A stretch of 64,000 bases of DNA from contig JALHNJ010000002.1 in the NCBI GenBank assembly GCA_022843585.1, positions 310,001-374,000 of the forward strand, written 5' to 3'. The DNA comes from Chitinophagaceae bacterium (lineage in GTDB: Bacteria; Bacteroidota; Bacteroidia; Chitinophagales; Chitinophagaceae). Both the position numbers and the translations under genes were made by a program. Of this stretch, positions 1 through 64,000 are shown piece after piece; the stretch's first letter is position 1, and every line of letters starts with the position of its first letter. Under the pieces are notes generated by a model, which did not search any database, was not told where the DNA came from, and worked only from the letters and a program-made list of their open reading frames with translations.

Positions 1-250
1 CTGTAATGCTACGGGCAAATAGGAGCTGGCTTCCGAACTGTTTATATTGGTTTGAAGAAAATAAATCATAGGTTTTTCTCTATCGGCAAAAATAAGGTGG
101 TGGGTTCAAAATACCTTAACTAAAATAACCTTAAAATGACTATAGACTCTCCTTGAAGCTAATACATTTTTAGCCGTGCAAAAGCTGAAACATATAGAGA
201 CTATTTATTTTACATGCTCTCCACTGTCCTTGTTACTTATATTAACAAAA
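1..250. other. No gene seen at left edge
   Basis: AT-rich stretch between the window edge and the terminator of the TPR gene. I find no convincing reading frame, RNA gene or repeat. It could be the promoter region of a gene to the left of the window. Confidence 0.5.
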
Positions 251-251
251 T

Positions 252-285
252 GAAAAATCCCCTGCCAAAAGGCAAAGGATTTTTC
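252..285 (-). terminator. Intrinsic terminator of the TPR gene
   Basis: Arms 252-266 and 271-285 form a hairpin: GAAAAATCC pairs with GGATTTTTC, followed by a two-base internal mismatch and TGCC/GGCA around an AAAA loop. The A-rich left arm gives a U-run when read on the minus strand, the direction of the gene ending at 309. Confidence 0.7.
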
Positions 286-308
286 TTGTAAAAGAAGAAA
301 ACCGAGTT

Positions 309-2099
309 TTATGCTTTGGAATACATAGTTTTTATAGTTGGCACCTTAGCCACAGGTTTGGTCTGTGTATTTGTAGGCTTTGCTGATGTGGCACCAGGCT
401 TACTGCCGCTGGCAGTTTGCTTAGGCGCAGGCATTTTCCTTATTTGTTCCATATAGCTATTAATTGCATCCGCATTTGCAGGATCCACTTCAAGCCATTT
501 GGCAAAATACTCAAGTGATTTTTCCTTGTCTTTAGCTATGTTATAAGAGTATTGCGCTAAAAACCTTATAGAACTCAAATATTGCTTTCTATATTTCACC
601 GTATCTGCCTTTGTAAAGTCAAACATTTTTAAAGCATCTGGTGCAGTCCACGCAACTTTTATTGAATCTCTTGTAGCTTCTGTTTTTAATGTGTCAGTAG
701 CCATTGTGATACTTGCATTATAAGCCCATTCATACCCATATATCTGGTCAGGATACATTTCAATCATTTTTAATGCTGTCTCCCTTGTTTTCTCATAATT
801 AGGAGTAAAATAATGTGCTAAAGCCATATCAAAATAATCGTTAATGATCGGCTTAGGTTTTGTAGCAATTAGCTTTTCTATTACTATAGCCTCTTCTGCT
901 CTCCATTTCTTTTCCTTAAAATCTGCTGCAGCCTTTTTAAGAAAATCAATTTTATCAGCTACTGTAGTATCCAACTCAACACCTTGTATATAGTTATTAA
1001 GTATCTCTTCTTTAGTACCACCCGTTTTTGACAATACTTCAGCTCTCAACTTATGGTCATAAGAGATGTAATCATCCGGATTCTTTTTTACAAAAAACAA
1101 ATCACTATATTTTTTTGCAGCAGTAAAATCTCCTTTTTGAAAATTTGCGTCCGCTAACAATCTATACACTTTAGGTTTTGTTTTTTCGCCCAACGCTGCT
1201 ATTACACTTTCTCCTTTAGTAATAGCACAAGGGAAATCTTTACGAACCCAGCAAAGCTGTGCATACAAAAACTCGTCCTGAATATCTTTGTCGGGCTTAC
1301 TATTGATGTATTTATTTAACTGTACTTCTGCCTCTTCATTTTTTTGACGTAAGAAGTAGTAATAAAACAATTCATAATAACCAGCAGTAAACTGAGGATC
1401 TCTTGTTACAGACTCATTCAGGTATTCCAGGATAAGCTCATGGTTTTTTTGCGATTCAAACAACTGCGCTAATCGTAAACTTGCCGGAGCAAATTTTGGA
1501 TCTATTTCCAAGGCTTTTTTGTAACTTTTAAAAGCATCGCCACCACCTTCTCCGGGTCTGGCTTTACGATAGGCGTTACCCAGCTCTAAAAATACTTCCG
1601 CACTTTTTTCACCTTTATCAGCTGCAGCTTGCAATTTATCTATCGCATATTGAAAATCGCCATTCTTAGCATCTACATTGGCACGGCCAATAGCTGTAAG
1701 AATAACCGGGTCATCACCTTTTTTAGTTTTTGTCATAGTAAGAGCTGTCTCAAACTTCTGACGAGCATCTGCAGGCCTATTTTCCAACAAGTCTACATGT
1801 CCCATTCCCACTAATATTAGCGGTGCATTTGATGTTGTTTGTAAGGCTTTTGAATATAGCTGTCCGGCAGCAGCCCTACGGGAACTGGCAATTTCATCCA
1901 TTTCCAAAATAGACTGACCTAACCAATATGTAGCTTCAATACTATTTGGATTAACAGCTAATAATTTTTCGAACACTGACTTGGCACTGTTGTACCTTTT
2001 TGCATACAAGTGGCTTTTACCTTCTTGTATGGTCTGTGCTTTTACCCCCGTTATCATTACCAATCCCGAGGCTAAAAATGTGAATACGGTTTTCTTCAT
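309..2099 (-). CDS. Secreted tetratricopeptide-repeat protein
   Basis: A 596-residue protein with a signal peptide (MKKTVFTFLASGLVMITGVKAQ, cleavage near A21), so probably periplasmic. Helical repeats with TPR character run from about residue 25 to 545; for example about 27-60 (YAKRYNSAKSVFEKLLAVNP) and 190-225 (SYKKALEIDPKFAPASLRLA). The last 40 residues are low-complexity Pro/Thr/Lys. TPR arrays scaffold protein complexes; no catalytic motif is visible. It is the last gene of a minus-strand group, 40 bp after a PstS-like lipoprotein. In related genomes, from memory, such PstS/TPR pairs can follow ExbB-ExbD-TonB genes, which are absent here. Partner and exact role are unknown. Confidence 0.85.
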   Translation of the reverse strand: MKKTVFTFLASGLVMITGVKAQTIQEGKSHLYAKRYNSAKSVFEKLLAVNPNSIEATYWLGQSILEMDEIASSRRAAAGQLYSKALQTTSNAPLILVGMGHVDLLENRPADARQKFETALTMTKTKKGDDPVILTAIGRANVDAKNGDFQYAIDKLQAAADKGEKSAEVFLELGNAYRKARPGEGGGDAFKSYKKALEIDPKFAPASLRLAQLFESQKNHELILEYLNESVTRDPQFTAGYYELFYYYFLRQKNEEAEVQLNKYINSKPDKDIQDEFLYAQLCWVRKDFPCAITKGESVIAALGEKTKPKVYRLLADANFQKGDFTAAKKYSDLFFVKKNPDDYISYDHKLRAEVLSKTGGTKEEILNNYIQGVELDTTVADKIDFLKKAAADFKEKKWRAEEAIVIEKLIATKPKPIINDYFDMALAHYFTPNYEKTRETALKMIEMYPDQIYGYEWAYNASITMATDTLKTEATRDSIKVAWTAPDALKMFDFTKADTVKYRKQYLSSIRFLAQYSYNIAKDKEKSLEYFAKWLEVDPANADAINSYMEQIRKMPAPKQTASGSKPGATSAKPTNTQTKPVAKVPTIKTMYSKA

Positions 2100-2139
2100 T
2101 TTCTTCTTCTTTTAATTGTTGTAAATATAAATACTTTGT

Positions 2140-3072
2140 CTACTCGTTCAGCTTCACCGGCCTGATGCCTAATTTTTTTTGTGCTGGCGCCAGGTAAGCC
2201 CTTCTGAAAATCAATTGTCCAACCTCCCCACTCATAAAATTTGCGAACCCTGTTCCTAATCCTCTGTAATTCTCTTTTAGTATGTAATTCAAATCCCGTA
2301 CCATAGGATACCGCTTTATGTAAATGTTTGCCTGGTAAGCTTTAACATATGAGTCCGGGATGTCTGTACTTTCTATTGCTCCTACTCTTACTTTCTTCAA
2401 AAAACTTAGTTGCGATGTGTCTTCCGGGTTTCCAATCCAACCTACTCCTATAAAGCCAATCACCCCTGGATTTTTAGAAACATAGTCTATAACACCTTCA
2501 CTGCTGCGGGCCGCCATTGCTTCTTTTGTAAGTGAATCGCCCTGCAACACTGAATCGATGATAAAACGTACGGTACTGGTTGCTTTTACACCATCAAATA
2601 CGGGTATTAAATTTTTGGTAAAAGTTCCAGTTAGAATCTCTTTAATGTCTTTCATTGTAAACAATGAGTCCTTCTCGGCAGGATGTAGGATAATAGCTAT
2701 TCCATCTCTCGCTACTGTCATACTCCGTAATGAAACCTTCATAGAGTCTGCTAAGAATTCTTTTTCTTCTTCTGTATGACGACGGGTTACAATTACCATC
2801 CGCACACTATCTGTCAGCAAATCTTTTAAACAATCTGCTTCGGGTTTGTACGCAACAATAATTTTTGTACCGGGAAAATTTGATTCATACACCTGTACCT
2901 GTTCGTCAATAACTGTTTTAAAAGTTTCATCTGCACTTATATAAATAGTTCCTCTGTAAGGTGTATCAGCCAGGTGCTCTTCTTGTTCTTTGTATGACTT
3001 ACAGGATGACAATAAAATTATCAATAACAAAAAGACAGCAATATTTTTACCAGACGTACGGAACACAATCAT
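2140..3072 (-). CDS. PstS-like substrate-binding lipoprotein
   Basis: A 310-residue lipoprotein with lipobox LLSSC (lipidated Cys24). The body resembles the PBP-like domain of phosphate-binding proteins: a YRGTIYISADETF start, a TVARDGIAIILHP strand near residue 120, and a C-terminal part ending with YLAPAQKKLGIRPVKLNE. No PstC/PstA/PstB transporter genes are nearby, so a classic ABC phosphate-uptake role is not supported. The start codon overlaps the stop of the 81-residue gene upstream (ATGA), so the two are probably translationally coupled. The ligand is unknown; phosphate or another anion is inference from the fold. Confidence 0.75.
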   Translation of the reverse strand: MIVFRTSGKNIAVFLLLIILLSSCKSYKEQEEHLADTPYRGTIYISADETFKTVIDEQVQVYESNFPGTKIIVAYKPEADCLKDLLTDSVRMVIVTRRHTEEEKEFLADSMKVSLRSMTVARDGIAIILHPAEKDSLFTMKDIKEILTGTFTKNLIPVFDGVKATSTVRFIIDSVLQGDSLTKEAMAARSSEGVIDYVSKNPGVIGFIGVGWIGNPEDTSQLSFLKKVRVGAIESTDIPDSYVKAYQANIYIKRYPMVRDLNYILKENYRGLGTGFANFMSGEVGQLIFRRAYLAPAQKKLGIRPVKLNE

Positions 3073-3314
3073 TTAAAATAATTTTTCTTATATCCCCTGT
3101 AAATTCTCCAGGCACCATACAATAAACAAAAGCTGCCAAAAATAATATCAATATTATCCGGGGGAAATTTTTCATTCAACTCAATTTTTCCCAACTTTTT
3201 CCGGAATAAAAAAAACAGTCCTAATAACAAAATCAATATACCCATGCCATAATCCATCAGCGACTTCATGGACGCTACCTGCTTTCGTTTCTTATTTTCG
3301 TATTCTTCAAACAT
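3069..3314 (-). CDS. Small membrane protein, function unknown
   Basis: An 81-residue protein with two hydrophobic segments, about 24-42 (GMGILILLLGLFFLF) and 58-72 (IDIIFGSFCLLYGAW), and basic ends, so probably a two-pass inner-membrane protein. I do not recognise a family. It is the first gene of the group with the PstS-like lipoprotein, sharing an ATGA overlap with it, which supports it being real. A later start at Met16 or Met20 would keep both segments. Confidence 0.6.
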   Translation of the reverse strand: MFEEYENKKRKQVASMKSLMDYGMGILILLLGLFFLFRKKLGKIELNEKFPPDNIDIIFGSFCLLYGAWRIYRGYKKNYFK

Positions 3315-3562
3315 GAGTACATTTTTGGGAACGGGAAATTATTAAAAAATTAGGCTTCTCTTCAATAAATATTGTCAATGGCTGCTTGTTTATTTATTTC
3401 TAATTCATCTCTAACCTGATTCTAACCAACCGCTGTTTACTTGTAATATAACTACTAAACAGATGCTTTAAGCTTCTAAATCCATAAACAACTGTTAGTA
3501 GAATAGTTAGCAACTTCCTGTGGTTCTGCCTGTAAGGAAACGGTTAAGTTGCCCGCCATGAT

Positions 3563-3570
3563 TATATTTG
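3563..3570 (+). promoter_or_regulatory. -7 promoter box abutting the start codon
   Basis: TATATTTG matches the Bacteroidota -7 consensus TAnnTTTG and ends 4 nt before the ATG at 3575. The transcript would begin at or next to the start codon. No well-spaced -33 TTG is seen. Confidence 0.6.
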
Positions 3571-3574
3571 CCAA

Positions 3575-4060
3575 ATGAAAGTTTTAATGGTTTGCCTTGG
3601 AAATATCTGCCGGAGTCCTTTGGCGGAAGGCATTTTACAGGATAAGGCCATAAAAGCTGGATTATCGTGGAGTGTAGAAAGTGCCGGCACTAACGGCTAT
3701 CATACTGGCGAAGCCCCCCATCGGCTATCTCAAAAGGTTGCAAAACTTAATGGAATTGATATTAGTCAGCAGCGATCGGTAAAGTTTACGGCCAATGATT
3801 TTGAGGTGTACGACAAGATTTATGTTATGGCAGCAGATATATTGGAAGATGTTAAGAAAATAGCCGGTAATAAATTCGATCCATCTAAAATTGATTACCT
3901 GATGAACGAATTAGTTCCCGGACAATATCTGGATGTTCCGGACCCATGGTATGGAGCCGAGCCGGGATATCATGAAGTGTATGAGCTAATTGATAAAGCT
4001 TGTGCAGCAGTCATCGAAAAATACACAATACCCAATTCTCAATATTCAATTCTCAAGTAA
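3575..4060 (+). CDS. Low-molecular-weight protein-tyrosine phosphatase
   Basis: A 161-residue cytoplasmic phosphatase. The P-loop C-X5-R signature is at the N-terminus (VCLGNICRS, nucleophile Cys7, Arg13), and the general-acid loop DPWYG is near residue 123. Family members hydrolyse phosphotyrosine and small aryl phosphates. Length is usual for the family except for a short tail after the last helix (TIPNSQYSILK), encoded by a repetitive CAATTCTCAA-type stretch. It lies 8 bp before hisS on the same strand and is probably co-transcribed with it. No tyrosine-kinase or capsule genes are adjacent, so its substrate is not indicated. Confidence 0.92.
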   Translation: MKVLMVCLGNICRSPLAEGILQDKAIKAGLSWSVESAGTNGYHTGEAPHRLSQKVAKLNGIDISQQRSVKFTANDFEVYDKIYVMAADILEDVKKIAGNKFDPSKIDYLMNELVPGQYLDVPDPWYGAEPGYHEVYELIDKACAAVIEKYTIPNSQYSILK

Positions 4061-4068
4061 AAGCTGAT

Positions 4069-5430
4069 ATGGCAAAACCATCACTACCGCAAGGTACAAG
4101 AGACTTTGGACCAGATGTTGTAAGAAAAAGAAGCTACATTCTTAATACAATCAAAAGCGTATTTGAGTTGTATGGTTTTCAACCGTTGGAAACACCGGCG
4201 ATGGAAAACATAGAAACGCTGATGGGTAAATATGGTGATGAAGGTGATAAATTGATTTTTAAAATTTTAAATAACGGACTGGACAATCCCGGAAAAGAAA
4301 AACAAATAAGAGAAGATTTTGAAAAAGTGCTGGCTGGAAAAAGTGTAAATGGAATTACTGAAAGAGCTTTAAAGTACGATCTCACTATTCCTTTTGCCCG
4401 CTATGTTGCAATGAATCATAATACGTTGACCTTTCCGTTTAAACGCTACCAGATACAACCGGTTTGGAGAGCCGACAGACCACAAAAAGGACGGTACCGT
4501 GAATTTTATCAATGTGATGCGGATGTAGTAGGAAGCAACTCTTTGTTAAATGAAATTGAATTAGTTTCTATTTATAACGAAGTATTTATAAAACTTGGGC
4601 TTGCTGACTACGAACTACGAATAAATCACAGGCAAATATTATCAGCACTGGCAGAAACATGTGGCGGCCTTGATAAGATGATGGATATTACCATTGCCAT
4701 TGATAAACTGGATAAAATTGGCCTGGAAAAAGTAAAAGAAGAATTGATCAATCGGGGGCTCTCGGCTGAACAAACAAGTATTATCGAAAAATATTTAAGT
4801 ATTGCCGGAAGTAATGAAGAAGTTTTATCGAGACTCTCTTTAGTAATTGGGCATACGGATACAGGTAGAAAAGGAATTGAAGAAATCAAACAAATCGTAG
4901 ATCAAACCTCAAAAGCAGATGTTGTAATTGACCCTACCCTTGCAAGAGGTTTAAATTATTACACGGGTATCATATTCGAAGCAAAGGCTCCAAAGGAGGT
5001 GAAGATGGGAAGTATTGGTGGAGGAGGCCGCTATGATGATTTGACTGGGCTTTTTGGTGTGGCCGGGATTCCGGGTGTGGGCATTTCTTTTGGTGTAGAC
5101 AGGATTTACGATGTAATGGAAGAGTTGAAATTATTTCCTGACGAAGTATCTATCAGCACACAGGTTTTGTTTTTTAATTTGGGAGTAGCTGAGAGTAAAG
5201 TTGCTTTTGGATTAATGCAGCAACTGCGTAACCATACTATTCGCTGCGAACTGTACCATGAAACTGCCAAGTTTGACAAACAATTTAAATATGCCGAAAA
5301 GAAGAATATTCCCTTTGTGATTATTATAGGTGAAAAAGAAATGGCTGCAAAAAAAGCAGTAGTTAAAGATATTCGGAACGGCAAGCAAAAGGAAGTTTCG
5401 TTTGAAGAATTAATTCGTTTAGTCTTCTAA
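4069..5430 (+). CDS. hisS: Histidine--tRNA ligase
   Basis: A 453-residue class II aminoacyl-tRNA synthetase that charges tRNA-His. Visible signatures are the N-terminal PQGTRDFGPD motif, motif 2 around RADRPQKGRYREFYQCDAD, the histidine-binding RGLNYYTGIIFEA loop, the GGGGRYDDL motif 3 region, and a C-terminal anticodon-binding domain from about residue 360. I chose the ATG at 4069 over the in-frame ATG at 4000 because the earlier start would add 23 residues read from inside the phosphatase gene, while MAKPSLPQGTRDF is the family start. Confidence 0.97.
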   Translation: MAKPSLPQGTRDFGPDVVRKRSYILNTIKSVFELYGFQPLETPAMENIETLMGKYGDEGDKLIFKILNNGLDNPGKEKQIREDFEKVLAGKSVNGITERALKYDLTIPFARYVAMNHNTLTFPFKRYQIQPVWRADRPQKGRYREFYQCDADVVGSNSLLNEIELVSIYNEVFIKLGLADYELRINHRQILSALAETCGGLDKMMDITIAIDKLDKIGLEKVKEELINRGLSAEQTSIIEKYLSIAGSNEEVLSRLSLVIGHTDTGRKGIEEIKQIVDQTSKADVVIDPTLARGLNYYTGIIFEAKAPKEVKMGSIGGGGRYDDLTGLFGVAGIPGVGISFGVDRIYDVMEELKLFPDEVSISTQVLFFNLGVAESKVAFGLMQQLRNHTIRCELYHETAKFDKQFKYAEKKNIPFVIIIGEKEMAAKKAVVKDIRNGKQKEVSFEELIRLVF

Positions 5431-5434
5431 CTAA

Positions 5435-5477
5435 AGAAGAGGCAGCCTGATAATATCAGGCTGCCTCTTCTAGAATT
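5435..5477. terminator. Bidirectional terminator between hisS and susD
   Basis: Arms 5435-5452 (AGAAGAGGCAGCCTGATA) and 5454-5471 are perfectly complementary over 18 bp around a one-base centre. The flanks are A-rich on the left and T-rich on the right (TAGAATTTTT). The hairpin sits between convergent genes and can stop transcription both ways. Confidence 0.9.
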
Positions 5478-5488
5478 TTTATACTTAT

Positions 5489-6973
5489 TTAAAGGGGATT
5501 CTGTTGTACTACGCCCAAAGTATATTCTATCTCCAGTCTTGGAATTAAGAACTGCCAGTTAAGCGTACCTGCAGGCTCATTTATTATTTGAGCTACCGTA
5601 TTATTATGATTTCCACCAGCTCTGTTTAAAGGCTCGTTCAACCTTTTTAAGTCATAAAAACGGAAGCCTTCTGCCCATAACTCCACTCTACGCTGAATCA
5701 TAATTTCATTTATCAAAGCTTGTCCGCTATTAGTTGAAAGAACATAGTTAGGATCTCTTTGCTTAGCCAGAGTAAATAATGCCTGACGTGCAGCTACATC
5801 TTGTCCGCCTTGTCTTGCTAATGCCTCCGCTTCTATCAAATACATTTCAGCGGCACGCATAAACACTAAATCCCCATTACTGTTACCTGGATTGTCCAAC
5901 ATAAACTTCCTGGTCATATATGGAAACCTTGTTCCTCCTGAAACAACTGGAAAAGATGCATTTGTTCCAGTTGGATCCCACAATTGCTTTCTGATATCGG
6001 TTGCACTTATTTGATCATATAAGGGAGAAAAAATTGCTTTAGGATTTCCTCTTGTATTAGTAGAAGAAAAATTTCCTAAATATGCATAGAAGGAATAGAA
6101 AAAAGTATTATGATCATCTCTATGATCAATACCCCAAATCCATTCTGGGTTAGTAGTGTTAGAGAAACCTTGCAGGTATTGTGCGTTGCTCATCAAGGTA
6201 AAACCCTGGCGAGCCAACGCTGCCGTTGAAGCAGCCAGAGGCCAGTTTTGCTGGGTCAATGCAATTCTTGCTTTAATACCTCTTGCTACGTTTACATTAA
6301 GATGAGATTTAGCAGGTCTTGCAATACCATCTAACAATGTAATTGCCTGGTCAATATCACTATTAATTTGGTTATAGGTCTCAGCAACAGTACTTCTGGG
6401 TAAAGAACCAGTTTGTGGAGCTAGAACTAGTGACATACCTAACCCATCGTTTGCCTTTGTTTTATCAAAACGTTCGCCAAACAATTGTACCATCTGAAAA
6501 TAACTCCAGGCTCTATAAGCATATGCCTGACCCTTAATCAATTTCTTGTCGGCCTCAGGTCCCTCGGCTCTATCAATATTCGCAATAATTGCATTGGCAT
6601 TTCCAATAATTGTGTAATAAAACCCGTAGCTAAAGCGGTTGATTGTACTGGCATCATTACGATGACCCAACCACCTGTATTCAGTAACGAACCAGCCATT
6701 AGCCTGAGCAGGCATTACAAAATCTTCTGCCAGCAAATCCATATAAATCATATTACCGCTATGACCACCCAATGCCTGAGTTCCGTACCATTGCGTATAC
6801 ATGGTTCTATGTATGCCATTAATGGCAGCAAATGCATTTTTGGTAGTAGCGAAAATATTCTCCGGTGTTTGCGTACTCGGAGGATCAAGTTGCAAGTAAT
6901 CCTTGCTGCAACCGATTCCCAATAGCGCCACTAAGAAAAGTGCAACTATTTTATTTATAATATTTTTTTTCAT
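5489..6973 (-). CDS. SusD/RagB family nutrient-binding lipoprotein
   Basis: A 494-residue outer-membrane lipoprotein with lipobox LGIGC (Cys22) and the SusD-like opening KDYLQLDPPSTQTPENIF. The helical TPR-like core and the C-terminal RRVELWAEGFRFYDLKRL element are typical of SusD proteins, which cap SusC barrels and bind the nutrient at the cell surface. It follows the SusC-like gene on the same strand by 81 bp and is surely its partner. No glycoside hydrolase, peptidase, sulfatase or ECF sigma/anti-sigma pair accompanies them, so the substrate cannot be named. Confidence 0.93.
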   Translation of the reverse strand: MKKNIINKIVALFLVALLGIGCSKDYLQLDPPSTQTPENIFATTKNAFAAINGIHRTMYTQWYGTQALGGHSGNMIYMDLLAEDFVMPAQANGWFVTEYRWLGHRNDASTINRFSYGFYYTIIGNANAIIANIDRAEGPEADKKLIKGQAYAYRAWSYFQMVQLFGERFDKTKANDGLGMSLVLAPQTGSLPRSTVAETYNQINSDIDQAITLLDGIARPAKSHLNVNVARGIKARIALTQQNWPLAASTAALARQGFTLMSNAQYLQGFSNTTNPEWIWGIDHRDDHNTFFYSFYAYLGNFSSTNTRGNPKAIFSPLYDQISATDIRKQLWDPTGTNASFPVVSGGTRFPYMTRKFMLDNPGNSNGDLVFMRAAEMYLIEAEALARQGGQDVAARQALFTLAKQRDPNYVLSTNSGQALINEIMIQRRVELWAEGFRFYDLKRLNEPLNRAGGNHNNTVAQIINEPAGTLNWQFLIPRLEIEYTLGVVQQNPL

Positions 6974-7054
6974 CTGAAAAATTTTTAAAAATTTCTAATA
7001 ATACTTTTTCTAAAATCATCTGCTAATACAGAAATGTTTTTACTTTTCAATTAC

Positions 7055-10000
7055 TTAGAAGTTAAAACTTAAACCTGCATTAATCACCCTTGCTGCATCA
7101 TACGTATCTCCAGTTTGTCCGGAAAAATTACCGTTTACATTCATCCCTTTTCTTTTAGTAAAGAAACGTACATTTTCAGCACTAATAAACAATCTTGCTG
7201 CAGTAGCACCTATTTTAGATAAAACTCTTGCTGGTATTTGGTATGCCACATTAATATTGTTTAAACTAAGATAAGTGGCACTGGTAAGAAATCTTGTTGA
7301 CACAGCACCATATTGTGCAGTCCTTGTATTATCCAATCTTGGAACATTGGTAATATCACCTGGCTTCTGCCAACGCTTCATAATATCCGTGTGGTAAGTT
7401 TGACCTGCAGTAGCAGTTGACATGAGGCTTCCGTAAACTCCATCATAAACATAACCACCAATTTGGTAAGTAAATACAAATCCTAACTCAAAGTTTTTAT
7501 AAGATATAGTATTAACTAAACTTCCAAACCAATCTGGTAAAGAGCTTTTTCCGATATAAGACTGTCTGGCATTGTTATGATCAATTGTAACAGTGTCAAA
7601 ACCACCTTTACCGTTATCTTTCAATCTTGAATTGGCCGGGTTATAAGTTATAGCACCTAAATATAGTGCCTGACCATCTGCTGGGTCAACTCCGTAATAA
7701 GTTCTGGTATAAAAATCGTATACAGATTTACCAACTTCTCTTCTAAATGGCACACTTGTTAAAACCGGAGTTACCTCAGGCATTTTTGTTAACTTATTTT
7801 GGTAGGATGTCCCGTTGAAGGTCACCGTCCAGTTAAAGTCTTTTTTCCGTATTACATTTCCTGTTAATTGTATCTCAACGCCTTTATTCGTCATGGAGCC
7901 GATATTTTGAGATATTGAATATGCGCCACCAGTTGTACCTCCATTTTGTAATGGCTGCGGTACATTAAAAATTAATCCAGAACTATTTCTGATAAAATAT
8001 TCTATTGTACCTGATAGGCGACCTTTAAAAAAGGCGAAATCTAAACCTAAATCAAATGGCTTTTGTGTTTCCCAAGTAAGTTGAGGACTGCCAAGAGAAG
8101 TCAGAATTACCCCCGGCCTGGTATCATCATCGAAACCGATGCTATAACCGGGCTGGTAAGGGTAATTACCAGTTTCTGCGTTACCGGTATAACCGTAGGA
8201 AGCACGGAGTTTCAACATGTCAATCCATGAAACATTGAAAAATTTTTCTTCATCAATTTTCCATGCTGCACCGATTGACCAGAAATTTTCCCACCTAATG
8301 TCCCTAGGGAATCTTGAATTTCCGTCTCTTCTGATTGAAGCAGAAAGAAGGTATTTATTAGCAAAATCATAGTTAACTCTGGAGAAATAACCCTCGGTTC
8401 TGTTTTCTGTAACAGAAGATGTTAAAGAGTTGATTGTGATAAAGTTTGAGTACACATAAATATCATCAAAACTTTGTCCTATTCTCATACCGCCCAATCC
8501 TGTAGTAAGATTATTGTAATTCTCATGCCCCAATAACACATCCAATGTATGATAACCAAATTTCTTATTAAAATTTATAAGCTGATTGAACGTATGACTT
8601 GTTTCACGGCTTTGACCTCTGCTATAACGGCCAGAAGGAAAACCATCACCCACTAATGGATTTTCATAGCTCTCCGTTTCAATGTTCGTTACATCCAGGC
8701 TAATATTTGTAGTGAATTTTAACCATGGTGTAAATGTTATCTCCCCATAAGTACGGGCAGAAAGTGCATCTCTCAAACTGTTGTCTCTGTTCATAAGATG
8801 CTCTGCAATTGAGTGACGACCGCTATTAAAAGGCCGGGTATAACCATTATCATTACCATAGTCAAACCTTGGTTTTCCTAAAGCATCTAACACTATTGCA
8901 CCAGTTCCGGGTTGGTGAAGATATACCGGGTAAATTGGAGCTGCATAACGGGCAAAGTAAAAAGGATTTACAATACCCCCTGTAGCTGCGTTATTAAATT
9001 TAGAACGGTTAGCTGCAATATTGAACCCTGTTTTAAACCAGGATGTGGGAGTAACATTACCATTGATTCTTCCGCTAAATCTGGAGAAATCAGAACGTAA
9101 ACCCCACCCGCCTTCTTTCAAATAATTGAAGGAGGCAGAAAAATCAGATTTCTCTGAGCCAGAACCAAATAAAACTCCATACTCGTTTCTTGTTCCAGTA
9201 CGGGAAGCCTGATCCAGCCAGTTTAAATCATCTCCATACAATAAACTTGCAGCAGGATTCAAAGATCCAGTAGGAAGAACTATTTCGGTATTTCCTACAG
9301 TATAAGGGTTATATTTTCCCAGTACCTGAAAAATATCTTGATACTGACCGCCTAAATATATTTGATTACCGCCAGCATTTCTTGGTAATGTTCCTGTAGC
9401 AATCTGACTAGCAGTTGCAATTGGAATATTTGATGGCCCATAAACTAATCCATTACGATAAGATTCCCAAGCCAACGGATAATATTCATTGGCAGAAGTA
9501 GTGGAGTATCTTTCTATGGCAGGATTTGAAAAACCTGTTTGAACTTTAAACTGTAAAGACTGCCTTCCTTTTTTTGCTTTTCTGGTAGTTATCATAACCA
9601 CACCATTTGCTCCTCTTGAGCCGTATAATGCAGTAGTTGAGGCATCTTTTAAAACAGTGATCGTTTCAATATCATCAGGATTGATGTTAGAAAACCCACC
9701 ATCATAAATTGCTCCATCAACCACATATAGCGGCCCGCTACCTAATGAATAGGATCCAATTCCTCTTATGATGATACCGGGGCTAGAACCCGGAGCACCA
9801 CTTGGAGTAGTTGTCTGTATACCGGGTGCTGCACCAACTAATGCATTCAACGCATTACTGATTGGTCTATTTTCTAGTTGCTTTGCAGAAACCTGAGCTG
9901 CAGATCCAGTAAATGAAGATCTTTTAATATTGCTTCCGTAAGCTGTTACTATAACTTCATCCATGCTTTTTTCCTGCATGCGGAGTGTAACTGGATAAGT

Positions 10001-10261
10001 AGAAGCTGAAGTAATTGTCACCTCCTGTGTGGCCATGTCAATACCCGAAAACACAAGAATTTTTCCATTGGCCGGAACAGTAAGTGAATAAACACCCTCA
10101 TTGTTAGTAATAGTTCCGGCAGTAGTGCCTTTTACCGTAACAGAAATATTGATAAGCGGTAATCCCTTATCATCTGTTACTTTACCTGTAATAACACGCT
10201 GCGCCAGCAGTTGTAACGACAGGAATAATACCCCGAGAAGGAGTAAAAATGATTTTCTCAT
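7055..10261 (-). CDS. SusC/RagA family TonB-linked outer-membrane protein
   Basis: A 1068-residue outer-membrane importer. A signal peptide (cleavage after LLAQ, about residue 21) is followed by a carboxypeptidase-regulatory-like beta domain (about 22-100, VITGKVTDDKGLPLINISV), a TonB plug (about 110-230) with the SusC hallmark ALYGSRGANGVVMITTRKAKKG, and a long beta-barrel ending in INAGLSFNF with a terminal Phe. It transports a ligand bound by the downstream SusD-like lipoprotein, powered by TonB/ExbBD encoded elsewhere. Length is usual for SusC. Its substrate is not indicated by neighbours. Confidence 0.95.
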   Translation of the reverse strand: MRKSFLLLLGVLFLSLQLLAQRVITGKVTDDKGLPLINISVTVKGTTAGTITNNEGVYSLTVPANGKILVFSGIDMATQEVTITSASTYPVTLRMQEKSMDEVIVTAYGSNIKRSSFTGSAAQVSAKQLENRPISNALNALVGAAPGIQTTTPSGAPGSSPGIIIRGIGSYSLGSGPLYVVDGAIYDGGFSNINPDDIETITVLKDASTTALYGSRGANGVVMITTRKAKKGRQSLQFKVQTGFSNPAIERYSTTSANEYYPLAWESYRNGLVYGPSNIPIATASQIATGTLPRNAGGNQIYLGGQYQDIFQVLGKYNPYTVGNTEIVLPTGSLNPAASLLYGDDLNWLDQASRTGTRNEYGVLFGSGSEKSDFSASFNYLKEGGWGLRSDFSRFSGRINGNVTPTSWFKTGFNIAANRSKFNNAATGGIVNPFYFARYAAPIYPVYLHQPGTGAIVLDALGKPRFDYGNDNGYTRPFNSGRHSIAEHLMNRDNSLRDALSARTYGEITFTPWLKFTTNISLDVTNIETESYENPLVGDGFPSGRYSRGQSRETSHTFNQLINFNKKFGYHTLDVLLGHENYNNLTTGLGGMRIGQSFDDIYVYSNFITINSLTSSVTENRTEGYFSRVNYDFANKYLLSASIRRDGNSRFPRDIRWENFWSIGAAWKIDEEKFFNVSWIDMLKLRASYGYTGNAETGNYPYQPGYSIGFDDDTRPGVILTSLGSPQLTWETQKPFDLGLDFAFFKGRLSGTIEYFIRNSSGLIFNVPQPLQNGGTTGGAYSISQNIGSMTNKGVEIQLTGNVIRKKDFNWTVTFNGTSYQNKLTKMPEVTPVLTSVPFRREVGKSVYDFYTRTYYGVDPADGQALYLGAITYNPANSRLKDNGKGGFDTVTIDHNNARQSYIGKSSLPDWFGSLVNTISYKNFELGFVFTYQIGGYVYDGVYGSLMSTATAGQTYHTDIMKRWQKPGDITNVPRLDNTRTAQYGAVSTRFLTSATYLSLNNINVAYQIPARVLSKIGATAARLFISAENVRFFTKRKGMNVNGNFSGQTGDTYDAARVINAGLSFNF

Positions 10262-10473
10262 AAGTGAAACTGTTTTGATTGTAAATTAAAAAAAGCCTTA
10301 CCAATTAAATTAATGCTGCATCGCAAACAAAAACCAGCGTATTATTTCCGGTGTATAATATTTGGGAACCAGCGTAAACTGTAGTCAGTCCAAAAAGACA
10401 ACAGTTTGTTAATTTTTGCTGCACGAAAATAAGGAAGAAGTAACTATATGGTCAAAAAATATATGTATGGTAA

Positions 10474-10878
10474 TTAGTTGTTATAACAGGACTTATTTAT
10501 AATAAAGGTCCTCGCAAACGATTGATTTGGTTGATTTTGGTTAAAATGGGCTATTCCGTCGGATTTGGTGCCTTCCATATTTACATCCCCCACAACTATC
10601 TGAACGCCGGTCACCCTTCCTTCTGTATTCCGTTTGAACGTAGCTGTACCACCAAAGGCAACAATATCAAACACATCGGTCTGTGTTTTACGAAGTTCCG
10701 TATTACCCATTGCAGAGGTGGCAGATAATACTCCATTTTCAAGTACAACTGTTATTTCAGTAACAGGACTGCCTTCGGGAAAACTGTATTTGCCGGTATA
10801 ATGACTTAAAGAATCTGTTTGAGCCATTGCAGCATTAAAAGCAACAAATCCGATTACAAAAAGAAAAATTTTTTTCAT
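10474..10878 (-). CDS. Small secreted protein, DUF3471-like
   Basis: A 134-residue protein with a clear signal peptide (MKKIFLFVIGFVAFNAAMAQ). The mature part starts with LSHYTGKYSFPEGSPVTEITV, followed by short beta strands, resembling the beta domain often found after beta-lactamase-like domains (DUF3471 type). This assignment is by eye only. Encoded 42 bp upstream of the thiolase gene on the same strand. No active-site motif; role unknown. Confidence 0.65.
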   Translation of the reverse strand: MKKIFLFVIGFVAFNAAMAQTDSLSHYTGKYSFPEGSPVTEITVVLENGVLSATSAMGNTELRKTQTDVFDIVAFGGTATFKRNTEGRVTGVQIVVGDVNMEGTKSDGIAHFNQNQPNQSFARTFIINKSCYNN

Positions 10879-10920
10879 GGTTGATTATGTTTTTAAGTAA
10901 TAATAAACTTACGAATTGTT

Positions 10921-12114
10921 TTATGCCTGTTCAAAAATAATTGTTGCTCCTTGTCCTACGCCGACACACATTGTGGCAAGCCCATATTTAGATTCTGTTC
11001 TGCGCATTTCATGAAGCAATGTGGTGGAGATTCTTATTCCACTGCAACCAAGCGGATGGCCGATTGCAATGGCACCGCCATTTACATTCACTTTTGCTGC
11101 ATCAAGTTGCAATTCCTTTATACAGGCGATTGATTGTGATGCAAAGGCTTCATTTAATTCTACGAGATCAATATCTTTTATAGATAAGCCGGCTCTTTGT
11201 AATGCTTTGTTTGTTGCCGGCACCGGACCAATTCCCATTATGGCAGGGTCAACCCCCGCCACGGCCATTGATCTTATTTTCGCCAGCGGTGTTAATTCAT
11301 ATTTCTGCAATGCTGCTTCACTAACTAACAACATTGCAGCAGCACCATCATTGATACCAGATGAATTACCCGCAGTGACTGTTCCATCTTTGATAAACGC
11401 AGGTTTTAAAGATGACAATTTTTCCAATGAAGTTTCTCTTGGATGCTCATCATTTACTACCCAGTTGATAAGGCCTTTATTATTCATTTCTACAGCAGCT
11501 ATTTCATCTGTCCATTTATCAGCCGCTTTGGCAGCGAAATATTTTTGTTGAGAATCTAACGCAAATTCGTCTTGTTCAGCTCTGCTGATCTTCCATTGTG
11601 CTGCTACATTCTCAGCCGTCTCTCCCATTGTATAGGGATGATATAATGCCGATAAATTTTTATTGACGAAACGCCAGCCCATTGTTGTGTCAAACATTTC
11701 TTGTGATCGGCTAAATGCATCAGTGCTTTTTGCTACAACAAATGGAGCTCTTGTCATACTTTCTACACCGGCAGCAATTACTATTTCTGCATCGCCACAC
11801 ATTATTTGTCTTGCGCCATCCATAATAGCCTGCAAACCTGAGGCGCAAAGCCTGTTAACAGTATTACCTGCAACTGTTACCGGCAACCCAGCCAACAAAG
11901 CTGCCATTCTTGCTACGTTTCTATTATCCTCGCCGGCCTGGTTAGCAGCACCAGCAATTACATCTTCTATTGCATTAACATTAACAGAAGTATTGCGTTG
12001 CAACAATGCTTTAATAATATAAGCCAATAAATCGTCTGGCCGAATAGTACTCAAAGCACCACTATACTTGCCTATAGGCGTTCTTACCGCATCAACTATG
12101 TAAACTGTATTCAT
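10921..12114 (-). CDS. Acetyl-CoA C-acyltransferase (thiolase)
   Basis: A 397-residue thiolase condensing or cleaving acyl-CoA/acetyl-CoA. The nucleophile is Cys90 (NRLCASGLQA); the general base His353 lies in GHPLGCSG and the second cysteine is Cys383 (ATMCVGVGQG). The NEAFA motif is also present. Length and motifs fit acetyl-CoA acetyltransferase, beta-ketoadipyl-CoA thiolase or FadA-type enzymes, and sequence by eye does not separate these. No other beta-oxidation genes are adjacent. It is divergent from rlmN with only 76 bp between starts; the minus strand carries a TATCTTG box in that gap. Confidence 0.93.
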   Translation of the reverse strand: MNTVYIVDAVRTPIGKYSGALSTIRPDDLLAYIIKALLQRNTSVNVNAIEDVIAGAANQAGEDNRNVARMAALLAGLPVTVAGNTVNRLCASGLQAIMDGARQIMCGDAEIVIAAGVESMTRAPFVVAKSTDAFSRSQEMFDTTMGWRFVNKNLSALYHPYTMGETAENVAAQWKISRAEQDEFALDSQQKYFAAKAADKWTDEIAAVEMNNKGLINWVVNDEHPRETSLEKLSSLKPAFIKDGTVTAGNSSGINDGAAAMLLVSEAALQKYELTPLAKIRSMAVAGVDPAIMGIGPVPATNKALQRAGLSIKDIDLVELNEAFASQSIACIKELQLDAAKVNVNGGAIAIGHPLGCSGIRISTTLLHEMRRTESKYGLATMCVGVGQGATIIFEQA

Positions 12115-12178
12115 AATATATTAATAGTAGCTGCAAGATAATTGATTCGTTATTGCCTTTACAGGGGCAGCTGTTTAT

Positions 12179-12186
12179 TATCTTTG
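12179..12186 (+). promoter_or_regulatory. -7 box of rlmN, near-leaderless
   Basis: TATCTTTG ends 4 nt before the rlmN ATG at 12191. A TTG at 12153-12155 lies 23 nt upstream and could be the -33 element. Confidence 0.65.
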
Positions 12187-12190
12187 CCGC

Positions 12191-13237
12191 ATGGCAAAAA
12201 ATACCATCCGGAATATACGAACGCTTAACCTGGAAGAATTAGAAACCTATTTTGAAGAAATGGGGGAGAAAAAATTCCGGGCAAAGCAGGTGTATGAATG
12301 GCTTTGGCTGAAACCGGTTCAACATTTTGATGGTATGACGAATATCTCAAAAGCTATTCGCCAGAAATTGGCCACTGATTTTACTTTGCCAGGACTAACC
12401 GTTGATACAGTACAACATTCTGAAGACGGAACTATCAAAACCCGGTTTAAAACGCATGACGGACATTTTGTAGAAGGTGTTTTAATTCCCACCACTTCCC
12501 GTTTTACGGTTTGTGTGTCTTCGCAAATTGGCTGTTCACTGAGTTGTAAGTTTTGCGCTACCGGTTATATGGACAGAAAAAGAAATTTGGAGTTTGATGA
12601 GATATACGATCAGGTGGCTATTATTAATGAACAATGTGAAAAAGAGAATGGGAAAAAATTGAGCAATATTGTTTTTATGGGAATGGGTGAGCCTTTGCTG
12701 AACTATAAAAATGTATTGAAGGCAATTGAAAGAATTACATCTCCACACGGAATGGGTATGAGTCCACGTCGCATTACGGTATCTACAGCCGGTGTTGCAA
12801 AAGGCATTCGCCAATTGGGTGATGATAAAGTAAAATTCAAATTGGCTTTATCGCTGCATGCAGCTAATGATGCGAAGCGACATGAGATAATGCCTATTAA
12901 TGACACCAACAATATTCAATCGCTGATTGATGCGCTGAACTATTTTTATAAGCAAACAGAAAATGAAATAACTTTTGAATACATTTTATTCAAAGATTTT
13001 AATGACTCGTTGAAAGATGCAGATGAGTTGATCAAACTATACCGCCAGGTTCCTGCGGATCTTATTAATATTATAGAATACAACCCAATTGATTTAGCAA
13101 AGTTTCAAAAGCCGCAAGAAGAAAAAGTACAAGCTTTTATGGATTATCTTGGCAAACACCGGGTGAATGCCCGTCTTCGCAGAAGCCGAGGAAAAGATAT
13201 TGATGCAGCTTGTGGACAGTTGGCAAATAAGAATTAG
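12191..13237 (+). CDS. rlmN: 23S rRNA A2503 / tRNA A37 methyltransferase RlmN
   Basis: A 348-residue radical-SAM enzyme making 2-methyladenosine in 23S rRNA and some tRNAs. The [4Fe-4S]/SAM motif CX3CX2C is Cys115-Cys119-Cys122 (GCSLSCKFC). The two methyl-transfer cysteines of the family are present at Cys108 and Cys341 (AACGQL). The spacing of Cys108 to the cluster, seven residues, matches E. coli RlmN. The N-terminal accessory domain (about 1-85) and full length are intact. Its promoter box abuts the start codon. Confidence 0.96.
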   Translation: MAKNTIRNIRTLNLEELETYFEEMGEKKFRAKQVYEWLWLKPVQHFDGMTNISKAIRQKLATDFTLPGLTVDTVQHSEDGTIKTRFKTHDGHFVEGVLIPTTSRFTVCVSSQIGCSLSCKFCATGYMDRKRNLEFDEIYDQVAIINEQCEKENGKKLSNIVFMGMGEPLLNYKNVLKAIERITSPHGMGMSPRRITVSTAGVAKGIRQLGDDKVKFKLALSLHAANDAKRHEIMPINDTNNIQSLIDALNYFYKQTENEITFEYILFKDFNDSLKDADELIKLYRQVPADLINIIEYNPIDLAKFQKPQEEKVQAFMDYLGKHRVNARLRRSRGKDIDAACGQLANKN

Positions 13238-13245
13238 CCGCCCAA

Positions 13246-13260
13246 CCCTCCTAAGGAGGG
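13246..13260. repeat. CCCTCCT palindrome downstream of rlmN
   Basis: CCCTCCT-A-AGGAGGG is a perfect dyad with a one-base centre, 9 bp after the rlmN stop. It may act as a weak transcript end or be a small dispersed palindromic element; no U-run follows. Confidence 0.5.
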
Positions 13261-13364
13261 CTTTAACCTCCGATTATTTAAACTTCACTTGACTTAGCAG
13301 AGATATGGTCTCACCATTTAAGAGTTTATCCTTTCCATAATGATATTTGCAAAAGGTGAATAGA

Positions 13365-13465
13365 ACCTGCCTGTCGGCAGACAGGTTAACAAACTATGAA
13401 GTGTGCGACGTCTCGCCTCAGGCGAGAACGATCATAGTAGTAACCTGCCTGCCGGCAGGCAGGTG
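13365..13465. repeat. Cluster of three GC-rich palindromes
   Basis: The 415-bp gap between rlmN and the Spy-like gene holds three dyads within 101 bp. They are an imperfect 24-mer at 13365-13388 (AACCTGCCTGTC then GGCAGACAGGTT), TCTCGCCT-C-AGGCGAGA at 13412-13428, and a perfect 22-bp palindrome at 13444-13465 (ACCTGCCTGCC plus its complement). They are much more GC-rich than the surroundings. The first is repeated at 16205-16226. This looks like a REP-type dispersed intergenic element. The rest of the gap shows nothing I can name. Confidence 0.75.
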
Positions 13466-13661
13466 CAGCTTGTTAAATAATTTTTTCATGCAACGCCTAT
13501 AATGAATCCGCTTATAATCGATTTCAGCCCTTTACGAAGAAATTCATACTTCGGTTAAACCTAAACAACAATTATAGGTCTGTAGTACGTTAAAAAATTA
13601 TAACAAATGCTGCCGTAGGTTAAGGTGAATATGCAGCGTCTAAAAACAAAAAATGATAACC

Positions 13662-14312
13662 ATGAAGAAATTAATCTTATCCGCCTTGATCGTGTCAATG
13701 GCAATTGGTGTACAAGCACAGGAAATCAAAGAAAGAAAATCAGAAAGACCTCAACGTCATGAAAAACATCCCGGTAAAAAAGGACATCATGATGCAATGA
13801 AGCAATTGAATCTTACAGAAGATCAAAAAGCAAAGTTCAAAACGCAGAATGAAAACTTGCGAATGCAAATGAGTGAGTTAAAAAAGAATGATGGTATTAC
13901 CGTTAAAGAATCGAAAGAGAAGATGGCGGCTATCCGCAAAGATCATAAAGAAAAAACGCAAGCTATTCTTACTACAGAACAGAAAGCGCAGTTAGAAAAA
14001 TCTAGAACTGAAGGCAAAGCTAAATTTGAAGCGATGTCAAAAGAAAGGAATGCTAAAATGAAAGCCAATCTTGGATTAACTGATGAGCAGTCTGCAAATA
14101 TGCAAAAGAATAGAACTGAAATGTCTACTAAAATGAAAGCATTGCGTGAAGACAAATCTTTAAGTGACGGACAACGTAAGGAAAAAGTAAAAGAGTTGAT
14201 GAAGCAGCAAAAAGAAAATATGAAATCAATTCTTACGGAAGAGCAGTTGCAGAAAATGAAAGAAGGTAAAGGACAACGTTTTGATAGAAAAGGGAAAAAG
14301 ACAACTATATAA
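13662..14312 (+). CDS. Spy/CpxP-like LTxxQ periplasmic protein
   Basis: A 216-residue, very basic, helical protein with a signal peptide (MKKLILSALIVSMAIGVQAQ). Four LTxxQ-type motifs occur in the mature part (LTEDQ, LTTEQ, LTDEQ, LTEEQ), each opening a charged helix, as in the Spy/CpxP/CnrX superfamily of periplasmic chaperones and metal or envelope-stress sensors. The protein seems to be two copies of a two-motif unit. I prefer the ATG at 13662 because it gives a normal signal peptide; an in-frame ATG at 13653 adds three residues. No partner two-component system is adjacent. Confidence 0.8.
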   Translation: MKKLILSALIVSMAIGVQAQEIKERKSERPQRHEKHPGKKGHHDAMKQLNLTEDQKAKFKTQNENLRMQMSELKKNDGITVKESKEKMAAIRKDHKEKTQAILTTEQKAQLEKSRTEGKAKFEAMSKERNAKMKANLGLTDEQSANMQKNRTEMSTKMKALREDKSLSDGQRKEKVKELMKQQKENMKSILTEEQLQKMKEGKGQRFDRKGKKTTI

Positions 14313-14334
14313 AAGTATTGCAGAAGAGAACCAG

Positions 14335-14364
14335 CCCGTTTCGATTACATCGAGACGGGTTTTT
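14335..14364 (+). terminator. Intrinsic terminator after the Spy-like gene
   Basis: Arms CCCGTTTCGAT (14335-14345) and ATCGAGACGGG (14349-14359) pair with one G-U, loop TAC, followed by TTTTT. Confidence 0.9.
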
Positions 14365-14428
14365 ATTTTCAAGGTTACACTGTTTTAGAAATGGACAACC
14401 TCAAAAACTTCACTAAAATTTGATTTCT

Positions 14429-14436
14429 TATATTTG
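14429..14436 (+). promoter_or_regulatory. -7 box upstream of the RluB-type gene
   Basis: TATATTTG matches TAnnTTTG; it lies 37 nt before the ATG at 14474, giving a leader of about 30 nt. Confidence 0.55.
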
Positions 14437-14473
14437 CGCCTCACTACTGTTGTAAAACAGCAAACTACTACAC

Positions 14474-15421
14474 ATGAAAAAGAAAGCCAGTCATTTCGAC
14501 AAGTTTAAGCCGAAGAAGAGTAACGCCGCAATCAAAGAACAATTCAAGCAGGAAAAAAGAAAATTCAAGAAAGAAAAAGAGGAGTTTTTTGAGAAAAGGA
14601 AGGCGGAAACAAGAGCTCAGCAATCTGGACTGAGAAGTAGAGGTGCAGTTGTAAGTACAACTCCTACACCAATAACGCATACTCGTCCGCAACCCACAAC
14701 GCAAATGCCGCTGAATAAATATATTGCCCATGCAGGAATTTGTGGCCGCCGAGAAGCTGCCGAAATGGTAAAAAAAGGATTGGTGAAAGTAAATGGCAAA
14801 GTTGTTATAGAACCTGGACATAAAGTATTGCCAACGGATGATATTATTGTAAATAACAAGAAAACATTTCTGGCAAAGAACCTGGTTTATATTCTGCTCA
14901 ACAAACCAAAAGATTATATTACTACTACTGATGATCCACAAAACAGAAAAACTGTTTTAGATATTATCGGGAAAGCCACTACAGAAAGAGTGTATCCCGT
15001 TGGAAGACTTGATAGAAATACCTCTGGTGTTTTATTGCTTACCAATGATGGTGAATTGGCGCAAAAATTAACACACCCAAGTAACGAGATAAAAAAGGTT
15101 TATCATGTTACGCTAGATAAAGAATTAACAAAAAAAGATTTTGACAAAATATTAAGTGGTGTAAAATTAGAAGATGGTCCTGCCAGTGTGGATGTATTGG
15201 CCTATGCTGACATGAAAGACAAAACACAGGTAGGTGTAGAAATTCATAGTGGACGCAATCGTATTGTTCGCAGAATATTTGAAAGTCTTGGATATGATGT
15301 AAAAGGACTTGATAGAGTAATTTTTGCTGGATTGACGAAGAAAAATATTGAAAGAGGTAAGTTTCGTTTTTTGAGTGAGAAGGAAGTGAGGGATTTGAAG
15401 CATTTTGGAAAAGGTAAATAG
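14474..15421 (+). CDS. Pseudouridine synthase, RsuA/RluB family
   Basis: A 315-residue rRNA pseudouridine synthase. Order: a highly basic, low-complexity extension (1-76, rich in Lys/Glu/Arg), an S4 RNA-binding domain (about 78-125, MPLNKYIAHAGICGRREAAE), then the RsuA/RluB/RluE/RluF catalytic domain with the PVGRLDRNTSGVLLLTNDG motif and catalytic Asp180. The S4 plus RLDRNTSG form is that of RluB/RluF; the exact uridine cannot be assigned. The long basic extension is typical of Bacteroidota members. It lies 43 bp before a second, RluA-type synthase. Confidence 0.93.
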   Translation: MKKKASHFDKFKPKKSNAAIKEQFKQEKRKFKKEKEEFFEKRKAETRAQQSGLRSRGAVVSTTPTPITHTRPQPTTQMPLNKYIAHAGICGRREAAEMVKKGLVKVNGKVVIEPGHKVLPTDDIIVNNKKTFLAKNLVYILLNKPKDYITTTDDPQNRKTVLDIIGKATTERVYPVGRLDRNTSGVLLLTNDGELAQKLTHPSNEIKKVYHVTLDKELTKKDFDKILSGVKLEDGPASVDVLAYADMKDKTQVGVEIHSGRNRIVRRIFESLGYDVKGLDRVIFAGLTKKNIERGKFRFLSEKEVRDLKHFGKGK

Positions 15422-15464
15422 ACCGGTGATTACATTGATTTATATGATTAACACTGATTATTAG

Positions 15465-16193
15465 ATGAAACTTTCGGAATTGATAATTTTTGAGAATGAT
15501 GATTTTGTTGCGTTGAATAAACCATCTGGCTTATTATCTATTCCCGACAGAGAAGGAGAAGAAGTTTCATTGAAGAGTTTATTACAGGAAAAATATTCGC
15601 AAATTTTTACGGTACACCGGCTTGACAGAGATACAAGTGGCTTAATTGTCTTTGCAAAGAATGAAGCCACTCACAAACATCTTTCACAACAATTTGAGGG
15701 ACGATTAACAAAGAAAATTTATGCAGGGCTGGTTCTTGGTTCGCCGGCGGAAACAAAAGGAAGTATAAATCTGCCACTCGCAGAAAATATGGTGCAGCGG
15801 GGTGTTATGATCGTAAACCGTCGTGGCAAGGAATCATTAACTGATTATGAGGTGATGGAAGATTTTGGATTGTATTCTTGGATGCGGTTCCAAATTCATA
15901 CGGGACGAACACACCAGATACGGGTGCATATGAAAGAGATCGATCATCCTATAGTTTGTGATGAAGTGTATGGCGATGGTAAACCAGTTTTACTTTCTTC
16001 TTTGAAAAAGAAAAAATTTAAATTGGGTAAAGATGTGTTGGAAGAACGACCGTTGATGTCACGACTTGCTTTACATGCTTATCAACTAACTTTTACTACA
16101 CTACAAGGTGATCAAAAAGAATTGACTGCTGAATTCCCGAAAGATCTAAAAGCAACAATACAGCAATTGCAGAAATGGGTGAAGAAGAAATAG
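15465..16193 (+). CDS. RluA-family pseudouridine synthase without S4 domain
   Basis: A 242-residue enzyme with the RluA signature HRLDRDTSGLIVFAK (catalytic Asp54) and the HTGRTHQIRVHM motif near residue 145. It lacks an N-terminal S4 domain, as in the RluA/TruC group that modifies rRNA or tRNA. It follows the RluB-type gene on the same strand and may be co-expressed. The target uridine is unknown. Confidence 0.92.
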   Translation: MKLSELIIFENDDFVALNKPSGLLSIPDREGEEVSLKSLLQEKYSQIFTVHRLDRDTSGLIVFAKNEATHKHLSQQFEGRLTKKIYAGLVLGSPAETKGSINLPLAENMVQRGVMIVNRRGKESLTDYEVMEDFGLYSWMRFQIHTGRTHQIRVHMKEIDHPIVCDEVYGDGKPVLLSSLKKKKFKLGKDVLEERPLMSRLALHAYQLTFTTLQGDQKELTAEFPKDLKATIQQLQKWVKKK

Positions 16194-16204
16194 TTTTTCA
16201 AGCA

Positions 16205-16226
16205 AACCTGCCTGTCGGCAGACAGG
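16205..16226. repeat. Copy of the CCTGCCTG palindromic repeat
   Basis: These 22 bases are identical to 13365-13386 in the rlmN-Spy gap. The element sits in the 83-bp gap between convergent genes and may also help end transcription. Confidence 0.75.
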
Positions 16227-16276
16227 GCCACAAAGGAGCAACGACGTAAAGAAATACAGAAGGCAATTATGGTTTT

Positions 16277-17449
16277 CTAACTCTTATCTAACGCCTGCAA
16301 AATATCATTCAGTATATCTTCAGGATGTTCTAATCCAACGGAAATGCGGATCAAACCCGGTGTAATTCCAACTGCATTTCTTTCTTCTTCAGTTAATTTA
16401 GAATGGGTGGTAGATGCAGGATGAGAAGCAATGCTCCTGCTATCTCCAAGATTATTTGTCATGGATAACATTTGCAACGCATTCAAAAATTTTCTTCCGC
16501 TTTCAACACCTCCTTTCAATTCAAAAGTTACAATTCCCCCGCCATTGCTCATTTGCTTTTTTGCAATTGCATATTGCGGATGCGTTTCCAGGAAAGGATA
16601 TTTTACACTATTTATTTGCGGATGCGATTGCAATGAGGTGGCTAATTTTAATGCTGTATCTGCATGCCTATCCATCCGAACAAATAATGTTTCCAAACTT
16701 TTCGTCAATACCCATGCATTAAAAGGGCTCATGGAGGGACCGGTATTACGAATGAACAAAAACAATTGTTTAATTAATTCTTTTCTGCCAACTACTACTC
16801 CACCTAATACTCTTCCTTGTCCGTCAATAAATTTTGTTGCGGAATGTAAAACCAGATCAGCACCGTATTGAATAGGTTGTTGTACCGCTGGAGTAGCAAA
16901 GCAATTATCAACTACCAATAAAATATTATGCTGCTTGCAAATCTTTGAAACAACTTCAATATCAATAATATCTAAACCCGGATTGCTTGGTGTTTCAACA
17001 TATAGTATTTTAGTGTTGGGCTTTATCAACCCTTCAATACTATCAGGTTTATTCATATCAAAGTAAGAAGATTCAATCCCCCACTTTGGTAAATATTTGG
17101 TGAGTATCGTATGTGTAGAACCAAATACTGCTGATGCAGAAATGATATGATCTCCTTTGCTTAAGAATGTCATAAAGGTTCCGAAAATTGCAGCCATGCC
17201 TGTTGCAGTTGCAATGCCATCTTCTGCTCCTTCTAATGCGGCAATTTTATTTATGAATTCATCGACTGTTGGGTTAGAAAACCTTGAATAAATATTTACA
17301 TCCAATTCATCATCAGCAAATGCATCTGCCATGTCTTCTGCAGATTCGTAGGTGAAACTACTGGTAAGAAATAAAGGAGTTGAATGTTCTTTTTGGCTTG
17401 TCTTTTCTGTTTGAAGACGAATTGCTTTTGTTTCGGGCCGCTGTGACAT
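16277..17449 (-). CDS. metZ: O-succinylhomoserine sulfhydrylase / Cys-Met metabolism PLP enzyme
   Basis: A 390-residue PLP-dependent enzyme of the Cys/Met metabolism family. The PLP-binding lysine is Lys206 in HSATKFIDGQGRVLGG, the form typical of MetZ, which makes homocysteine directly from O-succinylhomoserine and sulfide. Other marks are YSRFSNPTVDEF near residue 54 and the cofactor-ring segment ETPSNPGLDI (152-161). Cystathionine gamma-synthase is the main alternative. Placed at the edge of the sulfate-assimilation island it would consume the sulfide produced there. Its promoter lacks the palindrome found upstream of the cys genes. Confidence 0.88.
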   Translation of the reverse strand: MSQRPETKAIRLQTEKTSQKEHSTPLFLTSSFTYESAEDMADAFADDELDVNIYSRFSNPTVDEFINKIAALEGAEDGIATATGMAAIFGTFMTFLSKGDHIISASAVFGSTHTILTKYLPKWGIESSYFDMNKPDSIEGLIKPNTKILYVETPSNPGLDIIDIEVVSKICKQHNILLVVDNCFATPAVQQPIQYGADLVLHSATKFIDGQGRVLGGVVVGRKELIKQLFLFIRNTGPSMSPFNAWVLTKSLETLFVRMDRHADTALKLATSLQSHPQINSVKYPFLETHPQYAIAKKQMSNGGGIVTFELKGGVESGRKFLNALQMLSMTNNLGDSRSIASHPASTTHSKLTEEERNAVGITPGLIRISVGLEHPEDILNDILQALDKS

Positions 17450-17470
17450 TATTTTAAGTTAATTGGACAG

Positions 17471-17478
17471 CAAAGATA
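17471..17478 (-). promoter_or_regulatory. -7 box of metZ
   Basis: On the minus strand this reads TATCTTTG, matching TAnnTTTG, 21 nt before the metZ ATG. No well-spaced -33 element is clear. Confidence 0.55.
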
Positions 17479-17594
17479 CAATGCCGCCACTATGAAACTG
17501 TAAAGAAAATCAATGACTAACATACGTTTGCGTAACTTCACGACAAAAAAAAATTGAAATAAATCACATTAAAAATATTCTCTCCTTAATTATT

Positions 17595-18365
17595 TTATTG
17601 CTTCTTCCTTAGATCAAGATTGTGAAAATAGAATAGCCTTACTATATGATTATTCCTGTACCGGTTACCTACCGCTAATTGTTGAAACAGGTTCATATAC
17701 CCAAATTGCAAATTATCATGTGTATTGATATGGTAGTTAAACCCAAGGAAAAAACGATTTTGATCAAAATAATTATTGATGATCTGCTTTCCAAAATTTA
17801 CATGTACTTCATCATTTACCACAAAAGAAAGTGTGTTAGGTTGAAATCTTTTTTTACTCAATGGAAACTGAGCAAAAAAATTATATCTGATTTTAAAATT
17901 GAAATTATATCCCTCTGCCAGCTCATCATCATTTAAAATTTTTTGGCGAAACCGCTGTTCAAACCGAAACCATTGCATCATCCGGAGTTTGGGAAATTTT
18001 GTGTGCCATTGTAGCTGTTGCCAGGGCCGATGTTCAGGTTGCGAAATATTTTTATGATTTTCCGCAGGGAAATGATTGATATAGGCATATCCCGCAGTAA
18101 GCTTTGCCTCATCAGTTAAATAATACGTCAACCCCAACCGAACAATTGCCTGCGAAAAATTAGTAAAGAAATCTTCCTTCGTTCTTAAATGTGCATCAGC
18201 CCATATTCCCCATTTGCTACTGAACCGGGTCTGGTTAAAATATCCCGCCCATACCTGGTTTATATTGGTAATTTGTTTTATTTGTGCTGAAGCAGTGGAA
18301 GGCAAGAGTATAATTATCGATATACTAATCAAAAATTTTCTTATAGAAAAAAAACAAGTAAACAT
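17595..18365 (-). CDS. DUF2490-type outer-membrane beta-barrel protein
   Basis: A 256-residue protein with a signal peptide (hydrophobic 12-28, ending TASAQ). The mature part is made of alternating aromatic strands such as WGIWADAHLRTKEDF and AIVRLGLTYYLTDEAKLTAGYAY, with a long central RFEQRFRQK strand, as in DUF2490 proteins thought to be small beta-barrels. No enzymatic motif. It starts 6 bp after a 92-residue carboxypeptidase-like domain gene and is probably co-transcribed with it. Function unknown. Confidence 0.75.
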   Translation of the reverse strand: MFTCFFSIRKFLISISIIILLPSTASAQIKQITNINQVWAGYFNQTRFSSKWGIWADAHLRTKEDFFTNFSQAIVRLGLTYYLTDEAKLTAGYAYINHFPAENHKNISQPEHRPWQQLQWHTKFPKLRMMQWFRFEQRFRQKILNDDELAEGYNFNFKIRYNFFAQFPLSKKRFQPNTLSFVVNDEVHVNFGKQIINNYFDQNRFFLGFNYHINTHDNLQFGYMNLFQQLAVGNRYRNNHIVRLFYFHNLDLRKKQ

Positions 18366-18371
18366 GCAGTA

Positions 18372-18650
18372 TTATCTTTCTTTTAAAATAATCAATATTT
18401 GTTGTGAGTCTGAAGTAACTACTAACCGGACGGTTTCAAAATGAATATGCTTTACAATTAACGTAACAGGGAATTTCTGCCAGGAGAGTATTTTAAACTC
18501 TCCTTCAGTAGTTGTTAACGATTCTTCTTTGGATTTTTCAATATATACCTGGGTAAAACTTACTGGCTTATTATCCTTCTTATTGATCACTACTCCTTGT
18601 ATAATGAGCGGAAGCATTACTTCGTTTATTTCCGGATAGGATAAAATCAT
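18372..18650 (-). CDS. Orphan carboxypeptidase-regulatory-like domain
   Basis: A 92-residue protein that is nearly all one beta-sandwich domain: IQGVVINKKDNKPVSFTQVYI-type opening (about 17-38), then TTTEGEFKILSW. This is the domain normally found at the N-terminus of SusC/TonB-dependent receptors or surface proteins. It has no signal peptide, plug or barrel. A start at Met12 (18617) would cover just the domain. Either a small stand-alone gene coupled to the DUF2490 gene 6 bp downstream, or a remnant of a larger receptor. Reading frame is intact. Confidence 0.55.
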   Translation of the reverse strand: MILSYPEINEVMLPLIIQGVVINKKDNKPVSFTQVYIEKSKEESLTTTEGEFKILSWQKFPVTLIVKHIHFETVRLVVTSDSQQILIILKER

Positions 18651-18678
18651 ACACTACTATTTACAGATCAAAAAAATG

Positions 18679-18749
18679 ACACCCTGGTCGGATTCGAACC
18701 GACGTATAAGGATTTGCAGCCCTCCACCTGTCCTCTCGGTCACAGGGTT
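18679..18749 (-). tRNA. tRNA-Cys (GCA)
   Basis: A 71-nt cloverleaf on the minus strand. The T-arm is GTCGG-TTCGAAT-CCGAC, the D-stem ACC/GGT, and the anticodon loop CTGCAAA with anticodon GCA. The discriminator base is U73, the identity base of tRNA-Cys. CCA is not encoded. The acceptor stem pairs for six bases, but pair 1-72 reads A-G, an apparent mismatch. It lies on the same strand as the sulfur-assimilation genes and downstream of the TonB-dependent receptor. Confidence 0.93.
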
Positions 18750-18763
18750 GATTTTTTAAAATA

Positions 18764-18787
18764 GGCATCCCGGGGAACCGGGACGCC
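18764..18787 (-). terminator. Hairpin between the receptor gene and tRNA-Cys
   Basis: GGCATCCCGG and CCGGGACGCC pair around GGAA with one G-U when read on the minus strand, followed by TATTTTAAAAAAT. It probably ends the receptor transcript. It leaves only 14 bp before the tRNA 5' end, so the tRNA needs read-through or a promoter overlapping this hairpin. Confidence 0.7.
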
Positions 18788-18851
18788 GTTACTCTAACGA
18801 TTGCTTGTTATATGAAAAAAGCTATGTTAAGTGGTTAGTATCAATATCATT

Positions 18852-21419
18852 TTAGAAAGAATAGCGCAATGTTATTCCGTATGTTCTTTGATCACCTAAT
18901 ACACCAGCATAATGCCCGGCGTTTCCACCTGCTGGCAATAATTGTTCGTAATAATCTTTATCTAATAAATTTCGCCCACACACAAATGCGGAAAGACCAT
19001 TAGCTGCTCTAAAGCCAAATCTTCCATTCAACAATGCATAACCATCAATATTTAAAAAGGCTGAGGGAGACGGGCTAGAAGAAAAAGAAGAACGATAATA
19101 ACCATCTGCAGCGATAAACAGCTTACCAGCTTTACCTAAAAAAGCAGCGGGGGTAGTAAACTCTCCTCCTAACGATCCAGCCCATTTGGATATGCCGGGT
19201 AAATCACCACCTGAAACATCTTTGAAAGCTTTTTGTACTCCATTTTCCGTCAACCCTGTTTCTTCAAGAGGTAATGGTGCATTAGTAAATTTTACATACT
19301 TGCCATCCGTATAAGCTAAGGCTCCATAAAATGAGAAATGATTATTAAGTTTAAAGTTCGCATCCACTTCAAGACCTTTTACTCTTACTTCTTCGGCATT
19401 GGCTATGTAGCCCCGGTTAACCCCTAACTCAGCAGATTGAACATTGGTTTGGTAATTCTTAATATCAGAATTATGATAAACTATATTAAGAGTAAAGTTA
19501 TCCGTAGGATTTGTTTTAATACCTACTTCAAAATGGGCCAGGTCTTCAGGTTTAATAACAGCCAGATCAAGAGCAGGCTGACCATTTACAGTTGGCAAAC
19601 CAGCCACATTAACACCTACGGGTTTAAAACTGGTAGAGTATGTTGCAAAAGCATTAAGGCGTTTATTAACCCTGTATGCTACGGTGAGCTGATAGGTAAG
19701 ATTATTTTCATCAGCATCAGCCACATAAGCCTGGCTTGTATAAACGCCATTTTTAAACCCTTGCAAAGTTGTTTTTTGGGCGGTTGTTCCATTGTAAGTG
19801 GCTGTATCTAAACCACCTCTTGCAACCCGGTTGTAGCTAACATCTTTTTTGTCATAATTAAAACGGATACCCGGTAATATGTGTAAGCCTTCTGTAACTT
19901 CCCAATCCACATTAGCAAATGCGGCTGCACTTTGTGATTTAATTGAAGCTTTTGTATAAATTCCAAATCCTTCAAAAAGACCTGGCGTTTGCCAAAGGTT
20001 ACTGGTAGAGCTTTGAGAAAAACGCCATTGAGCATTACCTGATTCTTCCGTACCATCTATTTTTACTTCCTGGTCTATATAGAAAAGACCAACAACACCC
20101 GTCAACTTAGAAGAAAATTCACCTGCATATCGAATTTCTTGTGACCAGTTTTTATGTTTAGCAGGGTTTTGTGATTTGGCCAAAGCTTGTAACCCTGTGA
20201 AATCTCTGTCATTGGACGGACGCCAATTCCAGTAGCGCCAAGCTGTAGTTGCAGTAAGTGTACCTTGTCCAATTTTAGTATCGAAATTTAAAGATGCGCC
20301 TCCTAAATCATTTCCAGAATTCCATGGTGTATCATGATCAATAACTCTATCGAATGCATTCTGACTGGGTAATTGATAATTTAAGTCGGCGATGATGGCG
20401 CCAAATTGACGATAAGCCGGACGCTTTGTTACAACGACACCTGCAACCACCTGCGCATAACCATCAGGTTTTTGGCGGGAATCATCTACTGATAACATGA
20501 GTGATGTATTATCTGATGGTTTGTATAACAACTGACCCCGAAAGCCTATGTTGTTAATATCATTAACAGACTTTGTTGTTCTTACATTTTCAACCAGACC
20601 ATTACGTTGCGTACCGGAAAAAGAAAGCCTTGCAGCAAATTTTTTACTTAATGTACCAGTTATAGAACTTTTCGCTTGTACATATCCGTAATTACCATAA
20701 CTCACTTCAAAATTTGCACCGGGTTTAAAACTTGGTTTTCGGGTGGTGATATTAATTGCACCTGAAGTAGTATTCTTACCAAATAATGTTCCCTGCGGGC
20801 CACGCAACACTTCAATACGTTCAATGTCTATAAAATCTAAAGTGGCAGCAGCAGGACGGGCATAGTAAACACCATCTACATAAAAACCAACACCGGGATC
20901 AAGGCCATCATTAGTAAGACCGAATGGAGAACCTAAACCACGGATATTGATCCCCGTATTACGAGGATTAGAAGTATATAATTGCAGCGAAGGAACAAAT
21001 TCCTTCACCCGGTTAACATTGAACGCACCGGCATCTTCTACCTGAGCACCACTAATAACTGAAATGGGAATGGGAACATCCTGCAACACTTCTCTGCGCC
21101 TTCTCGAAGTAATGACAACAGTATCTCTTTGAAAAAGCGATTCAAGCTGAACTATTATATTATTGTTATTCAAATTTCTTACAATAAACTCACGTTGGCC
21201 AAACCCTGCTGAAGAAACTATTAATGTAAAGGGAAAAGGTTGATTAACGATGAAGGAAAAACGACCTATAGAGTCAGTAACCGTGCCTGTAGATGTATTT
21301 TTAACTTTTACACTGGCAAACGGAACAGGTTCATTATTATCATTGACAACACGGCCGGTAAACTGAGCTGAAACAATCAGCGGCAATAAAAATGTGACAA
21401 AAAGAGTAAAATGCTTCAT
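18852..21419 (-). CDS. TonB-dependent receptor, putative sulfur-regulated
   Basis: An 855-residue outer-membrane receptor: signal peptide (ends IVSAQ, about 18), carboxypeptidase-like domain (about 20-105, FTGRVVNDNNEPVPFASV), TonB plug (about 110-230, VPIPISVISGAQVEDAGAF, then IEVLRGPQGTLFGKNTTSGAINITTRKP), and a barrel ending GITLRYSF. The plug resembles classic siderophore/cobalamin-type receptors rather than SusC, and no SusD is adjacent. Two copies of the sulfur-island palindrome lie upstream, so import of a sulfur compound (sulfonate, sulfate ester or similar) is a reasonable inference; iron or another ligand is not excluded. Confidence 0.93.
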   Translation of the reverse strand: MKHFTLFVTFLLPLIVSAQFTGRVVNDNNEPVPFASVKVKNTSTGTVTDSIGRFSFIVNQPFPFTLIVSSAGFGQREFIVRNLNNNNIIVQLESLFQRDTVVITSRRRREVLQDVPIPISVISGAQVEDAGAFNVNRVKEFVPSLQLYTSNPRNTGINIRGLGSPFGLTNDGLDPGVGFYVDGVYYARPAAATLDFIDIERIEVLRGPQGTLFGKNTTSGAINITTRKPSFKPGANFEVSYGNYGYVQAKSSITGTLSKKFAARLSFSGTQRNGLVENVRTTKSVNDINNIGFRGQLLYKPSDNTSLMLSVDDSRQKPDGYAQVVAGVVVTKRPAYRQFGAIIADLNYQLPSQNAFDRVIDHDTPWNSGNDLGGASLNFDTKIGQGTLTATTAWRYWNWRPSNDRDFTGLQALAKSQNPAKHKNWSQEIRYAGEFSSKLTGVVGLFYIDQEVKIDGTEESGNAQWRFSQSSTSNLWQTPGLFEGFGIYTKASIKSQSAAAFANVDWEVTEGLHILPGIRFNYDKKDVSYNRVARGGLDTATYNGTTAQKTTLQGFKNGVYTSQAYVADADENNLTYQLTVAYRVNKRLNAFATYSTSFKPVGVNVAGLPTVNGQPALDLAVIKPEDLAHFEVGIKTNPTDNFTLNIVYHNSDIKNYQTNVQSAELGVNRGYIANAEEVRVKGLEVDANFKLNNHFSFYGALAYTDGKYVKFTNAPLPLEETGLTENGVQKAFKDVSGGDLPGISKWAGSLGGEFTTPAAFLGKAGKLFIAADGYYRSSFSSSPSPSAFLNIDGYALLNGRFGFRAANGLSAFVCGRNLLDKDYYEQLLPAGGNAGHYAGVLGDQRTYGITLRYSF

Positions 21420-21450
21420 GTTCTTGGTTTGATTTAGATTAAATAATTAT

Positions 21451-21473
21451 TAGTCTATTATTTTAGTAGACTA
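21451..21473. promoter_or_regulatory. Sulfur-island palindrome, site A
   Basis: TAGTCTA-N9-TAGACTA, a perfect match to both half-sites, 32 bp upstream of the TonB-dependent receptor start. Flanking AATTATT/AAATAATT extends the dyad. Candidate operator for the Rrf2 protein encoded at 26458-26865. Confidence 0.7.
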
Positions 21474-21601
21474 AATAATTAAAAAAAGCAACATTTCACA
21501 GGCAACAACATCGTTGAGTAGTATCAAAAAAACCTGGCAGTATATTTAATTTCTGACTGAGCATTATAAATACCTATTAGGCAAAAATAAGTGTGGTTTA
21601 T

Positions 21602-21624
21602 TACTCTACCAAATTTATAGACTA
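21602..21624. promoter_or_regulatory. Sulfur-island palindrome, site E
   Basis: TACTCTA-N9-TAGACTA: one mismatch in the left half-site. It is the second site in the 215-bp gap before the receptor gene and lies just after the TauE-type gene stop. Confidence 0.55.
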
Positions 21625-21634
21625 ATAATTAAAA

Positions 21635-22666
21635 CTATATTGCTTTAATAATTATACGGAGACTCCATATGATTACCATTAATCCTACACATATAAGCAT
21701 TGCTCGCAAGGGCAACTTTCCTGCAAGTTTGGCTGCTATTGGGGCAGCAATTGCTCCTCCTATCATTAAACCCGCAATTATTTGCCAATGTGTAATGCCA
21801 ATGAACATAAAAAATGACATAGCACTTGCAAACGTTACAAAAAACTCACTCAAACTTACACTGCCAATAACATACTGGGGGCTTCTCCCTTTTGCAATTA
21901 GAGTACTTGTTACTAAAGGACCCCAACCGCCACCACCAAAACTATCCAGAAAACCTCCTGCACCGGCCAACCAACCTGCCCGTTTTACTTTTTTTATCTT
22001 TTTGCCTTTCTTATATGCCTGGTACAAAATCCGCACACCCAGTATCAAACAATAAACTCCTAATACCGGTTTTATAAAACCTGCATATTTTTCTCCGGCC
22101 CATACCAAGGCACCAGCACCGGCAATTGCTCCCAGCACTCCGGGTATCACTAATACTTTGAAAAGCTTTTTATTTACGTTACCGAATTTATAATGACTAT
22201 AACCACTGGCCGCACTGCTAAAAATTTCAGCGGTATGTACGCTGCCGCTTATTGCTGCGGGACTAACTCCCATACTCATTAATAAACTTGTACTGGTAAC
22301 ACCATAGCCCATTCCAACCGCACCATCAACCAATTGTGCGATAAATCCTGCTACAATAAAAAGATAAAAAGAAATGTCAATATTTGACTGAACTGATTGA
22401 ACAAGCGAAGCAAGGCTGGCATAACCAACATATTCCAAAACAAAAAAACCAATAATCATTAATGCAAAAAGAACTAATGAAACAGTTGCAATCCGCTTCC
22501 ATTTTCTTTCATTACGAATATTGCCATGAATCTCTTCAGGTAAACCTATATTTTCAGTTTCACTGGCAGTATCCACAATTACTTCAGCATCAGCAATCGG
22601 ATTCTCCGTTGACAATGCTTTATTAATTACCGAGAGCCCATTTAATTCTTTACCTGGATAAATCAT
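21635..22666 (-). CDS. TauE/SafE-family sulfite/sulfonate transporter
   Basis: A 343-residue membrane protein of the TauE/SafE (formerly DUF81) family. After an unusual hydrophilic N-terminal region (about 1-60) come about eight hydrophobic segments in two related halves, with the glycine-rich AGFIAQLVDGAVGMGYG (first half) and GGFLDSFGGGGWGPLVTS (second half) motifs. Family members move sulfite, sulfoacetate or other sulfur anions. The start is 5 bp after the cysN stop, so it belongs to the cysDN operon. Either sulfate/sulfonate uptake or sulfite export would suit; direction cannot be read from sequence. Confidence 0.88.
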   Translation of the reverse strand: MIYPGKELNGLSVINKALSTENPIADAEVIVDTASETENIGLPEEIHGNIRNERKWKRIATVSLVLFALMIIGFFVLEYVGYASLASLVQSVQSNIDISFYLFIVAGFIAQLVDGAVGMGYGVTSTSLLMSMGVSPAAISGSVHTAEIFSSAASGYSHYKFGNVNKKLFKVLVIPGVLGAIAGAGALVWAGEKYAGFIKPVLGVYCLILGVRILYQAYKKGKKIKKVKRAGWLAGAGGFLDSFGGGGWGPLVTSTLIAKGRSPQYVIGSVSLSEFFVTFASAMSFFMFIGITHWQIIAGLMIGGAIAAPIAAKLAGKLPLRAMLICVGLMVIIWSLRIIIKAI

Positions 22667-22671
22667 AGTAA

Positions 22672-23913
22672 TTATTGTATCAATACTGCAGCAACGGTAG
22701 CATTACTTGTTTCATCAATCAAAATGGCATTACCATTTACATTTAATTTTTGGAATGAATCATATACAATTGGAGAAGCCGTCTTAATGGTAGCTTTTAC
22801 TACTTCATTCAGTTTTACATTTCCCTCTATGGGTTGTTGTTGCAAACTGTTTACGTCTAGTTTATAATCAATTTGTTTCACTACTGCTCTTACCAAGCGA
22901 CTATTGTGTTGCAGGTAATATTTATTTCCCGGCACCAGCGGCTTATCGTCTAACCAGCAAAGCAATACTTCCAGTTCATTACTCACCTGTGGTTGATTAT
23001 CAATTTTAGCTATCGCATCGCCCCTGCTTATATCAATATCATCTGCTAGTTGAACTACTGCACTTTGCGGAGCGAATACTACATCAACTTCCTCCCCACC
23101 TACTTCTAATTTGCTGATTGTCGTCTCAATTCCAGTTGGCAATACAGTTACCTTATCTCCCTTTTTATAAATACCACTAATTACTTTACCTGCGTAGCCA
23201 CGGTAATCATGTAAGTCATCAGTTTGCGGACGAATAACTAACTGCACCTGGAAACGGGCATCCGTTAAATTAATATCATTATCAATTTCTACTTCTTCCA
23301 GCAATTCAAGTAACGGCTTACCAGTGTACCAATCAATCGCTGCTGATCGATCAACGATATTATCTCCATTCAATGCGCTGATCGGAATATAGGTCACATC
23401 ATTCAGCCCTAATTGTTTGGCTACTCCTGCATAATCAATTACAATGTTATTATACACATCATTCGAATACTCCACCAGATCCATTTTATTAATGGCTACC
23501 ACTACATGTGGAATTTTCAATAAGGATGCAATAATAGAATGACGACGGGTTTGTTCCACTACGCCTTGTCTGGCATCAACCAGTATAATAATAAGATTGG
23601 CATTTGATGCTCCCGTAATCATATTCCTGGTGTACTGCACATGTCCCGGCGCATCAGCAATAATGAATTTTCTCTTTGGCGTTGTGAAATATCTATATGC
23701 AACATCAATTGTAATACCTTGTTCCCTCTCGGCTCTTAATCCATCGGTCAACAAAGCAAGATCAACAGAACCATCCGTCCTGTTTTTGGTTGATTTTTCC
23801 AATGCCTCTAACTGATCAATCAAAATATTTTTGCTGTCATATAATAAACGACCGATCAATGTGCTTTTTCCATCATCAACACTACCTGCAGTTATAAATC
23901 TTAGTAAATCCAT
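22672..23913 (-). CDS. cysN: Sulfate adenylyltransferase subunit 1 (GTPase)
   Basis: A 413-residue EF-Tu-like GTPase subunit that drives APS synthesis by CysD. G1 is GSVDDGKS (10-17), followed by the DAPGHVQYTRNM G3 motif and NKMD G4 motif, then two beta-barrel domains. It stops without the C-terminal APS-kinase (CysC) domain carried by CysNC fusions. It is downstream of cysD with a 127-bp gap that contains a long inverted repeat (23926-24037). Confidence 0.96.
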   Translation of the reverse strand: MDLLRFITAGSVDDGKSTLIGRLLYDSKNILIDQLEALEKSTKNRTDGSVDLALLTDGLRAEREQGITIDVAYRYFTTPKRKFIIADAPGHVQYTRNMITGASNANLIIILVDARQGVVEQTRRHSIIASLLKIPHVVVAINKMDLVEYSNDVYNNIVIDYAGVAKQLGLNDVTYIPISALNGDNIVDRSAAIDWYTGKPLLELLEEVEIDNDINLTDARFQVQLVIRPQTDDLHDYRGYAGKVISGIYKKGDKVTVLPTGIETTISKLEVGGEEVDVVFAPQSAVVQLADDIDISRGDAIAKIDNQPQVSNELEVLLCWLDDKPLVPGNKYYLQHNSRLVRAVVKQIDYKLDVNSLQQQPIEGNVKLNEVVKATIKTASPIVYDSFQKLNVNGNAILIDETSNATVAAVLIQ

Positions 23914-23925
23914 TATGTTATTTTT

Positions 23926-24037
23926 AGTCCGAAAGTCCGGTAGACCGGAAGTCGGAAAGTAATATTCGAATACCTAATTATGCTTTACAAATGCAGAATT
24001 TCCTTTCGGACATTCTGACTTACCGTCTTTCCGACTT
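23926..24037. repeat. Long imperfect inverted repeat in the cysD-cysN gap
   Basis: Arms 23926-23959 and 24003-24037 are related inverted copies of a purine-rich sequence built from units like AGTCCGAAAG and GTCGGAAAG, with a 43-nt spacer. Similar elements occur at 34186-34305 and 35974-36060. It fills almost the entire intergenic space and would form a long hairpin in the cysD-cysN transcript. Confidence 0.7.
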
Positions 24038-24040
24038 CTC

Positions 24041-24949
24041 TTAAAAATATCCATTCTTCTTCCTGTCTTCCATCGCTGCTTCAGTAACCCGATCATCAAT
24101 TCTTGTTTCTCCTCGTTCACTTATTTTAGTAGAAATTATTTCGTTAATCACTTCATCCAATGTAGAAGCGGTTGATTCCACAGCGGCTGTACAAGTCATA
24201 TCCCCGACGGTTCGATATCGAACTTTCTTTGTAGTGATCACATCTTCCGCTCCCGGTTGCACATATTCACTCATAGCCACTAATTGCCCTTCATGCTCTA
24301 TCACTTCTCTTTCATGCGAAAAATAAATAGATGGCAAGCCAATATTTTCTTTACGTATATAATTCCAAATATCAAGTTCTGTCCAGTTACTGATGGGGAA
24401 CACTCTTACATTTTCACCCTTATGAATTCGCCCATTATAAATAGTCCATAATTCCGGACGTTGCAATTTGGGATTCCATTGTCCAAATTCATCCCGCACC
24501 GAAAAAATTCTTTCTTTGGCCCTTGCTTTTTCTTCGTCTCTTCTTGCACCACCAATGCAGCAATCAAATTTGAATTCTTCAATGGTATCCAGCAACGTAT
24601 AAGTTTGTAACCAATTCCGGCTCGGAAATTTTCCTTTAGGTTCGGTCAGGCTTCTTTGCTTAATGGTGTCTACCACTTTTCTTACCGTCAAGGTTGCCTT
24701 TACTTCGTTTGCTAATTGATCCCGAAATGCCAATGCCTCAGGAAAATTATGTCCGGTATCAATATGTACTAAGGGAAAAGGAATTTTTCCCGGTGCAAAA
24801 GCTTTTTTTGCCAGATGAACCAGGGTAATGGAATCTTTACCACCACTAAACAATAAAGCAGGACGTTCAAACTGTGCCGCAACTTCCCGGAATATATAAA
24901 TACTCTCTGCTTCCAGCTCCTCCAGATAGTTTAAATGATAGTTACTCAT
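24041..24949 (-). CDS. cysD: Sulfate adenylyltransferase subunit 2
   Basis: A 302-residue ATP-PPi-type enzyme that adenylates sulfate to APS together with CysN. The PP-loop is SGGKDS (35-40); the conserved CCIGGARRDEEKARAKERIFS and FPISNWTELDIW segments and the C-terminal RKKNGYF are typical. Full length. It has its own palindrome 16 bp upstream of the start, so it may be transcribed separately from cysH. Confidence 0.96.
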   Translation of the reverse strand: MSNYHLNYLEELEAESIYIFREVAAQFERPALLFSGGKDSITLVHLAKKAFAPGKIPFPLVHIDTGHNFPEALAFRDQLANEVKATLTVRKVVDTIKQRSLTEPKGKFPSRNWLQTYTLLDTIEEFKFDCCIGGARRDEEKARAKERIFSVRDEFGQWNPKLQRPELWTIYNGRIHKGENVRVFPISNWTELDIWNYIRKENIGLPSIYFSHEREVIEHEGQLVAMSEYVQPGAEDVITTKKVRYRTVGDMTCTAAVESTASTLDEVINEIISTKISERGETRIDDRVTEAAMEDRKKNGYF

Positions 24950-24965
24950 AATAATATTTTATTAT

Positions 24966-24988
24966 TAGTCTACTTTTACAGTAGACTG
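24966..24988. promoter_or_regulatory. Sulfur-island palindrome, site B
   Basis: TAGTCTA-N9-TAGACTG, with extra symmetric C and G inside (TAGTCTAC...GTAGACT). It sits in the 54-bp gap between the cysH stop and the cysD start. Confidence 0.7.
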
Positions 24989-25003
24989 GTTGCTCAAAAA
25001 AAT

Positions 25004-25714
25004 TTAACCTGTTACTTTCGTCACAGTTTCATGCAAACCACATTCCTTTTGTGAGGTCTCCCACCACCAGCGGCCTGCTCTGACATCTTCCTCCGGTTCA
25101 ATGGCTCTGGTACATGGTGCACATCCAATACTTATAAAACCTTTATCGTGTAAATGATTGTACGGCACATTATGTTGTTTGATGTACTCCATCATATCAT
25201 AATAACTCCATCGTATAAGTGGATTAAATTTATATAACTGTTTTTCATCCGACCATTCTATCATTGGCATTTGTTCTCTGTTGCCCGATTGCTCAGCTCT
25301 TAATCCTGTTATCCAAACCTTGGCTCCTTTTAATGCCCGGTTCAACGGTTTTACTTTTCGGATAAAACAACACTCTTTCCGGTTGTCTACCGACTCATAA
25401 AAGCTATTTATTCCCTTCACATTTACAAACTGTTCTACATCCGTTGCTTCGGGAAAAAAAACTTCGATGCCTTTCTTATAGCGGGCAATTGTTCTGTCGA
25501 GTAATTCATATGTTTCGTTAAATAACCTACCTGTATCTATTGTAAAAATTTTAACCGGAAGGTTATTCTTAAAAATAATATCTGTGAGTATCTGGTCTTC
25601 TTGCCCTAGTGAAGAAGAAAATACAACTCCTTCTGAAAACAACCTGGTAACTAACCCAATAGCTTCCGGAACAGTGCTCCCTTCAATTGCTTGTATTTGC
25701 TCAGGACTCAGCAT
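25004..25714 (-). CDS. cysH: Adenylyl-sulfate (APS) reductase, 4Fe-4S type
   Basis: A 236-residue reductase converting APS or PAPS to sulfite. The N-terminal part has the SSSLGQEDQ substrate loop and DTGRLFNETYEL. Cysteine pairs ECC (about 135) and CAPC (about 209) are the [4Fe-4S] ligands that mark APS-using assimilatory reductases, and a C-terminal ECGLH carries the catalytic cysteine. This fits the lack of an APS kinase in the window. Its ATG overlaps the peroxiredoxin stop by one base (TAATG), so the two are translationally coupled. Confidence 0.93.
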   Translation of the reverse strand: MLSPEQIQAIEGSTVPEAIGLVTRLFSEGVVFSSSLGQEDQILTDIIFKNNLPVKIFTIDTGRLFNETYELLDRTIARYKKGIEVFFPEATDVEQFVNVKGINSFYESVDNRKECCFIRKVKPLNRALKGAKVWITGLRAEQSGNREQMPMIEWSDEKQLYKFNPLIRWSYYDMMEYIKQHNVPYNHLHDKGFISIGCAPCTRAIEPEEDVRAGRWWWETSQKECGLHETVTKVTG

Positions 25715-26349
25715 TATAAATTTGGCTGTGGTGTATAACGCAAGTATGGTTTTACAACTTTAACTCCTTTTGGAAATTTCTTGATGGCATCTTCTGTAGA
25801 AACTGCCGGTACTACAATTACATCTTCACCCGATTTCCAATCGGCGGGTGTTGCTACGCTATATCCAGCTGTTAATTGTAAAGAGTCAACAACTCGTAAC
25901 ACTTCATAAAAATTTCTCCCTGTTGATGCGGGATAAATGATCATCAGCTTCACCAACTTATCGGGCCCTATCACAAAAAGCGAACGAACCGTTGCAGTAG
26001 CAGAAGCATTTGGATGGATCATGTCATATAGAGTTGCCACATTCCTATCTGCATCAGCAATTATTGGAAATCCTACTGTGCAATTCTGTGTTTCATTAAT
26101 GTCTTTTCTCCAGTCAAAATGTTTGTCCAACGGATCAATACTTACCGCCAATACTTTTACATTCCGTTTTGCAAATTCTTCCTGTAATAGAGCAGTTTTA
26201 CCAAGTTCCGTAGTACAAACAGGGGTGAAGTCGGCAGGATGTGAAAATAAAATAGCCCATCCATCGCCTATAAAATCATAGAAATTAATTTCTCCTTCCG
26301 TTGTTTGAGCCGTAAAATTTGGCGCAGTATCCCCAAGTCGTAAAGACAT
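25714..26349 (-). CDS. 1-Cys peroxiredoxin (Prx6-type)
   Basis: A 211-residue thiol peroxidase with the active-site motif HPADFTPVCTTE (peroxidatic Cys45) and the long C-terminal extension of the Prx6/1-Cys group (PLDKHFDWRKDI, then YPASTGRNFYEVLRVVDSLQLT). No other conserved resolving cysteine is visible. It removes peroxides with an external reductant. As first gene of the cysH operon, overlapping cysH by one base, it may protect the oxygen-sensitive Fe-S reductase or handle sulfur oxidants; that link is inference. Confidence 0.93.
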   Translation of the reverse strand: MSLRLGDTAPNFTAQTTEGEINFYDFIGDGWAILFSHPADFTPVCTTELGKTALLQEEFAKRNVKVLAVSIDPLDKHFDWRKDINETQNCTVGFPIIADADRNVATLYDMIHPNASATATVRSLFVIGPDKLVKLMIIYPASTGRNFYEVLRVVDSLQLTAGYSVATPADWKSGEDVIVVPAVSTEDAIKKFPKGVKVVKPYLRYTPQPNL

Positions 26350-26371
26350 AGTATATAATTTTAGTAGACTG
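26349..26371. promoter_or_regulatory. Sulfur-island palindrome, site C
   Basis: TAGTATA-N9-TAGACTG: the right half matches sites B and A closely; the left half has one mismatch. Its first base overlaps the peroxiredoxin start codon, so a bound protein would block the very start of the gene. Confidence 0.55.
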
Positions 26372-26391
26372 CAAAAATAGGGGTAAAAAAA

Positions 26392-26414
26392 TAGCCTACC
26401 AAGACGATAGACTA
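26392..26414. promoter_or_regulatory. Sulfur-island palindrome, site D
   Basis: TAGCCTA-N9-TAGACTA, one mismatch in the left half. It lies 20 bp beyond site C in the 108-bp gap between the Rrf2 gene and the peroxiredoxin-cysH operon. Confidence 0.6.
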
Positions 26415-26457
26415 TTTTATGATGTTTTACGCAAACGACTGTTCGCTTACTTATGAA

Positions 26458-26865
26458 TCAGACGATTAGGTCTTTAAGCGTTCTGTTTTCAACAATATTC
26501 AGAGTAGCATCTCTTACTTCCAGCATCATATCATGCAAGCCACAATGTTTTTCATCGCAGTTCTTACATCGCTCATAAAAGTAGAGGCTTACGCAGGGCA
26601 GCATGGCTATCGGTCCATTAATAAGCCTGATCACTGTTGCCATTTTTACTTTTTCAGGGCTTTTATTAAGAAAATATCCTCCCCCCTTTCCTTTTTTGCT
26701 ATCAAGGATACCGGCTTTCTTTAATTCCAGCAAAATATTTTCCAAAAACTTCAACGGAATTTTTTTCTTCTTAGCAATTTCAGAAATAAGTACAGGCCCC
26801 TGGTTATATTTAATAGCCAAGTAAGCAAGTGCCTTAAATGCGTATTGAGATTTTTTTGAAAGCAT
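26458..26865 (-). CDS. Rrf2-family transcriptional regulator
   Basis: A 135-residue winged-helix regulator. The Rrf2 start MLSKKSQYAFKALAYLA, the recognition-helix region ISEIAKKKKIPLKFLENIL and the GKGGGYFL wing are present. Four cysteines and a histidine (Cys91, Cys100, Cys103, Cys108, His111) lie where IscR/NsrR-type proteins bind an Fe-S cluster, although the spacing differs from IscR. Rrf2 proteins include CymR, the cysteine-metabolism repressor of Bacillus. Position in the cys island, and five shared palindromes nearby, make it the likely local sulfur regulator. It may sense an Fe-S cluster, a thiol or a cysteine precursor. Confidence 0.9.
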   Translation of the reverse strand: MLSKKSQYAFKALAYLAIKYNQGPVLISEIAKKKKIPLKFLENILLELKKAGILDSKKGKGGGYFLNKSPEKVKMATVIRLINGPIAMLPCVSLYFYERCKNCDEKHCGLHDMMLEVRDATLNIVENRTLKDLIV

Positions 26866-26879
26866 AGTTGAAGCCTAAA

Positions 26880-27272
26880 TTAGAAAATATCTAAATTATA
26901 ATTGATTGGTGAGTTCTTTTTCAGCATGGCTGATACGCCACAATATTTTTCCAGCGACAAATCAATTGCCTTTTTTACTTTATCCTCGTTTACTTTTGAC
27001 GTTTTTATTTTATACGTAATTAGTATTTGCTTAAACACTTTAGGATTCTCTTCAGTTTGCTCAGCCTCTGTTTCAATAGAGAAATCAGAAAAAGCTACTT
27101 TCATTTTTGCAAGTATATCCACCACATCTATACCAGAGCAGCCAGCAAGACCTGCTAACAACAATGCTTTGGGGCCAAACCCGTTCTCCCGGCTCCCATC
27201 CAGTTTTATGGTACTATGCTCATGCAGACTTTCAAATTCATGATCTTTTTTCCAGGTAGTAATTGTTTTCAT
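26880..27272 (-). CDS. OsmC/Ohr-family protein
   Basis: A 130-residue OsmC-like protein with the two family cysteines Cys45 (AGCSGIDVVDIL) and Cys111 (KYCGVSAML). The family comprises thiol-dependent peroxidases; the YhfA-like subgroup, which this resembles in length, is poorly defined. It lies 14 bp upstream of the Rrf2 gene and 1 bp after the CDF transporter, in one minus-strand run, consistent with a link to thiol/sulfur stress. Confidence 0.88.
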   Translation of the reverse strand: MKTITTWKKDHEFESLHEHSTIKLDGSRENGFGPKALLLAGLAGCSGIDVVDILAKMKVAFSDFSIETEAEQTEENPKVFKQILITYKIKTSKVNEDKVKKAIDLSLEKYCGVSAMLKKNSPINYNLDIF

Positions 27273-27273
27273 A

Positions 27274-28260
27274 TTATACTAGTTCATGTTTTTTATTCTG
27301 TGATATATTTTCCAATGTCCAGTCGATCCGATGCTCAAAATTATTCTTTCTCTCGGTGCAATTACTTTTTCCGCAAATTCGGCAAGAGAAAGGTAAACAA
27401 CCGTCGGAATGAACGAATAATTCAAGCGACTCGCCAAATTCCTTCCTGATTAATACAGCTAATACATCTATCTCCTTGTGACCTTCATGAATGTTAAGAT
27501 ACCATGGTACTGTAAGGTGGCAATCCACATGCAATACATTCCCATATTTAATTACCCGAAGGTTATGTAAATCAACCCAATTCTCCTTACGGTTTGCATT
27601 TAATAAAGTTACCATTCTTGTAAGCAACTTTGTATCTGCTTCATCCATAATACCAGCAATAGAATGTCTCAAAATTTTATAGCCAGTGTACATTATAAAA
27701 ATGGCGAAAAGAATTGCAATTAAACTATCAATCCATTTGTACCCGGTATAATAAAGCAGAATAAGGCCGATTATAATACCAACCGTTGACCATGTATCAC
27801 TTTGCAAATGCTTACCACTTGCCGTTAATGCTAATGATCCATTCATCTTTCCTATACGAAGACAAAAAAAACCCATTATAAAATTTACAATTGCTGTTGC
27901 AGCAACCAGCCAAATTCCATAATCAATTTTTTGAAGTTCAACAGGATTGATAAGATTCTGTAAAGCTTTATATAAAATAATAGCCCCGGCACTTCCGATC
28001 AATGTGCCTTCAATTGCTGCGGAAAGAAACTCGGCTTTGCCATGTCCATAAGGATGGTCCATATCCCGTGGCTTGGCAGCTACGAATAAACTAAATAAAC
28101 CAATAAACCCTGCGGCTACATTTACAATGCTCTCTAATGCATCGGTAAGAATGGAAACTGAATACGTTGAATAGTAAGCAACGAATTTTACTACCAGCAA
28201 TAGTACAGAAACTACAGCTACCCATTTTTGAACAGTAAGATTTTGCTGTGCTTTACCCAA
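27274..28260 (-). CDS. Cation diffusion facilitator (CDF) metal transporter
   Basis: A 328-residue CDF protein, probably six membrane segments over the first 200 residues, exporting divalent metal (Zn, Fe, Co, Mn type) in exchange for protons. The HPYGHGKAEF motif near residue 72 and the conserved DALESIVN segment near residue 37 are visible. A C-terminal cytoplasmic domain follows and ends with a cysteine-rich tail (CLPFSCRICGKSNC, about 291-304). The tail might bind metal. It abuts the OsmC gene (1 bp) and the upstream lipoprotein (3 bp). Confidence 0.9.
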   Translation of the reverse strand: MGKAQQNLTVQKWVAVVSVLLLVVKFVAYYSTYSVSILTDALESIVNVAAGFIGLFSLFVAAKPRDMDHPYGHGKAEFLSAAIEGTLIGSAGAIILYKALQNLINPVELQKIDYGIWLVAATAIVNFIMGFFCLRIGKMNGSLALTASGKHLQSDTWSTVGIIIGLILLYYTGYKWIDSLIAILFAIFIMYTGYKILRHSIAGIMDEADTKLLTRMVTLLNANRKENWVDLHNLRVIKYGNVLHVDCHLTVPWYLNIHEGHKEIDVLAVLIRKEFGESLELFVHSDGCLPFSCRICGKSNCTERKNNFEHRIDWTLENISQNKKHELV

Positions 28261-28263
28261 AAG

Positions 28264-29022
28264 TTAATCTCCCATGTTTTCTTTTGCATATTTTACCCAT
28301 TCCTTACGGGCAAAGATTAAAAATGCCGGTGGTGCGTTTGAAAATTGATACTCACTTTCATACTTTCCCATTGTTCGTTGCATTTCTGCTAGTTCATCTT
28401 TTAATTGCGTAGTTCCTTCAAGATTAGCATTATCCTCTGTAATATTAAATGTCATACCCTCTGCAAATGCAATCCACCTTATACCATTAAGCATATAGTT
28501 TTTCCCATTCTCTCGTAATACAAGTGTCAAAGCAGAAGGTGAAACATCACTACGGCAAGCCTTTGTATACTGAAACTTAATTTCAGCATACCCGTTATTA
28601 TCCAAATCCGTAATAGTAGTGCCGGGAATAAAATCACAAAGCAAGTCAAAAGAGCAGGATCGCTGATCGTCGGTAGATGTTCTAATAGCTCTGTATTTAC
28701 CTTCTTTCAATAAATAGTGTGTTGTATATACAAATCCCGACTCAGCTTCTTCATCAAATTCTTTTGGTTGCACATCTTTTTTTACTTCATGAGATAACAC
28801 AAAAATATTCTCTCCCAAACTATCTGTCCATTTCCATGCTTCATTTAAAGTTCCATATACGGTAATTTCAGCAGGCAACTCCTGCCTGCTGATTTTTTGG
28901 GGTTTCAAAAAATCAACGTTGGAAACAACACTTCCTGAACTTTTCCCAGCTTGGGAATCCTTATTAGTAGAAGAGTTGCAACTGAAAAACACAATGGTTA
29001 ATACGAATAAATAAACTTTCAT
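28264..29022 (-). CDS. Lipoprotein of unknown function
   Basis: A 252-residue lipoprotein (lipobox VFFSC, Cys15). After a Ser-rich linker there is a mostly beta domain with the conserved-looking stretch GTTITDLDNNGYAEIKFQYTKACRSDVSPS, resembling an uncharacterised Bacteroidota family named from memory M949_RS01915. That label carries no proven function. It is 3 bp upstream of the CDF gene and probably co-transcribed. Confidence 0.7.
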   Translation of the reverse strand: MKVYLFVLTIVFFSCNSSTNKDSQAGKSSGSVVSNVDFLKPQKISRQELPAEITVYGTLNEAWKWTDSLGENIFVLSHEVKKDVQPKEFDEEAESGFVYTTHYLLKEGKYRAIRTSTDDQRSCSFDLLCDFIPGTTITDLDNNGYAEIKFQYTKACRSDVSPSALTLVLRENGKNYMLNGIRWIAFAEGMTFNITEDNANLEGTTQLKDELAEMQRTMGKYESEYQFSNAPPAFLIFARKEWVKYAKENMGD

Positions 29023-29106
29023 AAAACCTTACTTTTTTGATTCCCGAATGTAATAAAATAAACCAACTTAATTAGTTACAGAATTAATTTACAGCGTATT
29101 GAAAAT

Positions 29107-30552
29107 TTATTTTGTTTTCTTGGATCCAAGAAAATTTCGGATAGCTCTGAAAATTTTTGAATAAAACTCTTTATTAAAAAGTTGTGAGTCATGCATAGCT
29201 TTATAAATGAGAAAAAAGGCGATAGGAAGTAGTATAAAGGTTGCGAGCCACATGCCAGCAAAAGGGCTCATACTATCTTCCTTGGCAAATTTTTCGCCAG
29301 TAGTGCTAGAGAAATAAAATAACATAAAGAAGATAATAGAGAAAATTAATGGAGTACCCAATCCACCTTTTCGGATGATGGAACCCAACGGTGCACCAAT
29401 TAAAAACAAAACCAGGCAAGCCAATGAAAGAGAAATTTTTCGATGCCACTCAATCTGGTGCTTACGCAGGTTTCTTTCTTTCTCCCACATAATATTTTTT
29501 AGCGACTCGGCACTAATGCGGACTGAAGAAGCAACACTTTGCACCGATTGACTTACTTGTGATTTTGCAGAATCCGGCAATAGCAAGTCAAAACTTTTTA
29601 CCTTCTTTGCCTTGAATGTATCAGGTATTTTTTTCTTATCCCAAACAGAATCGATAATCCCTGTAAACCTTAGTTGGCGGAACATATCTGTTACGTTCTG
29701 GTTTTCAATTTTTCTGTTGTCTTTTTTTAATGAATCAATTGCTTTTTCCAATTGACGCATACTAAACATTTTTTCATTGTTCCTGTTCACACTATCTGCA
29801 GTCCGATTATTAAATCCCAGGGAGCTTAAATCAAATCGCTTTTTGTATTCCTTAAATCCTATTCGTATAAACTCAGAATTCCTTTCATAGGTATTTCCTT
29901 TTTCCTCATATCTCCATCCGTCTTTCAGGTTGAATTCCATAAAACGTTTATCTTCTGTAATCCGCATAATTCCGCTTTTGGCAATGATGAAATTGTCTTG
30001 TAACGGATTGCCCTGCTCATATACTATCACATCTCTTATTACACTATCATTTGCTTCTTTTGTACCAATCTTAATGGAGAAGCCGCTTATCTTATCATAG
30101 AAAACACCTTCTTTTAAATCAAAAGCTGGTTTTGCATACACAATATCCGACAGCAATGTTCGCTGTTTGAGGTTAGCTACGGGTATTACATAATTAGCAA
30201 AAATAAAAGCCACTCCTGACAGAATTAACGCCACAAAAAATAGTGGCCGCATAAAACGTAGCAACGAAATACCTGCTGATTTAATGGCCACCAATTCAAA
30301 CGTTTCACCAAGATTGCCAAACGTCATTAAAGAAGAAAGCAGAATGGCAAGCGGTAATGCAAGCGGAACTAATGTAGCGCTGAGGTACCAGATAAATTCA
30401 AGTATCAAGCCAGTACTTAGTCCTTTGCTCACAAAATCATCAATATACAACCAGAAAAACTGCATTATTAATACCAGCAACGTAATAAAAAACGTAGCGA
30501 TAAAAGGACCAATAAAGGCCTTAACAATGAGCTTATCTAATTTTTTGAACAC
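29107..30552 (-). CDS. LptF/LptG-family permease
   Basis: A 481-residue YjgP/YjgQ permease, a membrane subunit of the LptBFG exporter that extracts lipopolysaccharide and passes it to the Lpt bridge. Three membrane segments at the N-terminus (about 13-120), a large periplasmic beta-jellyroll-like domain (about 130-360) with a Lys/Asn-rich insertion, and three at the C-terminus (about 375-460) fit the fold. LptF and LptG cannot be separated by eye. The promoter, TATTTTTG on the minus strand at 30576-30583, lies inside the divergent gene. Confidence 0.9.
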   Translation of the reverse strand: MFKKLDKLIVKAFIGPFIATFFITLLVLIMQFFWLYIDDFVSKGLSTGLILEFIWYLSATLVPLALPLAILLSSLMTFGNLGETFELVAIKSAGISLLRFMRPLFFVALILSGVAFIFANYVIPVANLKQRTLLSDIVYAKPAFDLKEGVFYDKISGFSIKIGTKEANDSVIRDVIVYEQGNPLQDNFIIAKSGIMRITEDKRFMEFNLKDGWRYEEKGNTYERNSEFIRIGFKEYKKRFDLSSLGFNNRTADSVNRNNEKMFSMRQLEKAIDSLKKDNRKIENQNVTDMFRQLRFTGIIDSVWDKKKIPDTFKAKKVKSFDLLLPDSAKSQVSQSVQSVASSVRISAESLKNIMWEKERNLRKHQIEWHRKISLSLACLVLFLIGAPLGSIIRKGGLGTPLIFSIIFFMLFYFSSTTGEKFAKEDSMSPFAGMWLATFILLPIAFFLIYKAMHDSQLFNKEFYSKIFRAIRNFLGSKKTK

Positions 30553-30583
30553 TTATCTTTAATGTATGAGTGGCGCAAAAATA
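30553..30583. promoter_or_regulatory. Overlapping divergent promoter boxes
   Basis: Minus strand: TATTTTTG at 30576-30583 matches TAnnTTTG for the Lpt permease. Plus strand: TATCTTTA at 30553-30560, one mismatch, ends 5 nt before the ATG at 30566. Each box lies in the transcribed region of the other gene. Confidence 0.5.
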
Positions 30584-31177
30584 AGGCTTTCAGAAAAGGA
30601 GATGGAACTGGTTACTAATGCGGAGGTTATTTTAACAAAGAATGCCATAATTGAGAAAGCAAAAACATTGCTGACTATATTGCAAACTGCAGCCGAAGAA
30701 GTCATCAAGACCTATTCTCATTTATTTCCGGCAGCAACTCTTTTACCCCACCCCAAAATTTCAAGAGGCGAAAATTACAGGGGTCTTCCATATCTTATTT
30801 TGGATTACCCCCGTTGTTTTGATAAAGAAAATATTCTGGCTATCCGTACTATGTTTTGGTGGGGAAATTATTTCAGCATCACCCTTCATCTTTCCGGCAA
30901 ATACAAGGAGCAATATCAACAAAAAATAATTGCTGCATTTGATGCTATTGCTGCCAGCGGATTGTTTGTGGGCATCCATGAAAATCAATGGGAGCACCAT
31001 TTTGAAAAAGATAATTATGCAGCGGTCAACGATTTTTCAGCAACAGAATTTGGCGAACTCATCCAACAACAAGAATTTTTGAAATTGGCAAAAAAAATCC
31101 CACTTACGCAGTGGGATGATGCTAAAAATATAATACTTGTAGCGTATGGCAATCTTGTAAAGCTATTAAAAGGTTAA
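30566..31177 (+). CDS. Conserved-looking hypothetical protein
   Basis: A 203-residue cytoplasmic protein without a signal peptide or membrane segment. The N-terminal half is helical (residues 8-55); the centre has aromatic and proline-rich segments (PHPKISRGENYRGLPYLILDYPRCF, then MFWWGNYFSITLHL). I do not recognise a family or motif. It is divergent from the Lpt permease gene with 13 bp between starts, and its stop codon overlaps the stop of the convergent SRPBCC gene by two bases. This very compact arrangement supports a real gene. Confidence 0.7.
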   Translation: MSGAKIRLSEKEMELVTNAEVILTKNAIIEKAKTLLTILQTAAEEVIKTYSHLFPAATLLPHPKISRGENYRGLPYLILDYPRCFDKENILAIRTMFWWGNYFSITLHLSGKYKEQYQQKIIAAFDAIAASGLFVGIHENQWEHHFEKDNYAAVNDFSATEFGELIQQQEFLKLAKKIPLTQWDDAKNIILVAYGNLVKLLKG

Positions 31178-31551
31178 TTACCCAGCCTATGAAAAAGCTC
31201 TTTTACCTGGTAATCCCATAAACGGCTTTGGTCTTTAATTTCTTTTTTCTCAGCAAAATCTTTGATGATAAGAATAGTCTGGTTGGTAATTTCAGACTTA
31301 TCAATCCGAAACTCAAAGTATTCTTCTTTAGGAGCAGTTTGCCAATGAAAGCGGATAAATTTATCTTGTTCGCTTTCCAGCTTATCAGCCTTCTCAAAAG
31401 TGCCGTTCCAGCCAAAATAAAAGACATTGTCTCTTTCATCTACTTTATCTGCAAACCATTCTCCTAATCCGGCAGGAGTGGAAAGAAATTCATATAATAT
31501 TGAGGGAGAGCAGCGAACCGGGAACTCCAGGGTATATAATTGTTTACTCAT
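31174..31551 (-). CDS. START-like / SRPBCC-fold protein
   Basis: A 125-residue protein of the START/SRPBCC helix-grip fold: it begins with YTLEFPVRCSPSILYEFLSTPAGLGEWFADKV, the usual AHSA1/polyketide-cyclase-like opening, and ends in a long helix (DYQVKELFHRLGN). Such proteins bind a hydrophobic ligand or assist a chaperone; nothing here specifies which. It converges with the neighbouring hypothetical gene with overlapping stops. Confidence 0.8.
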   Translation of the reverse strand: MSKQLYTLEFPVRCSPSILYEFLSTPAGLGEWFADKVDERDNVFYFGWNGTFEKADKLESEQDKFIRFHWQTAPKEEYFEFRIDKSEITNQTILIIKDFAEKKEIKDQSRLWDYQVKELFHRLGN

Positions 31552-31856
31552 TCTTCTTGCGCCTCAAGCTTGGCGATTGTTGCAATAATAGAGAAATAAT
31601 GCTTGCCACAAAATATTTTATAGGTTATTTTTCCCCCTTTTTAGTAGAAGATTTCCATTTGAAAAATAATTAGCTACTTTAAACGTTAAGAATAAACCAA
31701 AATAATATTTGGCTAATACACTTAAATCCAATAAATTGCCTTGACGTTCAATATGTTGAACAACCTATGACATTGTGGTGGGTATTTTTTGAGTAATAAG
31801 ATTGGCTATTCTTATAATTCTTGAACCCTTAAAATGCACCATTAAAAAACCAACCT
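31552..31856. other. Long upstream region of the sigma-factor gene
   Basis: This 305-bp gap has no gene. It contains a perfect dyad GTTCAA-TATG-TTGAAC at 31746-31761, about 100 bp before the sigma-factor start. A TAATATTTGG stretch near 31700-31710 resembles but does not match the -7 consensus. A long leader or regulated promoter is plausible. Confidence 0.4.
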
Positions 31857-32732
31857 ATGAGTATGAGACAACTGAAGATCTCGAAATCCATTACGAATCG
31901 AGAATCTCAAAGCCTTGAAAAGTATCTGCAAGAAATTGGCAAGGTCGAACTTATTTCTCCTGAGGAAGAAGTAAAATTAGCTACCCGCATTAAGGAGGGA
32001 GATCAACAAGCATTGGATCGCTTAACCAAAGCAAATCTTCGTTTTGTGGTATCCGTTGCCAAGCAATATCAAAACCAGGGATTGTCGCTCCCGGACCTTA
32101 TCAATGAGGGTAATCTTGGATTGATAAAAGCCGCCCAGCGGTTTGATGAAACCCGTGGATTTAAATTCATTTCCTACGCCGTTTGGTGGATCCGCCAGAG
32201 TATTTTACAATCCCTGGCAGAACAATCCCGTATTGTTCGCTTACCCCTCAATAAAGTCGGACTTACCAATCGCATCCAAAAAGCTTATTCGTTGCTGGAA
32301 CAGCAATTTGAAAGAGAGCCTTCTGCCGAAGAATTGGCCGAATTGCTGGAAATGGATATTGAAGAAGTAAAAGCTACCATTGGCATTAATGCCCGCCATG
32401 TAAGTATGGATAGCCCCATGTCTGAAGGCGAAGAAAATACTTTACTTGATGTATTAGAGAACCATAATGCCGATAAAACAGATGGTGAACTTGACCACAA
32501 AGAGTCATTAAAAACTGAGATCGATCGTTCGCTTAAAACATTAACGGAGCGTCAAAAGGAGGTGATTTGCTTCTTCTTCGGCATTGGTGTTGACCACCCG
32601 ATGAGTCTGGAAGATATTGGTGAACGTTTTAGCCTGACCAGAGAAAGAGTAAGGCAGATCAAAGACAAAGCCATCACCAAATTAAAGGCGTCAAACCGCT
32701 GTAAACTGTTGAGAACTTACCTCGGAAATTGA
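31857..32732 (+). CDS. rpoD: Primary RNA polymerase sigma factor (Bacteroidota type)
   Basis: A 291-residue sigma-70 factor. Region 1.2 ([20 protein letters not shown]), region 2 ([12 protein letters not shown] to [13 protein letters not shown]), region 3 and region 4 with the helix-turn-helix [18 protein letters not shown] are complete, but region 1.1 and the long non-conserved insert of proteobacterial RpoD are missing. This short form is the housekeeping sigma of Bacteroidota, which recognises TTTG/TAnnTTTG promoters. A second ATG at 31863 gives MRQLKISKS, the usual family start. The stop is followed by ffh on the same strand. Confidence 0.94.
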
Positions 32733-32776
32733 TTTAAAAACTAAAAAGATTATACTGACATAAAACTTTACATTTC

Positions 32777-32784
32777 TATCTTTG
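32777..32784 (+). promoter_or_regulatory. -7 box of ffh
   Basis: TATCTTTG matches TAnnTTTG, 70 nt before the ffh ATG. Transcription would start about 10 nt before the strong hairpin at 32794-32822. Confidence 0.6.
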
Positions 32785-32793
32785 CAATTCTTT

Positions 32794-32822
32794 AAAAAGT
32801 GAACATTTGATGTTCACTTTTT
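32794..32822 (+). terminator. Perfect hairpin between rpoD and ffh
   Basis: AAAAAGTGAACA (32794-32805) pairs fully with TGTTCACTTTTT (32811-32822) around TTTGA. The T-rich right arm makes it a good intrinsic terminator for rpoD, but the predicted ffh promoter lies just upstream, so the hairpin would also form at the extreme 5' end of ffh mRNA. Confidence 0.75.
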
Positions 32823-32854
32823 CATTTACAGGATAGTGAAAAATACTCGGAATC

Positions 32855-34180
32855 ATGTTTAACAGTTTACAGGAAAAATTAGAAAGTGCCTTTAAGAACC
32901 TCAAAGGCCAGGGAAGAATTACCGAACTTAATATTGCAACAACCGTAAAAGAGATTCGTCGTGCATTGGTAGATGCGGATGTGAATTATAAAATTGCCAA
33001 AGAATTTACCGACAAAGTTAAGGACAAAGCAATGGGTGAAAAAGTTATCAATGCCATTTCTCCAGGCCAGTTGATGACTAAAATTGTAAAAGATGAACTC
33101 GCAGAATTGATGGGCGGGCAAGAAGCCGTATTTAATGCCAAAGGGAATCCTGCTATTATATTAATTGCTGGCTTACAGGGTAGTGGTAAAACAACTTTTA
33201 GTGGTAAGCTGGCGCATTTTCTAAAAACAAAAAAAGGCCTCTCTCCTATGTTGGTGGCAGCAGATATTTATCGTCCCGCTGCGATGGAGCAATTAAGAGT
33301 ATTGGGAGAACAGATAGGTGTAGATGTACATATCGAACTGGAAAATAAAGATGCTGTTTCTATTGCACAGAATGCAGTAAAAGAAGCCAGAAGTAAGAAC
33401 AAGAATGTACTCATCATAGATACAGCTGGTCGTTTAGCAGTAGATGAAGTGATGATGAAAGAAGTAGCCGATGTAAAAGCTGCGGTTAACCCACAAGAGA
33501 TCTTGTTTGTGGTGGATAGCATGACGGGGCAAGATGCAGTGAATACTGCGAAAGCTTTTAACGACCGTCTTGATTTTACCGGTGTGGTACTTACCAAATT
33601 GGATGGTGATACAAGAGGTGGTGCCGCCATCTCTATCAAATACACGGTTGATAAACCTATCAAGTTTACCAGTGCTGGTGAGAAGATGGATACATTGGAT
33701 GTGTTTTATCCGGATAGGATGGCACAACGTATCCTCGGCATGGGTGATATTACCTCTTTAGTAGAAAAAGCACAGGAACAATTTGATGAAGAAGCTACCA
33801 AAAAGCTGGAAGCCAAAATTCGCAAGAATAAATTCGACTTTGCTGATTTCAAAACCCAGTTAGAAGCCATCAAAAAGATGGGTAATATGAAAGATATGCT
33901 GGGCATGATACCGGGACTGGGCAGCAAAATAAAAGATGTTGATATCAACGATGATTCTTTCAAAGGCATTGAAGCCATGATCAACTCCATGACACCTGCT
34001 GAAAGAGCCGACCCGGATCTGATCGACGGCAACCGCAAAAAACGCATTGCCAAAGGCAGTGGAAAGGACATCCAGGAAGTAAACAACTTTATGAAGCAGT
34101 TTGAGCAAATGCGGAGCATGATGAAGAATATGAACAAAATGGGTGCTTTGGGGAGAATGATGCCGGGGATGAAGAAGTAG
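32855..34180 (+). CDS. ffh: Signal recognition particle protein Ffh
   Basis: A 441-residue SRP54-type GTPase delivering nascent membrane proteins to FtsY. The N domain (1-90), the G domain with the P-loop GLQGSGKTTFSGKLA near residue 105, DTAGRLAVDE and TKLDGDTRGGAA motifs, and a methionine-rich M domain (about 310-441, ending MRSMMKNMNKMGALGRMMPGMKK) that binds signal peptides and 4.5S RNA are all visible. Full length. Confidence 0.97.
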   Translation: MFNSLQEKLESAFKNLKGQGRITELNIATTVKEIRRALVDADVNYKIAKEFTDKVKDKAMGEKVINAISPGQLMTKIVKDELAELMGGQEAVFNAKGNPAIILIAGLQGSGKTTFSGKLAHFLKTKKGLSPMLVAADIYRPAAMEQLRVLGEQIGVDVHIELENKDAVSIAQNAVKEARSKNKNVLIIDTAGRLAVDEVMMKEVADVKAAVNPQEILFVVDSMTGQDAVNTAKAFNDRLDFTGVVLTKLDGDTRGGAAISIKYTVDKPIKFTSAGEKMDTLDVFYPDRMAQRILGMGDITSLVEKAQEQFDEEATKKLEAKIRKNKFDFADFKTQLEAIKKMGNMKDMLGMIPGLGSKIKDVDINDDSFKGIEAMINSMTPAERADPDLIDGNRKKRIAKGSGKDIQEVNNFMKQFEQMRSMMKNMNKMGALGRMMPGMKK

Positions 34181-34185
34181 TTCGG

Positions 34186-34305
34186 AGTCGTTAGTCGGGA
34201 GTTTGGAGGCGGTTTACTATAGCAATAATATTACTGCTTATTTCTGGAAAATGGGAGAAAATACCGCTGAAATGCGACTCTACTCCAGACTCCCGACTAA
34301 AGACT
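34186..34305. repeat. Long inverted repeat after ffh
   Basis: Arms 34186-34208 (AGTCGTTAGTCGGG...) and 34283-34305 are inverted copies matching in 21 of 23 positions, with a 74-nt spacer. The sequence type, AGTC/GGAG units, relates it to the repeats at 23926-24037 and 35974-36060. It could act as a transcript-end hairpin; no U-run follows. Confidence 0.75.
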
Positions 34306-34348
34306 TCTGACTCCAATACTTTATCTTTTTATTTCCCCATTTCAGCCC

Positions 34349-34375
34349 TATATTTGCCGTCCGGTTTTTACCGGA
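34349..34375 (+). promoter_or_regulatory. rpsP promoter box and leader hairpin
   Basis: TATATTTG (34349-34356) matches the -7 consensus. Just downstream TCCGG (34360-34364) and CCGGA (34371-34375) form a small hairpin with a six-base loop at the start of the roughly 50-nt rpsP leader. Confidence 0.55.
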
Positions 34376-34413
34376 ACTAACAATTATTGTTTAACGCTGT
34401 TAAATTTCTATTT

Positions 34414-34857
34414 ATGTCAGCAAAAATCCGTCTTCAGAGACACGGGTCAAAAAAGAGACCCTTTTACTTCATCGTTATTGCCGATTCACGGGCACCCCGT
34501 GATGGTAAATTCATCCAAAAATTAGGTACTTACAATCCGTTGACTGTTCCTGCTACTATTCAGCTGGATCGTCAAAAGGCATTAGAGTGGTTGAACAAAG
34601 GTGCTACGCCAACTGATACTGTTCGCAGGATCCTCAGTTTTAAAGGTGTATTGTACCTGAAACATCTGCTTCGTGGTGTAGGTCTTGGTTTGTTTGATGA
34701 TGCTACTGCAATGGAGAAATTCACTGCATGGAGTGCAGAACATGAAGCACAAATTAAAAAACGCCAGGATGATGCTTACCGCAACAAAAGAGCAAGACGT
34801 CCGATGCCAGGTCGCAGACCTGAACGGACAGAAGGCAACGGCGGTGGCGAAGGATAA
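34414..34857 (+). CDS. rpsP: 30S ribosomal protein S16
   Basis: A 147-residue S16 with the family start [26 protein letters not shown] and the [14 protein letters not shown] segment. It extends about 60 residues beyond the 80-85-residue bacterial core, ending in a basic, glycine-rich tail ([20 protein letters not shown]); such extensions are common in Bacteroidota S16. I use the ATG at 34414, not the in-frame ATG at 34387, because it gives the canonical N-terminus. Confidence 0.96.
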
Positions 34858-34880
34858 ATTATCCACCCTGAAAGTTCATG

Positions 34881-34910
34881 AATCCCGGTTTTATAGCCGG
34901 GATTTTTTTT
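34881..34910 (+). terminator. Terminator after rpsP
   Basis: AATCCCGG (34881-34888) pairs with CCGGGATT (34897-34904) around an eight-base loop, followed by TTTTTT. Confidence 0.9.
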
Positions 34911-34958
34911 GATACGGATAACACAGACCTTGCTGACCGCAAGCAGTTTAACACGGAT

Positions 34959-34966
34959 TATATTTG
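34959..34966 (+). promoter_or_regulatory. -7 box of rimM, near-leaderless
   Basis: TATATTTG ends 5 nt before the rimM ATG at 34972. Together with the terminator upstream, this gives rimM its own promoter despite its place after rpsP. Confidence 0.65.
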
Positions 34967-34971
34967 CACTA

Positions 34972-35490
34972 ATGGCTGAATATTTTAAAATTGGGAAACT
35001 AGTTGCTGTACATGGATTACAAGGTGAATTGCTGCTCAAACATGAGCTGGGAAAGAAAACCTCATTGAAAGGTTTACAAGCAATCTTTATTGAAGAAAAG
35101 AAAAACTCATTTCTTCCCTGGTTCATCGAGTCCACAAAAATTAAAACCGAAGAAGAGATTTATATCAAGTTCGAAGGGATTACTACAAGAGAAGCTGCCA
35201 TAAAACTTACACAAAAAGAAATATGGGTTCCCGAAACTGATTTTAAAAAATTTGCTGCTAAATCTGCCCCTGCAAGTTTATTGGGCTACACCATCATCAA
35301 CAAAGAAGAGCCACTCGGCAAAATTTTAGAATTGATAGAACAGCCGCATCAACTACTTTGCCGCTTAGAGATTAAAGGAAAAGAGGTATTGATACCATTG
35401 CATGAGCAAACATTACAAAAAGTAAATCATAAGAAAAAAGAAGTGTTGGTGGAGTTGCCGGATGGATTGTTGGAGATTTATCTTACTTAG
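34972..35490 (+). CDS. rimM: Ribosome maturation factor RimM
   Basis: A 172-residue 30S assembly factor acting on the 16S 3' major domain. The N-terminal barrel begins YFKIGKLVAVHGLQGELLLKHE and the C-terminal PRC-barrel has LLGYTIINKEEPLGKILE and KEVLIPLHEQTLQKV. The start at 34972 is fixed by the family N-terminus and by the -7 box just before it; the in-frame ATG at 34909 lies in the rpsP terminator. In many bacteria rimM is followed by trmD and rplS; here trmD is 10 kb away. Confidence 0.94.
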   Translation: MAEYFKIGKLVAVHGLQGELLLKHELGKKTSLKGLQAIFIEEKKNSFLPWFIESTKIKTEEEIYIKFEGITTREAAIKLTQKEIWVPETDFKKFAAKSAPASLLGYTIINKEEPLGKILELIEQPHQLLCRLEIKGKEVLIPLHEQTLQKVNHKKKEVLVELPDGLLEIYLT

Positions 35491-35956
35491 GCCCTTTAAT
35501 AAAATCAGCCAATAATTTCATTCTATAATAAATATTGCTGAGCATCAGCGAAACATTATTCTTCACTTTTACAACACTATTACCGTTCATCTTCTTAATA
35601 TTTTTTAATTCCTCGATCTTCTCATCTATTTTTTCTATCAGCTTTTCTGCATTCCAGCCAATGTATTTTTTATTACGATCGTCAAATACATGATAAGGTT
35701 CAATGCTGCCCGGTTTTAATTTATTGAATTTGAAATTACTTTCCACTCCTTTTTTGATTGTTTCATTGCTTAGCATATCAATCATCACATCAGCAGAAAC
35801 TTCATTCAAAAAAGCGTTGTGAAAAATATTGAGGTTATTACGCAACTCACGGATCAGCTGCTTTTTCAACACATCGTTTGTCTTTCCTTCTTTATTTAAA
35901 AAAGCAAGCAAGTCCTTCAGCGGGCTAATACCCGTCTTTAGCCATTCCAAATTCAT
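35483..35956 (-). CDS. Hypothetical protein, function unknown
   Basis: A 157-residue, mostly helical cytoplasmic protein (MNLEWLKTGISPLKDLLAF start) with a central HVFDDRNKKYIGWNAEKLIEKIDEKIEELK segment. No known domain recognised. An ATG at 36106 would add 50 residues running through the inverted repeat and a promoter; I prefer 35956, which has a TATATTTG box 3 nt upstream on the minus strand. The 3' end overlaps rimM's 3' end by 8 bp in a convergent arrangement. Confidence 0.65.
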   Translation of the reverse strand: MNLEWLKTGISPLKDLLAFLNKEGKTNDVLKKQLIRELRNNLNIFHNAFLNEVSADVMIDMLSNETIKKGVESNFKFNKLKPGSIEPYHVFDDRNKKYIGWNAEKLIEKIDEKIEELKNIKKMNGNSVVKVKNNVSLMLSNIYYRMKLLADFIKGPK

Positions 35957-35959
35957 AAT

Positions 35960-35967
35960 CAAATATA
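35960..35967 (-). promoter_or_regulatory. -7 box abutting a start codon
   Basis: Reads TATATTTG on the minus strand, 3 nt before the ATG at 35956. The mRNA is likely leaderless. Confidence 0.6.
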
Positions 35968-35973
35968 AGTTGC

Positions 35974-36060
35974 AAGACCGAGAGTAGGAAAGACCGAAAG
36001 TCAGAAAGAAAATCGCTGATAGTAAGAATCGTCTTCCGGACTTTCCGTCTTTCGGACTTA
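35974..36060. repeat. Inverted repeat between a hypothetical gene and dinB
   Basis: Arms of about 31-35 nt (35974-36008 and 36030-36060) are imperfect inverted copies built of AAGACCGAAAG / AGTCCGAAAG-type units, spacer 21 nt. Same family as 23926-24037 and, less closely, 34186-34305. It fills the divergent gap up to the dinB promoter box. Confidence 0.7.
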
Positions 36061-36064
36061 AGAT

Positions 36065-36072
36065 TAACTTTG
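36065..36072 (+). promoter_or_regulatory. -7 box of dinB, near-leaderless
   Basis: TAACTTTG ends 4 nt before the dinB ATG at 36077. Confidence 0.55.
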
Positions 36073-36076
36073 AAAG

Positions 36077-37282
36077 ATGTCCGATCAAAAAAGACATATT
36101 GCTCATTTAGATCTCGACTCCTTTTTTGTTTCTGTTGAAATAAGAAATAATCCTTCCTTGAAAGGTAAGCCTGTTTTGGTTGGAGGATATGAACGGGGCG
36201 TAGTGGCAGCTTGCAGTTATGAAGCCCGAAAATTTGGTATTCATTCTGCTATGCCGATGAAAAAAGCAATGCAGCTTTGCCCGCATGCAATCGTTACCAG
36301 CAGCAGCCGTGGCGATTACAGCAAGTATTCAAGATGGGTTACAGAAATCATTGCATCAAAAGTACCGTTGTTTGAAAAAGCAAGTATTGATGAATTTTAT
36401 ATTGACCTCACCGGCATGGATAAGTTTTTTGGTATAAGTCAATATGCAAAAGATTTACGGGCACTGGTAACCAGCGAAACAGGTTTACCAATTTCCTGTG
36501 GCTTAGCTTCAGCAAGATTCATTGCTAAAATGGCTACGAATGAAGCAAAACCAAATGGCTTTTTAGAAATACCACATGGAAAAGAAAAAGATTTTCTCTG
36601 GCCTTTAGGCATCGAAAAAATAAATGGTGTTGGCAAGCAAACAGAACAGCATTTAAAAAGCTATGGCATTTACACTATTGAAGATATTGCCCAAACCCCA
36701 ATCGAACATTTAGAAAAAATTGCAGGGAAATGGGGCGAAAGTCTGTGGCACAAAGCACATGGCGTTGGCAGTGCAGAAATAACCACTGACTGGGAACAAA
36801 AAAGCATGAGCCATGAAAATACTTTTGATACGGATTATACCGATATTGAATTTCTGCATAAAGAATTAGTAAGACTCACCGAAAAAACCGCTTACTCATT
36901 ACGGGAAGATGAAAAACTAACGGGCTGTGTTACGGTGAAAATTCGTTACTCTGATTTTGAAACTACTTCAAGACAAGAGACAGTTGACTATACTGCACTC
37001 GATGATGTGCTGATTGCAAAAGTGAAAGACCTGTTTAATAAATCATACCAGAAGAAAAGACCTGTTCGCTTATTAGGAGTTCGTTTCAGCCAGTTCATTC
37101 CAATGACAATGCAGATGAGTTTGTTTGAAAATAATATTGAGAAACTGCAATTGTACAAAGCGGTGGATGAAATTAAAGACCGGTTTGGGAGTAAGCTGGT
37201 AACAAAAGCTGTTACTTCTCAATTAAAAGAAACTACCAATGAGTTTACTACAAGGCATAATAAGAAGAAAAAAGCGGAATAA
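36077..37282 (+). CDS. dinB: DNA polymerase IV (Y-family)
   Basis: A 401-residue translesion polymerase. Catalytic acidic residues are Asp12 (HLDLDSFFVSVE) and Asp105-Glu106 (KASIDEFYIDLTG). Fingers, palm and helix-hairpin-helix thumb (GVGKQTEQHLKSYGI) are followed by the little-finger domain and a beta-clamp-binding peptide QMSLF near residue 355. I see no LexA-like operator upstream; the promoter box abuts the start codon. Confidence 0.95.
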   Translation: MSDQKRHIAHLDLDSFFVSVEIRNNPSLKGKPVLVGGYERGVVAACSYEARKFGIHSAMPMKKAMQLCPHAIVTSSSRGDYSKYSRWVTEIIASKVPLFEKASIDEFYIDLTGMDKFFGISQYAKDLRALVTSETGLPISCGLASARFIAKMATNEAKPNGFLEIPHGKEKDFLWPLGIEKINGVGKQTEQHLKSYGIYTIEDIAQTPIEHLEKIAGKWGESLWHKAHGVGSAEITTDWEQKSMSHENTFDTDYTDIEFLHKELVRLTEKTAYSLREDEKLTGCVTVKIRYSDFETTSRQETVDYTALDDVLIAKVKDLFNKSYQKKRPVRLLGVRFSQFIPMTMQMSLFENNIEKLQLYKAVDEIKDRFGSKLVTKAVTSQLKETTNEFTTRHNKKKKAE

Positions 37283-37530
37283 ACTCACGGATTTGTATTT
37301 CTGGTTTTAGAATTGAAACGGCTTACCAGAATAGTTGGGAGGCTTCGCAAATGCCCAGCTGTGTTAATGTCGTACAAGTGAGTGACACAAGGTACGATGC
37401 TAGTAGCAATGCAGTTGGTCAATAAAATTATCCTTCAAACAATAAAAAAACTTTGCCGTATAAGCACTAAAAACTCCAAACCAAAAACCACAAACTCCCT
37501 TATCTTCGTCATCCCTAAAATCTATTTATT

Positions 37531-38898
37531 ATGTCACAAGTTTGGAAAGATTACCAGGAAAAAAATAAAGAACGTTTTCTAAATGAAATGCTGGACTTGC
37601 TCCGCATTCCATCTGTAAGTGCAAAAACCGAACATAAAGCTGATATGCTTACCTGTGCTGAAGCAGTAAAGAAAAGTTTGCTGGAAGCTGGTTGCGATAA
37701 AGCTGAAGTGATGGCAACCGATGGACACCCTGCTGTATATGGCGAAAAAATAATTGACGCATCAAAGCCAACCGTATTAGTATATGGTCACTATGATGTG
37801 CAGCCTGCAGAACCGTTGGAACTGTGGACAAATCCTCCATTTGAGCCGACAATCATAGACGGAAAAATTTTTGCAAGGGGAAGTGCAGATGACAAAGGCC
37901 AGTTTTATATGCATGTAAAAGCATTAGAAATATTGGCGAAGACAAACAGCATGACCACCAACATTAAATTCCTGATTGAAGGTGAAGAAGAAGTAGGTTC
38001 TCCAAATTTGGGAAAATTTGTTGCAGCCAATAAAAAATTATTAAAAGCAGATGTGATTTTGATCAGCGATAGTTCTATGCTGAGTTTTGAAAATCCATCC
38101 CTCGATACGGGTGTTCGTGGATTAAGTTATATCCAAGTAGAAGTAACCGGTGCAAATAGAGATTTGCATAGCGGAACTTATGGCGGTGCCGTTGCAAACC
38201 CCATTACTATTTTAGCACAAATGATAGCCAGCTGCCATGATGAAAATAACCATATCACAATTCCAGGATTTTATGATGATGTAGTGGTGGCAGGACCCGA
38301 AGAAAGAGCTTTGATAAACAAAGCTCCTTATGATGAGAAAGAATATATGGATGAATTAGGTGTAAAGGAATTGTGGGGAGAAAAAGGATACAGTACGTAT
38401 GAAAGAACAGGCATTCGCCCAACGATTGAAGTAAATGGCATTTGGGGTGGCTATACAGGTGAAGGTGCAAAAACTGTATTACCATCCAAAGCATTTGCAA
38501 AAATTTCTGCAAGGTTGGTTCCTAATCAATCATCGGAAAAAATAACAGAGAAGCTGCTGACGTATTTTAAATCTATTGCACCGAAGTCGGTAGAAGTAAA
38601 AGCAGAACTGCATCATGGTGGTGAGCCATATATGACTCCGATTGACAGCAAAGGATACAAAGCAGCATCCAAAGCAGTGGAAACAACTTTTGGTAAAGCT
38701 CCGATTCCGGTTCGTGGTGGCGGTAGTATTCCTATCTGTTCTATTCTGGAAAAAGAATTAGGTATCAAAATTATTTTCATGGGCTTTGGGTTGGATAACG
38801 ACAACCTGCATAGCCCGAATGAGAAGTATAATATTGAAAACTATTATAAGGGCATAGAGACGATTCCTTATTTCCATAAGTTTTTTTCGGAAGGATAA
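37531..38898 (+). CDS. M20 family dipeptidase
   Basis: A 455-residue metallopeptidase of the M20/ArgE/DapE/CPG2 family (PepV/CNDP-like dipeptidase). Metal ligands and catalytic residues visible: His87 and the following Asp89 (VYGHYDVQP), bridging Asp120 (GSADDKGQ), Glu153-Glu154 (EGEEEVGS) and a C-terminal His in NLHSPNEKY. A dimerisation domain fills about 205-340. No signal peptide, so it probably hydrolyses dipeptides in the cytoplasm. The 248 bp before it shows no gene or clear promoter. Confidence 0.92.
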   Translation: MSQVWKDYQEKNKERFLNEMLDLLRIPSVSAKTEHKADMLTCAEAVKKSLLEAGCDKAEVMATDGHPAVYGEKIIDASKPTVLVYGHYDVQPAEPLELWTNPPFEPTIIDGKIFARGSADDKGQFYMHVKALEILAKTNSMTTNIKFLIEGEEEVGSPNLGKFVAANKKLLKADVILISDSSMLSFENPSLDTGVRGLSYIQVEVTGANRDLHSGTYGGAVANPITILAQMIASCHDENNHITIPGFYDDVVVAGPEERALINKAPYDEKEYMDELGVKELWGEKGYSTYERTGIRPTIEVNGIWGGYTGEGAKTVLPSKAFAKISARLVPNQSSEKITEKLLTYFKSIAPKSVEVKAELHHGGEPYMTPIDSKGYKAASKAVETTFGKAPIPVRGGGSIPICSILEKELGIKIIFMGFGLDNDNLHSPNEKYNIENYYKGIETIPYFHKFFSEG

Positions 38899-38941
38899 GA
38901 AAAGGGAACCGTAGCGATGCGGAGAATTCGTTTGGATCAGG

Positions 38942-38968
38942 CCTCACTCGAATTGAGTGAGGTTTTTT
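38942..38968 (+). terminator. Terminator after the dipeptidase gene
   Basis: CCTCACTC (38942-38949) and GAGTGAGG (38955-38962) form an 8-bp stem with a five-base loop, followed by TTTTTT. Confidence 0.9.
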
Positions 38969-38971
38969 AAT

Positions 38972-39002
38972 TTTTGACAATGTAAAGAATTCTTTACATT
39001 TG
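38972..39002 (+). promoter_or_regulatory. Promoter with perfect 22-bp palindromic operator
   Basis: A TTTTG -33 element (38972-38976) and TACATTTG -7 box (38995-39002), 18 nt apart, drive the gene at 39020. Between and overlapping them lies a perfect 22-bp palindrome, 38979-39000, with half-site AATGTAAAGAA. A protein bound there would block RNA polymerase. The XRE-type repressor at 39465-39665 is the obvious candidate. Confidence 0.75.
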
Positions 39003-39019
39003 AAATAAAACAATACACA

Positions 39020-39475
39020 ATGGGAAAGTTTCTACTACCGTATAAGTTTAAATACTGGGGTGCATTTATGCTTCCTTTCGGCTTCATGGGCTGGTATGCT
39101 GGCCAAATGAGTAATGTAATTCCTTGGTTGAGCTTTATGAATTGGGGGGTACCGTTAACTCCAATTTTCCTTGGTATTTGCTTTTTCTCTTGTTTACTAG
39201 GCTTACTCTTTTTAATTTTTTCAAAAGAAAAAATTGAAGATGAATATGTGCAAAAACTAAGGTTGGAAAGTTTTCAGTTGGCGGCCTTGGTGCAAATTGG
39301 TTATCTTGTTTACTCTTTTATTAAGCTTATTATTATTACAAAGTATGTAAGAGATGAGAAAGAATATTTTGTATTCATGTTTCTTAAAGTTCTTCTGGCT
39401 TTTTGGCTTGTTTATATAATTAGATTTAATTTTATACTTCTCAGAAACAAGCTTAAAGTTTCAAATGAAAAATAA
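39020..39475 (+). CDS. Four-pass membrane protein paired with XRE regulator
   Basis: A 151-residue membrane protein with four hydrophobic segments, about 13-30, 45-68, 88-108 and 118-140. No enzymatic motif. Its 3' end overlaps the next gene, a small XRE repressor, by 11 bp. Such membrane protein/small HTH pairs recur in bacteria and archaea, where the HTH is typically the local repressor. The membrane protein's function is unknown. Confidence 0.75.
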   Translation: MGKFLLPYKFKYWGAFMLPFGFMGWYAGQMSNVIPWLSFMNWGVPLTPIFLGICFFSCLLGLLFLIFSKEKIEDEYVQKLRLESFQLAALVQIGYLVYSFIKLIIITKYVRDEKEYFVFMFLKVLLAFWLVYIIRFNFILLRNKLKVSNEK

Positions 39476-39665
39476 AGTAAGAGAGCTTCGTACAAAAAAC
39501 AATATCACACAAACTGAACTAGCTAATGAGTTAGCTGTCTCCCGGCAAACTATCTTTGCTATTGAAACTGCAATGTATGTTCCTTCCACTGTATTAGCAC
39601 TAAAAATAGCCCGTAAGTTTAAAATAAAAGTGGAAGAGATTTTTGAACTGGAAAAGAAAGACTAA
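39465..39665 (+). CDS. Small XRE/Cro-type repressor
   Basis: A 66-residue helix-turn-helix protein that is all DNA-binding domain: VRELRTKNNITQTELANELAVSRQTIFAIE, with recognition helix around SRQTIFAIET. It resembles the YozG/YgzD-like group of short regulators. The start overlaps the upstream membrane gene by 11 bp; its stop overlaps the next gene (TAATG). The perfect palindrome at the operon's promoter is its likely operator. Confidence 0.88.
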   Translation: MKNKVRELRTKNNITQTELANELAVSRQTIFAIETAMYVPSTVLALKIARKFKIKVEEIFELEKKD

Positions 39666-40048
39666 TGATTGATAAAGAAAAACTCCGTCTCGATAAATAC
39701 CTATGGGCTATTCGTTTGTTTAAAACAAGAAGCCTTGCTACTACTGCCTGCAATGGTGGTAAAGTAAAGTATGAGGAAGAACAAGCCAAACCAGGTAAGA
39801 ATGTTCATTTAGGAGATGTATATGATGTAAGGACCGAAGGAAAAAAATGGAGAATAAAAGTTATTGGGCTTTTGCACAGCCGGGTTAAATATGAAGAAGC
39901 GATAAAATACTACCTTGACATTACACCTGAAGAAGAATTGGAACGATTGAAATACCAGGCAGCCAGTTTTCATACGGGTAAACGACCAAGCAAAATTGGC
40001 CGCCCTACTAAAAAAGAAAGAAGAGATTTGGATGAATTTTTAGAGTAG
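39665..40048 (+). CDS. S4-domain RNA-binding protein, Hsp15-like
   Basis: A 127-residue S4 protein: EKLRLDKYLWAIRLFKTRSLATTACNGGKVKYE is the Hsp15/HslR opening, followed by a basic C-terminal tail (RPSKIGRPTKKERRDL). Hsp15 binds 50S subunits carrying stalled peptidyl-tRNA and helps recycle them; RqcP in Firmicutes is related. It starts at the last base of the XRE gene's stop codon, so it is translated from the same mRNA, an unusual partner for a repressor. Confidence 0.88.
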   Translation: MIDKEKLRLDKYLWAIRLFKTRSLATTACNGGKVKYEEEQAKPGKNVHLGDVYDVRTEGKKWRIKVIGLLHSRVKYEEAIKYYLDITPEEELERLKYQAASFHTGKRPSKIGRPTKKERRDLDEFLE

Positions 40049-40062
40049 AAAGCTTCAGCAAT

Positions 40063-40500
40063 ATGTTTAAAAGCAGCATATTCATAAACAGATTTGCCTT
40101 TATTATTGATTTGAAAAGAATACAAAAAATATTATCCCTGTTTATTGTAAGCGTAGCATTAGCAGCTTGTTCAAAAAACAGATCGTCTGATAAAGACCGG
40201 GAGTTGCCTGGTATAATTATTACAAATCCTATAAACAACGAGGTTTTTTCAAATGGACAAACAGTAACAATTACTGCCAATTTAAGTGATAACAAAATCA
40301 TCAGCGAAGTGCATGTTCATATCTCTAACAATACTACCAACCAGTTGCTGATAGATATTCATCGCAGTCCTGCGTCATCCAATTATGCATTAAGCGAATC
40401 TTTTGTTGCACAAAGCGGTATCCAATACAAAGTGCAAATAATAGCAAAAGATAATTCTGCCAACGAAAACAGGGCCTCTGTTATTATCACTGTAAATTAA
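40063..40500 (+). CDS. Lipoprotein with Ig-like domain
   Basis: A protein of up to 145 residues with lipobox ALAAC and one beta-sandwich domain (about 50-145, PGIIITNPINNEVFSNGQTVTITANLSD) of the type found in DUF4625-like or bacterial Ig proteins. The ATG at 40063 leaves an atypically long N-region; a TTG at 40111 would give a standard signal peptide (KRIQKILSLFIVSVALAAC) and is a likely true start. Surface or periplasmic role unknown. It follows the Hsp15-like gene by 14 bp. Confidence 0.65.
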   Translation: MFKSSIFINRFAFIIDLKRIQKILSLFIVSVALAACSKNRSSDKDRELPGIIITNPINNEVFSNGQTVTITANLSDNKIISEVHVHISNNTTNQLLIDIHRSPASSNYALSESFVAQSGIQYKVQIIAKDNSANENRASVIITVN

Positions 40501-40503
40501 AAA

Positions 40504-40529
40504 AGGGCTTCCTGAGAACAGGCCGCCCT
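40504..40529. terminator. Weak hairpin between convergent genes
   Basis: AGGGC...CCTG pairs with CAGG...GCCCT around AGAA with a two-base internal loop. There is no T-run after it, so termination strength is doubtful. Confidence 0.35.
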
Positions 40530-40582
40530 ACTTAATAAAAACTACCAAACCACGAGAGTCTTTAGTTTTTTTACAATACTTT

Positions 40583-41437
40583 TTATTGTTGTGGTGCTAT
40601 AGTAAGCACTGGTATATTTGATTCCCGGTATAAGTGTTTTCCAAACCATTTTCCAAGCCACCCCCTTCGCATTGATTCTTTGCCGGAATTTACTACTATC
40701 AAATCTGCAGCAACATCGTTTGCGTAGGCCAATGTATCAGTATGTTCATTCCTATTAATTTCTGATGTGCAATGCACCCGTACATTGGTATAGTCCCGCA
40801 ATAACTGGTATGATTTTGTTATGCATCGTGTATTAATTCTTTCTTCAGATTTTGAATTTGTTTTTTGCCCCATTAAGTGTACAATACCATTGAACTTACG
40901 GGCAAGAAAAGTTGCCATCGTTAATTTTTTTATGGGTATAAAATCATTTACAGGCACCACTATATTATGCAAATGAGTCACATCAAACCGGCGGGTGACT
41001 GTAAGTACCGGGCATTGTGTTTGCTGCGATAATTTACTGATGTTTATTTGCTGTACTAATGCACCGGCAAATTTGCGATGATATTTTGGAATAAGTACAA
41101 GGTCAATGTGTTTACCAATAATCACTTCTTTCATTACGGTTTGCCAGCTTCCCGGCAGTATTTCTGATGTCATCAATAACCCATCGTTCAGTTGCAGCTT
41201 GTATTCGTCTTCTAATTTTTCCAATCTCTTACTACTGTCTTCGGTAGAAAAGTTAAACAGGGAACCTGAAACTGTGCCATCATATAAAAAAGGTATTACC
41301 GTCATTGGTGTTTGTACATAAAGCAAATGCAAATCGCAATTAAACTCATTCGCAATCTGCAAAGCCTTATTCATCAACAATGAAGTATTTCTGTTGAAAT
41401 TTACAGGAACTAATATGCGGTTGAAAATTTTTGTCAT
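40583..41437 (-). CDS. Universal stress protein (tandem UspA-like domains)
   Basis: A 284-residue protein of two UspA-like halves: the first opens with FNRILVPVNFNRNTSLLMNKALQIANEF, the second near residue 150 with LHNIVVPVNDFIPIKKLTMATFLAR. The C-terminus has the ATP-loop-like DLIVVNSGKESMRRGWLGKWFGKHLYRESNIPVL element. The usual G-2x-G-9x-G(S/T) signature appears only in degenerate form. Role in stress survival is inferred from family. It lies downstream of a two-component pair on the same strand, separated by 117 bp. Confidence 0.82.
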   Translation of the reverse strand: MTKIFNRILVPVNFNRNTSLLMNKALQIANEFNCDLHLLYVQTPMTVIPFLYDGTVSGSLFNFSTEDSSKRLEKLEDEYKLQLNDGLLMTSEILPGSWQTVMKEVIIGKHIDLVLIPKYHRKFAGALVQQINISKLSQQTQCPVLTVTRRFDVTHLHNIVVPVNDFIPIKKLTMATFLARKFNGIVHLMGQKTNSKSEERINTRCITKSYQLLRDYTNVRVHCTSEINRNEHTDTLAYANDVAADLIVVNSGKESMRRGWLGKWFGKHLYRESNIPVLTIAPQQ

Positions 41438-41554
41438 TACCGGTATCCTTGCAATTATATTGGCACAAGTTATTACCCTGCTTTTAGAGAAGGGTTAAGC
41501 TACGGTTAGAATTAAATTAAAATGTAAACGGCAGAAGTGCCTGTTGTTTATATA

Positions 41555-42931
41555 CTATTTTTTCAGCGTTGGCAATGTCACAATAAAACTGGTTCCATTT
41601 GCTATATCAGATTGAACAGTTAGCTGGCCCTTATGAAGATTGATAATACGTCGGGTAAGCGTTAGCCCAAGCCCGGTACCTGGTTTGCCCTCCGCATTGT
41701 TGCTCCGATAAAACGGTTCGAATAAATTGCTTACTTCATCCGCAGGTATAAAATCACTTTTATTGAGAAATATTAGTTGGGTTTCGTTTCCTAAAAATAC
41801 AAGACGTATTTCAACAGTATTATCAGGAGAATATTTACAGCCGTTCTCCATAATATTTCTAATTGCGCTATGCAATAGATGTGAGTTACCAAACACCTGG
41901 CATTCATTTTCATTTTCTGGTAATTCAGGAAAATCTAACCCTATTTTAAACCCAGGATTCTGTTTCAATGTTTCGGTATGTGCTTTAATCAAAATTTCAT
42001 CAATTCTTACCTTATCTAACGAAATAGCACCATGGGTTCCAGCTTTTGCAATTTCTAATAAGTTTCTTGTAAGGTGATGCAGTCCCTTAACATCTTCCAA
42101 TACAGAACCAAGCACTTTGCGATAGTCATCATCACTACGGTCGTGTAAAAGTGCAACTTCTATCTGGCTAGAAACTGATGTTAATGGAGTAGATAACTCA
42201 TGTGATGCGTTAGATATAAAACGTCGTTGTATCGCAAACGACTCTTCCAAACGGTTTAGCAAATCATTGAAAGTATTATTTAACATAGCCAATTCATCTT
42301 TTCGTTTTCCCACAAATAAACGATGCGATAAATTTTGAGATGTAATCAACTGCACATCATGAATTGTCTCCTTGATTGGCTTCACAATACTGCGGGAAAA
42401 TAAATACCCAGCCAGTAATGCAAACAAAACTGCACCCGGAACAAAAAGCAGAAAAATACGTTTAAGGTCGGAGATATATTCTTTGCCCGAAACATTTTCT
42501 GCCGCTACTACTACAATAAAATTTTGTTCTGCTGACGGGTAATAGTAAATACAAACATCTTTTTGTTCGTAAACAAAAAAGCTTTGCTCATTATCTTTCG
42601 CTTCCTCGAACCAGGAGTCCGGTGCAATTATTTGCGAAGTGCTATCATCATGATATTCATACAGTATCTTCTTATCCTCACTATAAATATTTACGTTCTT
42701 ATTAAACAGAGCCGGTGGAGATGTTGAATCCAGCGACTTTAATAAATTGGTAGTATCGTTTTTAAAAACGGTGTATAGATACCCTGTTCTTGCAGCCCGG
42801 GTTTTTAATCGCTGGCGAAAATCGTTTTCAACATTTTGTTTACTTAATGTGAAAATAAGAAAAGACATGACCAGCAAAATACCTGTAACGATAAAGGTAA
42901 ACAGCAGGTTGATTTTATAAGTAAGCTTCAT
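41555..42931 (-). CDS. Sensor histidine kinase, OmpR-partner type
   Basis: A 458-residue membrane kinase: membrane segment about 8-28, periplasmic sensor about 30-155, second segment about 157-178, HAMP to about 230, HisKA with phosphoacceptor His in SNASHELSTPLTSV (about 242), and a HATPase domain with NGCKYSPDN, GTGLGLTLTRRI and GTSFIVTLP boxes. It resembles CusS/ArlS-like kinases. The start overlaps the response-regulator stop by one base, so they form one operon and pair. Signal unknown. Confidence 0.93.
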   Translation of the reverse strand: MKLTYKINLLFTFIVTGILLVMSFLIFTLSKQNVENDFRQRLKTRAARTGYLYTVFKNDTTNLLKSLDSTSPPALFNKNVNIYSEDKKILYEYHDDSTSQIIAPDSWFEEAKDNEQSFFVYEQKDVCIYYYPSAEQNFIVVVAAENVSGKEYISDLKRIFLLFVPGAVLFALLAGYLFSRSIVKPIKETIHDVQLITSQNLSHRLFVGKRKDELAMLNNTFNDLLNRLEESFAIQRRFISNASHELSTPLTSVSSQIEVALLHDRSDDDYRKVLGSVLEDVKGLHHLTRNLLEIAKAGTHGAISLDKVRIDEILIKAHTETLKQNPGFKIGLDFPELPENENECQVFGNSHLLHSAIRNIMENGCKYSPDNTVEIRLVFLGNETQLIFLNKSDFIPADEVSNLFEPFYRSNNAEGKPGTGLGLTLTRRIINLHKGQLTVQSDIANGTSFIVTLPTLKK

Positions 42932-43620
42932 CAGCTTATATCTTTTAGTACATAGCCCATTCCCACTTGTGTATGGATCAACGGCTCGTCAAATCCCTTG
43001 TCAATCTTTTTACGAAGATAATTTACATATACATCTATCACATTAGTTCGTGTATCAAAATCAATATCCCAAACCTGCAATGCAATATCTGCACGGGACA
43101 CTACCCTGTTTTTGTTGCGCAAAAAATATTCCAATAGCTGAAATTCTTTTGCAGTTAATGAAATAGCCTGCCCATTCCTGGTTACTTGCTTACTATCCAG
43201 GTTCATTACCAGGTCACCTGCCTGCAAAAGAGTGCCCGTGGCAACTGTTGTATGAATTCTTTTTAATAAGGCTCTGATGCGAACTAACAGTTCCCGAAAA
43301 TCAAATGGCTTAATTATATAATCGTCTGCACCAGCATCAAACCCTTCAATTTTATCTTCTACTGCATTCATAGCAGTTAACATTACTATTGGCAGAGCTT
43401 CATTTGCAGAACGAATGGCTTTGCAGAGTTCATAACCATTCATCCCCGGAAGATTAATATCCATGATCACTAATTCAAAAGACCGGCTTTTAAATATTTT
43501 CCAGCCGATACTGCCATCGTAAGCCACTTCTGCTTCAAAACCATTTTCGGTAAGTCCCTGCTTTAATGAGTCTGCAATTTTCTTTTCGTCTTCAACAATT
43601 AAAATATGAATGTCCTGCAT
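42931..43620 (-). CDS. OmpR/PhoB-family response regulator
   Basis: A 229-residue regulator with a receiver domain (phosphoacceptor Asp54 in LVIMDINLPGMNG; Lys in IIKPFDFRELL) and a C-terminal winged helix (about 130-227; RTNVIDVYVNYLRKKIDKG). It is the first gene of the pair with the kinase. Downstream targets are not evident in the window; the nearby Usp gene may be one. Confidence 0.94.
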   Translation of the reverse strand: MQDIHILIVEDEKKIADSLKQGLTENGFEAEVAYDGSIGWKIFKSRSFELVIMDINLPGMNGYELCKAIRSANEALPIVMLTAMNAVEDKIEGFDAGADDYIIKPFDFRELLVRIRALLKRIHTTVATGTLLQAGDLVMNLDSKQVTRNGQAISLTAKEFQLLEYFLRNKNRVVSRADIALQVWDIDFDTRTNVIDVYVNYLRKKIDKGFDEPLIHTQVGMGYVLKDIS

Positions 43621-43656
43621 CTGGTAAATTTAAATAGATAAATGCAATAGTAAAGG

Positions 43657-45210
43657 CTATATCCTGAGTAATTTATCACCGTCCTTACATTGAATTTGAT
43701 ACAAATCCGTCCGACGATCTGTCCATGTTTGTACGCTGCCAAACTCACGGTTTCTTTTCAGCAAATTCATATCCAGCTCCTGCACAATTGCCGTTTCTAC
43801 ATTGGCGGGTGCTTCTGCAGCTAATCCTTCCCTGTGAAATTCGATATCGCTTGGTGTAAGAATAGCCGACTGTGCATAATGAATATCGAGGTTTTCTACT
43901 TTTGGCAAATTTCCTACAGCTCCAGTTATTACAACATATACCTGATTTTCTATTGCTCTTGCCTGTGCACAATAGCGAACCCGTAAATAGGATCTTCGAA
44001 CATCTGTATTAAAGGGAACAAAAATAATGTTGGCGCCTTTGCTGGCAGCGACCCTGCTTAACTCAGGAAACTCAATATCATAACATATTTGAATAGCTAC
44101 TTTACCGCAATCTGTATTAAATACTTTCATTTCACTACCGGCCTTTACTCCCCACCATTTTTTTTCATGTGGTGTAATATGAATCTTATATTGTTTTGCG
44201 TAAGTACCATCTCTTTTGAAGAGGTAAGAAACATTATACAAATCACCTTCCTCTACAACAAAATGTGAGCCCCCAATAATATTAACGTTGTAGCGAATAG
44301 CTAATCTTGTAAACATATCAATATATTGTGTGGTGAATTGATCCAGTTCTCTTACGGCATCTGCAGGTTTTTTGTGTGGTAAAAAAGTAAGCAGCTGCAT
44401 CGTAAGCATTTCAGGAAATACAATAAAATCTGACCGGTAATCAGAAGCAACATCTACAAAATATTCACAGTTATCTGCAAATTCCTGGAAATTGTTAATC
44501 ATCCGCATTTCATATTGGATACAACTTATTCTTACATACGGGTCTTGCTTTTCTCTTTTTTGTTTTTTATCTACATACAATAAATTAGTCCATTCCATAA
44601 AAGTGCCATAGCCACATGATTCTTTATCGTTGGGCAAATAATCAGGCAATAATCTTTTTAATACAAACCCGTTGGATAAATGAGCAGTAAGTACTTCATC
44701 ATATATTTTCTTATCTACTACTTGCTGTACATATTCATGCACACTCATTTTTTTTGCGTGCCGGTGAAAACTGGGAATTCGTCCACCAATTAAAATATTT
44801 TTCAAATTTAATTCTCTTACTAAATTTTTCCGGGCTTCATACAGGCGGCGAGCTAATTTCATTAATCGAAAATCCGGGTGTACCATTATTTCCATTCCAT
44901 ACAATGTATCGCCTTCCACATCATGATTGGTAATAAAACCCCGGTTGGTTAATTCATTCCAGCTGGCCGAATCGGAATACTCTCCTTTGGTAATAATTAA
45001 ACTGCAACAGGAAGCTACTAGTTTATCATTATACTCAATACAAAATTGTCCTTCAGGAAAAATGGAAAGTATACTATCGAATTGCTCTTTACTCCACGGC
45101 TTCATTCCAGGAAAACAATCCAATTGAAGATTGCATATTGCTTCATAATCTTCTGCTACTATATTTCTGCTCTTTATTTTTTTTTGCTTTGCTTTTGCTA
45201 CAACTGCCAT
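43657..45210 (-). CDS. GNAT acetyltransferase fused to nitrilase-type amidohydrolase
   Basis: A 517-residue two-domain protein. N-terminal GNAT domain, about 15-205 (the acetyl-CoA-binding segment is around GMEIMVHPDFRLMKLARRLYE). C-terminal carbon-nitrogen hydrolase domain, about 225-505, with the triad Glu267 (VFPEM), Lys342 (QYKIHITP) and Cys376 (IQICYDIEFPE) intact. Such fusions occur across Bacteroidota and other phyla; the amide substrate is unknown. The linked activities suggest acylation and deamidation of one metabolite, which is inference. No signal peptide. Confidence 0.9.
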   Translation of the reverse strand: MAVVAKAKQKKIKSRNIVAEDYEAICNLQLDCFPGMKPWSKEQFDSILSIFPEGQFCIEYNDKLVASCCSLIITKGEYSDSASWNELTNRGFITNHDVEGDTLYGMEIMVHPDFRLMKLARRLYEARKNLVRELNLKNILIGGRIPSFHRHAKKMSVHEYVQQVVDKKIYDEVLTAHLSNGFVLKRLLPDYLPNDKESCGYGTFMEWTNLLYVDKKQKREKQDPYVRISCIQYEMRMINNFQEFADNCEYFVDVASDYRSDFIVFPEMLTMQLLTFLPHKKPADAVRELDQFTTQYIDMFTRLAIRYNVNIIGGSHFVVEEGDLYNVSYLFKRDGTYAKQYKIHITPHEKKWWGVKAGSEMKVFNTDCGKVAIQICYDIEFPELSRVAASKGANIIFVPFNTDVRRSYLRVRYCAQARAIENQVYVVITGAVGNLPKVENLDIHYAQSAILTPSDIEFHREGLAAEAPANVETAIVQELDMNLLKRNREFGSVQTWTDRRTDLYQIQCKDGDKLLRI

Positions 45211-45345
45211 AATTTACTTTTATGCTAATCAACGAAGTAACGTACTGCCAATTGGAGGAGCATTAAGGCGGTATTAGAAGCGAATTAGTCTTTTTAATAC
45301 TGCTAGTAAGTCTTTTGACTAGTTACTGGTTCTTATTCCTGACCT

Positions 45346-45353
45346 TATCTTTG
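45346..45353 (+). promoter_or_regulatory. -7 box of trmD, near-leaderless
   Basis: TATCTTTG ends 4 nt before the trmD ATG at 45358. Confidence 0.65.
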
Positions 45354-45357
45354 CAAC

Positions 45358-46035
45358 ATGCACATTGATATTCTTACTGTATTACCAGAACTGCTCGAAA
45401 GCCCATTTGCACATAGCATTATGAAAAGGGCACAGGAGAAAGGATTATTGACCGTAAAAGTTCACCAGCTGCGTAAATGGGCCATCAACGAATATGGGAT
45501 GGTGGATGATTACCAGTTCGGCGGTGGCGCTGGTATGTTGATGATGTGTGAGCCGCTAGCGAAAGCAATAGAAGAGTTATCAAAAGACAGAAAGTTTGAC
45601 GAAATAATTTTTCTAACTCCCGATGGTGAATTATTTAACCAAAAAGCGGCAAACAGTTTATCGCTAAAAGAAAATCTTCTATTGATTTGTGGTCACTACA
45701 AAGGCATTGATGAAAGAATAAGGGAACATTTTGTAACAAAAGAAATTTCAATTGGCGATTATGTATTAAGTGGTGGCGAATTACCCGCCGCTATTTTGGT
45801 GGATGCAATCGGTCGCCTATTGCCCGGAGTATTAAATGATGAAACATCAGCTCTTACCGATTCATTCCAGGATAATTTATTAGCACCTCCTGTGTATACC
45901 CGGCCTGTAGAATTCCGTGGCTGGAGAGTGCCCGATATATTAATGAGTGGCGATCATAAAAAAATTGAAGAATGGCGACACGAGCAATCCATTTTACGGA
46001 CAAAAGAAAGAAGACCGGGATTATTGGATGAGTAA
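45358..46035 (+). CDS. trmD: tRNA (guanine37-N1)-methyltransferase
   Basis: A 225-residue SPOUT methyltransferase that makes m1G37 and prevents frameshifting. The N-terminal [13 protein letters not shown] segment, the SAM-binding trefoil knot [14 protein letters not shown] (about 112-125) and [29 protein letters not shown], and the C-terminal tRNA-binding domain are complete. It stands alone with its own promoter rather than in the rpsP-rimM-trmD-rplS operon; rpsP and rimM are 10 kb away. Confidence 0.96.
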
Positions 46036-46270
46036 TTATACCAGAGATATTGTAGTCTATAGCCGTCCATCAGCGAAAACGTTTACAAGAACACAAATTA
46101 TGTGTAACATATATTGATTTACAGACGTTTATCGTTAAACCATGACAACAATCAGGTACAAATTAGCCGGAATGCCTTAATTTTACGCCGCCAAGACCAC
46201 CTATATTTCTGGTACAGACTATAGTTTTCAGCGGCGATTTACCTGGTATAGAACAATTTAAGCGAATTAC

Positions 46271-47320
46271 ATGAAGGCACTGACAACTCTTACTGATCCT
46301 GTATATAAGGAACCCGAAAGTTTTAGCTGGTACGAACGTTTTTGGTTGAAATACATAAATGATAAACGGGATCTTCCGTTCATACATCTGCTTACGGCTA
46401 TCCATCTGCTTGTAATTCCGGTGGCAATAATATTATATACTCCTTTATTACAGGGTGGGTATTGGTGGCTTTTATACATCCCCTATTTCTATGTTTCGCA
46501 AATGTATTTCAAAGGACGATTTGGATTGATGTTACATTGTATCAGTCACCGCAAATTGTTTAAAAAAGAATATACCTGGCTTTATCATTATACTATCTGG
46601 TTTGTGTGTCCATTCTTCGGTCATACTCCCGAAACATATTTTGTACACCATATGGCCATGCACCATGTAGAAAACAACCAGGAAGATGATGCAAGTAGTA
46701 CCATGAAGTACAGAAGAGACAGCCTTCCGGACTTTTTGAAATATGTAGGACGATTTTTGGTGATGGGCTTTGTAGATACTTTTATGTACCTCTTCAACCG
46801 CAAGAGAAAGAAGTTGTATATGCGCCTTACTTACGGAGAATTAACTTTTTATGCGTTTTGCGTAGCGATGTGTTTCGTAAATCTGCAAGCTACACTCTGG
46901 ATATTCATCATTCCGTTTGTATTTGCACGGATAGTGATGATGCTGGGCAACTGGGCGCAACATTCTTTTATTGATAAGAATAATACCGAAGATAATTTTA
47001 CCAGTGCTATTAATTGCATTAACACTCCTTACAACAAAATGTGCTGGAACGATGGCTACCATACGGTACATCATCTTCGTCCGGGCATGCATTATACAGA
47101 AATACCAGGTGAATTTTTAAAAATGAAAAGTGAATTTGCTGAAAAGAAATCATTAATATTCGACGGTATTCATTACCTCCATATTTTTATTTGGTTAATG
47201 ACGAAGAACTATAATAAACTAGCCGACAACCTGGTGAATATTGACAATACTTTTTCAAGCAAGGAAGAAGCAATTGCTTTGATGAAGGAACGGGTTAAAA
47301 AAATAGACACTGCTGCATAA
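46271..47320 (+). CDS. Membrane fatty-acid desaturase/hydroxylase
   Basis: A 349-residue membrane di-iron enzyme. Histidine clusters that bind the iron pair are present: His89/His93 (HCISH), His126-127 and His131-132 (HHMAMHH), and His264, His267-268 (HTVHH); His231 (AQHS) may be an extra ligand. Hydrophobic segments at about 42-78, 105-118 and 190-225 anchor it in the inner membrane. It probably introduces a double bond or hydroxyl into an acyl chain; regiospecificity and carrier are unknown. The 235-bp gap upstream shows no clear promoter box. Confidence 0.87.
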   Translation: MKALTTLTDPVYKEPESFSWYERFWLKYINDKRDLPFIHLLTAIHLLVIPVAIILYTPLLQGGYWWLLYIPYFYVSQMYFKGRFGLMLHCISHRKLFKKEYTWLYHYTIWFVCPFFGHTPETYFVHHMAMHHVENNQEDDASSTMKYRRDSLPDFLKYVGRFLVMGFVDTFMYLFNRKRKKLYMRLTYGELTFYAFCVAMCFVNLQATLWIFIIPFVFARIVMMLGNWAQHSFIDKNNTEDNFTSAINCINTPYNKMCWNDGYHTVHHLRPGMHYTEIPGEFLKMKSEFAEKKSLIFDGIHYLHIFIWLMTKNYNKLADNLVNIDNTFSSKEEAIALMKERVKKIDTAA

Positions 47321-47352
47321 AAGAAAAGGGCTTCAATCGAAGCCCTTTTCTT
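47321..47352. terminator. Bidirectional terminator after the desaturase
   Basis: AAGAAAAGGGCTTC (47321-47334) pairs perfectly with GAAGCCCTTTTCTT (47339-47352) around AATC. It lies between convergent genes, with A- and T-rich flanks for both directions. Confidence 0.92.
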
Positions 47353-47363
47353 TTAAACTATGT

Positions 47364-50300
47364 TTACTCTTTCTTCACTCCTATCACTGGTAATGTCTTT
47401 TCATGAATTAGTTGATTTAACTTTCCTACATCATCTGTCATTATTTTCTTTAGCCTGATAAGTTGTACGTCAATTAAACCAGCGAGTTCCGCATATGCTT
47501 CTTTGGCTTGTTTAGATGGAGCCGATTGGCCAGCAGAAGCTGCACCATACAATCCTGCTAATTTATCATCTAACCTTATCGGAAAGTTCAGTACATCCTG
47601 TCCGCTTTTTGCTTTGGTTTGGTGTAATGCTTCTTCTACGGCTGTCATTTGTTTATTGATCGTATCAATCTGTGTCTTTATTTCTTTTGGCATGTCTTTT
47701 CCGGCTCTTCCACTAAAATCACTCATCTGTTGGCGCACTTCCCTGATACTTTTAATCCCTTTCATAACTTCAGAAAATTTATCCCGCACAGCAATTAAAA
47801 AATCAAATTGCTGCTGGTGTTCGGCAGTGGTGATCTTATAATTTGGATCAGCCAATATTGTAAATGGCACTTCAGCAGAATCTTTACCCACTTTTAGTTT
47901 AGCAAAATATTCTCCGGGTGCAACTTTCGGTCCACCTACAAAACCATTCCATAAAATAAGACCGTCAACTCTTTCTGCCACAGGATAATTCATATCCCAT
48001 ACAAACTGGTTCATTCCTTTATTTACATCTATCTTATTATCTTTTGAAGTAGTAGAAAATGTTTTGATCGTTTTTTTGTTCTTATCCATCACTTCTATAA
48101 CCACTTTCGCAGAATCTGTTGCCTCTTTTAAAAAGTAATTGATGACCGTACCATTGGGTGGATTAGCTCCGGCGTTGCGTACTGCTCCACCGCCGCCACC
48201 AAATCTTCTTCCCCCACCTTGCATACGATAAGCAGGGTTAACATCAAATACATGAAGATTCTTATCAACAATTGCTCCGCTTAGCTGCTGCACTACAGTT
48301 AAGTCGTCCAGAATATAAATACTGCGGCCTTGTGTACCAATGATCAGATCATTGTTTTTAATAGTGAGGTCTGTAATAGGCACTATTGGTAAATTTAACT
48401 GAAAGCTTTTCCAGTTGCTACCACCATCATACGAAATGTACATTCCATATTCTGTACCTGCATATAATAGATCTGCTCTTTTTCTATCGGCTCTTACTGC
48501 CCTTGTAAAATGCAATGATGGAATTCCGTTGGTGATCTTCTTCCATGTTTTACCATAGTCTTCTGTTTTGTAAATGTAGGGAGCAAAATCATCCAGCTTA
48601 TATCTTGTACCGGCAAAATAAGCTGTCCCTTTTTTAAAAGGATCTGGCTCTACACAATTCCACATTATTTGGGGCGGACAATCCTTTGGTGTTACATTCT
48701 CCCAATTTTTGCCGCCGTCTTTACTTACATGTATCAAACCATCATCACTACCAGCCCAAAGCAAATCTTTCTCTACCCATGATTCGGTAGTGGTAAAAAT
48801 GGTACAATAATATTCAACACTTGTATTGTCTTTAGTGATCGGCCCACCACTTGATGCTTGCTTGGTTCTATCATTTGTAGTAAGATCGGGACTAATTTTT
48901 TCCCAACTCTTTCCTTCATCTTCTGTTACGAATAAATGATTTCCGGCAGCATACAATCGTTTAGGATTATGTGGTGAAAAGAATATCGGATAATTCCATT
49001 GAAAACGATACTTAGCCGCTTCTGCACCTGCACCCATATTATCAACCGGCCATACATTTATTAAACGACTTTCTCCTGTTCTATGATCCAGTCGTTGCAA
49101 CATACCCATATAATTTCCTCCATAAGTAATGTCTGGATTGTTGGGGTCTGCCACTACATAACCACTTTCACTTCCCGCTGCTACTTCCATATCTGTAGCG
49201 GTTATTGCAGCACCATATGTACGGCTTCGAATACGAAATGCTGTATTGTCCTGTTGGCCTGATAATATTCTATACGGGAAAGCATTATCTGTACTTACTC
49301 TATATACCTGTGCTGTAGGCTGATTTAAATAGGTGCTCCAGTTTGTGCCTGCATCAAACGAAACTTGTGCACCACCATCATCTGCTACAACCATTCTATT
49401 GCCATCTTCGGGATCGATCCACAAATCATGATGATCACCATGTGGTGTATTTATACTGCGAAATGTTCTTCCTCCATCAGTACTCACCATAAAGTTTACA
49501 TTGGGGCAGTACACTTTATTTTCATTTTGAGGGTCTACATATACTTTGGTATAATACCATGCCCGCTGACGGATATTATTATCACTACTCATTAAGGTCC
49601 ATGTTTCTCCTGCATCCGGACTCATATACAAGCCGCCGTCTTTATTTTCTACAATACAAAATATTTTATCTGTATTGGATGGTGCTACTGCAACACCAAC
49701 AATTCCCCAGGTGCCTTTAGGCAACCCCTTTTTGGTGGAGATATTTGTCCATGTTTCCCCACCGTCAGTGCTTTTGTACATGCCACTTCCATCTCCACCA
49801 CTTTCTAAACTATGTGGTGTTCTTATTACTCTCCACATACCAGCATAAAAAACATTGGGATTGCCGGGTTCCATCACTAAATCACTACAACCTGTTTGAT
49901 TGTTGATGTATAAAGTTTTCTTCCATGTTTTTCCACCATCGGTTGTTTTAAATACACCTCTTTCTTCATTAGGTCCAAATAAGTGGCCTACTACTGCTAC
50001 CCATGCTATATCAGGATTTTTTGGATGCACTATCACACGGATAATATGGCGCCCATCTTTCAAACCAATATTCTTCCAGCTCTTTCCGCCATCATCGCTT
50101 CTCCACATACCACCCAATCCTTCACTTACATTTCCCCGCATGGTATTTTCACCTTCCCCAACATATATTACTGTTTCATCGCCTGGAGCAACAGCTACTG
50201 CACCAATGGAGCTGCCGAAAAATTTATCAGAGATATTCATCCAGTTGTTACCAGCATCGGTAGTTTTCCAAACCCCACCGCCGGTGGCACCAAAATAAAA

Positions 50301-50504
50301 TGTGTTTTTATTTTTATAACTACCGGCAACCGCAGCACTGCGGCCACCCCGAAAAGGACCAATCAAACGATATTTCTGGCTTTTTAATAATTCATCTTCT
50401 TTCGTTGCAGAAGTAGTAACAGGAGTTGTTACAGGTTTTGTTTTTTGTGCAAAAATGTTTGTTGCAAGACCTGTTGTAATTAACAGTAAAATTAATTTTT
50501 TCAT
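47364..50504 (-). CDS. Large secreted BNR/sortilin-like beta-propeller protein
   Basis: A 1046-residue exported protein (signal peptide ends IFAQ, about 19). Many BNR/Asp-box-type repeats form the propeller: GGGVWKTTDAGNNW, GMYKSTDGGETW, GGLYMSPDAGETW, KDGGKNW and others from about residue 55 to 760. A C-terminal part (about 800-1046) has a beta domain and helices. Such proteins are annotated as VPS10/sortilin- or glycosyl-hydrolase-like; no catalytic site can be assigned. It is a tandem paralogue of the next gene, 199 bp upstream. Confidence 0.85.
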   Translation of the reverse strand: MKKLILLLITTGLATNIFAQKTKPVTTPVTTSATKEDELLKSQKYRLIGPFRGGRSAAVAGSYKNKNTFYFGATGGGVWKTTDAGNNWMNISDKFFGSSIGAVAVAPGDETVIYVGEGENTMRGNVSEGLGGMWRSDDGGKSWKNIGLKDGRHIIRVIVHPKNPDIAWVAVVGHLFGPNEERGVFKTTDGGKTWKKTLYINNQTGCSDLVMEPGNPNVFYAGMWRVIRTPHSLESGGDGSGMYKSTDGGETWTNISTKKGLPKGTWGIVGVAVAPSNTDKIFCIVENKDGGLYMSPDAGETWTLMSSDNNIRQRAWYYTKVYVDPQNENKVYCPNVNFMVSTDGGRTFRSINTPHGDHHDLWIDPEDGNRMVVADDGGAQVSFDAGTNWSTYLNQPTAQVYRVSTDNAFPYRILSGQQDNTAFRIRSRTYGAAITATDMEVAAGSESGYVVADPNNPDITYGGNYMGMLQRLDHRTGESRLINVWPVDNMGAGAEAAKYRFQWNYPIFFSPHNPKRLYAAGNHLFVTEDEGKSWEKISPDLTTNDRTKQASSGGPITKDNTSVEYYCTIFTTTESWVEKDLLWAGSDDGLIHVSKDGGKNWENVTPKDCPPQIMWNCVEPDPFKKGTAYFAGTRYKLDDFAPYIYKTEDYGKTWKKITNGIPSLHFTRAVRADRKRADLLYAGTEYGMYISYDGGSNWKSFQLNLPIVPITDLTIKNNDLIIGTQGRSIYILDDLTVVQQLSGAIVDKNLHVFDVNPAYRMQGGGRRFGGGGGAVRNAGANPPNGTVINYFLKEATDSAKVVIEVMDKNKKTIKTFSTTSKDNKIDVNKGMNQFVWDMNYPVAERVDGLILWNGFVGGPKVAPGEYFAKLKVGKDSAEVPFTILADPNYKITTAEHQQQFDFLIAVRDKFSEVMKGIKSIREVRQQMSDFSGRAGKDMPKEIKTQIDTINKQMTAVEEALHQTKAKSGQDVLNFPIRLDDKLAGLYGAASAGQSAPSKQAKEAYAELAGLIDVQLIRLKKIMTDDVGKLNQLIHEKTLPVIGVKKE

Positions 50505-50645
50505 GTGTCATTTTTGTTTTAGCTATTTGCCACATGTAATTCGTCATAAAAAAAATTCATTACTGTAAGAATTTAATGAATACTTTTTTTATTCCTCATT
50601 TCATACAATAGCAATTAGGATGATGAATATACGAATTGTAAGCCG

Positions 50646-50682
50646 CAAAAAACAATAGCTACCCCTTAAAGGATAGCTATTG
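50646..50682 (-). terminator. Terminator of the second BNR gene
   Basis: CAATAGCTACCC (50653-50664) and GGATAGCTATTG (50671-50682) form a stem with one mismatch. On the minus strand the hairpin is followed by TTTTTT (complement of the A-run at 50647-50652). Confidence 0.85.
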
Positions 50683-50703
50683 CATACATATATTTTTTTA
50701 CTA

Positions 50704-53700
50704 TTAGAAGCCTTTTTTTTCTCCCGTAGGTATCAGCCCTTCTTTCTTTAATCCGTCAATTACTTGTTTATCATACTTTTTCAATATCTGCTGATTGGTT
50801 TGTTCTTTCTTTTTAAGTTCCGCCTGCAACACAGGAACTCTTTGCACCTGCATATTAGATGGGGCGGCTTCCTGTCCACTTACGCCACTGTACAATTCTG
50901 TTATCTCCTCCCGTAACTTTTTTTCATCGGCAAAAATTGATTTTTGCTTGGTAGCCAAACATTCAGCTCTTAATTTTTCCAACTCATCATTATATGCCAC
51001 CATTGTTCTTTTCAAGGTGGAGTCCTTTACTTTGCTAAGATTGTCCTTTATCAATTTTTGTTTTGCATTAATGGTATCTACAACATCCGCTAATTGTTCA
51101 TGCATTTTATACACTTCCATCGCTGTTTTATGTTGCAGCTTTCTGTCTTCCAACGTAAAATTTTTATCCGTTGCATCATGTACCAGTTTCACTTTTGATG
51201 TATAAGTTGAATCCCCAACTTTCAATTGAATGATGTAATCACCAGGCAAAACCATAGGTGCAAGGAAAGCACCAAAATCAATTTTAGTTCCCCCAGAGGC
51301 AACTTTGGGCGGCTTCATACTCAAATTCCATTGCACCATATTAACACCTTTACGTTTGCTACCCGGTATTGATTGAATTAATTTTCCAGCTGTATCGTAT
51401 ACATCCACCTTTACATCGCCGCTGCTAACTCTATCCTTCAAATAATATTTTATTGGCGGAATTGATGGCGGATTAGGTGCTACCCATCCACCAGTGCTTG
51501 GAAATCCACTGTTGCCAAATTGGCCCATGGTTAATGTGATAGGTGCTGTAGGAAACAACACCACTTCTTTTTCTGCGGTTTCCTTTGTCATACTTCTGAT
51601 AGGAGAAATATCGTCAACGATTAAAATTCCACGGCCATGTGTTGCCACAATTAAATCATGTGTGCGGGGATGAATTTGAATATCTCTCGCCAATACATAA
51701 TCCGGAATTTTATTTTTCATCCGGAACCAATTTTTTCCGCCATCTAAAGTGGCAAACAACCCCATTTCTGTTCCAAAGAAAAGTAAGTCTTTGTTTATCG
51801 GGTCTTCCTTTATTTTATGTGCAAAGCCGGTAAACTCGGTGCTATTCATCAATGTCCATGTTTTACCCATATCTGTTGATTTACCAAGATATGGTTTATG
51901 ATCTCCATACATATGATTATCAAAAGTGGCATACACTACTTTCTTATCAAATCTGGATGGTTCAATACTGCTGATCCATGTTTGTGCAGGGATGCCAGCT
52001 TTGGCATAGTTACCAGCAACATTTGTCCATGTTTTACCTCCGTCCAATGTGTATTGCAAATTGCCATCATCGGTTCCCGCCCAAATCATTTTTTCATCTA
52101 ACGGTGATTCAGCAATTGTAAAAATGGTACAGTGATTTTCTGCCGATGTGTTATCTGCACTTAAGCCACCACTATTTTCCTGGTCTTGTTTCTTTTTATC
52201 GTTGGTAGTTAAATCAGGTGAGATGCGGGTCCAGTTTCTTCCCTGGTCGGTGGATTTATAAAGGTATTGACTTCCCATATATAAATTCTTTTTATTGGCA
52301 ACCCCTAATACAATAGGTGTATTCCAGTTCCAACGCAATTTCTCTTCGTTAAGAGCTTGTTGTGGTTTTATATTTACTGCTTTAGTTGCTGTAAGATTAA
52401 TACGGTTAATATTTCCTCCTTGCGATTCTGCATAAGCAATGTTTGGATCGCTGGGATCTGGCTGCACCCAAAAACCATCACCCCCATTAATTGCTTTCCA
52501 CATGCCATTGCTTACACCGCCTGCTGCTGCTGATGGGCCAACCCAGCTCCCATTATCTTGTAATCCACCATAAATATTATACGGTTTCTTATCATCTACG
52601 GCAGCATGATAAAACTGGCCAACCGGTAATGATTGAACAAAACTCCAGGTAGCCCCTTTATCTAAACTGATATACACACCACCATCAGTACCTAAATACA
52701 ATTGATTGGTATTATTGGGATTGATCCATAAAGCATGATGATCGCTATGCACCCATCCACCTTCATTACTGGCATCTGCAAATGAATAACCACCATCGCT
52801 TGAATAAGAAAATGATAATGCAGGGCGATAAACTCTTTTAGGATCTTTTGGATCGATAACTATAGTGGCAAAATAAAACGGTCTTGATACCACATTAAAA
52901 GTGGCACTTTGTTTTTTCCAATTCTCGCCCCCATCAGCAGAAATAAATAAGCCTGTTTCGTTAGATTCAACAATGGCTACTAAATTTTGTGGTGCACTTG
53001 GTGCTACTGCAAATGCAATACGTCCAAATGGTTTTGCAGGTAATCCATTCGTTAATTCTTTCCATGTTTTTCCCCCATCTGTACTCTTCCACATTCCGCT
53101 TCCTTTACCGCCCGAGTTAAATGAATATGGCAATCTTCTGAATTCCCAATTTGATGCATACACCGTGTCGGGATGCATAGGGTCGATAGCTACATCAGCA
53201 CAACCAGTATTTTCATCATGGTATAAAATTTTTTCAAATGTTTTACCAGCGTCAGTTGATTTATACAATCCTCTCTCCTTACTGCTACTCCACAACGGAC
53301 CAGGAACAGCGACATAAATAATATTAGTATTGTTGGGGTTGATTACAATCTTGGCGATATGTTCCGATTTTTCAAGACCAATTTTTGTCCAGTTATCTCC
53401 GCCATCAGTTGATTTATACATTCCATCGCCAATAGAAACAGAGTTGCGCATATTACTCTCCCCTGTTCCTGCAAAAATCACTTTCGGATTTTTTGGATCA
53501 ATAGCGATAGCACCTATGCTCTGGCAATATTTATCAAAAATTGGTTTGAATGATGCACCGGCATTGGTAGTTTTCCAGATACCGCCTCCGGCAGTTCCCA
53601 CATAAATAGTTCTACCATCCTGTGCCACCCCTTCAATAGCAGTGATGCGGCCACTCATAGTGCCGGGGCCAAGCCACCGGGCTTCCATCATTCCAAATGT

Positions 53701-53781
53701 GCTGCTGTTAATAGTTGTTTGTGCAAAAGATGCAATCGCAGATACTCCGAATAGTAATAAGAAAGCAAGTCTGATTCTCAT
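50704..53781 (-). CDS. Large secreted BNR/sortilin-like protein, tandem paralogue
   Basis: A 1025-residue exported protein with signal peptide MRIRLAFLLLFGVSAIASFAQ and the same architecture as its neighbour: repeated Asp-box units (GGGIWKTTNAGASF, GMYKSTDGGDNW, GLYKSTDAGKTF, GGVYISLDKGATW) over about 40-750, then a beta domain and a helical C-terminus. The ATG at 53781 is preferred over that at 53829, which falls in the upstream gene's terminator and would extend the signal peptide. Two diverged copies in series point to an old gene duplication; substrate unknown. Confidence 0.85.
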   Translation of the reverse strand: MRIRLAFLLLFGVSAIASFAQTTINSSTFGMMEARWLGPGTMSGRITAIEGVAQDGRTIYVGTAGGGIWKTTNAGASFKPIFDKYCQSIGAIAIDPKNPKVIFAGTGESNMRNSVSIGDGMYKSTDGGDNWTKIGLEKSEHIAKIVINPNNTNIIYVAVPGPLWSSSKERGLYKSTDAGKTFEKILYHDENTGCADVAIDPMHPDTVYASNWEFRRLPYSFNSGGKGSGMWKSTDGGKTWKELTNGLPAKPFGRIAFAVAPSAPQNLVAIVESNETGLFISADGGENWKKQSATFNVVSRPFYFATIVIDPKDPKRVYRPALSFSYSSDGGYSFADASNEGGWVHSDHHALWINPNNTNQLYLGTDGGVYISLDKGATWSFVQSLPVGQFYHAAVDDKKPYNIYGGLQDNGSWVGPSAAAGGVSNGMWKAINGGDGFWVQPDPSDPNIAYAESQGGNINRINLTATKAVNIKPQQALNEEKLRWNWNTPIVLGVANKKNLYMGSQYLYKSTDQGRNWTRISPDLTTNDKKKQDQENSGGLSADNTSAENHCTIFTIAESPLDEKMIWAGTDDGNLQYTLDGGKTWTNVAGNYAKAGIPAQTWISSIEPSRFDKKVVYATFDNHMYGDHKPYLGKSTDMGKTWTLMNSTEFTGFAHKIKEDPINKDLLFFGTEMGLFATLDGGKNWFRMKNKIPDYVLARDIQIHPRTHDLIVATHGRGILIVDDISPIRSMTKETAEKEVVLFPTAPITLTMGQFGNSGFPSTGGWVAPNPPSIPPIKYYLKDRVSSGDVKVDVYDTAGKLIQSIPGSKRKGVNMVQWNLSMKPPKVASGGTKIDFGAFLAPMVLPGDYIIQLKVGDSTYTSKVKLVHDATDKNFTLEDRKLQHKTAMEVYKMHEQLADVVDTINAKQKLIKDNLSKVKDSTLKRTMVAYNDELEKLRAECLATKQKSIFADEKKLREEITELYSGVSGQEAAPSNMQVQRVPVLQAELKKKEQTNQQILKKYDKQVIDGLKKEGLIPTGEKKGF

Positions 53782-53813
53782 AATAAGCAATTTAATAATG
53801 AAAAGTAATAACA

Positions 53814-53837
53814 AACCCCGACTTTTCAATCGGGGTT
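53814..53837 (-). terminator. Hairpin after the LolA-like gene
   Basis: AACCCCGA (53814-53821) pairs with TCGGGGTT (53830-53837) around eight bases. Read on the minus strand a broken T-tract follows (TTTGTTATTACTTTT). Confidence 0.75.
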
Positions 53838-53860
53838 CGGAAAATAACTATTGTGGGAAC

Positions 53861-54556
53861 TTAGTTTTTAAAAATAGCTTCATCAACAGTTCCGTTGATG
53901 GTTAATTTAGTAACATTCAGCTCACCAAATGGAAGCGTCATCGATTTAGACATCACTATTCCTTCCGGCAATTTTTCGTAATTACTAAAGTTGGTGATCG
54001 TTTCAACTTCCTGTCCGTTTGCTTTTGTTTTTGTAACACTTCTTATCACATAATTAGTCTTTGTATCAATAAACATGGTTTCAGGAGTGCCCCCTTTCTT
54101 ATTCACTTTAAGTTTATAGCACTCTGTGCCATCCACATCTTCTTTACCAAGCAATTCAACTGTATGTCCTTTTGCAGCATAATCTATTAAGGAACCTTGT
54201 GCATCTAACTGGTCTTGAGATTCAGCAAGGTCTTCGGCTGTCATAGCTTCAGGAGCTGTTTGTCCCTGGAAAGGCATAAAATTCCAACCCGCAGTTGGCG
54301 TAACAATCATAAATCCTGTCATTCCCATTACAGAAATTTCTTGTTTAGATCCTTTTCCATGAAGAACAGTTTGAGTAATAGCCACTTCTGCACCTTGCAC
54401 TTGCATAGTACCTTCCATTTTTATTGAGCTAACTTTTCTCCAGGCATCCGCACCACCTATTGCATTTATATGCATATTAATTACTTCATCAGCTGTTTGT
54501 GCTTTTACCATAAAAGCTGCTCCCAGTAATACAAGAGAAAATAGTATTCGTTTCAT
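53861..54556 (-). CDS. LolA-like exported protein
   Basis: A 231-residue protein with signal peptide MKRILFSLVLLGAAFMVKAQ. The mature part begins TADEVINMHINAIGGADAWRKVSSIKMEGTM, the start of a LolA/LolB-type open beta-barrel, with CYKLKVNKKGGTPETMFIDTKTNYVIRS in the second half. Bacteroidota have many such lipid-binding-fold proteins of unknown cargo. The ATG at 54556 is chosen over 54613 because it begins the signal peptide; a minus-strand box TAATTTTG (54582-54589) lies upstream. Confidence 0.8.
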   Translation of the reverse strand: MKRILFSLVLLGAAFMVKAQTADEVINMHINAIGGADAWRKVSSIKMEGTMQVQGAEVAITQTVLHGKGSKQEISVMGMTGFMIVTPTAGWNFMPFQGQTAPEAMTAEDLAESQDQLDAQGSLIDYAAKGHTVELLGKEDVDGTECYKLKVNKKGGTPETMFIDTKTNYVIRSVTKTKANGQEVETITNFSNYEKLPEGIVMSKSMTLPFGELNVTKLTINGTVDEAIFKN

Positions 54557-54581
54557 TTGTTTAGTTTTTAATTTATAGTGC

Positions 54582-54589
54582 AAAATTAG
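54582..54589 (-). promoter_or_regulatory. -7 box of the LolA-like gene
   Basis: Reads TAATTTTG on the minus strand, matching TAnnTTTG, 25 nt before the ATG at 54556. Confidence 0.5.
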
Positions 54590-54654
54590 ATAGCAAATGT
54601 AAAGTTTGGCCACATCAAATGAGTATTTTTAGCGTAAACTAACAAAATAACAAG

Positions 54655-56292
54655 ATGAACGGAGATTTTTCAATAACCGGGCAACTCGTAGATGTGCACC
54701 AACAGACGGTGTACCCAGCCGAAGTGGTTGTACAGAATGGTAAAATAACTTCAATTAGCAAGATTCCTGACTCCCAGCTCTTGACTCATGACTATATTCT
54801 TCCCGGTTTTATTGATAGCCATGTACATATAGAAAGCTCTATGCTGGTTCCTTCTGAATTTGCAAGACTGGCAGTTGTTCATGGTACTGTAGCCACCATC
54901 AGCGACCCACATGAAATTGCCAATGTATGTGGTATAGAGGGTGTTGAGTTTATGATTGGAAATGGAAAGACCGTACCCTTTAAATTCAACTTTGGTGCAC
55001 CGAGCTGTGTGCCTGCTACAATTTTTGAAACAGCAGGAGCTTATTTAGATTCAACTGCTGTAGAAAAGTTATTACAACGGAATGAAATAAAATACCTGAG
55101 TGAGATGATGAATTTTCCGGGTGTTTTATTTAAAGATGAAGAAGTAATGAAAAAGATAGCCGCTGCCCATCGGCTTGGCAAACCTGTTGATGGCCATGCC
55201 CCGGGATTGAGAGGTGAAAAAGCAAAGCAATATATTGACGCCGGCATTTATACCGACCATGAATGTTTTACCGCTGAAGAAGCATTGGATAAATTAAACT
55301 ACGGAATGAAAATTCTGATCCGGGAAGGAAGCGCCGCCAAAAATTTTGAGGCCTTAATTGATTTGTTACATGAGTATCCCGACATGATAATGTTTTGCAG
55401 CGATGATAAACACCCGGATAGTTTAGTGCTGGGTCACATCAACCAATTATGCGCAAGAGCAGTTGCAAAAGGAATTGATGTTTTTAAAATTTTAAAAGCG
55501 GCATGTGTAAATCCTGTTCATCATTACAAATTAGAGGTTGGATTATTAAGAGAAGGTGATGCAGCAGATTTTATTGTAGTAAAAGATTTGAAAAACTTTG
55601 ACGTAATAAAAACATTTATCAACGGCGAGTTGGTGGCGGAAGATGGAAAATCAAATATTAAAACAACAAAATCGGGAATAGTCAATAATTTTTCCTGCAT
55701 AAAAAAAGTAGTTGAAGATTTTGTGGTAAAATGGAAAGGAGAAAAGGAAATAGATGTAATAGAAGCATTAGATGGTCAGCTTATCACCAACAAACTCTCT
55801 TTTGAACCTAAAATAGAGAATGACAAAATTGTAAGTGATGTTGAAAAGGATATTTTGAAAATAGTTGTTGTAAACCGTTACAACAATGCCCCGGTTGCCA
55901 AAGCCTTTATTAAAAATTTTGGATTGAAGAAAGGTGCAATGGCTTCTTCAGTTGCACATGACAGCCATAATATCGTTGCAGTAGGTGTTGATGACGAAAG
56001 CATTTGTAAAGCCATAAATCTGGTAATTGAAAAAGAAGGTGGTGTAAGTGCGGTTAGCAACAACAAAGCAATGATCGTAGCATTACCTGTTGCCGGATTA
56101 ATGAGCAATGAAGATGGTTATACAGTAGCGGCAGATTATACAGCAATTGATAAAATGACGAAAGAAGAGTTAGGGTCTACACTCGGCTCTCCTTTTATGA
56201 CACTTTCTTTTATGGCTTTATTAGTGATACCCCATTTAAAACTCAGTGATAAAGGATTGTTTGATGGAGATAGCTTCACATTCGTTCAGTAA
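54655..56292 (+). CDS. ade: Adenine deaminase
   Basis: A 545-residue amidohydrolase-fold enzyme converting adenine to hypoxanthine (purine salvage). The metal-binding [14 protein letters not shown] motif (about 51-64), [17 protein letters not shown] and FCSDDKHPD segments are family marks, and the C-terminal ADE domain (about 385-545; [17 protein letters not shown]) is complete. A segment near residue 38 ([13 protein letters not shown]) is coded by a repetitive GACTCCCAGCTCTTGACTC-type stretch. No purine transporter is adjacent. Confidence 0.93.
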
Positions 56293-56442
56293 CTTTCTAT
56301 CCACCAATTAATTTTCAGACTTTCACAATCCCTTAATAAGTAAACAAGGCTATTTCTGCATCTAATACGTAACTAAGGTACAGAGCCGTCGGGGTTGATA
56401 AGTGAAGATAGAACAGGGCCTGGCCGATTAAATGCCCTTGTT

Positions 56443-56736
56443 ATGAAAAAACATCTACACATCTCCGCCAAATTGGATGAACCAGCATTTGTACAAAATT
56501 TGGTTGAACGATTGGCCTATCGCCGGTATGAGCTTGGCTATGGTAATGTAAAAGTACCTGCTGGATATAAAGCCATCGAAACATCTTCCACAGAAACCTA
56601 TGTAAGCGGCACTTTGGCTATTGAAATTACTGGTGAAGAAATAATCAATATGCCCTTTATCACCAACTTTCTTTTTACTTGTGTTAAAGGAAATACTGAG
56701 CCGTACCAGCTTATCTGGAGCAGCTCCTTAAATTAA
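56443..56736 (+). CDS. Small hypothetical protein
   Basis: A 97-residue cytoplasmic protein (MKKHLHISAKLDEPAFVQNLVERLAYRRYELGYG start), no recognised domain. An in-frame ATG at 56395 adds 16 residues of unlikely composition (MISEDRTGPGRLN), so I prefer 56443. Downstream genes start 134 bp later. Composition resembles a real gene, but I cannot name a family. Confidence 0.5.
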   Translation: MKKHLHISAKLDEPAFVQNLVERLAYRRYELGYGNVKVPAGYKAIETSSTETYVSGTLAIEITGEEIINMPFITNFLFTCVKGNTEPYQLIWSSSLN

Positions 56737-56870
56737 ATAGCCCTTTTTATAAATCTACACCCTTTTTCACCCTCCGTTTCCGGTCATTCACCGAGTTCTA
56801 CCGGCAAAGCACCCATTCCCTCTTGCCCTTTTTCAATCCAGCCCTTAGTTTTGGTTAAAATTAGAGTAAG

Positions 56871-57686
56871 ATGAGAAACGATTTTAGAAACTCAAGAGAC
56901 GAAGGCCGAAACAGTTGGAATGATGGCTTAGACTTCGATGGTAATAAGGGTCATATATGGACAGGTGTTTTCATTTTGGCAATTGGTGTTGCTGCTTTAA
57001 TTAAAGTTACCAATCCGGATTTACCCCGATGGCTTTTTAGCTGGAAGACATTTCTAATTGCACTCGGCCTTTTTATTGGTATTAAACATAGTTTCAAAGG
57101 AGGTACCTGGGCAATAATGATGTTGATCGGAGCCGCTTTCTTAGTTTCTGATATTTATCCAGATATTTCCATCCGCCGTTATATATGGCCCGGCATTTTA
57201 ATACTGATTGGTATTGCTCTCATTTTAAAACCTAAACGCAGCTTCCAGAGTTGTTACACTGAAGGAGCAAAAAAAAAAGAAGCTAATTCGGGAATAGAAG
57301 ATGCTACTATTATTGAAGAAACATACGAAGGCCAGAGAGATGTGCCCGAAGACTTTGTAGATAGTACTTCTTTTTTTGGCGGTGCTAAAAAGAATATCAT
57401 TTCCAAAAATTTTAAAGGCGGCGACATTGTAAATGTTTTCGGCGGTACTGAACTTGATCTTAGCCGTGCAGATTTCAATGGCACAGCTACGATTGATCTT
57501 ACCACTATTTTTGGCGGCACCAAATTAGTGGTTCCATCTAACTGGACAGTAAAGTCGGAAGCCGTTACCATTTTTGGCGGTATGGAAGACAAAAGAAATG
57601 TGCAGGCATTAAGTGATTCTGCACAAAAGATATTGATCTTAAAAGGCACTGTGATATTTGGTGGTATTGAAATAAAAAGTTTTTAA
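56871..57686 (+). CDS. LiaF-like membrane protein
   Basis: A 271-residue protein: hydrophilic N-terminus (1-26), membrane segments about 31-48, 57-70, 77-90 and 104-118, and a cytoplasmic or surface C-terminal domain of right-handed beta repeats (IFGGTKLVVPSNW, IFGGMED, TVIFGGIEI), the LiaF/cell-wall-active antibiotic response C-terminal fold. LiaF in Firmicutes inhibits its LiaRS kinase. Here it opens a row with DUF4288, LytS-type kinase and LytTR regulator genes, so it may modulate that kinase; this is inference. Confidence 0.85.
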   Translation: MRNDFRNSRDEGRNSWNDGLDFDGNKGHIWTGVFILAIGVAALIKVTNPDLPRWLFSWKTFLIALGLFIGIKHSFKGGTWAIMMLIGAAFLVSDIYPDISIRRYIWPGILILIGIALILKPKRSFQSCYTEGAKKKEANSGIEDATIIEETYEGQRDVPEDFVDSTSFFGGAKKNIISKNFKGGDIVNVFGGTELDLSRADFNGTATIDLTTIFGGTKLVVPSNWTVKSEAVTIFGGMEDKRNVQALSDSAQKILILKGTVIFGGIEIKSF

Positions 57687-57742
57687 CCTGATACAACGTA
57701 GCAATACGTAAATGTTGTAATCTACAATCAAAACCAACAACC

Positions 57743-58102
57743 ATGAACTGGTATCTTGCAAAAATGGTCTTTCGCATAATTTGTGGAGATGGTAACCATA
57801 CTGCACAATTTGACGAACAACTTCGCCTTGTTTCTGCCGGCAGTCTTGAAGAAGCTTTTCATAAAGCTCAATTAATGGGTGGGAAAGAAGATGAAATGTT
57901 CTTCAATAACAATCAGCAATTAGTGCAGTGGCAGTTTATAAGTGTAAGCGAATTATACCAATTAAATGAACTAATTGATGGCGCTGAGGTGTACTCAAGA
58001 ATTGAAGAAAAAGAAAATGCGGATAGCTACCTTCACATAGTTCATAAAAAAGCAGAGCAAATAAGGTTTGGCACGCACATCAATTTACTGAATCTTGCAT
58101 AA
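57743..58102 (+). CDS. DUF4288 domain protein
   Basis: A 119-residue cytoplasmic protein starting MNWYLAKMVFRIICGDG, with AQFDEQLRLVSAGSLEEAFHKAQLMG, the pattern of DUF4288 proteins. Function unknown in the family. It stands between the LiaF-like gene (56 bp) and the LytS-type kinase gene (5 bp), so it is likely co-transcribed with the signalling genes. Confidence 0.75.
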   Translation: MNWYLAKMVFRIICGDGNHTAQFDEQLRLVSAGSLEEAFHKAQLMGGKEDEMFFNNNQQLVQWQFISVSELYQLNELIDGAEVYSRIEEKENADSYLHIVHKKAEQIRFGTHINLLNLA

Positions 58103-58107
58103 GCAGC

Positions 58108-59154
58108 ATGACCAACTCACCGCTTTCTATATTAAAATTCCGCATCATTTTCATCCTGGTATGGTTGGTGCTATTAGTTGATAACGCAATGGTGATCCAT
58201 TTTTTTGGAATGCCCTGGACAGCCGCCATTATCGACAGTGCTGTTGGCAATACATTATTGTTATTGGCCAGCCTTTTAGTAATGAATACACTACGGTTCT
58301 ATTTACCCAGGGGCACTCAGTACATCAATATTTTCTCTATCTGTCTTTTTCTTACCATTCTATGGTTAATACTTACAAAACTTTTTTTGCGACTGACACT
58401 AAGTGATTATGAAGGCTATAGCAACCTGTTGCAGCATTCTTTATCCATCCGTTTTAGCATAGCATTCTTACTGCTGGGCTGTATAACATTGATAAGCATT
58501 TTATGGTATAACCAGCAAGAGCAAAAAGAAAAAGACGAACGAAAAACAGATGCGGAAAAATTAGCAAAAGAGGCAGAGTTATTTAAACTTCGCCAGCAAT
58601 TACAGCCGCATTTTTTGTTCAATAGTTTAAATTCAATTAACGCATTAATTGGCAGCCGACCAGTAGAAGCAAGAAAAATGGTACAGCAGCTGTCGGATTT
58701 TTTAAGAGGCACCATCCGCAAAGAAGAAACACAATGGGTAACCTTCCAGGAAGAATTGCAATACCTGCAACTCTATCTTGATATTGAAAAAGTTCGCTTT
58801 GGCAACCGGTTGGCTACTGTTATTGAAATGGATACAAGCACTGAGCAATTAAAAATTCCTACGTTACTATTACAACCTATTGTAGAAAATGCAATAAAGT
58901 TTGGTCTGTATGACACAACGGGTGAAACAATCATCCGGTTATATGCTACTAAAGAAGATGAAAATCTAATAATAAGAGTAGAAAATCCATTTGATCCGGA
59001 AACATCCTCTCCCAAACAAGGAATAGGATTTGGCCTTAAGTCTGTACAAAGAAGATTGTATCTGTTATTTGCCAGAACAGACCTGTTAGTTACAAACGCA
59101 AAAGAAAATATCTTTACAACCATCGTAAAAGTTCCGCAAGGATTAATATCATGA
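58108..59154 (+). CDS. LytS/YehU-type sensor histidine kinase
   Basis: A 348-residue kinase with four membrane segments (about 12-32, 46-62, 73-94, 115-133), a coiled linker (135-160) and a His_kinase (PF06580) domain with phosphoacceptor His168 in LRQQLQPHFLFNSLNSI. The HATPase domain has PTLLLQPIVENAIKFG and GIGFGLKSVQRRL. It lacks a separate periplasmic sensor, so it probably senses through its membrane part or partners. ATGA overlap with the regulator gene. Confidence 0.94.
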   Translation: MTNSPLSILKFRIIFILVWLVLLVDNAMVIHFFGMPWTAAIIDSAVGNTLLLLASLLVMNTLRFYLPRGTQYINIFSICLFLTILWLILTKLFLRLTLSDYEGYSNLLQHSLSIRFSIAFLLLGCITLISILWYNQQEQKEKDERKTDAEKLAKEAELFKLRQQLQPHFLFNSLNSINALIGSRPVEARKMVQQLSDFLRGTIRKEETQWVTFQEELQYLQLYLDIEKVRFGNRLATVIEMDTSTEQLKIPTLLLQPIVENAIKFGLYDTTGETIIRLYATKEDENLIIRVENPFDPETSSPKQGIGFGLKSVQRRLYLLFARTDLLVTNAKENIFTTIVKVPQGLIS

Positions 59155-59891
59155 GCAAAGTAATTATTATTGATGACGAGCCATTGGCAAGAAGTATTGT
59201 AGTTGAATACCTGCAAAACCATCCGGATCTTGAAGTAGTGCAACAGTGCGGTGATGGCTTTGAAGGTTTAAAAGCTATACAACAGTACCAGCCCGATTTA
59301 ATTTTTCTAGACATTCAAATGCCGAAGATTACCGGCTTTGAAATGCTCGAATTAATTGAACAACCACCGGGGGTTATTTTCACTACAGCGTTTGATGAAT
59401 ATGCTATTAAAGCATTTGAATCGCATGCTGTAGATTATTTATTAAAGCCGTTTAACCAGGAACGTTTTGATAAAGCAATATCAAGGTGGAGTGAGCAAAA
59501 AGCAGCTATTGCTGAAAAATCAACACAAAGTGTAGTAGAATCTGCTGCTACATCCCCCGCACAGCGGCATCGCATTGTAGTAAGAAATGGTAGCAAGATC
59601 AAGATCATTTCTGTTACCGATGTATTTTATTTAGAAGCGGCAGATGATTATGTAAAAATTCATACACAGGAAGGTTACTTCTTAAAAAATAAAACGATGA
59701 CGCATTTTGAGCAGTCGTTAGATGAGCAGTTGTTTGTTCGTTCGCATCGTTCATACATTGTAAATGTGCAACAGATAACAAGAATTGATCCTTATGAAAA
59801 GGATAGTCATGTAGCTATACTTCGTTCAGGCGCAAAAGTGCCGGTTAGCAGAAGCGGATATGGAAGATTAAAGGAAGTGCTGGGTTTATGA
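59151..59891 (+). CDS. LytTR-family response regulator
   Basis: A 246-residue regulator with a receiver domain (Asp54, LIFLDIQMPKITG) and a C-terminal LytTR DNA-binding domain (about 148-246; VFYLEAADDYVKIHTQEG and FVRSHRSYIVNVQQI). Its ATG overlaps the kinase stop by 4 bp. It is the partner of the upstream kinase. It probably controls the LiaF-led operon or membrane functions; no target site is identified. Confidence 0.94.
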   Translation: MSKVIIIDDEPLARSIVVEYLQNHPDLEVVQQCGDGFEGLKAIQQYQPDLIFLDIQMPKITGFEMLELIEQPPGVIFTTAFDEYAIKAFESHAVDYLLKPFNQERFDKAISRWSEQKAAIAEKSTQSVVESAATSPAQRHRIVVRNGSKIKIISVTDVFYLEAADDYVKIHTQEGYFLKNKTMTHFEQSLDEQLFVRSHRSYIVNVQQITRIDPYEKDSHVAILRSGAKVPVSRSGYGRLKEVLGL

Positions 59892-60509
59892 TCATTCGTA
59901 ATGCACTTCAAAAACATAACTTAACCAGGAAGTATTCATGTACAAACCTTTCCTATACCATGGCTTGTAGGTAGGCGAATAAAATAATGCAGTACGGGGA
60001 TATTGCGGAGAAGTGTATTGATAACATTTGGCCTCTGTAGCATAATACCGGAATGAATCAACCAACACAAATCCTTTCTGCATAAACTCATTCAGCAACT
60101 GATCACTTAAATCCTTCTTATGAACTGTTTGTGCTATGCGCCAAGTGGCTTGTGGTTCTGATGAAAAATAAATGGTAGAAAAAGGCATCACAAATTCTTT
60201 ACCAGCTGAATCCATAACCATTCCCCTGTTCAGACTGGTGTACTCTCCTTTCTTTGTATAGAAAAAAATGGTAGCTCTTTCTTTCATAAACAACTGAATA
60301 CAGGAAATATCTTCACATCGGGACAACTGCATCAGATCCTCGCTACTTAATGTGCTGCGGATTGACCCTGCAGGAGCATTACCCGCATCTTCCTGCATTA
60401 CTTTATCCAGGTCGGCAGCATCTACTGCTCTTTTATTGGACTTACTTCCACAGGAAGAAAAAAGCATTATTAAAATACTGACATTGATTAAAATGATTTT
60501 CGTATTCAT
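59892..60509 (-). CDS. Lipoprotein of unknown function
   Basis: A 205-residue lipoprotein (lipobox MLFSSC, Cys20). The mature part has no recognised domain; it is mixed alpha/beta with YFSSEPQATWRIAQTVHKKDLSDQL and aromatic C-terminus. The stop codon directly abuts the stop of the convergent LytTR gene. It lies 5 bp downstream of a single-pass protein gene on the same strand; both could be co-transcribed. Confidence 0.65.
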   Translation of the reverse strand: MNTKIILINVSILIMLFSSCGSKSNKRAVDAADLDKVMQEDAGNAPAGSIRSTLSSEDLMQLSRCEDISCIQLFMKERATIFFYTKKGEYTSLNRGMVMDSAGKEFVMPFSTIYFSSEPQATWRIAQTVHKKDLSDQLLNEFMQKGFVLVDSFRYYATEAKCYQYTSPQYPRTALFYSPTYKPWYRKGLYMNTSWLSYVFEVHYE

Positions 60510-60514
60510 AATTT

Positions 60515-60976
60515 TTATTGCTTTATGCGATAAAATTTATACTCCACGGTGTCATATATGCTATTGTCGCTCAATATTAAGTTATCATACTTACTTACCG
60601 TAGAGTTATAAGGTGTAACAGACCTGATGTAATAGTTCAATAGCGTATCACCATTTTCCCGAAAGCCATAGAGCCTAGGAAAATAATTAATATTGCGACT
60701 CGTGGAAGATACTATTGAAAAATCTCCTTTCACTTTTATTGTATCATTAGCAGAAAATTGTACCTGCATATATTCAAGTGAGCCATCTCTTTTCAACCTG
60801 AATTGTACATATCCATTTGCTGATTTACTGGCCCATGTGCCAAGCATTTCTTCCCCTTCCCTCACTACATCTTTACAAGTAACTTTTTCTACCTTCTTGT
60901 CTATACATGTACGAAGAAATAAAAACAAAGCGACCACAACAGCTAATATGAAAATATAATACAACCGCATTAACAA
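60515..60976 (-). CDS. Single-pass anchored protein, lipocalin-like
   Basis: A 153-residue protein with one N-terminal membrane segment (about 4-21, LYYIFILAVVVALFLFL) and a beta-rich outer domain starting MLGTWASKSANGYVQFRLKRDGSLEYMQ, which resembles the opening of small lipocalin/DUF4488-like domains. By-eye similarity only. Function unknown. It lies 9 bp downstream of the HD-YitT gene and 5 bp upstream of the lipoprotein gene on the same strand. Confidence 0.6.
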   Translation of the reverse strand: MLMRLYYIFILAVVVALFLFLRTCIDKKVEKVTCKDVVREGEEMLGTWASKSANGYVQFRLKRDGSLEYMQVQFSANDTIKVKGDFSIVSSTSRNINYFPRLYGFRENGDTLLNYYIRSVTPYNSTVSKYDNLILSDNSIYDTVEYKFYRIKQ

Positions 60977-60985
60977 CTTAACATT

Positions 60986-62446
60986 TTAGTGTGCCCTTCT
61001 TCTCTTAATAATTCCCCCGGATGCTTCTTTTATTGTGCTGGCAAATACAAAAGCTTTGGGATCTACATTATGTACAAGATTGTTTAGTTTTCTCAATTCA
61101 AGGCGGGTAATGACAGTGAAAATAATATCAACATCTGCACTTACTTCAAAATTGCCGGGCAAAAATCCTCGTTCGCCTTTATATACTGTGATTCCCCTGC
61201 CTAAATTATTTACCAATTCATATTTGATCGCTTCACTTTCTGCAGATATGATTGTAACCCCTGTGTAAGCCTGCAATCCTTCTACCACATAATCGATCGT
61301 TCGTGTTGCAGCAAAATAAGTAAGGATGGAATACAATGCTGTTTCTATTCCAAACTTCAAAGCTGCAATAGTGAATATGAGAATATTGATTCCTAAAATA
61401 ATTTCTGTAATAGTGAAGGAAGTTTTCTTTAATGTATATAATGCCAAAACTTCTATCCCATCTAATGCCGCACCTGCCCGCATAACTAAACCGATGCCGA
61501 TACCAAGAAATACACCTCCGAAAATAGAGATCAATAATTTATCATCGGTTAGCGGATAGCCCGGTATTAAAAACAAACATAGTCCGAGCAATACCACACT
61601 GGCAAATGTTTTGATCGCAAAACTTTTGCCAACAGAAAAATAACTGATAATGACCAGTGGAAGGTTAAATACTACTATTACAACAGCCAAATTAAAATGA
61701 TATAGTTCATGGGTAAGCAATGATAAGCCTGTGATACCACCATCAAAAAAATGATTGGGTACCAAAAATTCTTTCAATGCAAAGCTTGCAATTACAACAC
61801 CGAAAACGATAAAACATACATCTTGCAGATTTTCCGAAAAGCTCGGTTTATGAGAGTGGCTGGCTGAAGCTCTGATTGCAGATTTTATTTCCAGCAAGGT
61901 CTTTTTCTTTTGAGGGTCATGCTCCATTTTAGCTGTATCTGTAAAATAACTGTGAGCAGATAAAAAATCTGCTTGCTTTAATTGCCACTCTTCTTTATTT
62001 TTTACGAAGCCGGTTTTTTTAAATTCCGCCAACATTTTATCGGTGTTGGCTTTGTATTGATCAGTACCAAGATAATACAGATCGGCATCGCATAAATATT
62101 TGGCAAGCTCTGTTGTGGGTGATTGTGGCAGCCGGGTTGCCATGATCATTTCGCAGATCGCATTAATTTCATTTTCGCCATAGCCAAATTGTGGAAGATA
62201 TTTTTTTGCCAATTTGCAGGAGAGTTCTTCATGCCTATCATGATTTTCCAGGAAACCTGCATCATGAAACAACGCTGCTGTTTTAAGTAACAGCAAATCT
62301 TGCTCTCCAATTTGTTCTGCCTTAGCCAGATGTTCTGCTGCTACAATTACGCTTTTTGTATGTGCAGCATTATGATAGGTAAGCCATGCCGGTAATTCTT
62401 TCTCCAGCTTATTAATAAGAAATAAATAGGCTTCTTCGTATTGCAT
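60986..62446 (-). CDS. HD phosphohydrolase domain fused to YitT-type membrane protein
   Basis: A 486-residue fusion. N-terminal HD domain, about 1-185, with metal ligands His29 (HNAAHT), His61-Asp62 (LFHDAGF) and a late Asp (about 120-122, CDADLYYLG). C-terminal YitT family part, about 205-385, with five or six membrane segments (FFDGGITGLSLLTHELYHF, FLGIGIGLVMRAGAALDGIEVLAL), then a DUF2179 cytoplasmic domain (about 390-480). The HD part resembles the HD domain attached to PycTM-like/DUF5706 membrane proteins. Next to a receiver-adenylate-cyclase gene (24 bp upstream), suggesting cyclic-nucleotide signalling; substrate and transport role unknown. Confidence 0.85.
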   Translation of the reverse strand: MQYEEAYLFLINKLEKELPAWLTYHNAAHTKSVIVAAEHLAKAEQIGEQDLLLLKTAALFHDAGFLENHDRHEELSCKLAKKYLPQFGYGENEINAICEMIMATRLPQSPTTELAKYLCDADLYYLGTDQYKANTDKMLAEFKKTGFVKNKEEWQLKQADFLSAHSYFTDTAKMEHDPQKKKTLLEIKSAIRASASHSHKPSFSENLQDVCFIVFGVVIASFALKEFLVPNHFFDGGITGLSLLTHELYHFNLAVVIVVFNLPLVIISYFSVGKSFAIKTFASVVLLGLCLFLIPGYPLTDDKLLISIFGGVFLGIGIGLVMRAGAALDGIEVLALYTLKKTSFTITEIILGINILIFTIAALKFGIETALYSILTYFAATRTIDYVVEGLQAYTGVTIISAESEAIKYELVNNLGRGITVYKGERGFLPGNFEVSADVDIIFTVITRLELRKLNNLVHNVDPKAFVFASTIKEASGGIIKRRRAH

Positions 62447-62470
62447 TTACTTGGCTTTCAGTTGAAGTAA

Positions 62471-63511
62471 TTAATCAAGTACTTCATAAATCATTATCGG
62501 GTTTGATTTATTTTTTACATTCACCTGTCCTACCTGCCGACAGTTAAATGATTCTTTTACTTTCTCGTAGGATGTTTCGCTGATAATTATTTGCCCGGGT
62601 GATGCCGCAGACTGCAATCGTTGTGCAGTATTTACTGCATCCCCAATCACCGTATAATCTAAGCGGCGCAAACTGGCGGAGCCAATATTTCCTGAGATCA
62701 TTTCACCACTGTTTACACCAATTGAAACCTGCGGTGTAAATGCAACATGCTCATTTAACGAAGGGAGGTTGGCTATTTTTGTTCTTACTGCAAGAGATGC
62801 ATCTATTGCTCTGTCCAAATGATAGTCGCCACGGAATACCGCCATAATAGCATCGCCTATAAATTTATCTACATAACCACCCTGCGCAATTATCTCTTTC
62901 ACCATTACATCAAAATAACTGTTCAGCAATTTTACCACCAAATCAGGTGATTCGTTTTCGCTGATCGAAGTAAAACTACAGATATCGAAAAAAGCAACAG
63001 AAGCTTCTACTGTTTCATTGGCAATTAATGAAGATTCAAATTCCCGGCCGCCCATAAAGTTCAACACGGTTTCATCCACATACATTTTAAGGATATTATT
63101 TTCTTTAATGGCTTTCATGGTTTCCCGCAGCTGGTTTACATGCTTGATGGTTTTATCCATCGTAAGTTCCAGGTCTTCAAAATTTACCGGTTTAGTTATG
63201 AAGTCGTATGCACCACGGTTCATTGCAGTGCGGATATTGTCCATATCACCATAGGCAGAAACAATAACAGATTTTAGCAGCCCGTTTTGCTCATTCAGTT
63301 TGGTAAGCAAAGTGAGCCCATCCATTTCCGGCATATTGATATCACTCAATACTACATCCACATCCTGGTGCTGCTCCAACTGTTCTAAAGCTTTTACACC
63401 ATTGATGGCAAACACAAATTCGTATTCTTGTGCTCTGATCTTTTGCCGGAATTTTTGTTTGATCAGCACCTCCAAATCAGTTTCATCATCAACCACTAAG
63501 ATCTTTGCCAT
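62471..63511 (-). CDS. Receiver-class III adenylate cyclase
   Basis: A 346-residue protein: receiver domain (1-125, phosphoacceptor Asp57 in LSDINMPEMDG), linker with coiled-coil propensity (about 115-145), and a class III cyclase domain (about 165-345). Catalytic residues are intact: metal-binding Asp176 (FFDICSF) and Asp220 (KFIGDAI), adenine-selecting Lys216 and Asp285 (LDYTVIGD), and Asn294/Arg298. This supports ATP as the substrate (cAMP). It overlaps the stop of the lone receiver gene by one base and is probably controlled by phosphorylation from the partial kinase upstream. Confidence 0.92.
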   Translation of the reverse strand: MAKILVVDDETDLEVLIKQKFRQKIRAQEYEFVFAINGVKALEQLEQHQDVDVVLSDINMPEMDGLTLLTKLNEQNGLLKSVIVSAYGDMDNIRTAMNRGAYDFITKPVNFEDLELTMDKTIKHVNQLRETMKAIKENNILKMYVDETVLNFMGGREFESSLIANETVEASVAFFDICSFTSISENESPDLVVKLLNSYFDVMVKEIIAQGGYVDKFIGDAIMAVFRGDYHLDRAIDASLAVRTKIANLPSLNEHVAFTPQVSIGVNSGEMISGNIGSASLRRLDYTVIGDAVNTAQRLQSAASPGQIIISETSYEKVKESFNCRQVGQVNVKNKSNPIMIYEVLD

Positions 63512-63885
63512 CAGTTTATGGTTTTTAATTTTTCTTTTAATGCGGTGAAGTCAACTGGCTTGGTCAAAAAATCATCTGCCCCTAATTGCTTAGCGGTATT
63601 ATAATTTTCTGCATCGCCGTACGCAGTTATCATCATTACTACGGGTGGCGGCTTATGGTATTTCTTTTTGATTTGATCCAGCAGATCAAGCCCACTCATG
63701 CCGGGCATATTAATGTCTGATAAGATCAACACAGCTTCCTGCTCATGCTGATTAAGATAAGTAAGAGCCTCTTCGCCGGAGAAGGCAAAGTCAAATCTTA
63801 ATTCTCCGTTTTTAATTTCTTTACGGAATCGTTGTTCAAAAAGAGTTTGAACATCTTTTTCGTCATCAACTACAAGAACTTTCAT
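63511..63885 (-). CDS. Stand-alone response-regulator receiver domain
   Basis: A 124-residue single receiver domain (phosphoacceptor Asp57, LSDINMPGMSG; conserved Lys near 109, DDFLTKPVDF). No output domain. Its sequence is close to the receiver of the downstream cyclase, pointing to duplication. It probably relays or competes for phosphate in the kinase-receiver-cyclase group. Starts 42 bp after the partial histidine kinase. Confidence 0.93.
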   Translation of the reverse strand: MKVLVVDDEKDVQTLFEQRFRKEIKNGELRFDFAFSGEEALTYLNQHEQEAVLILSDINMPGMSGLDLLDQIKKKYHKPPPVVMMITAYGDAENYNTAKQLGADDFLTKPVDFTALKEKLKTIN

Positions 63886-63927
63886 TTATTGGTGGTTTAT
63901 GGGTGGTTGATAGGTGAAAATATTGAT

Positions 63928-64000
63928 TTATACTGGCAAAATAATAGTGAATTGGGCAAATTCTCCTTCTTCAGTTTCAACTTTCAGCTCTCCTCCATGC
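63928..64000 (-). CDS. Histidine kinase, 3' end only
   Basis: Only the last 23 codons are in the window, read on the minus strand: HGGELKVETEEGEFAQFTIILPV and a TAA stop (63928-63930). This is the end of a HATPase_c domain of a histidine kinase. The gene continues past the right edge. It is in line with the lone receiver and receiver-cyclase genes, so it is the likely phosphate donor for both. Confidence 0.85.
   Translation of the reverse strand, partial: HGGELKVETEEGEFAQFTIILPV

Follow-up and report, generated by a model that had tools for sequence, protein, structure and literature searches.

The locus described here lies within a window of 64 kb, i.e. the whole stretch of Chitinophagaceae DNA analysed; the genes of the locus named below are all on the minus strand. 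A gene for an Rrf2-family regulator of 135 aa carrying C91, C100, C103 and C108 (26458..26865, Pfam Rrf2 3.3e-34) is accompanied by those for a peroxiredoxin with a 1-cysPrx_C domain (25714..26349, Pfam AhpC-TSA and 1-cysPrx_C), the APS/PAPS reductase CysH (25004..25714, NCBIfam TIGR02055 and NF002537), the sulfate adenylyltransferase subunit CysD (24041..24949, TIGR02039) and its GTPase subunit CysN (22672..23913, TIGR02034), all four NCBIfam models being matched above cutoff. A TauE/SafE-type exporter (21635..22666, Pfam TauE 7.4e-36) and a TonB-dependent receptor (18852..21419, Pfam Plug and beta-barrel) complete the locus. Three relatives of this receptor with 61–63% identity likewise lie downstream of sites of the kind described below (L251, L255, L379). 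The sole Rfam match in the interval 16000–29000 is a tRNA at 18679–18749.

Palindromic sites in the source genome

The initial annotation had proposed five copies of TAGTCTA-N9-TAGACTA in this locus, and we could recover all of them exactly where it had placed them, A matching perfectly, E, B and D each with one mismatch and C with two. Sites A (21451..21473) and E (21602..21624) lie 31 and 182 bp before the start of the TonB receptor, B (24966..24988) is 16 bp upstream of the cysD start codon, and D (26392..26414) and C (26349..26371) precede the peroxiredoxin, D at a distance of 42 bp and C abutting its start codon. Scored with a position weight matrix (PWM) trained on 77 family sites from a 1-mismatch pattern search, B reached 21.6 and D 22.0, values attained by 0/60 shuffles in either case. 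The half-sites are as had been described, with TAGACT(A/G) on the right, left halves at most one base apart and a spacing of nine throughout. The claimed placement in intergenic gaps holds for A, E, B and D, whereas C overlaps the peroxiredoxin start codon by one base. Of the proposed N9 spacer the constant length stood, but its nine bases are non-random in the sites of relatives; a random spacer was rejected on this conserved bias, and the motif as derived from these sites is a continuous 23-bp palindrome, approximately TAGTCTAYNAAWTTNRTAGACTA.

A search of the window with up to three mismatches returned 7 matches against 2.15 expected, a count equalled by 1/100 shuffles. In the source genome (4.49 Mb), six places match with at most two mismatches, five of them inside this 5-kb locus, while a reversed-pattern control matches 18 places; it is consequently the clustering that is notable and not the count. 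With at most one mismatch, only A, E, B and D are found, compared to one place for the control. Relaxing the search to three mismatches gave 56 places versus 130 for the control, so that no additional targets can be called in the source genome.

The Rrf2 protein and its resemblance to IscR and CymR

Membership of the protein in the Rrf2 superfamily is clear from Pfam (118.3 against a cutoff of 30 bits) and TIGR00738, rrf2_super (118.8 against 73.3), and among the 13 solved sequences that it matches are the CymR structures 2y75 and 3t8r. It scores below the equivalog cutoffs of both IscR (TIGR02010, 79.8 versus 207.55 bits) and CymR (NF047409, 69.5 versus 195 bits), as well as below the curated cutoffs for RirA and NsrR. 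C91, C100, C103 and C108 are each retained in 83/83 aligned orthologues, which suggests that the protein may bind an iron-sulfur cluster. C91, C103 and C108 align with the IscR cysteines. The ligand set would nevertheless differ from the three Cys and one His of IscR, since four Cys are invariant here and the position of the cluster histidine is occupied by His in only 37/83 orthologues. In the alignment, the C91–C108 stretch of Bacillus CymR is devoid of these cysteines. The Fe–S sensors NsrR, RsrR and RirA belong to the same family but differ in ligand sets and effectors; according to PMC9218516 and PMC9338935, their cluster ligands are located partly in the same connector region. Residues of IscR that are critical at its type-2 site, as defined in PMC11475020, map to K39, F40 and E42 (each 83/83), K58 (78/83) and N43 (56/83).

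The sites recall the type-1 operators bound by the holo form of IscR in E. coli and Pseudomonas, which are palindromes of 23–25 bp in a matching register (TASYYGACTRWWW vs WASYCYAYNAAW; column-shuffle P 0.0003). This likeness was tested after it had been noticed, with the best register agreeing at 0.79 per position against 0.67 at shift −3. Compared with the IscR type-1 operator ATASYYGACTRWWWYAGTCRRSTAT, no half-site agrees at position 6 (0%), which is T here, or C for some of the looser set, and G in the IscR operator. Agreement is 86–100% at 9 of the other 11 positions, 56% at position 8 and 38% at position 9. The departure from the published operator is mainly one position per half.

Motif and regulator in related genomes

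Among 147 family genomes, a motif site within one mismatch of the pattern is present in 65/90 with an Rrf2 orthologue versus 3/57 without (Fisher 5e-17). The orthologue threshold of E ≤ 1e-48 was chosen after the table had been seen; at 1e-30 instead the counts are 65/99 versus 3/48 (p 2e-12). The reversed-pattern control displays no association (45/90 versus 21/57, p 0.13), and reduction to one genome per genus leaves 46/63 versus 2/38. Our comparisons covered the Rrf2 orthologue, weaker Rrf2 matches and cysD. When genomes are separated by cysD, a site occurs in 57/77 with the orthologue against 2/15 without where cysD is present, and in 8/13 against 1/42 where it is absent; among orthologue-bearing genomes, the presence of cysD makes no difference to the motif (p 0.34). 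The motif tracks the regulator and not the cys genes, and coincidence with cys genes alone was rejected on these stratified counts. In 25/90 orthologue genomes no site was found at up to one mismatch; some of these possess weaker ones, such as L059 with a score of 2.3, and in others none was found. Three genomes (G023, G050, G104) have a site and no orthologue that we could find.

Besides co-occurring with the regulator, the sites are physically linked to it. Counting as scoring sites those whose PWM score is equalled by at most 1/60 shuffles and which lie within 300 bp of the Rrf2 gene, we found them 3′ of Rrf2 in 21/44 family loci besides the window versus 5′ in 3/44, and in 19/26 versus 4/26 loci outside the family. 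Scores above 10 are reached by 11 and 13 of these loci on the 3′ side and by 0 and 2 on the 5′ side. The same scan of flanks with located ends in a larger set gave 22/45 and 20/29 for 3′ and 3/45 and 5/29 for 5′. The operons that follow a site adjoining Rrf2 vary between cysHDN, DUF2490-TauE-sulfite reductase, transporters and peroxiredoxin, with the order Rrf2-site-cysHDN found in five loci of other families.

The sites occupy promoter positions. A motif common outside promoters had been named as grounds for abandoning the regulon proposal, and this is not what we observed: 69/73 distinct sites of relatives lie upstream of an outward-reading gene, four of them more than 300 bp away, and the remainder comprises three sites within an ORF and one that is convergent. 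A called start codon lies within 50 bp of 32/69 upstream sites. In several loci, e.g. L122, divergent genes share a single site. The expectation that sites would accompany the cys genes of relatives was borne out in part: a site lies at most 300 bp upstream (shuffle p < 0.02) in 14/30 best cysD matches, 11 of these 14 scoring above 10, but it is not universal. These 30 are the best of 92 genomes with a cysD match; the window is counted among them, as are two genomes that lack the orthologue. Outside the source genome, 16/77 listed sites have cysD or sulfite reductase no more than 12 kb away, where at most 0.7 would be expected; the other 61/77 are farther away. Some genes adjacent to sites are not obviously related to sulfur (helicase, peptidases, fatty-acid hydroxylase, DAHP synthase), and the enrichment of TonB-receptor domains beside sites over more distant positions is only 1.7- to 3-fold.

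Discussion

We consider it likely, at a probability of about 0.8, that the Rrf2 protein, as a winged-helix dimer, regulates sulfur genes through the 23-bp palindrome, binding being predicted from sequence. Many genomes show linkage between Rrf2 and cys genes, so that linkage alone cannot separate this reading from one in which the palindrome is recognised by a different transcription factor, with the Rrf2 gene a mere neighbour or travelling along with sulfate assimilation. We regard the latter as quite unlikely, since the motif tracks Rrf2 separately in genomes with and without cysD, the site adjoins Rrf2 ahead of differing operons, and the operator is in the register of IscR type-1 sites. Other Rrf2 proteins fare no better as binders: a site was present in 1/9 genomes with low-scoring Rrf2 matches only (by-eye count in the first 60 genomes). 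The three weaker paralogues of the source genome (27–30% identity) were rejected as candidates; the 8.5–9.5 kb around them hold no site scoring above 0.4 and no relative of the cys-locus proteins other than Rrf2.

It is also conceivable, if unlikely, that the protein is the local IscR, sensing Fe–S status for Fe–S assembly with sulfur genes as secondary targets, as the conserved cysteine cluster, the operator mainly one position per half off the IscR type-1 consensus and the Fe–S cluster of APS-reductase-type CysH would allow. Against this stand the score of 79.8 bits far below the curated cutoff of 207.55, the cluster histidine in only 37/83 sequences, and the fact that no Fe–S assembly gene is named among the site-adjacent families listed, one listing showing 25 of 60; unlike IscR, the regulator has sulfur genes among its predicted targets. 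SufB/D gave no match in the source genome by resemblance search, which is itself unexpected. It is highly improbable that the palindrome functions at the RNA level, as a leader or attenuator hairpin, instead of as a DNA operator. As many as 8 positions of the arms can form pairs and many sites lie near start codons, but pairing within sites hardly exceeds that of independently drawn half-sites (6.35 versus 6.08 of 8, P 0.086, 34 Rrf2-adjacent sites), perfect stems are found in just 4/34, divergent genes such as those of L122 share one site, and Rfam matches nothing but the tRNA around the locus. We rejected the hairpin on the Rfam search and the arm-pairing test.

CysB and Cbl, which control the cys genes of Proteobacteria and hence the same target pathway, are activators of the LysR family, unrelated to Rrf2. 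The parallel drawn initially was to CymR, the Rrf2-family repressor of cysteine and sulfur genes in Bacillus and Staphylococcus, which, according to PMC9338935, binds DNA together with O-acetylserine thiol-lyase in the presence of cysteine. It holds for the targets, in that cysH, cysD and transporter genes carry sites, and not for the protein, which is below the CymR cutoff, or for the operator, which differs from that of CymR and, like the cysteine cluster, is more similar to IscR. The best reading would be a dimeric Rrf2 protein, possibly Fe–S-binding, that represses sulfur assimilation and scavenging, with CymR-like targets and an IscR-like operator.

We propose a model in which an Rrf2 dimer would bind the palindrome with one subunit per half-site. 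Its putative targets here are sulfate activation and reduction, the TauE-type exporter, peroxiredoxin and the outer-membrane TonB receptor; in relatives they would extend to transporters and sulfite reductase and, probably, to genes for scavenging. A repressor is suggested because 32/69 sites are at most 50 bp away from a called start codon, and repression would be lifted when sulfur or Fe–S supply is short. As sensor, we would guess an iron-sulfur cluster, failing that zinc, held by the four invariant cysteines. More tentatively, this four-cysteine iron-sulfur Rrf2 could be a widespread master switch of sulfur acquisition in Bacteroidota, reading cluster or cysteine-sulfur status and governing, through an operator that departs from the IscR site chiefly at one position in each half, sulfate assimilation together with a large lineage-specific set of outer-membrane receptor and sulfur-storage genes, including SrpI-type encapsulins.

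Conclusions

Among the matches listed in our literature search, we recognised no regulator of sulfur assimilation in Bacteroidota, nor is one named in the available portions of two papers on this phylum (PMC12596196, PMC10434189). If the proposed regulation is correct, it would provide, for sulfur assimilation in Bacteroidota, a single protein with its operator and a list of genes on which the proposal can be tested, spread over Chitinophagaceae as well as several further families of this class. An IscR-like operator and cysteine cluster would then have been redirected from iron-sulfur assembly to sulfur supply. It would further offer a handle on TonB/SusC receptors, the substrates of which may be sulfur compounds.

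Co-occurrence and linkage of regulator and site

Within the family, presence of the palindrome TAGTCTA-N9-TAGACTA follows that of the Rrf2 protein (135 aa) encoded at 26458..26865 on the minus strand. Among 147 genomes, a site with at most one mismatch was found in 65 of the 90 carrying an Rrf2 orthologue (E<=1e-48) versus 3 of the 57 lacking one, amounting to 190 and 5 sites, respectively, where the reversed pattern gave totals of 78 and 30. Co-occurrence was assessed by Fisher tests on related genomes, with kinship handled only by counting one genome per genus, for which the site was present in 46/63 genomes with the orthologue and 2/38 without. Sulfate assimilation is the obvious confounder, and cysD was taken as its marker. 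The site occurred in 57/77 versus 2/15 cysD-positive genomes with and without the orthologue, and in 8/13 versus 1/42 cysD-negative ones. Among orthologue carriers, site presence did not depend on cysD status (57/77 vs 8/13, p 0.34). As an exception, genome G023 holds three sites, with no orthologue found; in its congener G120 an orthologue is present, 250 bases away from the end of its contig. Genome G116 has an additional Rrf2 copy, more diverged at 50% identity (locus L146, 4022-4668), with two perfect sites directly 3'.

Across the class set of 295 genomes, 33 had a site and 74 an Rrf2 protein match at E<=1e-25, counts which take in the window's genome and family members. Leaving aside the window's own locus, we scanned the flanks of the 29 best-scoring Rrf2 loci, of which 26 belong to genomes outside the family. 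A site was counted if no more than 1 of 60 shuffles reached its score, given by a matrix trained on 77 family sites, with about one false match expected per column. Outside the family, a site lay within 300 bp 3' of the gene in 19/26 loci and on the 5' side in 4/26 (score above 10: 13 and 2 loci); for family loci besides the window, the numbers were 21/44 and 3/44 (11 and 0). Twenty class-set loci were fetched, picked largely for a site or strong match, one of them (G014) in the family. The order Rrf2, site, cysH-cysD-cysN was observed in five (L361, L362, L364, L372 and L373; in L361 Rrf2 was placed by the coordinates of the protein match). The site precedes DUF2490-TauE-sulfite reductase in L363, a DUF2490 gene and a sodium:sulfate/citrate-type transporter in L370, that transporter type alone in L371, a porin with binding protein and ABC permease in L365, and a peroxiredoxin in L367. 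As counter-examples, Rrf2-cysHDN with only a weak site was found in L368 (score 4.1) and L380 (score 6.8), and no site scoring at least 15 lay directly 3' of Rrf2 in L366, L375, L376, L377, L378 and L379.

The locus in the window

Re-reading the sequence bore out the positions of sites A (21451-21473), E (21602-21624), B (24966-24988), C (26349-26371) and D (26392-26414). The initial annotation had placed all five between genes, which is right for A, E, B and D but not wholly so for C, which touches the peroxiredoxin start codon. The minus-strand order is Rrf2, D and C, peroxiredoxin, cysH, B, cysD, cysN, a TauE-type exporter, E and A, and the TonB receptor; cysD begins 16 bp after B, the receptor 31 bp after A and 182 bp after E, and the peroxiredoxin 42 bp after D. 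A genome-wide search at <=2 mismatches gave six places, five being sites A-E and the sixth (L006) a poor palindrome within a stop-to-stop reading frame. Since the reversed pattern matched 18 places in this genome, the signal is the clustering of sites, not their count. A minus-strand tRNA gene (18679-18749) separates the receptor from the genes that follow as far as MetZ, and these genes may therefore be off the receptor transcript.

Although cysH, cysD and cysN are present, no match to sulfite reductase (PF01077) or SufB/D (PF01458) was obtained in the window's genome; the absence of SufB/D is unexpected, because this genome scored 100% complete, and the searched sequence may have a gap. Should sulfite reductase truly be missing, sulfite would either be exported or find direct use. 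Three weaker Rrf2 paralogues of this genome (L401-L403, on C6 and C10) sit in different surroundings, without cys-locus relatives or scoring sites nearby. One neighbour resembles, by eye, a ScdA/RIC-type repair protein, which would hint at nitric-oxide sensing.

Motif, promoter placement and likeness to IscR

From 77 distinct family sites, gathered with a one-mismatch pattern, the consensus is roughly TAGTCTA-Y-N-A-A-W-T-T-N-R-TAGACTA, a continuous palindrome whose inner A and T positions are also informative; 36 Rrf2-adjoining sites chosen by the matrix yielded a looser half-site, WASYCYAY. With neighbours called for 73 distinct family sites, 69 sit on the upstream side of a gene directed away from them, three in an ORF and one between convergent genes. 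For 32 of those 69 the called start codon is at most 50 bp away, and for four it is more than 300 bp away; these distances are approximate, the ORF starts having been assigned by a mechanical rule.

The E. coli IscR type-1 consensus, as quoted in passages of PMC6599224 and PMC3899308, aligns to the new motif without shift. Across half-sites, agreement is 86-100% at nine of the 12 positions, 56% at position 8, 38% at position 9 and zero at position 6, which is G in IscR and T here. This register, tested only after the likeness had been noticed, gave an agreement of 0.79 per position, reached in 3 of 10,000 column shuffles, against 0.67 for the next best register.

The protein is assigned to Rrf2 by Pfam and NCBIfam and falls below the cutoffs of every curated equivalog it resembles; its best solved-sequence matches are a BadM/Rrf2 regulator (4cic), a putative regulator (3lwf) and CymR (2y75), with IscR next. 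C91, C100, C103 and C108 are invariant in 83/83 aligned sequences, and the IscR cluster histidine position is His in 37/83. Excerpts of PMC11475020 give Cys95, Cys105, Cys112 and His115 as cluster ligands of Caulobacter IscR, and S40, Y41, E43, Q44 and R59 as critical IscR residues at a type-2 site; the latter map to K39, F40, E42, N43 and K58 here. A published Rrf2-family network, by its excerpted account, has large uncharacterised clusters (PMC9218516), and neither motif nor regulator was found described in the literature searched, which covered few subscription journals and, for some queries, the best-ranked matches only.

Possible wider regulon

A stricter 23-bp pattern run over 84,980 genomes matched 107 stretches. 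Among the 80 listed, 72 are titled Bacteroidota (including Chitinophaga, Ferruginibacter, Terrimonas, Chryseobacterium, Kaistella, Flavobacterium, Lutibacter, Winogradskyella and Mucilaginibacter), the others being five Rhizobium, Dongia, a Rickettsiales bin and a Beijerinckiaceae bin; 77/80 sites lie outside called ORFs. Each Rhizobium stretch (L223, L239, L256, L280, L291) has an exact match, one adjoining an OsmC gene and one a luciferase-type monooxygenase, and these five 8-kb stretches yielded no detectable relative of this Rrf2.

Family sites also precede cysD, cysH, MetZ-type, PALP (CysK-like) and rhodanese-type genes and sulfite reductase. For genomes whose sites were enumerated, 16/77 listed sites, in 24 other genomes, have cysD or sulfite reductase no more than 12 kb away (<=0.7 expected), and the remaining 61 do not. 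Of 98 site-adjacent proteins, eight under 70 aa were dropped and 90 scanned with Pfam; among the 25 of 60 families listed, CarboxypepD-like and TonB-receptor domains occurred in 15, 13, 10 and 7, AhpC-TSA in 5, NIL in 5, PhyH in 4, and SrpI encapsulins in 2, but UvrD helicases (in 2) and sigma factors (in 2) were present as well. In 90 controls, drawn from 241 proteins >1.5 kb from sites with a higher length cut of 150 aa, the same receptor domains occurred in 5, 5, 6 and 3 and sulfite reductase in 2 (among 25 of 115 families listed), a 1.7- to 3-fold receptor-domain enrichment near sites. SrpI encapsulins go up in sulfur-starved Synechococcus, according to an excerpt of PMC8049743. In four family genomes (L029, L108, L013, L144) the genes that come after the site belong to one cluster, whose scanned member, in L029, is a fatty-acid hydroxylase; two of these genomes have an acetyltransferase-type gene on the opposite side, and a tie to sulfur-containing lipids is our guess.

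Proposed regulation

Sites, promoter placement, co-occurrence and linkage were computed directly. Judging from the Rrf2 family, a dimer would bind the palindromes and presumably repress by occlusion near the transcription start, activator action being the alternative. Under repression, the four cysteines might, as a guess, carry an Fe-S cluster that acts as sensor, such that shortage of sulfur or of clusters could free the operators.
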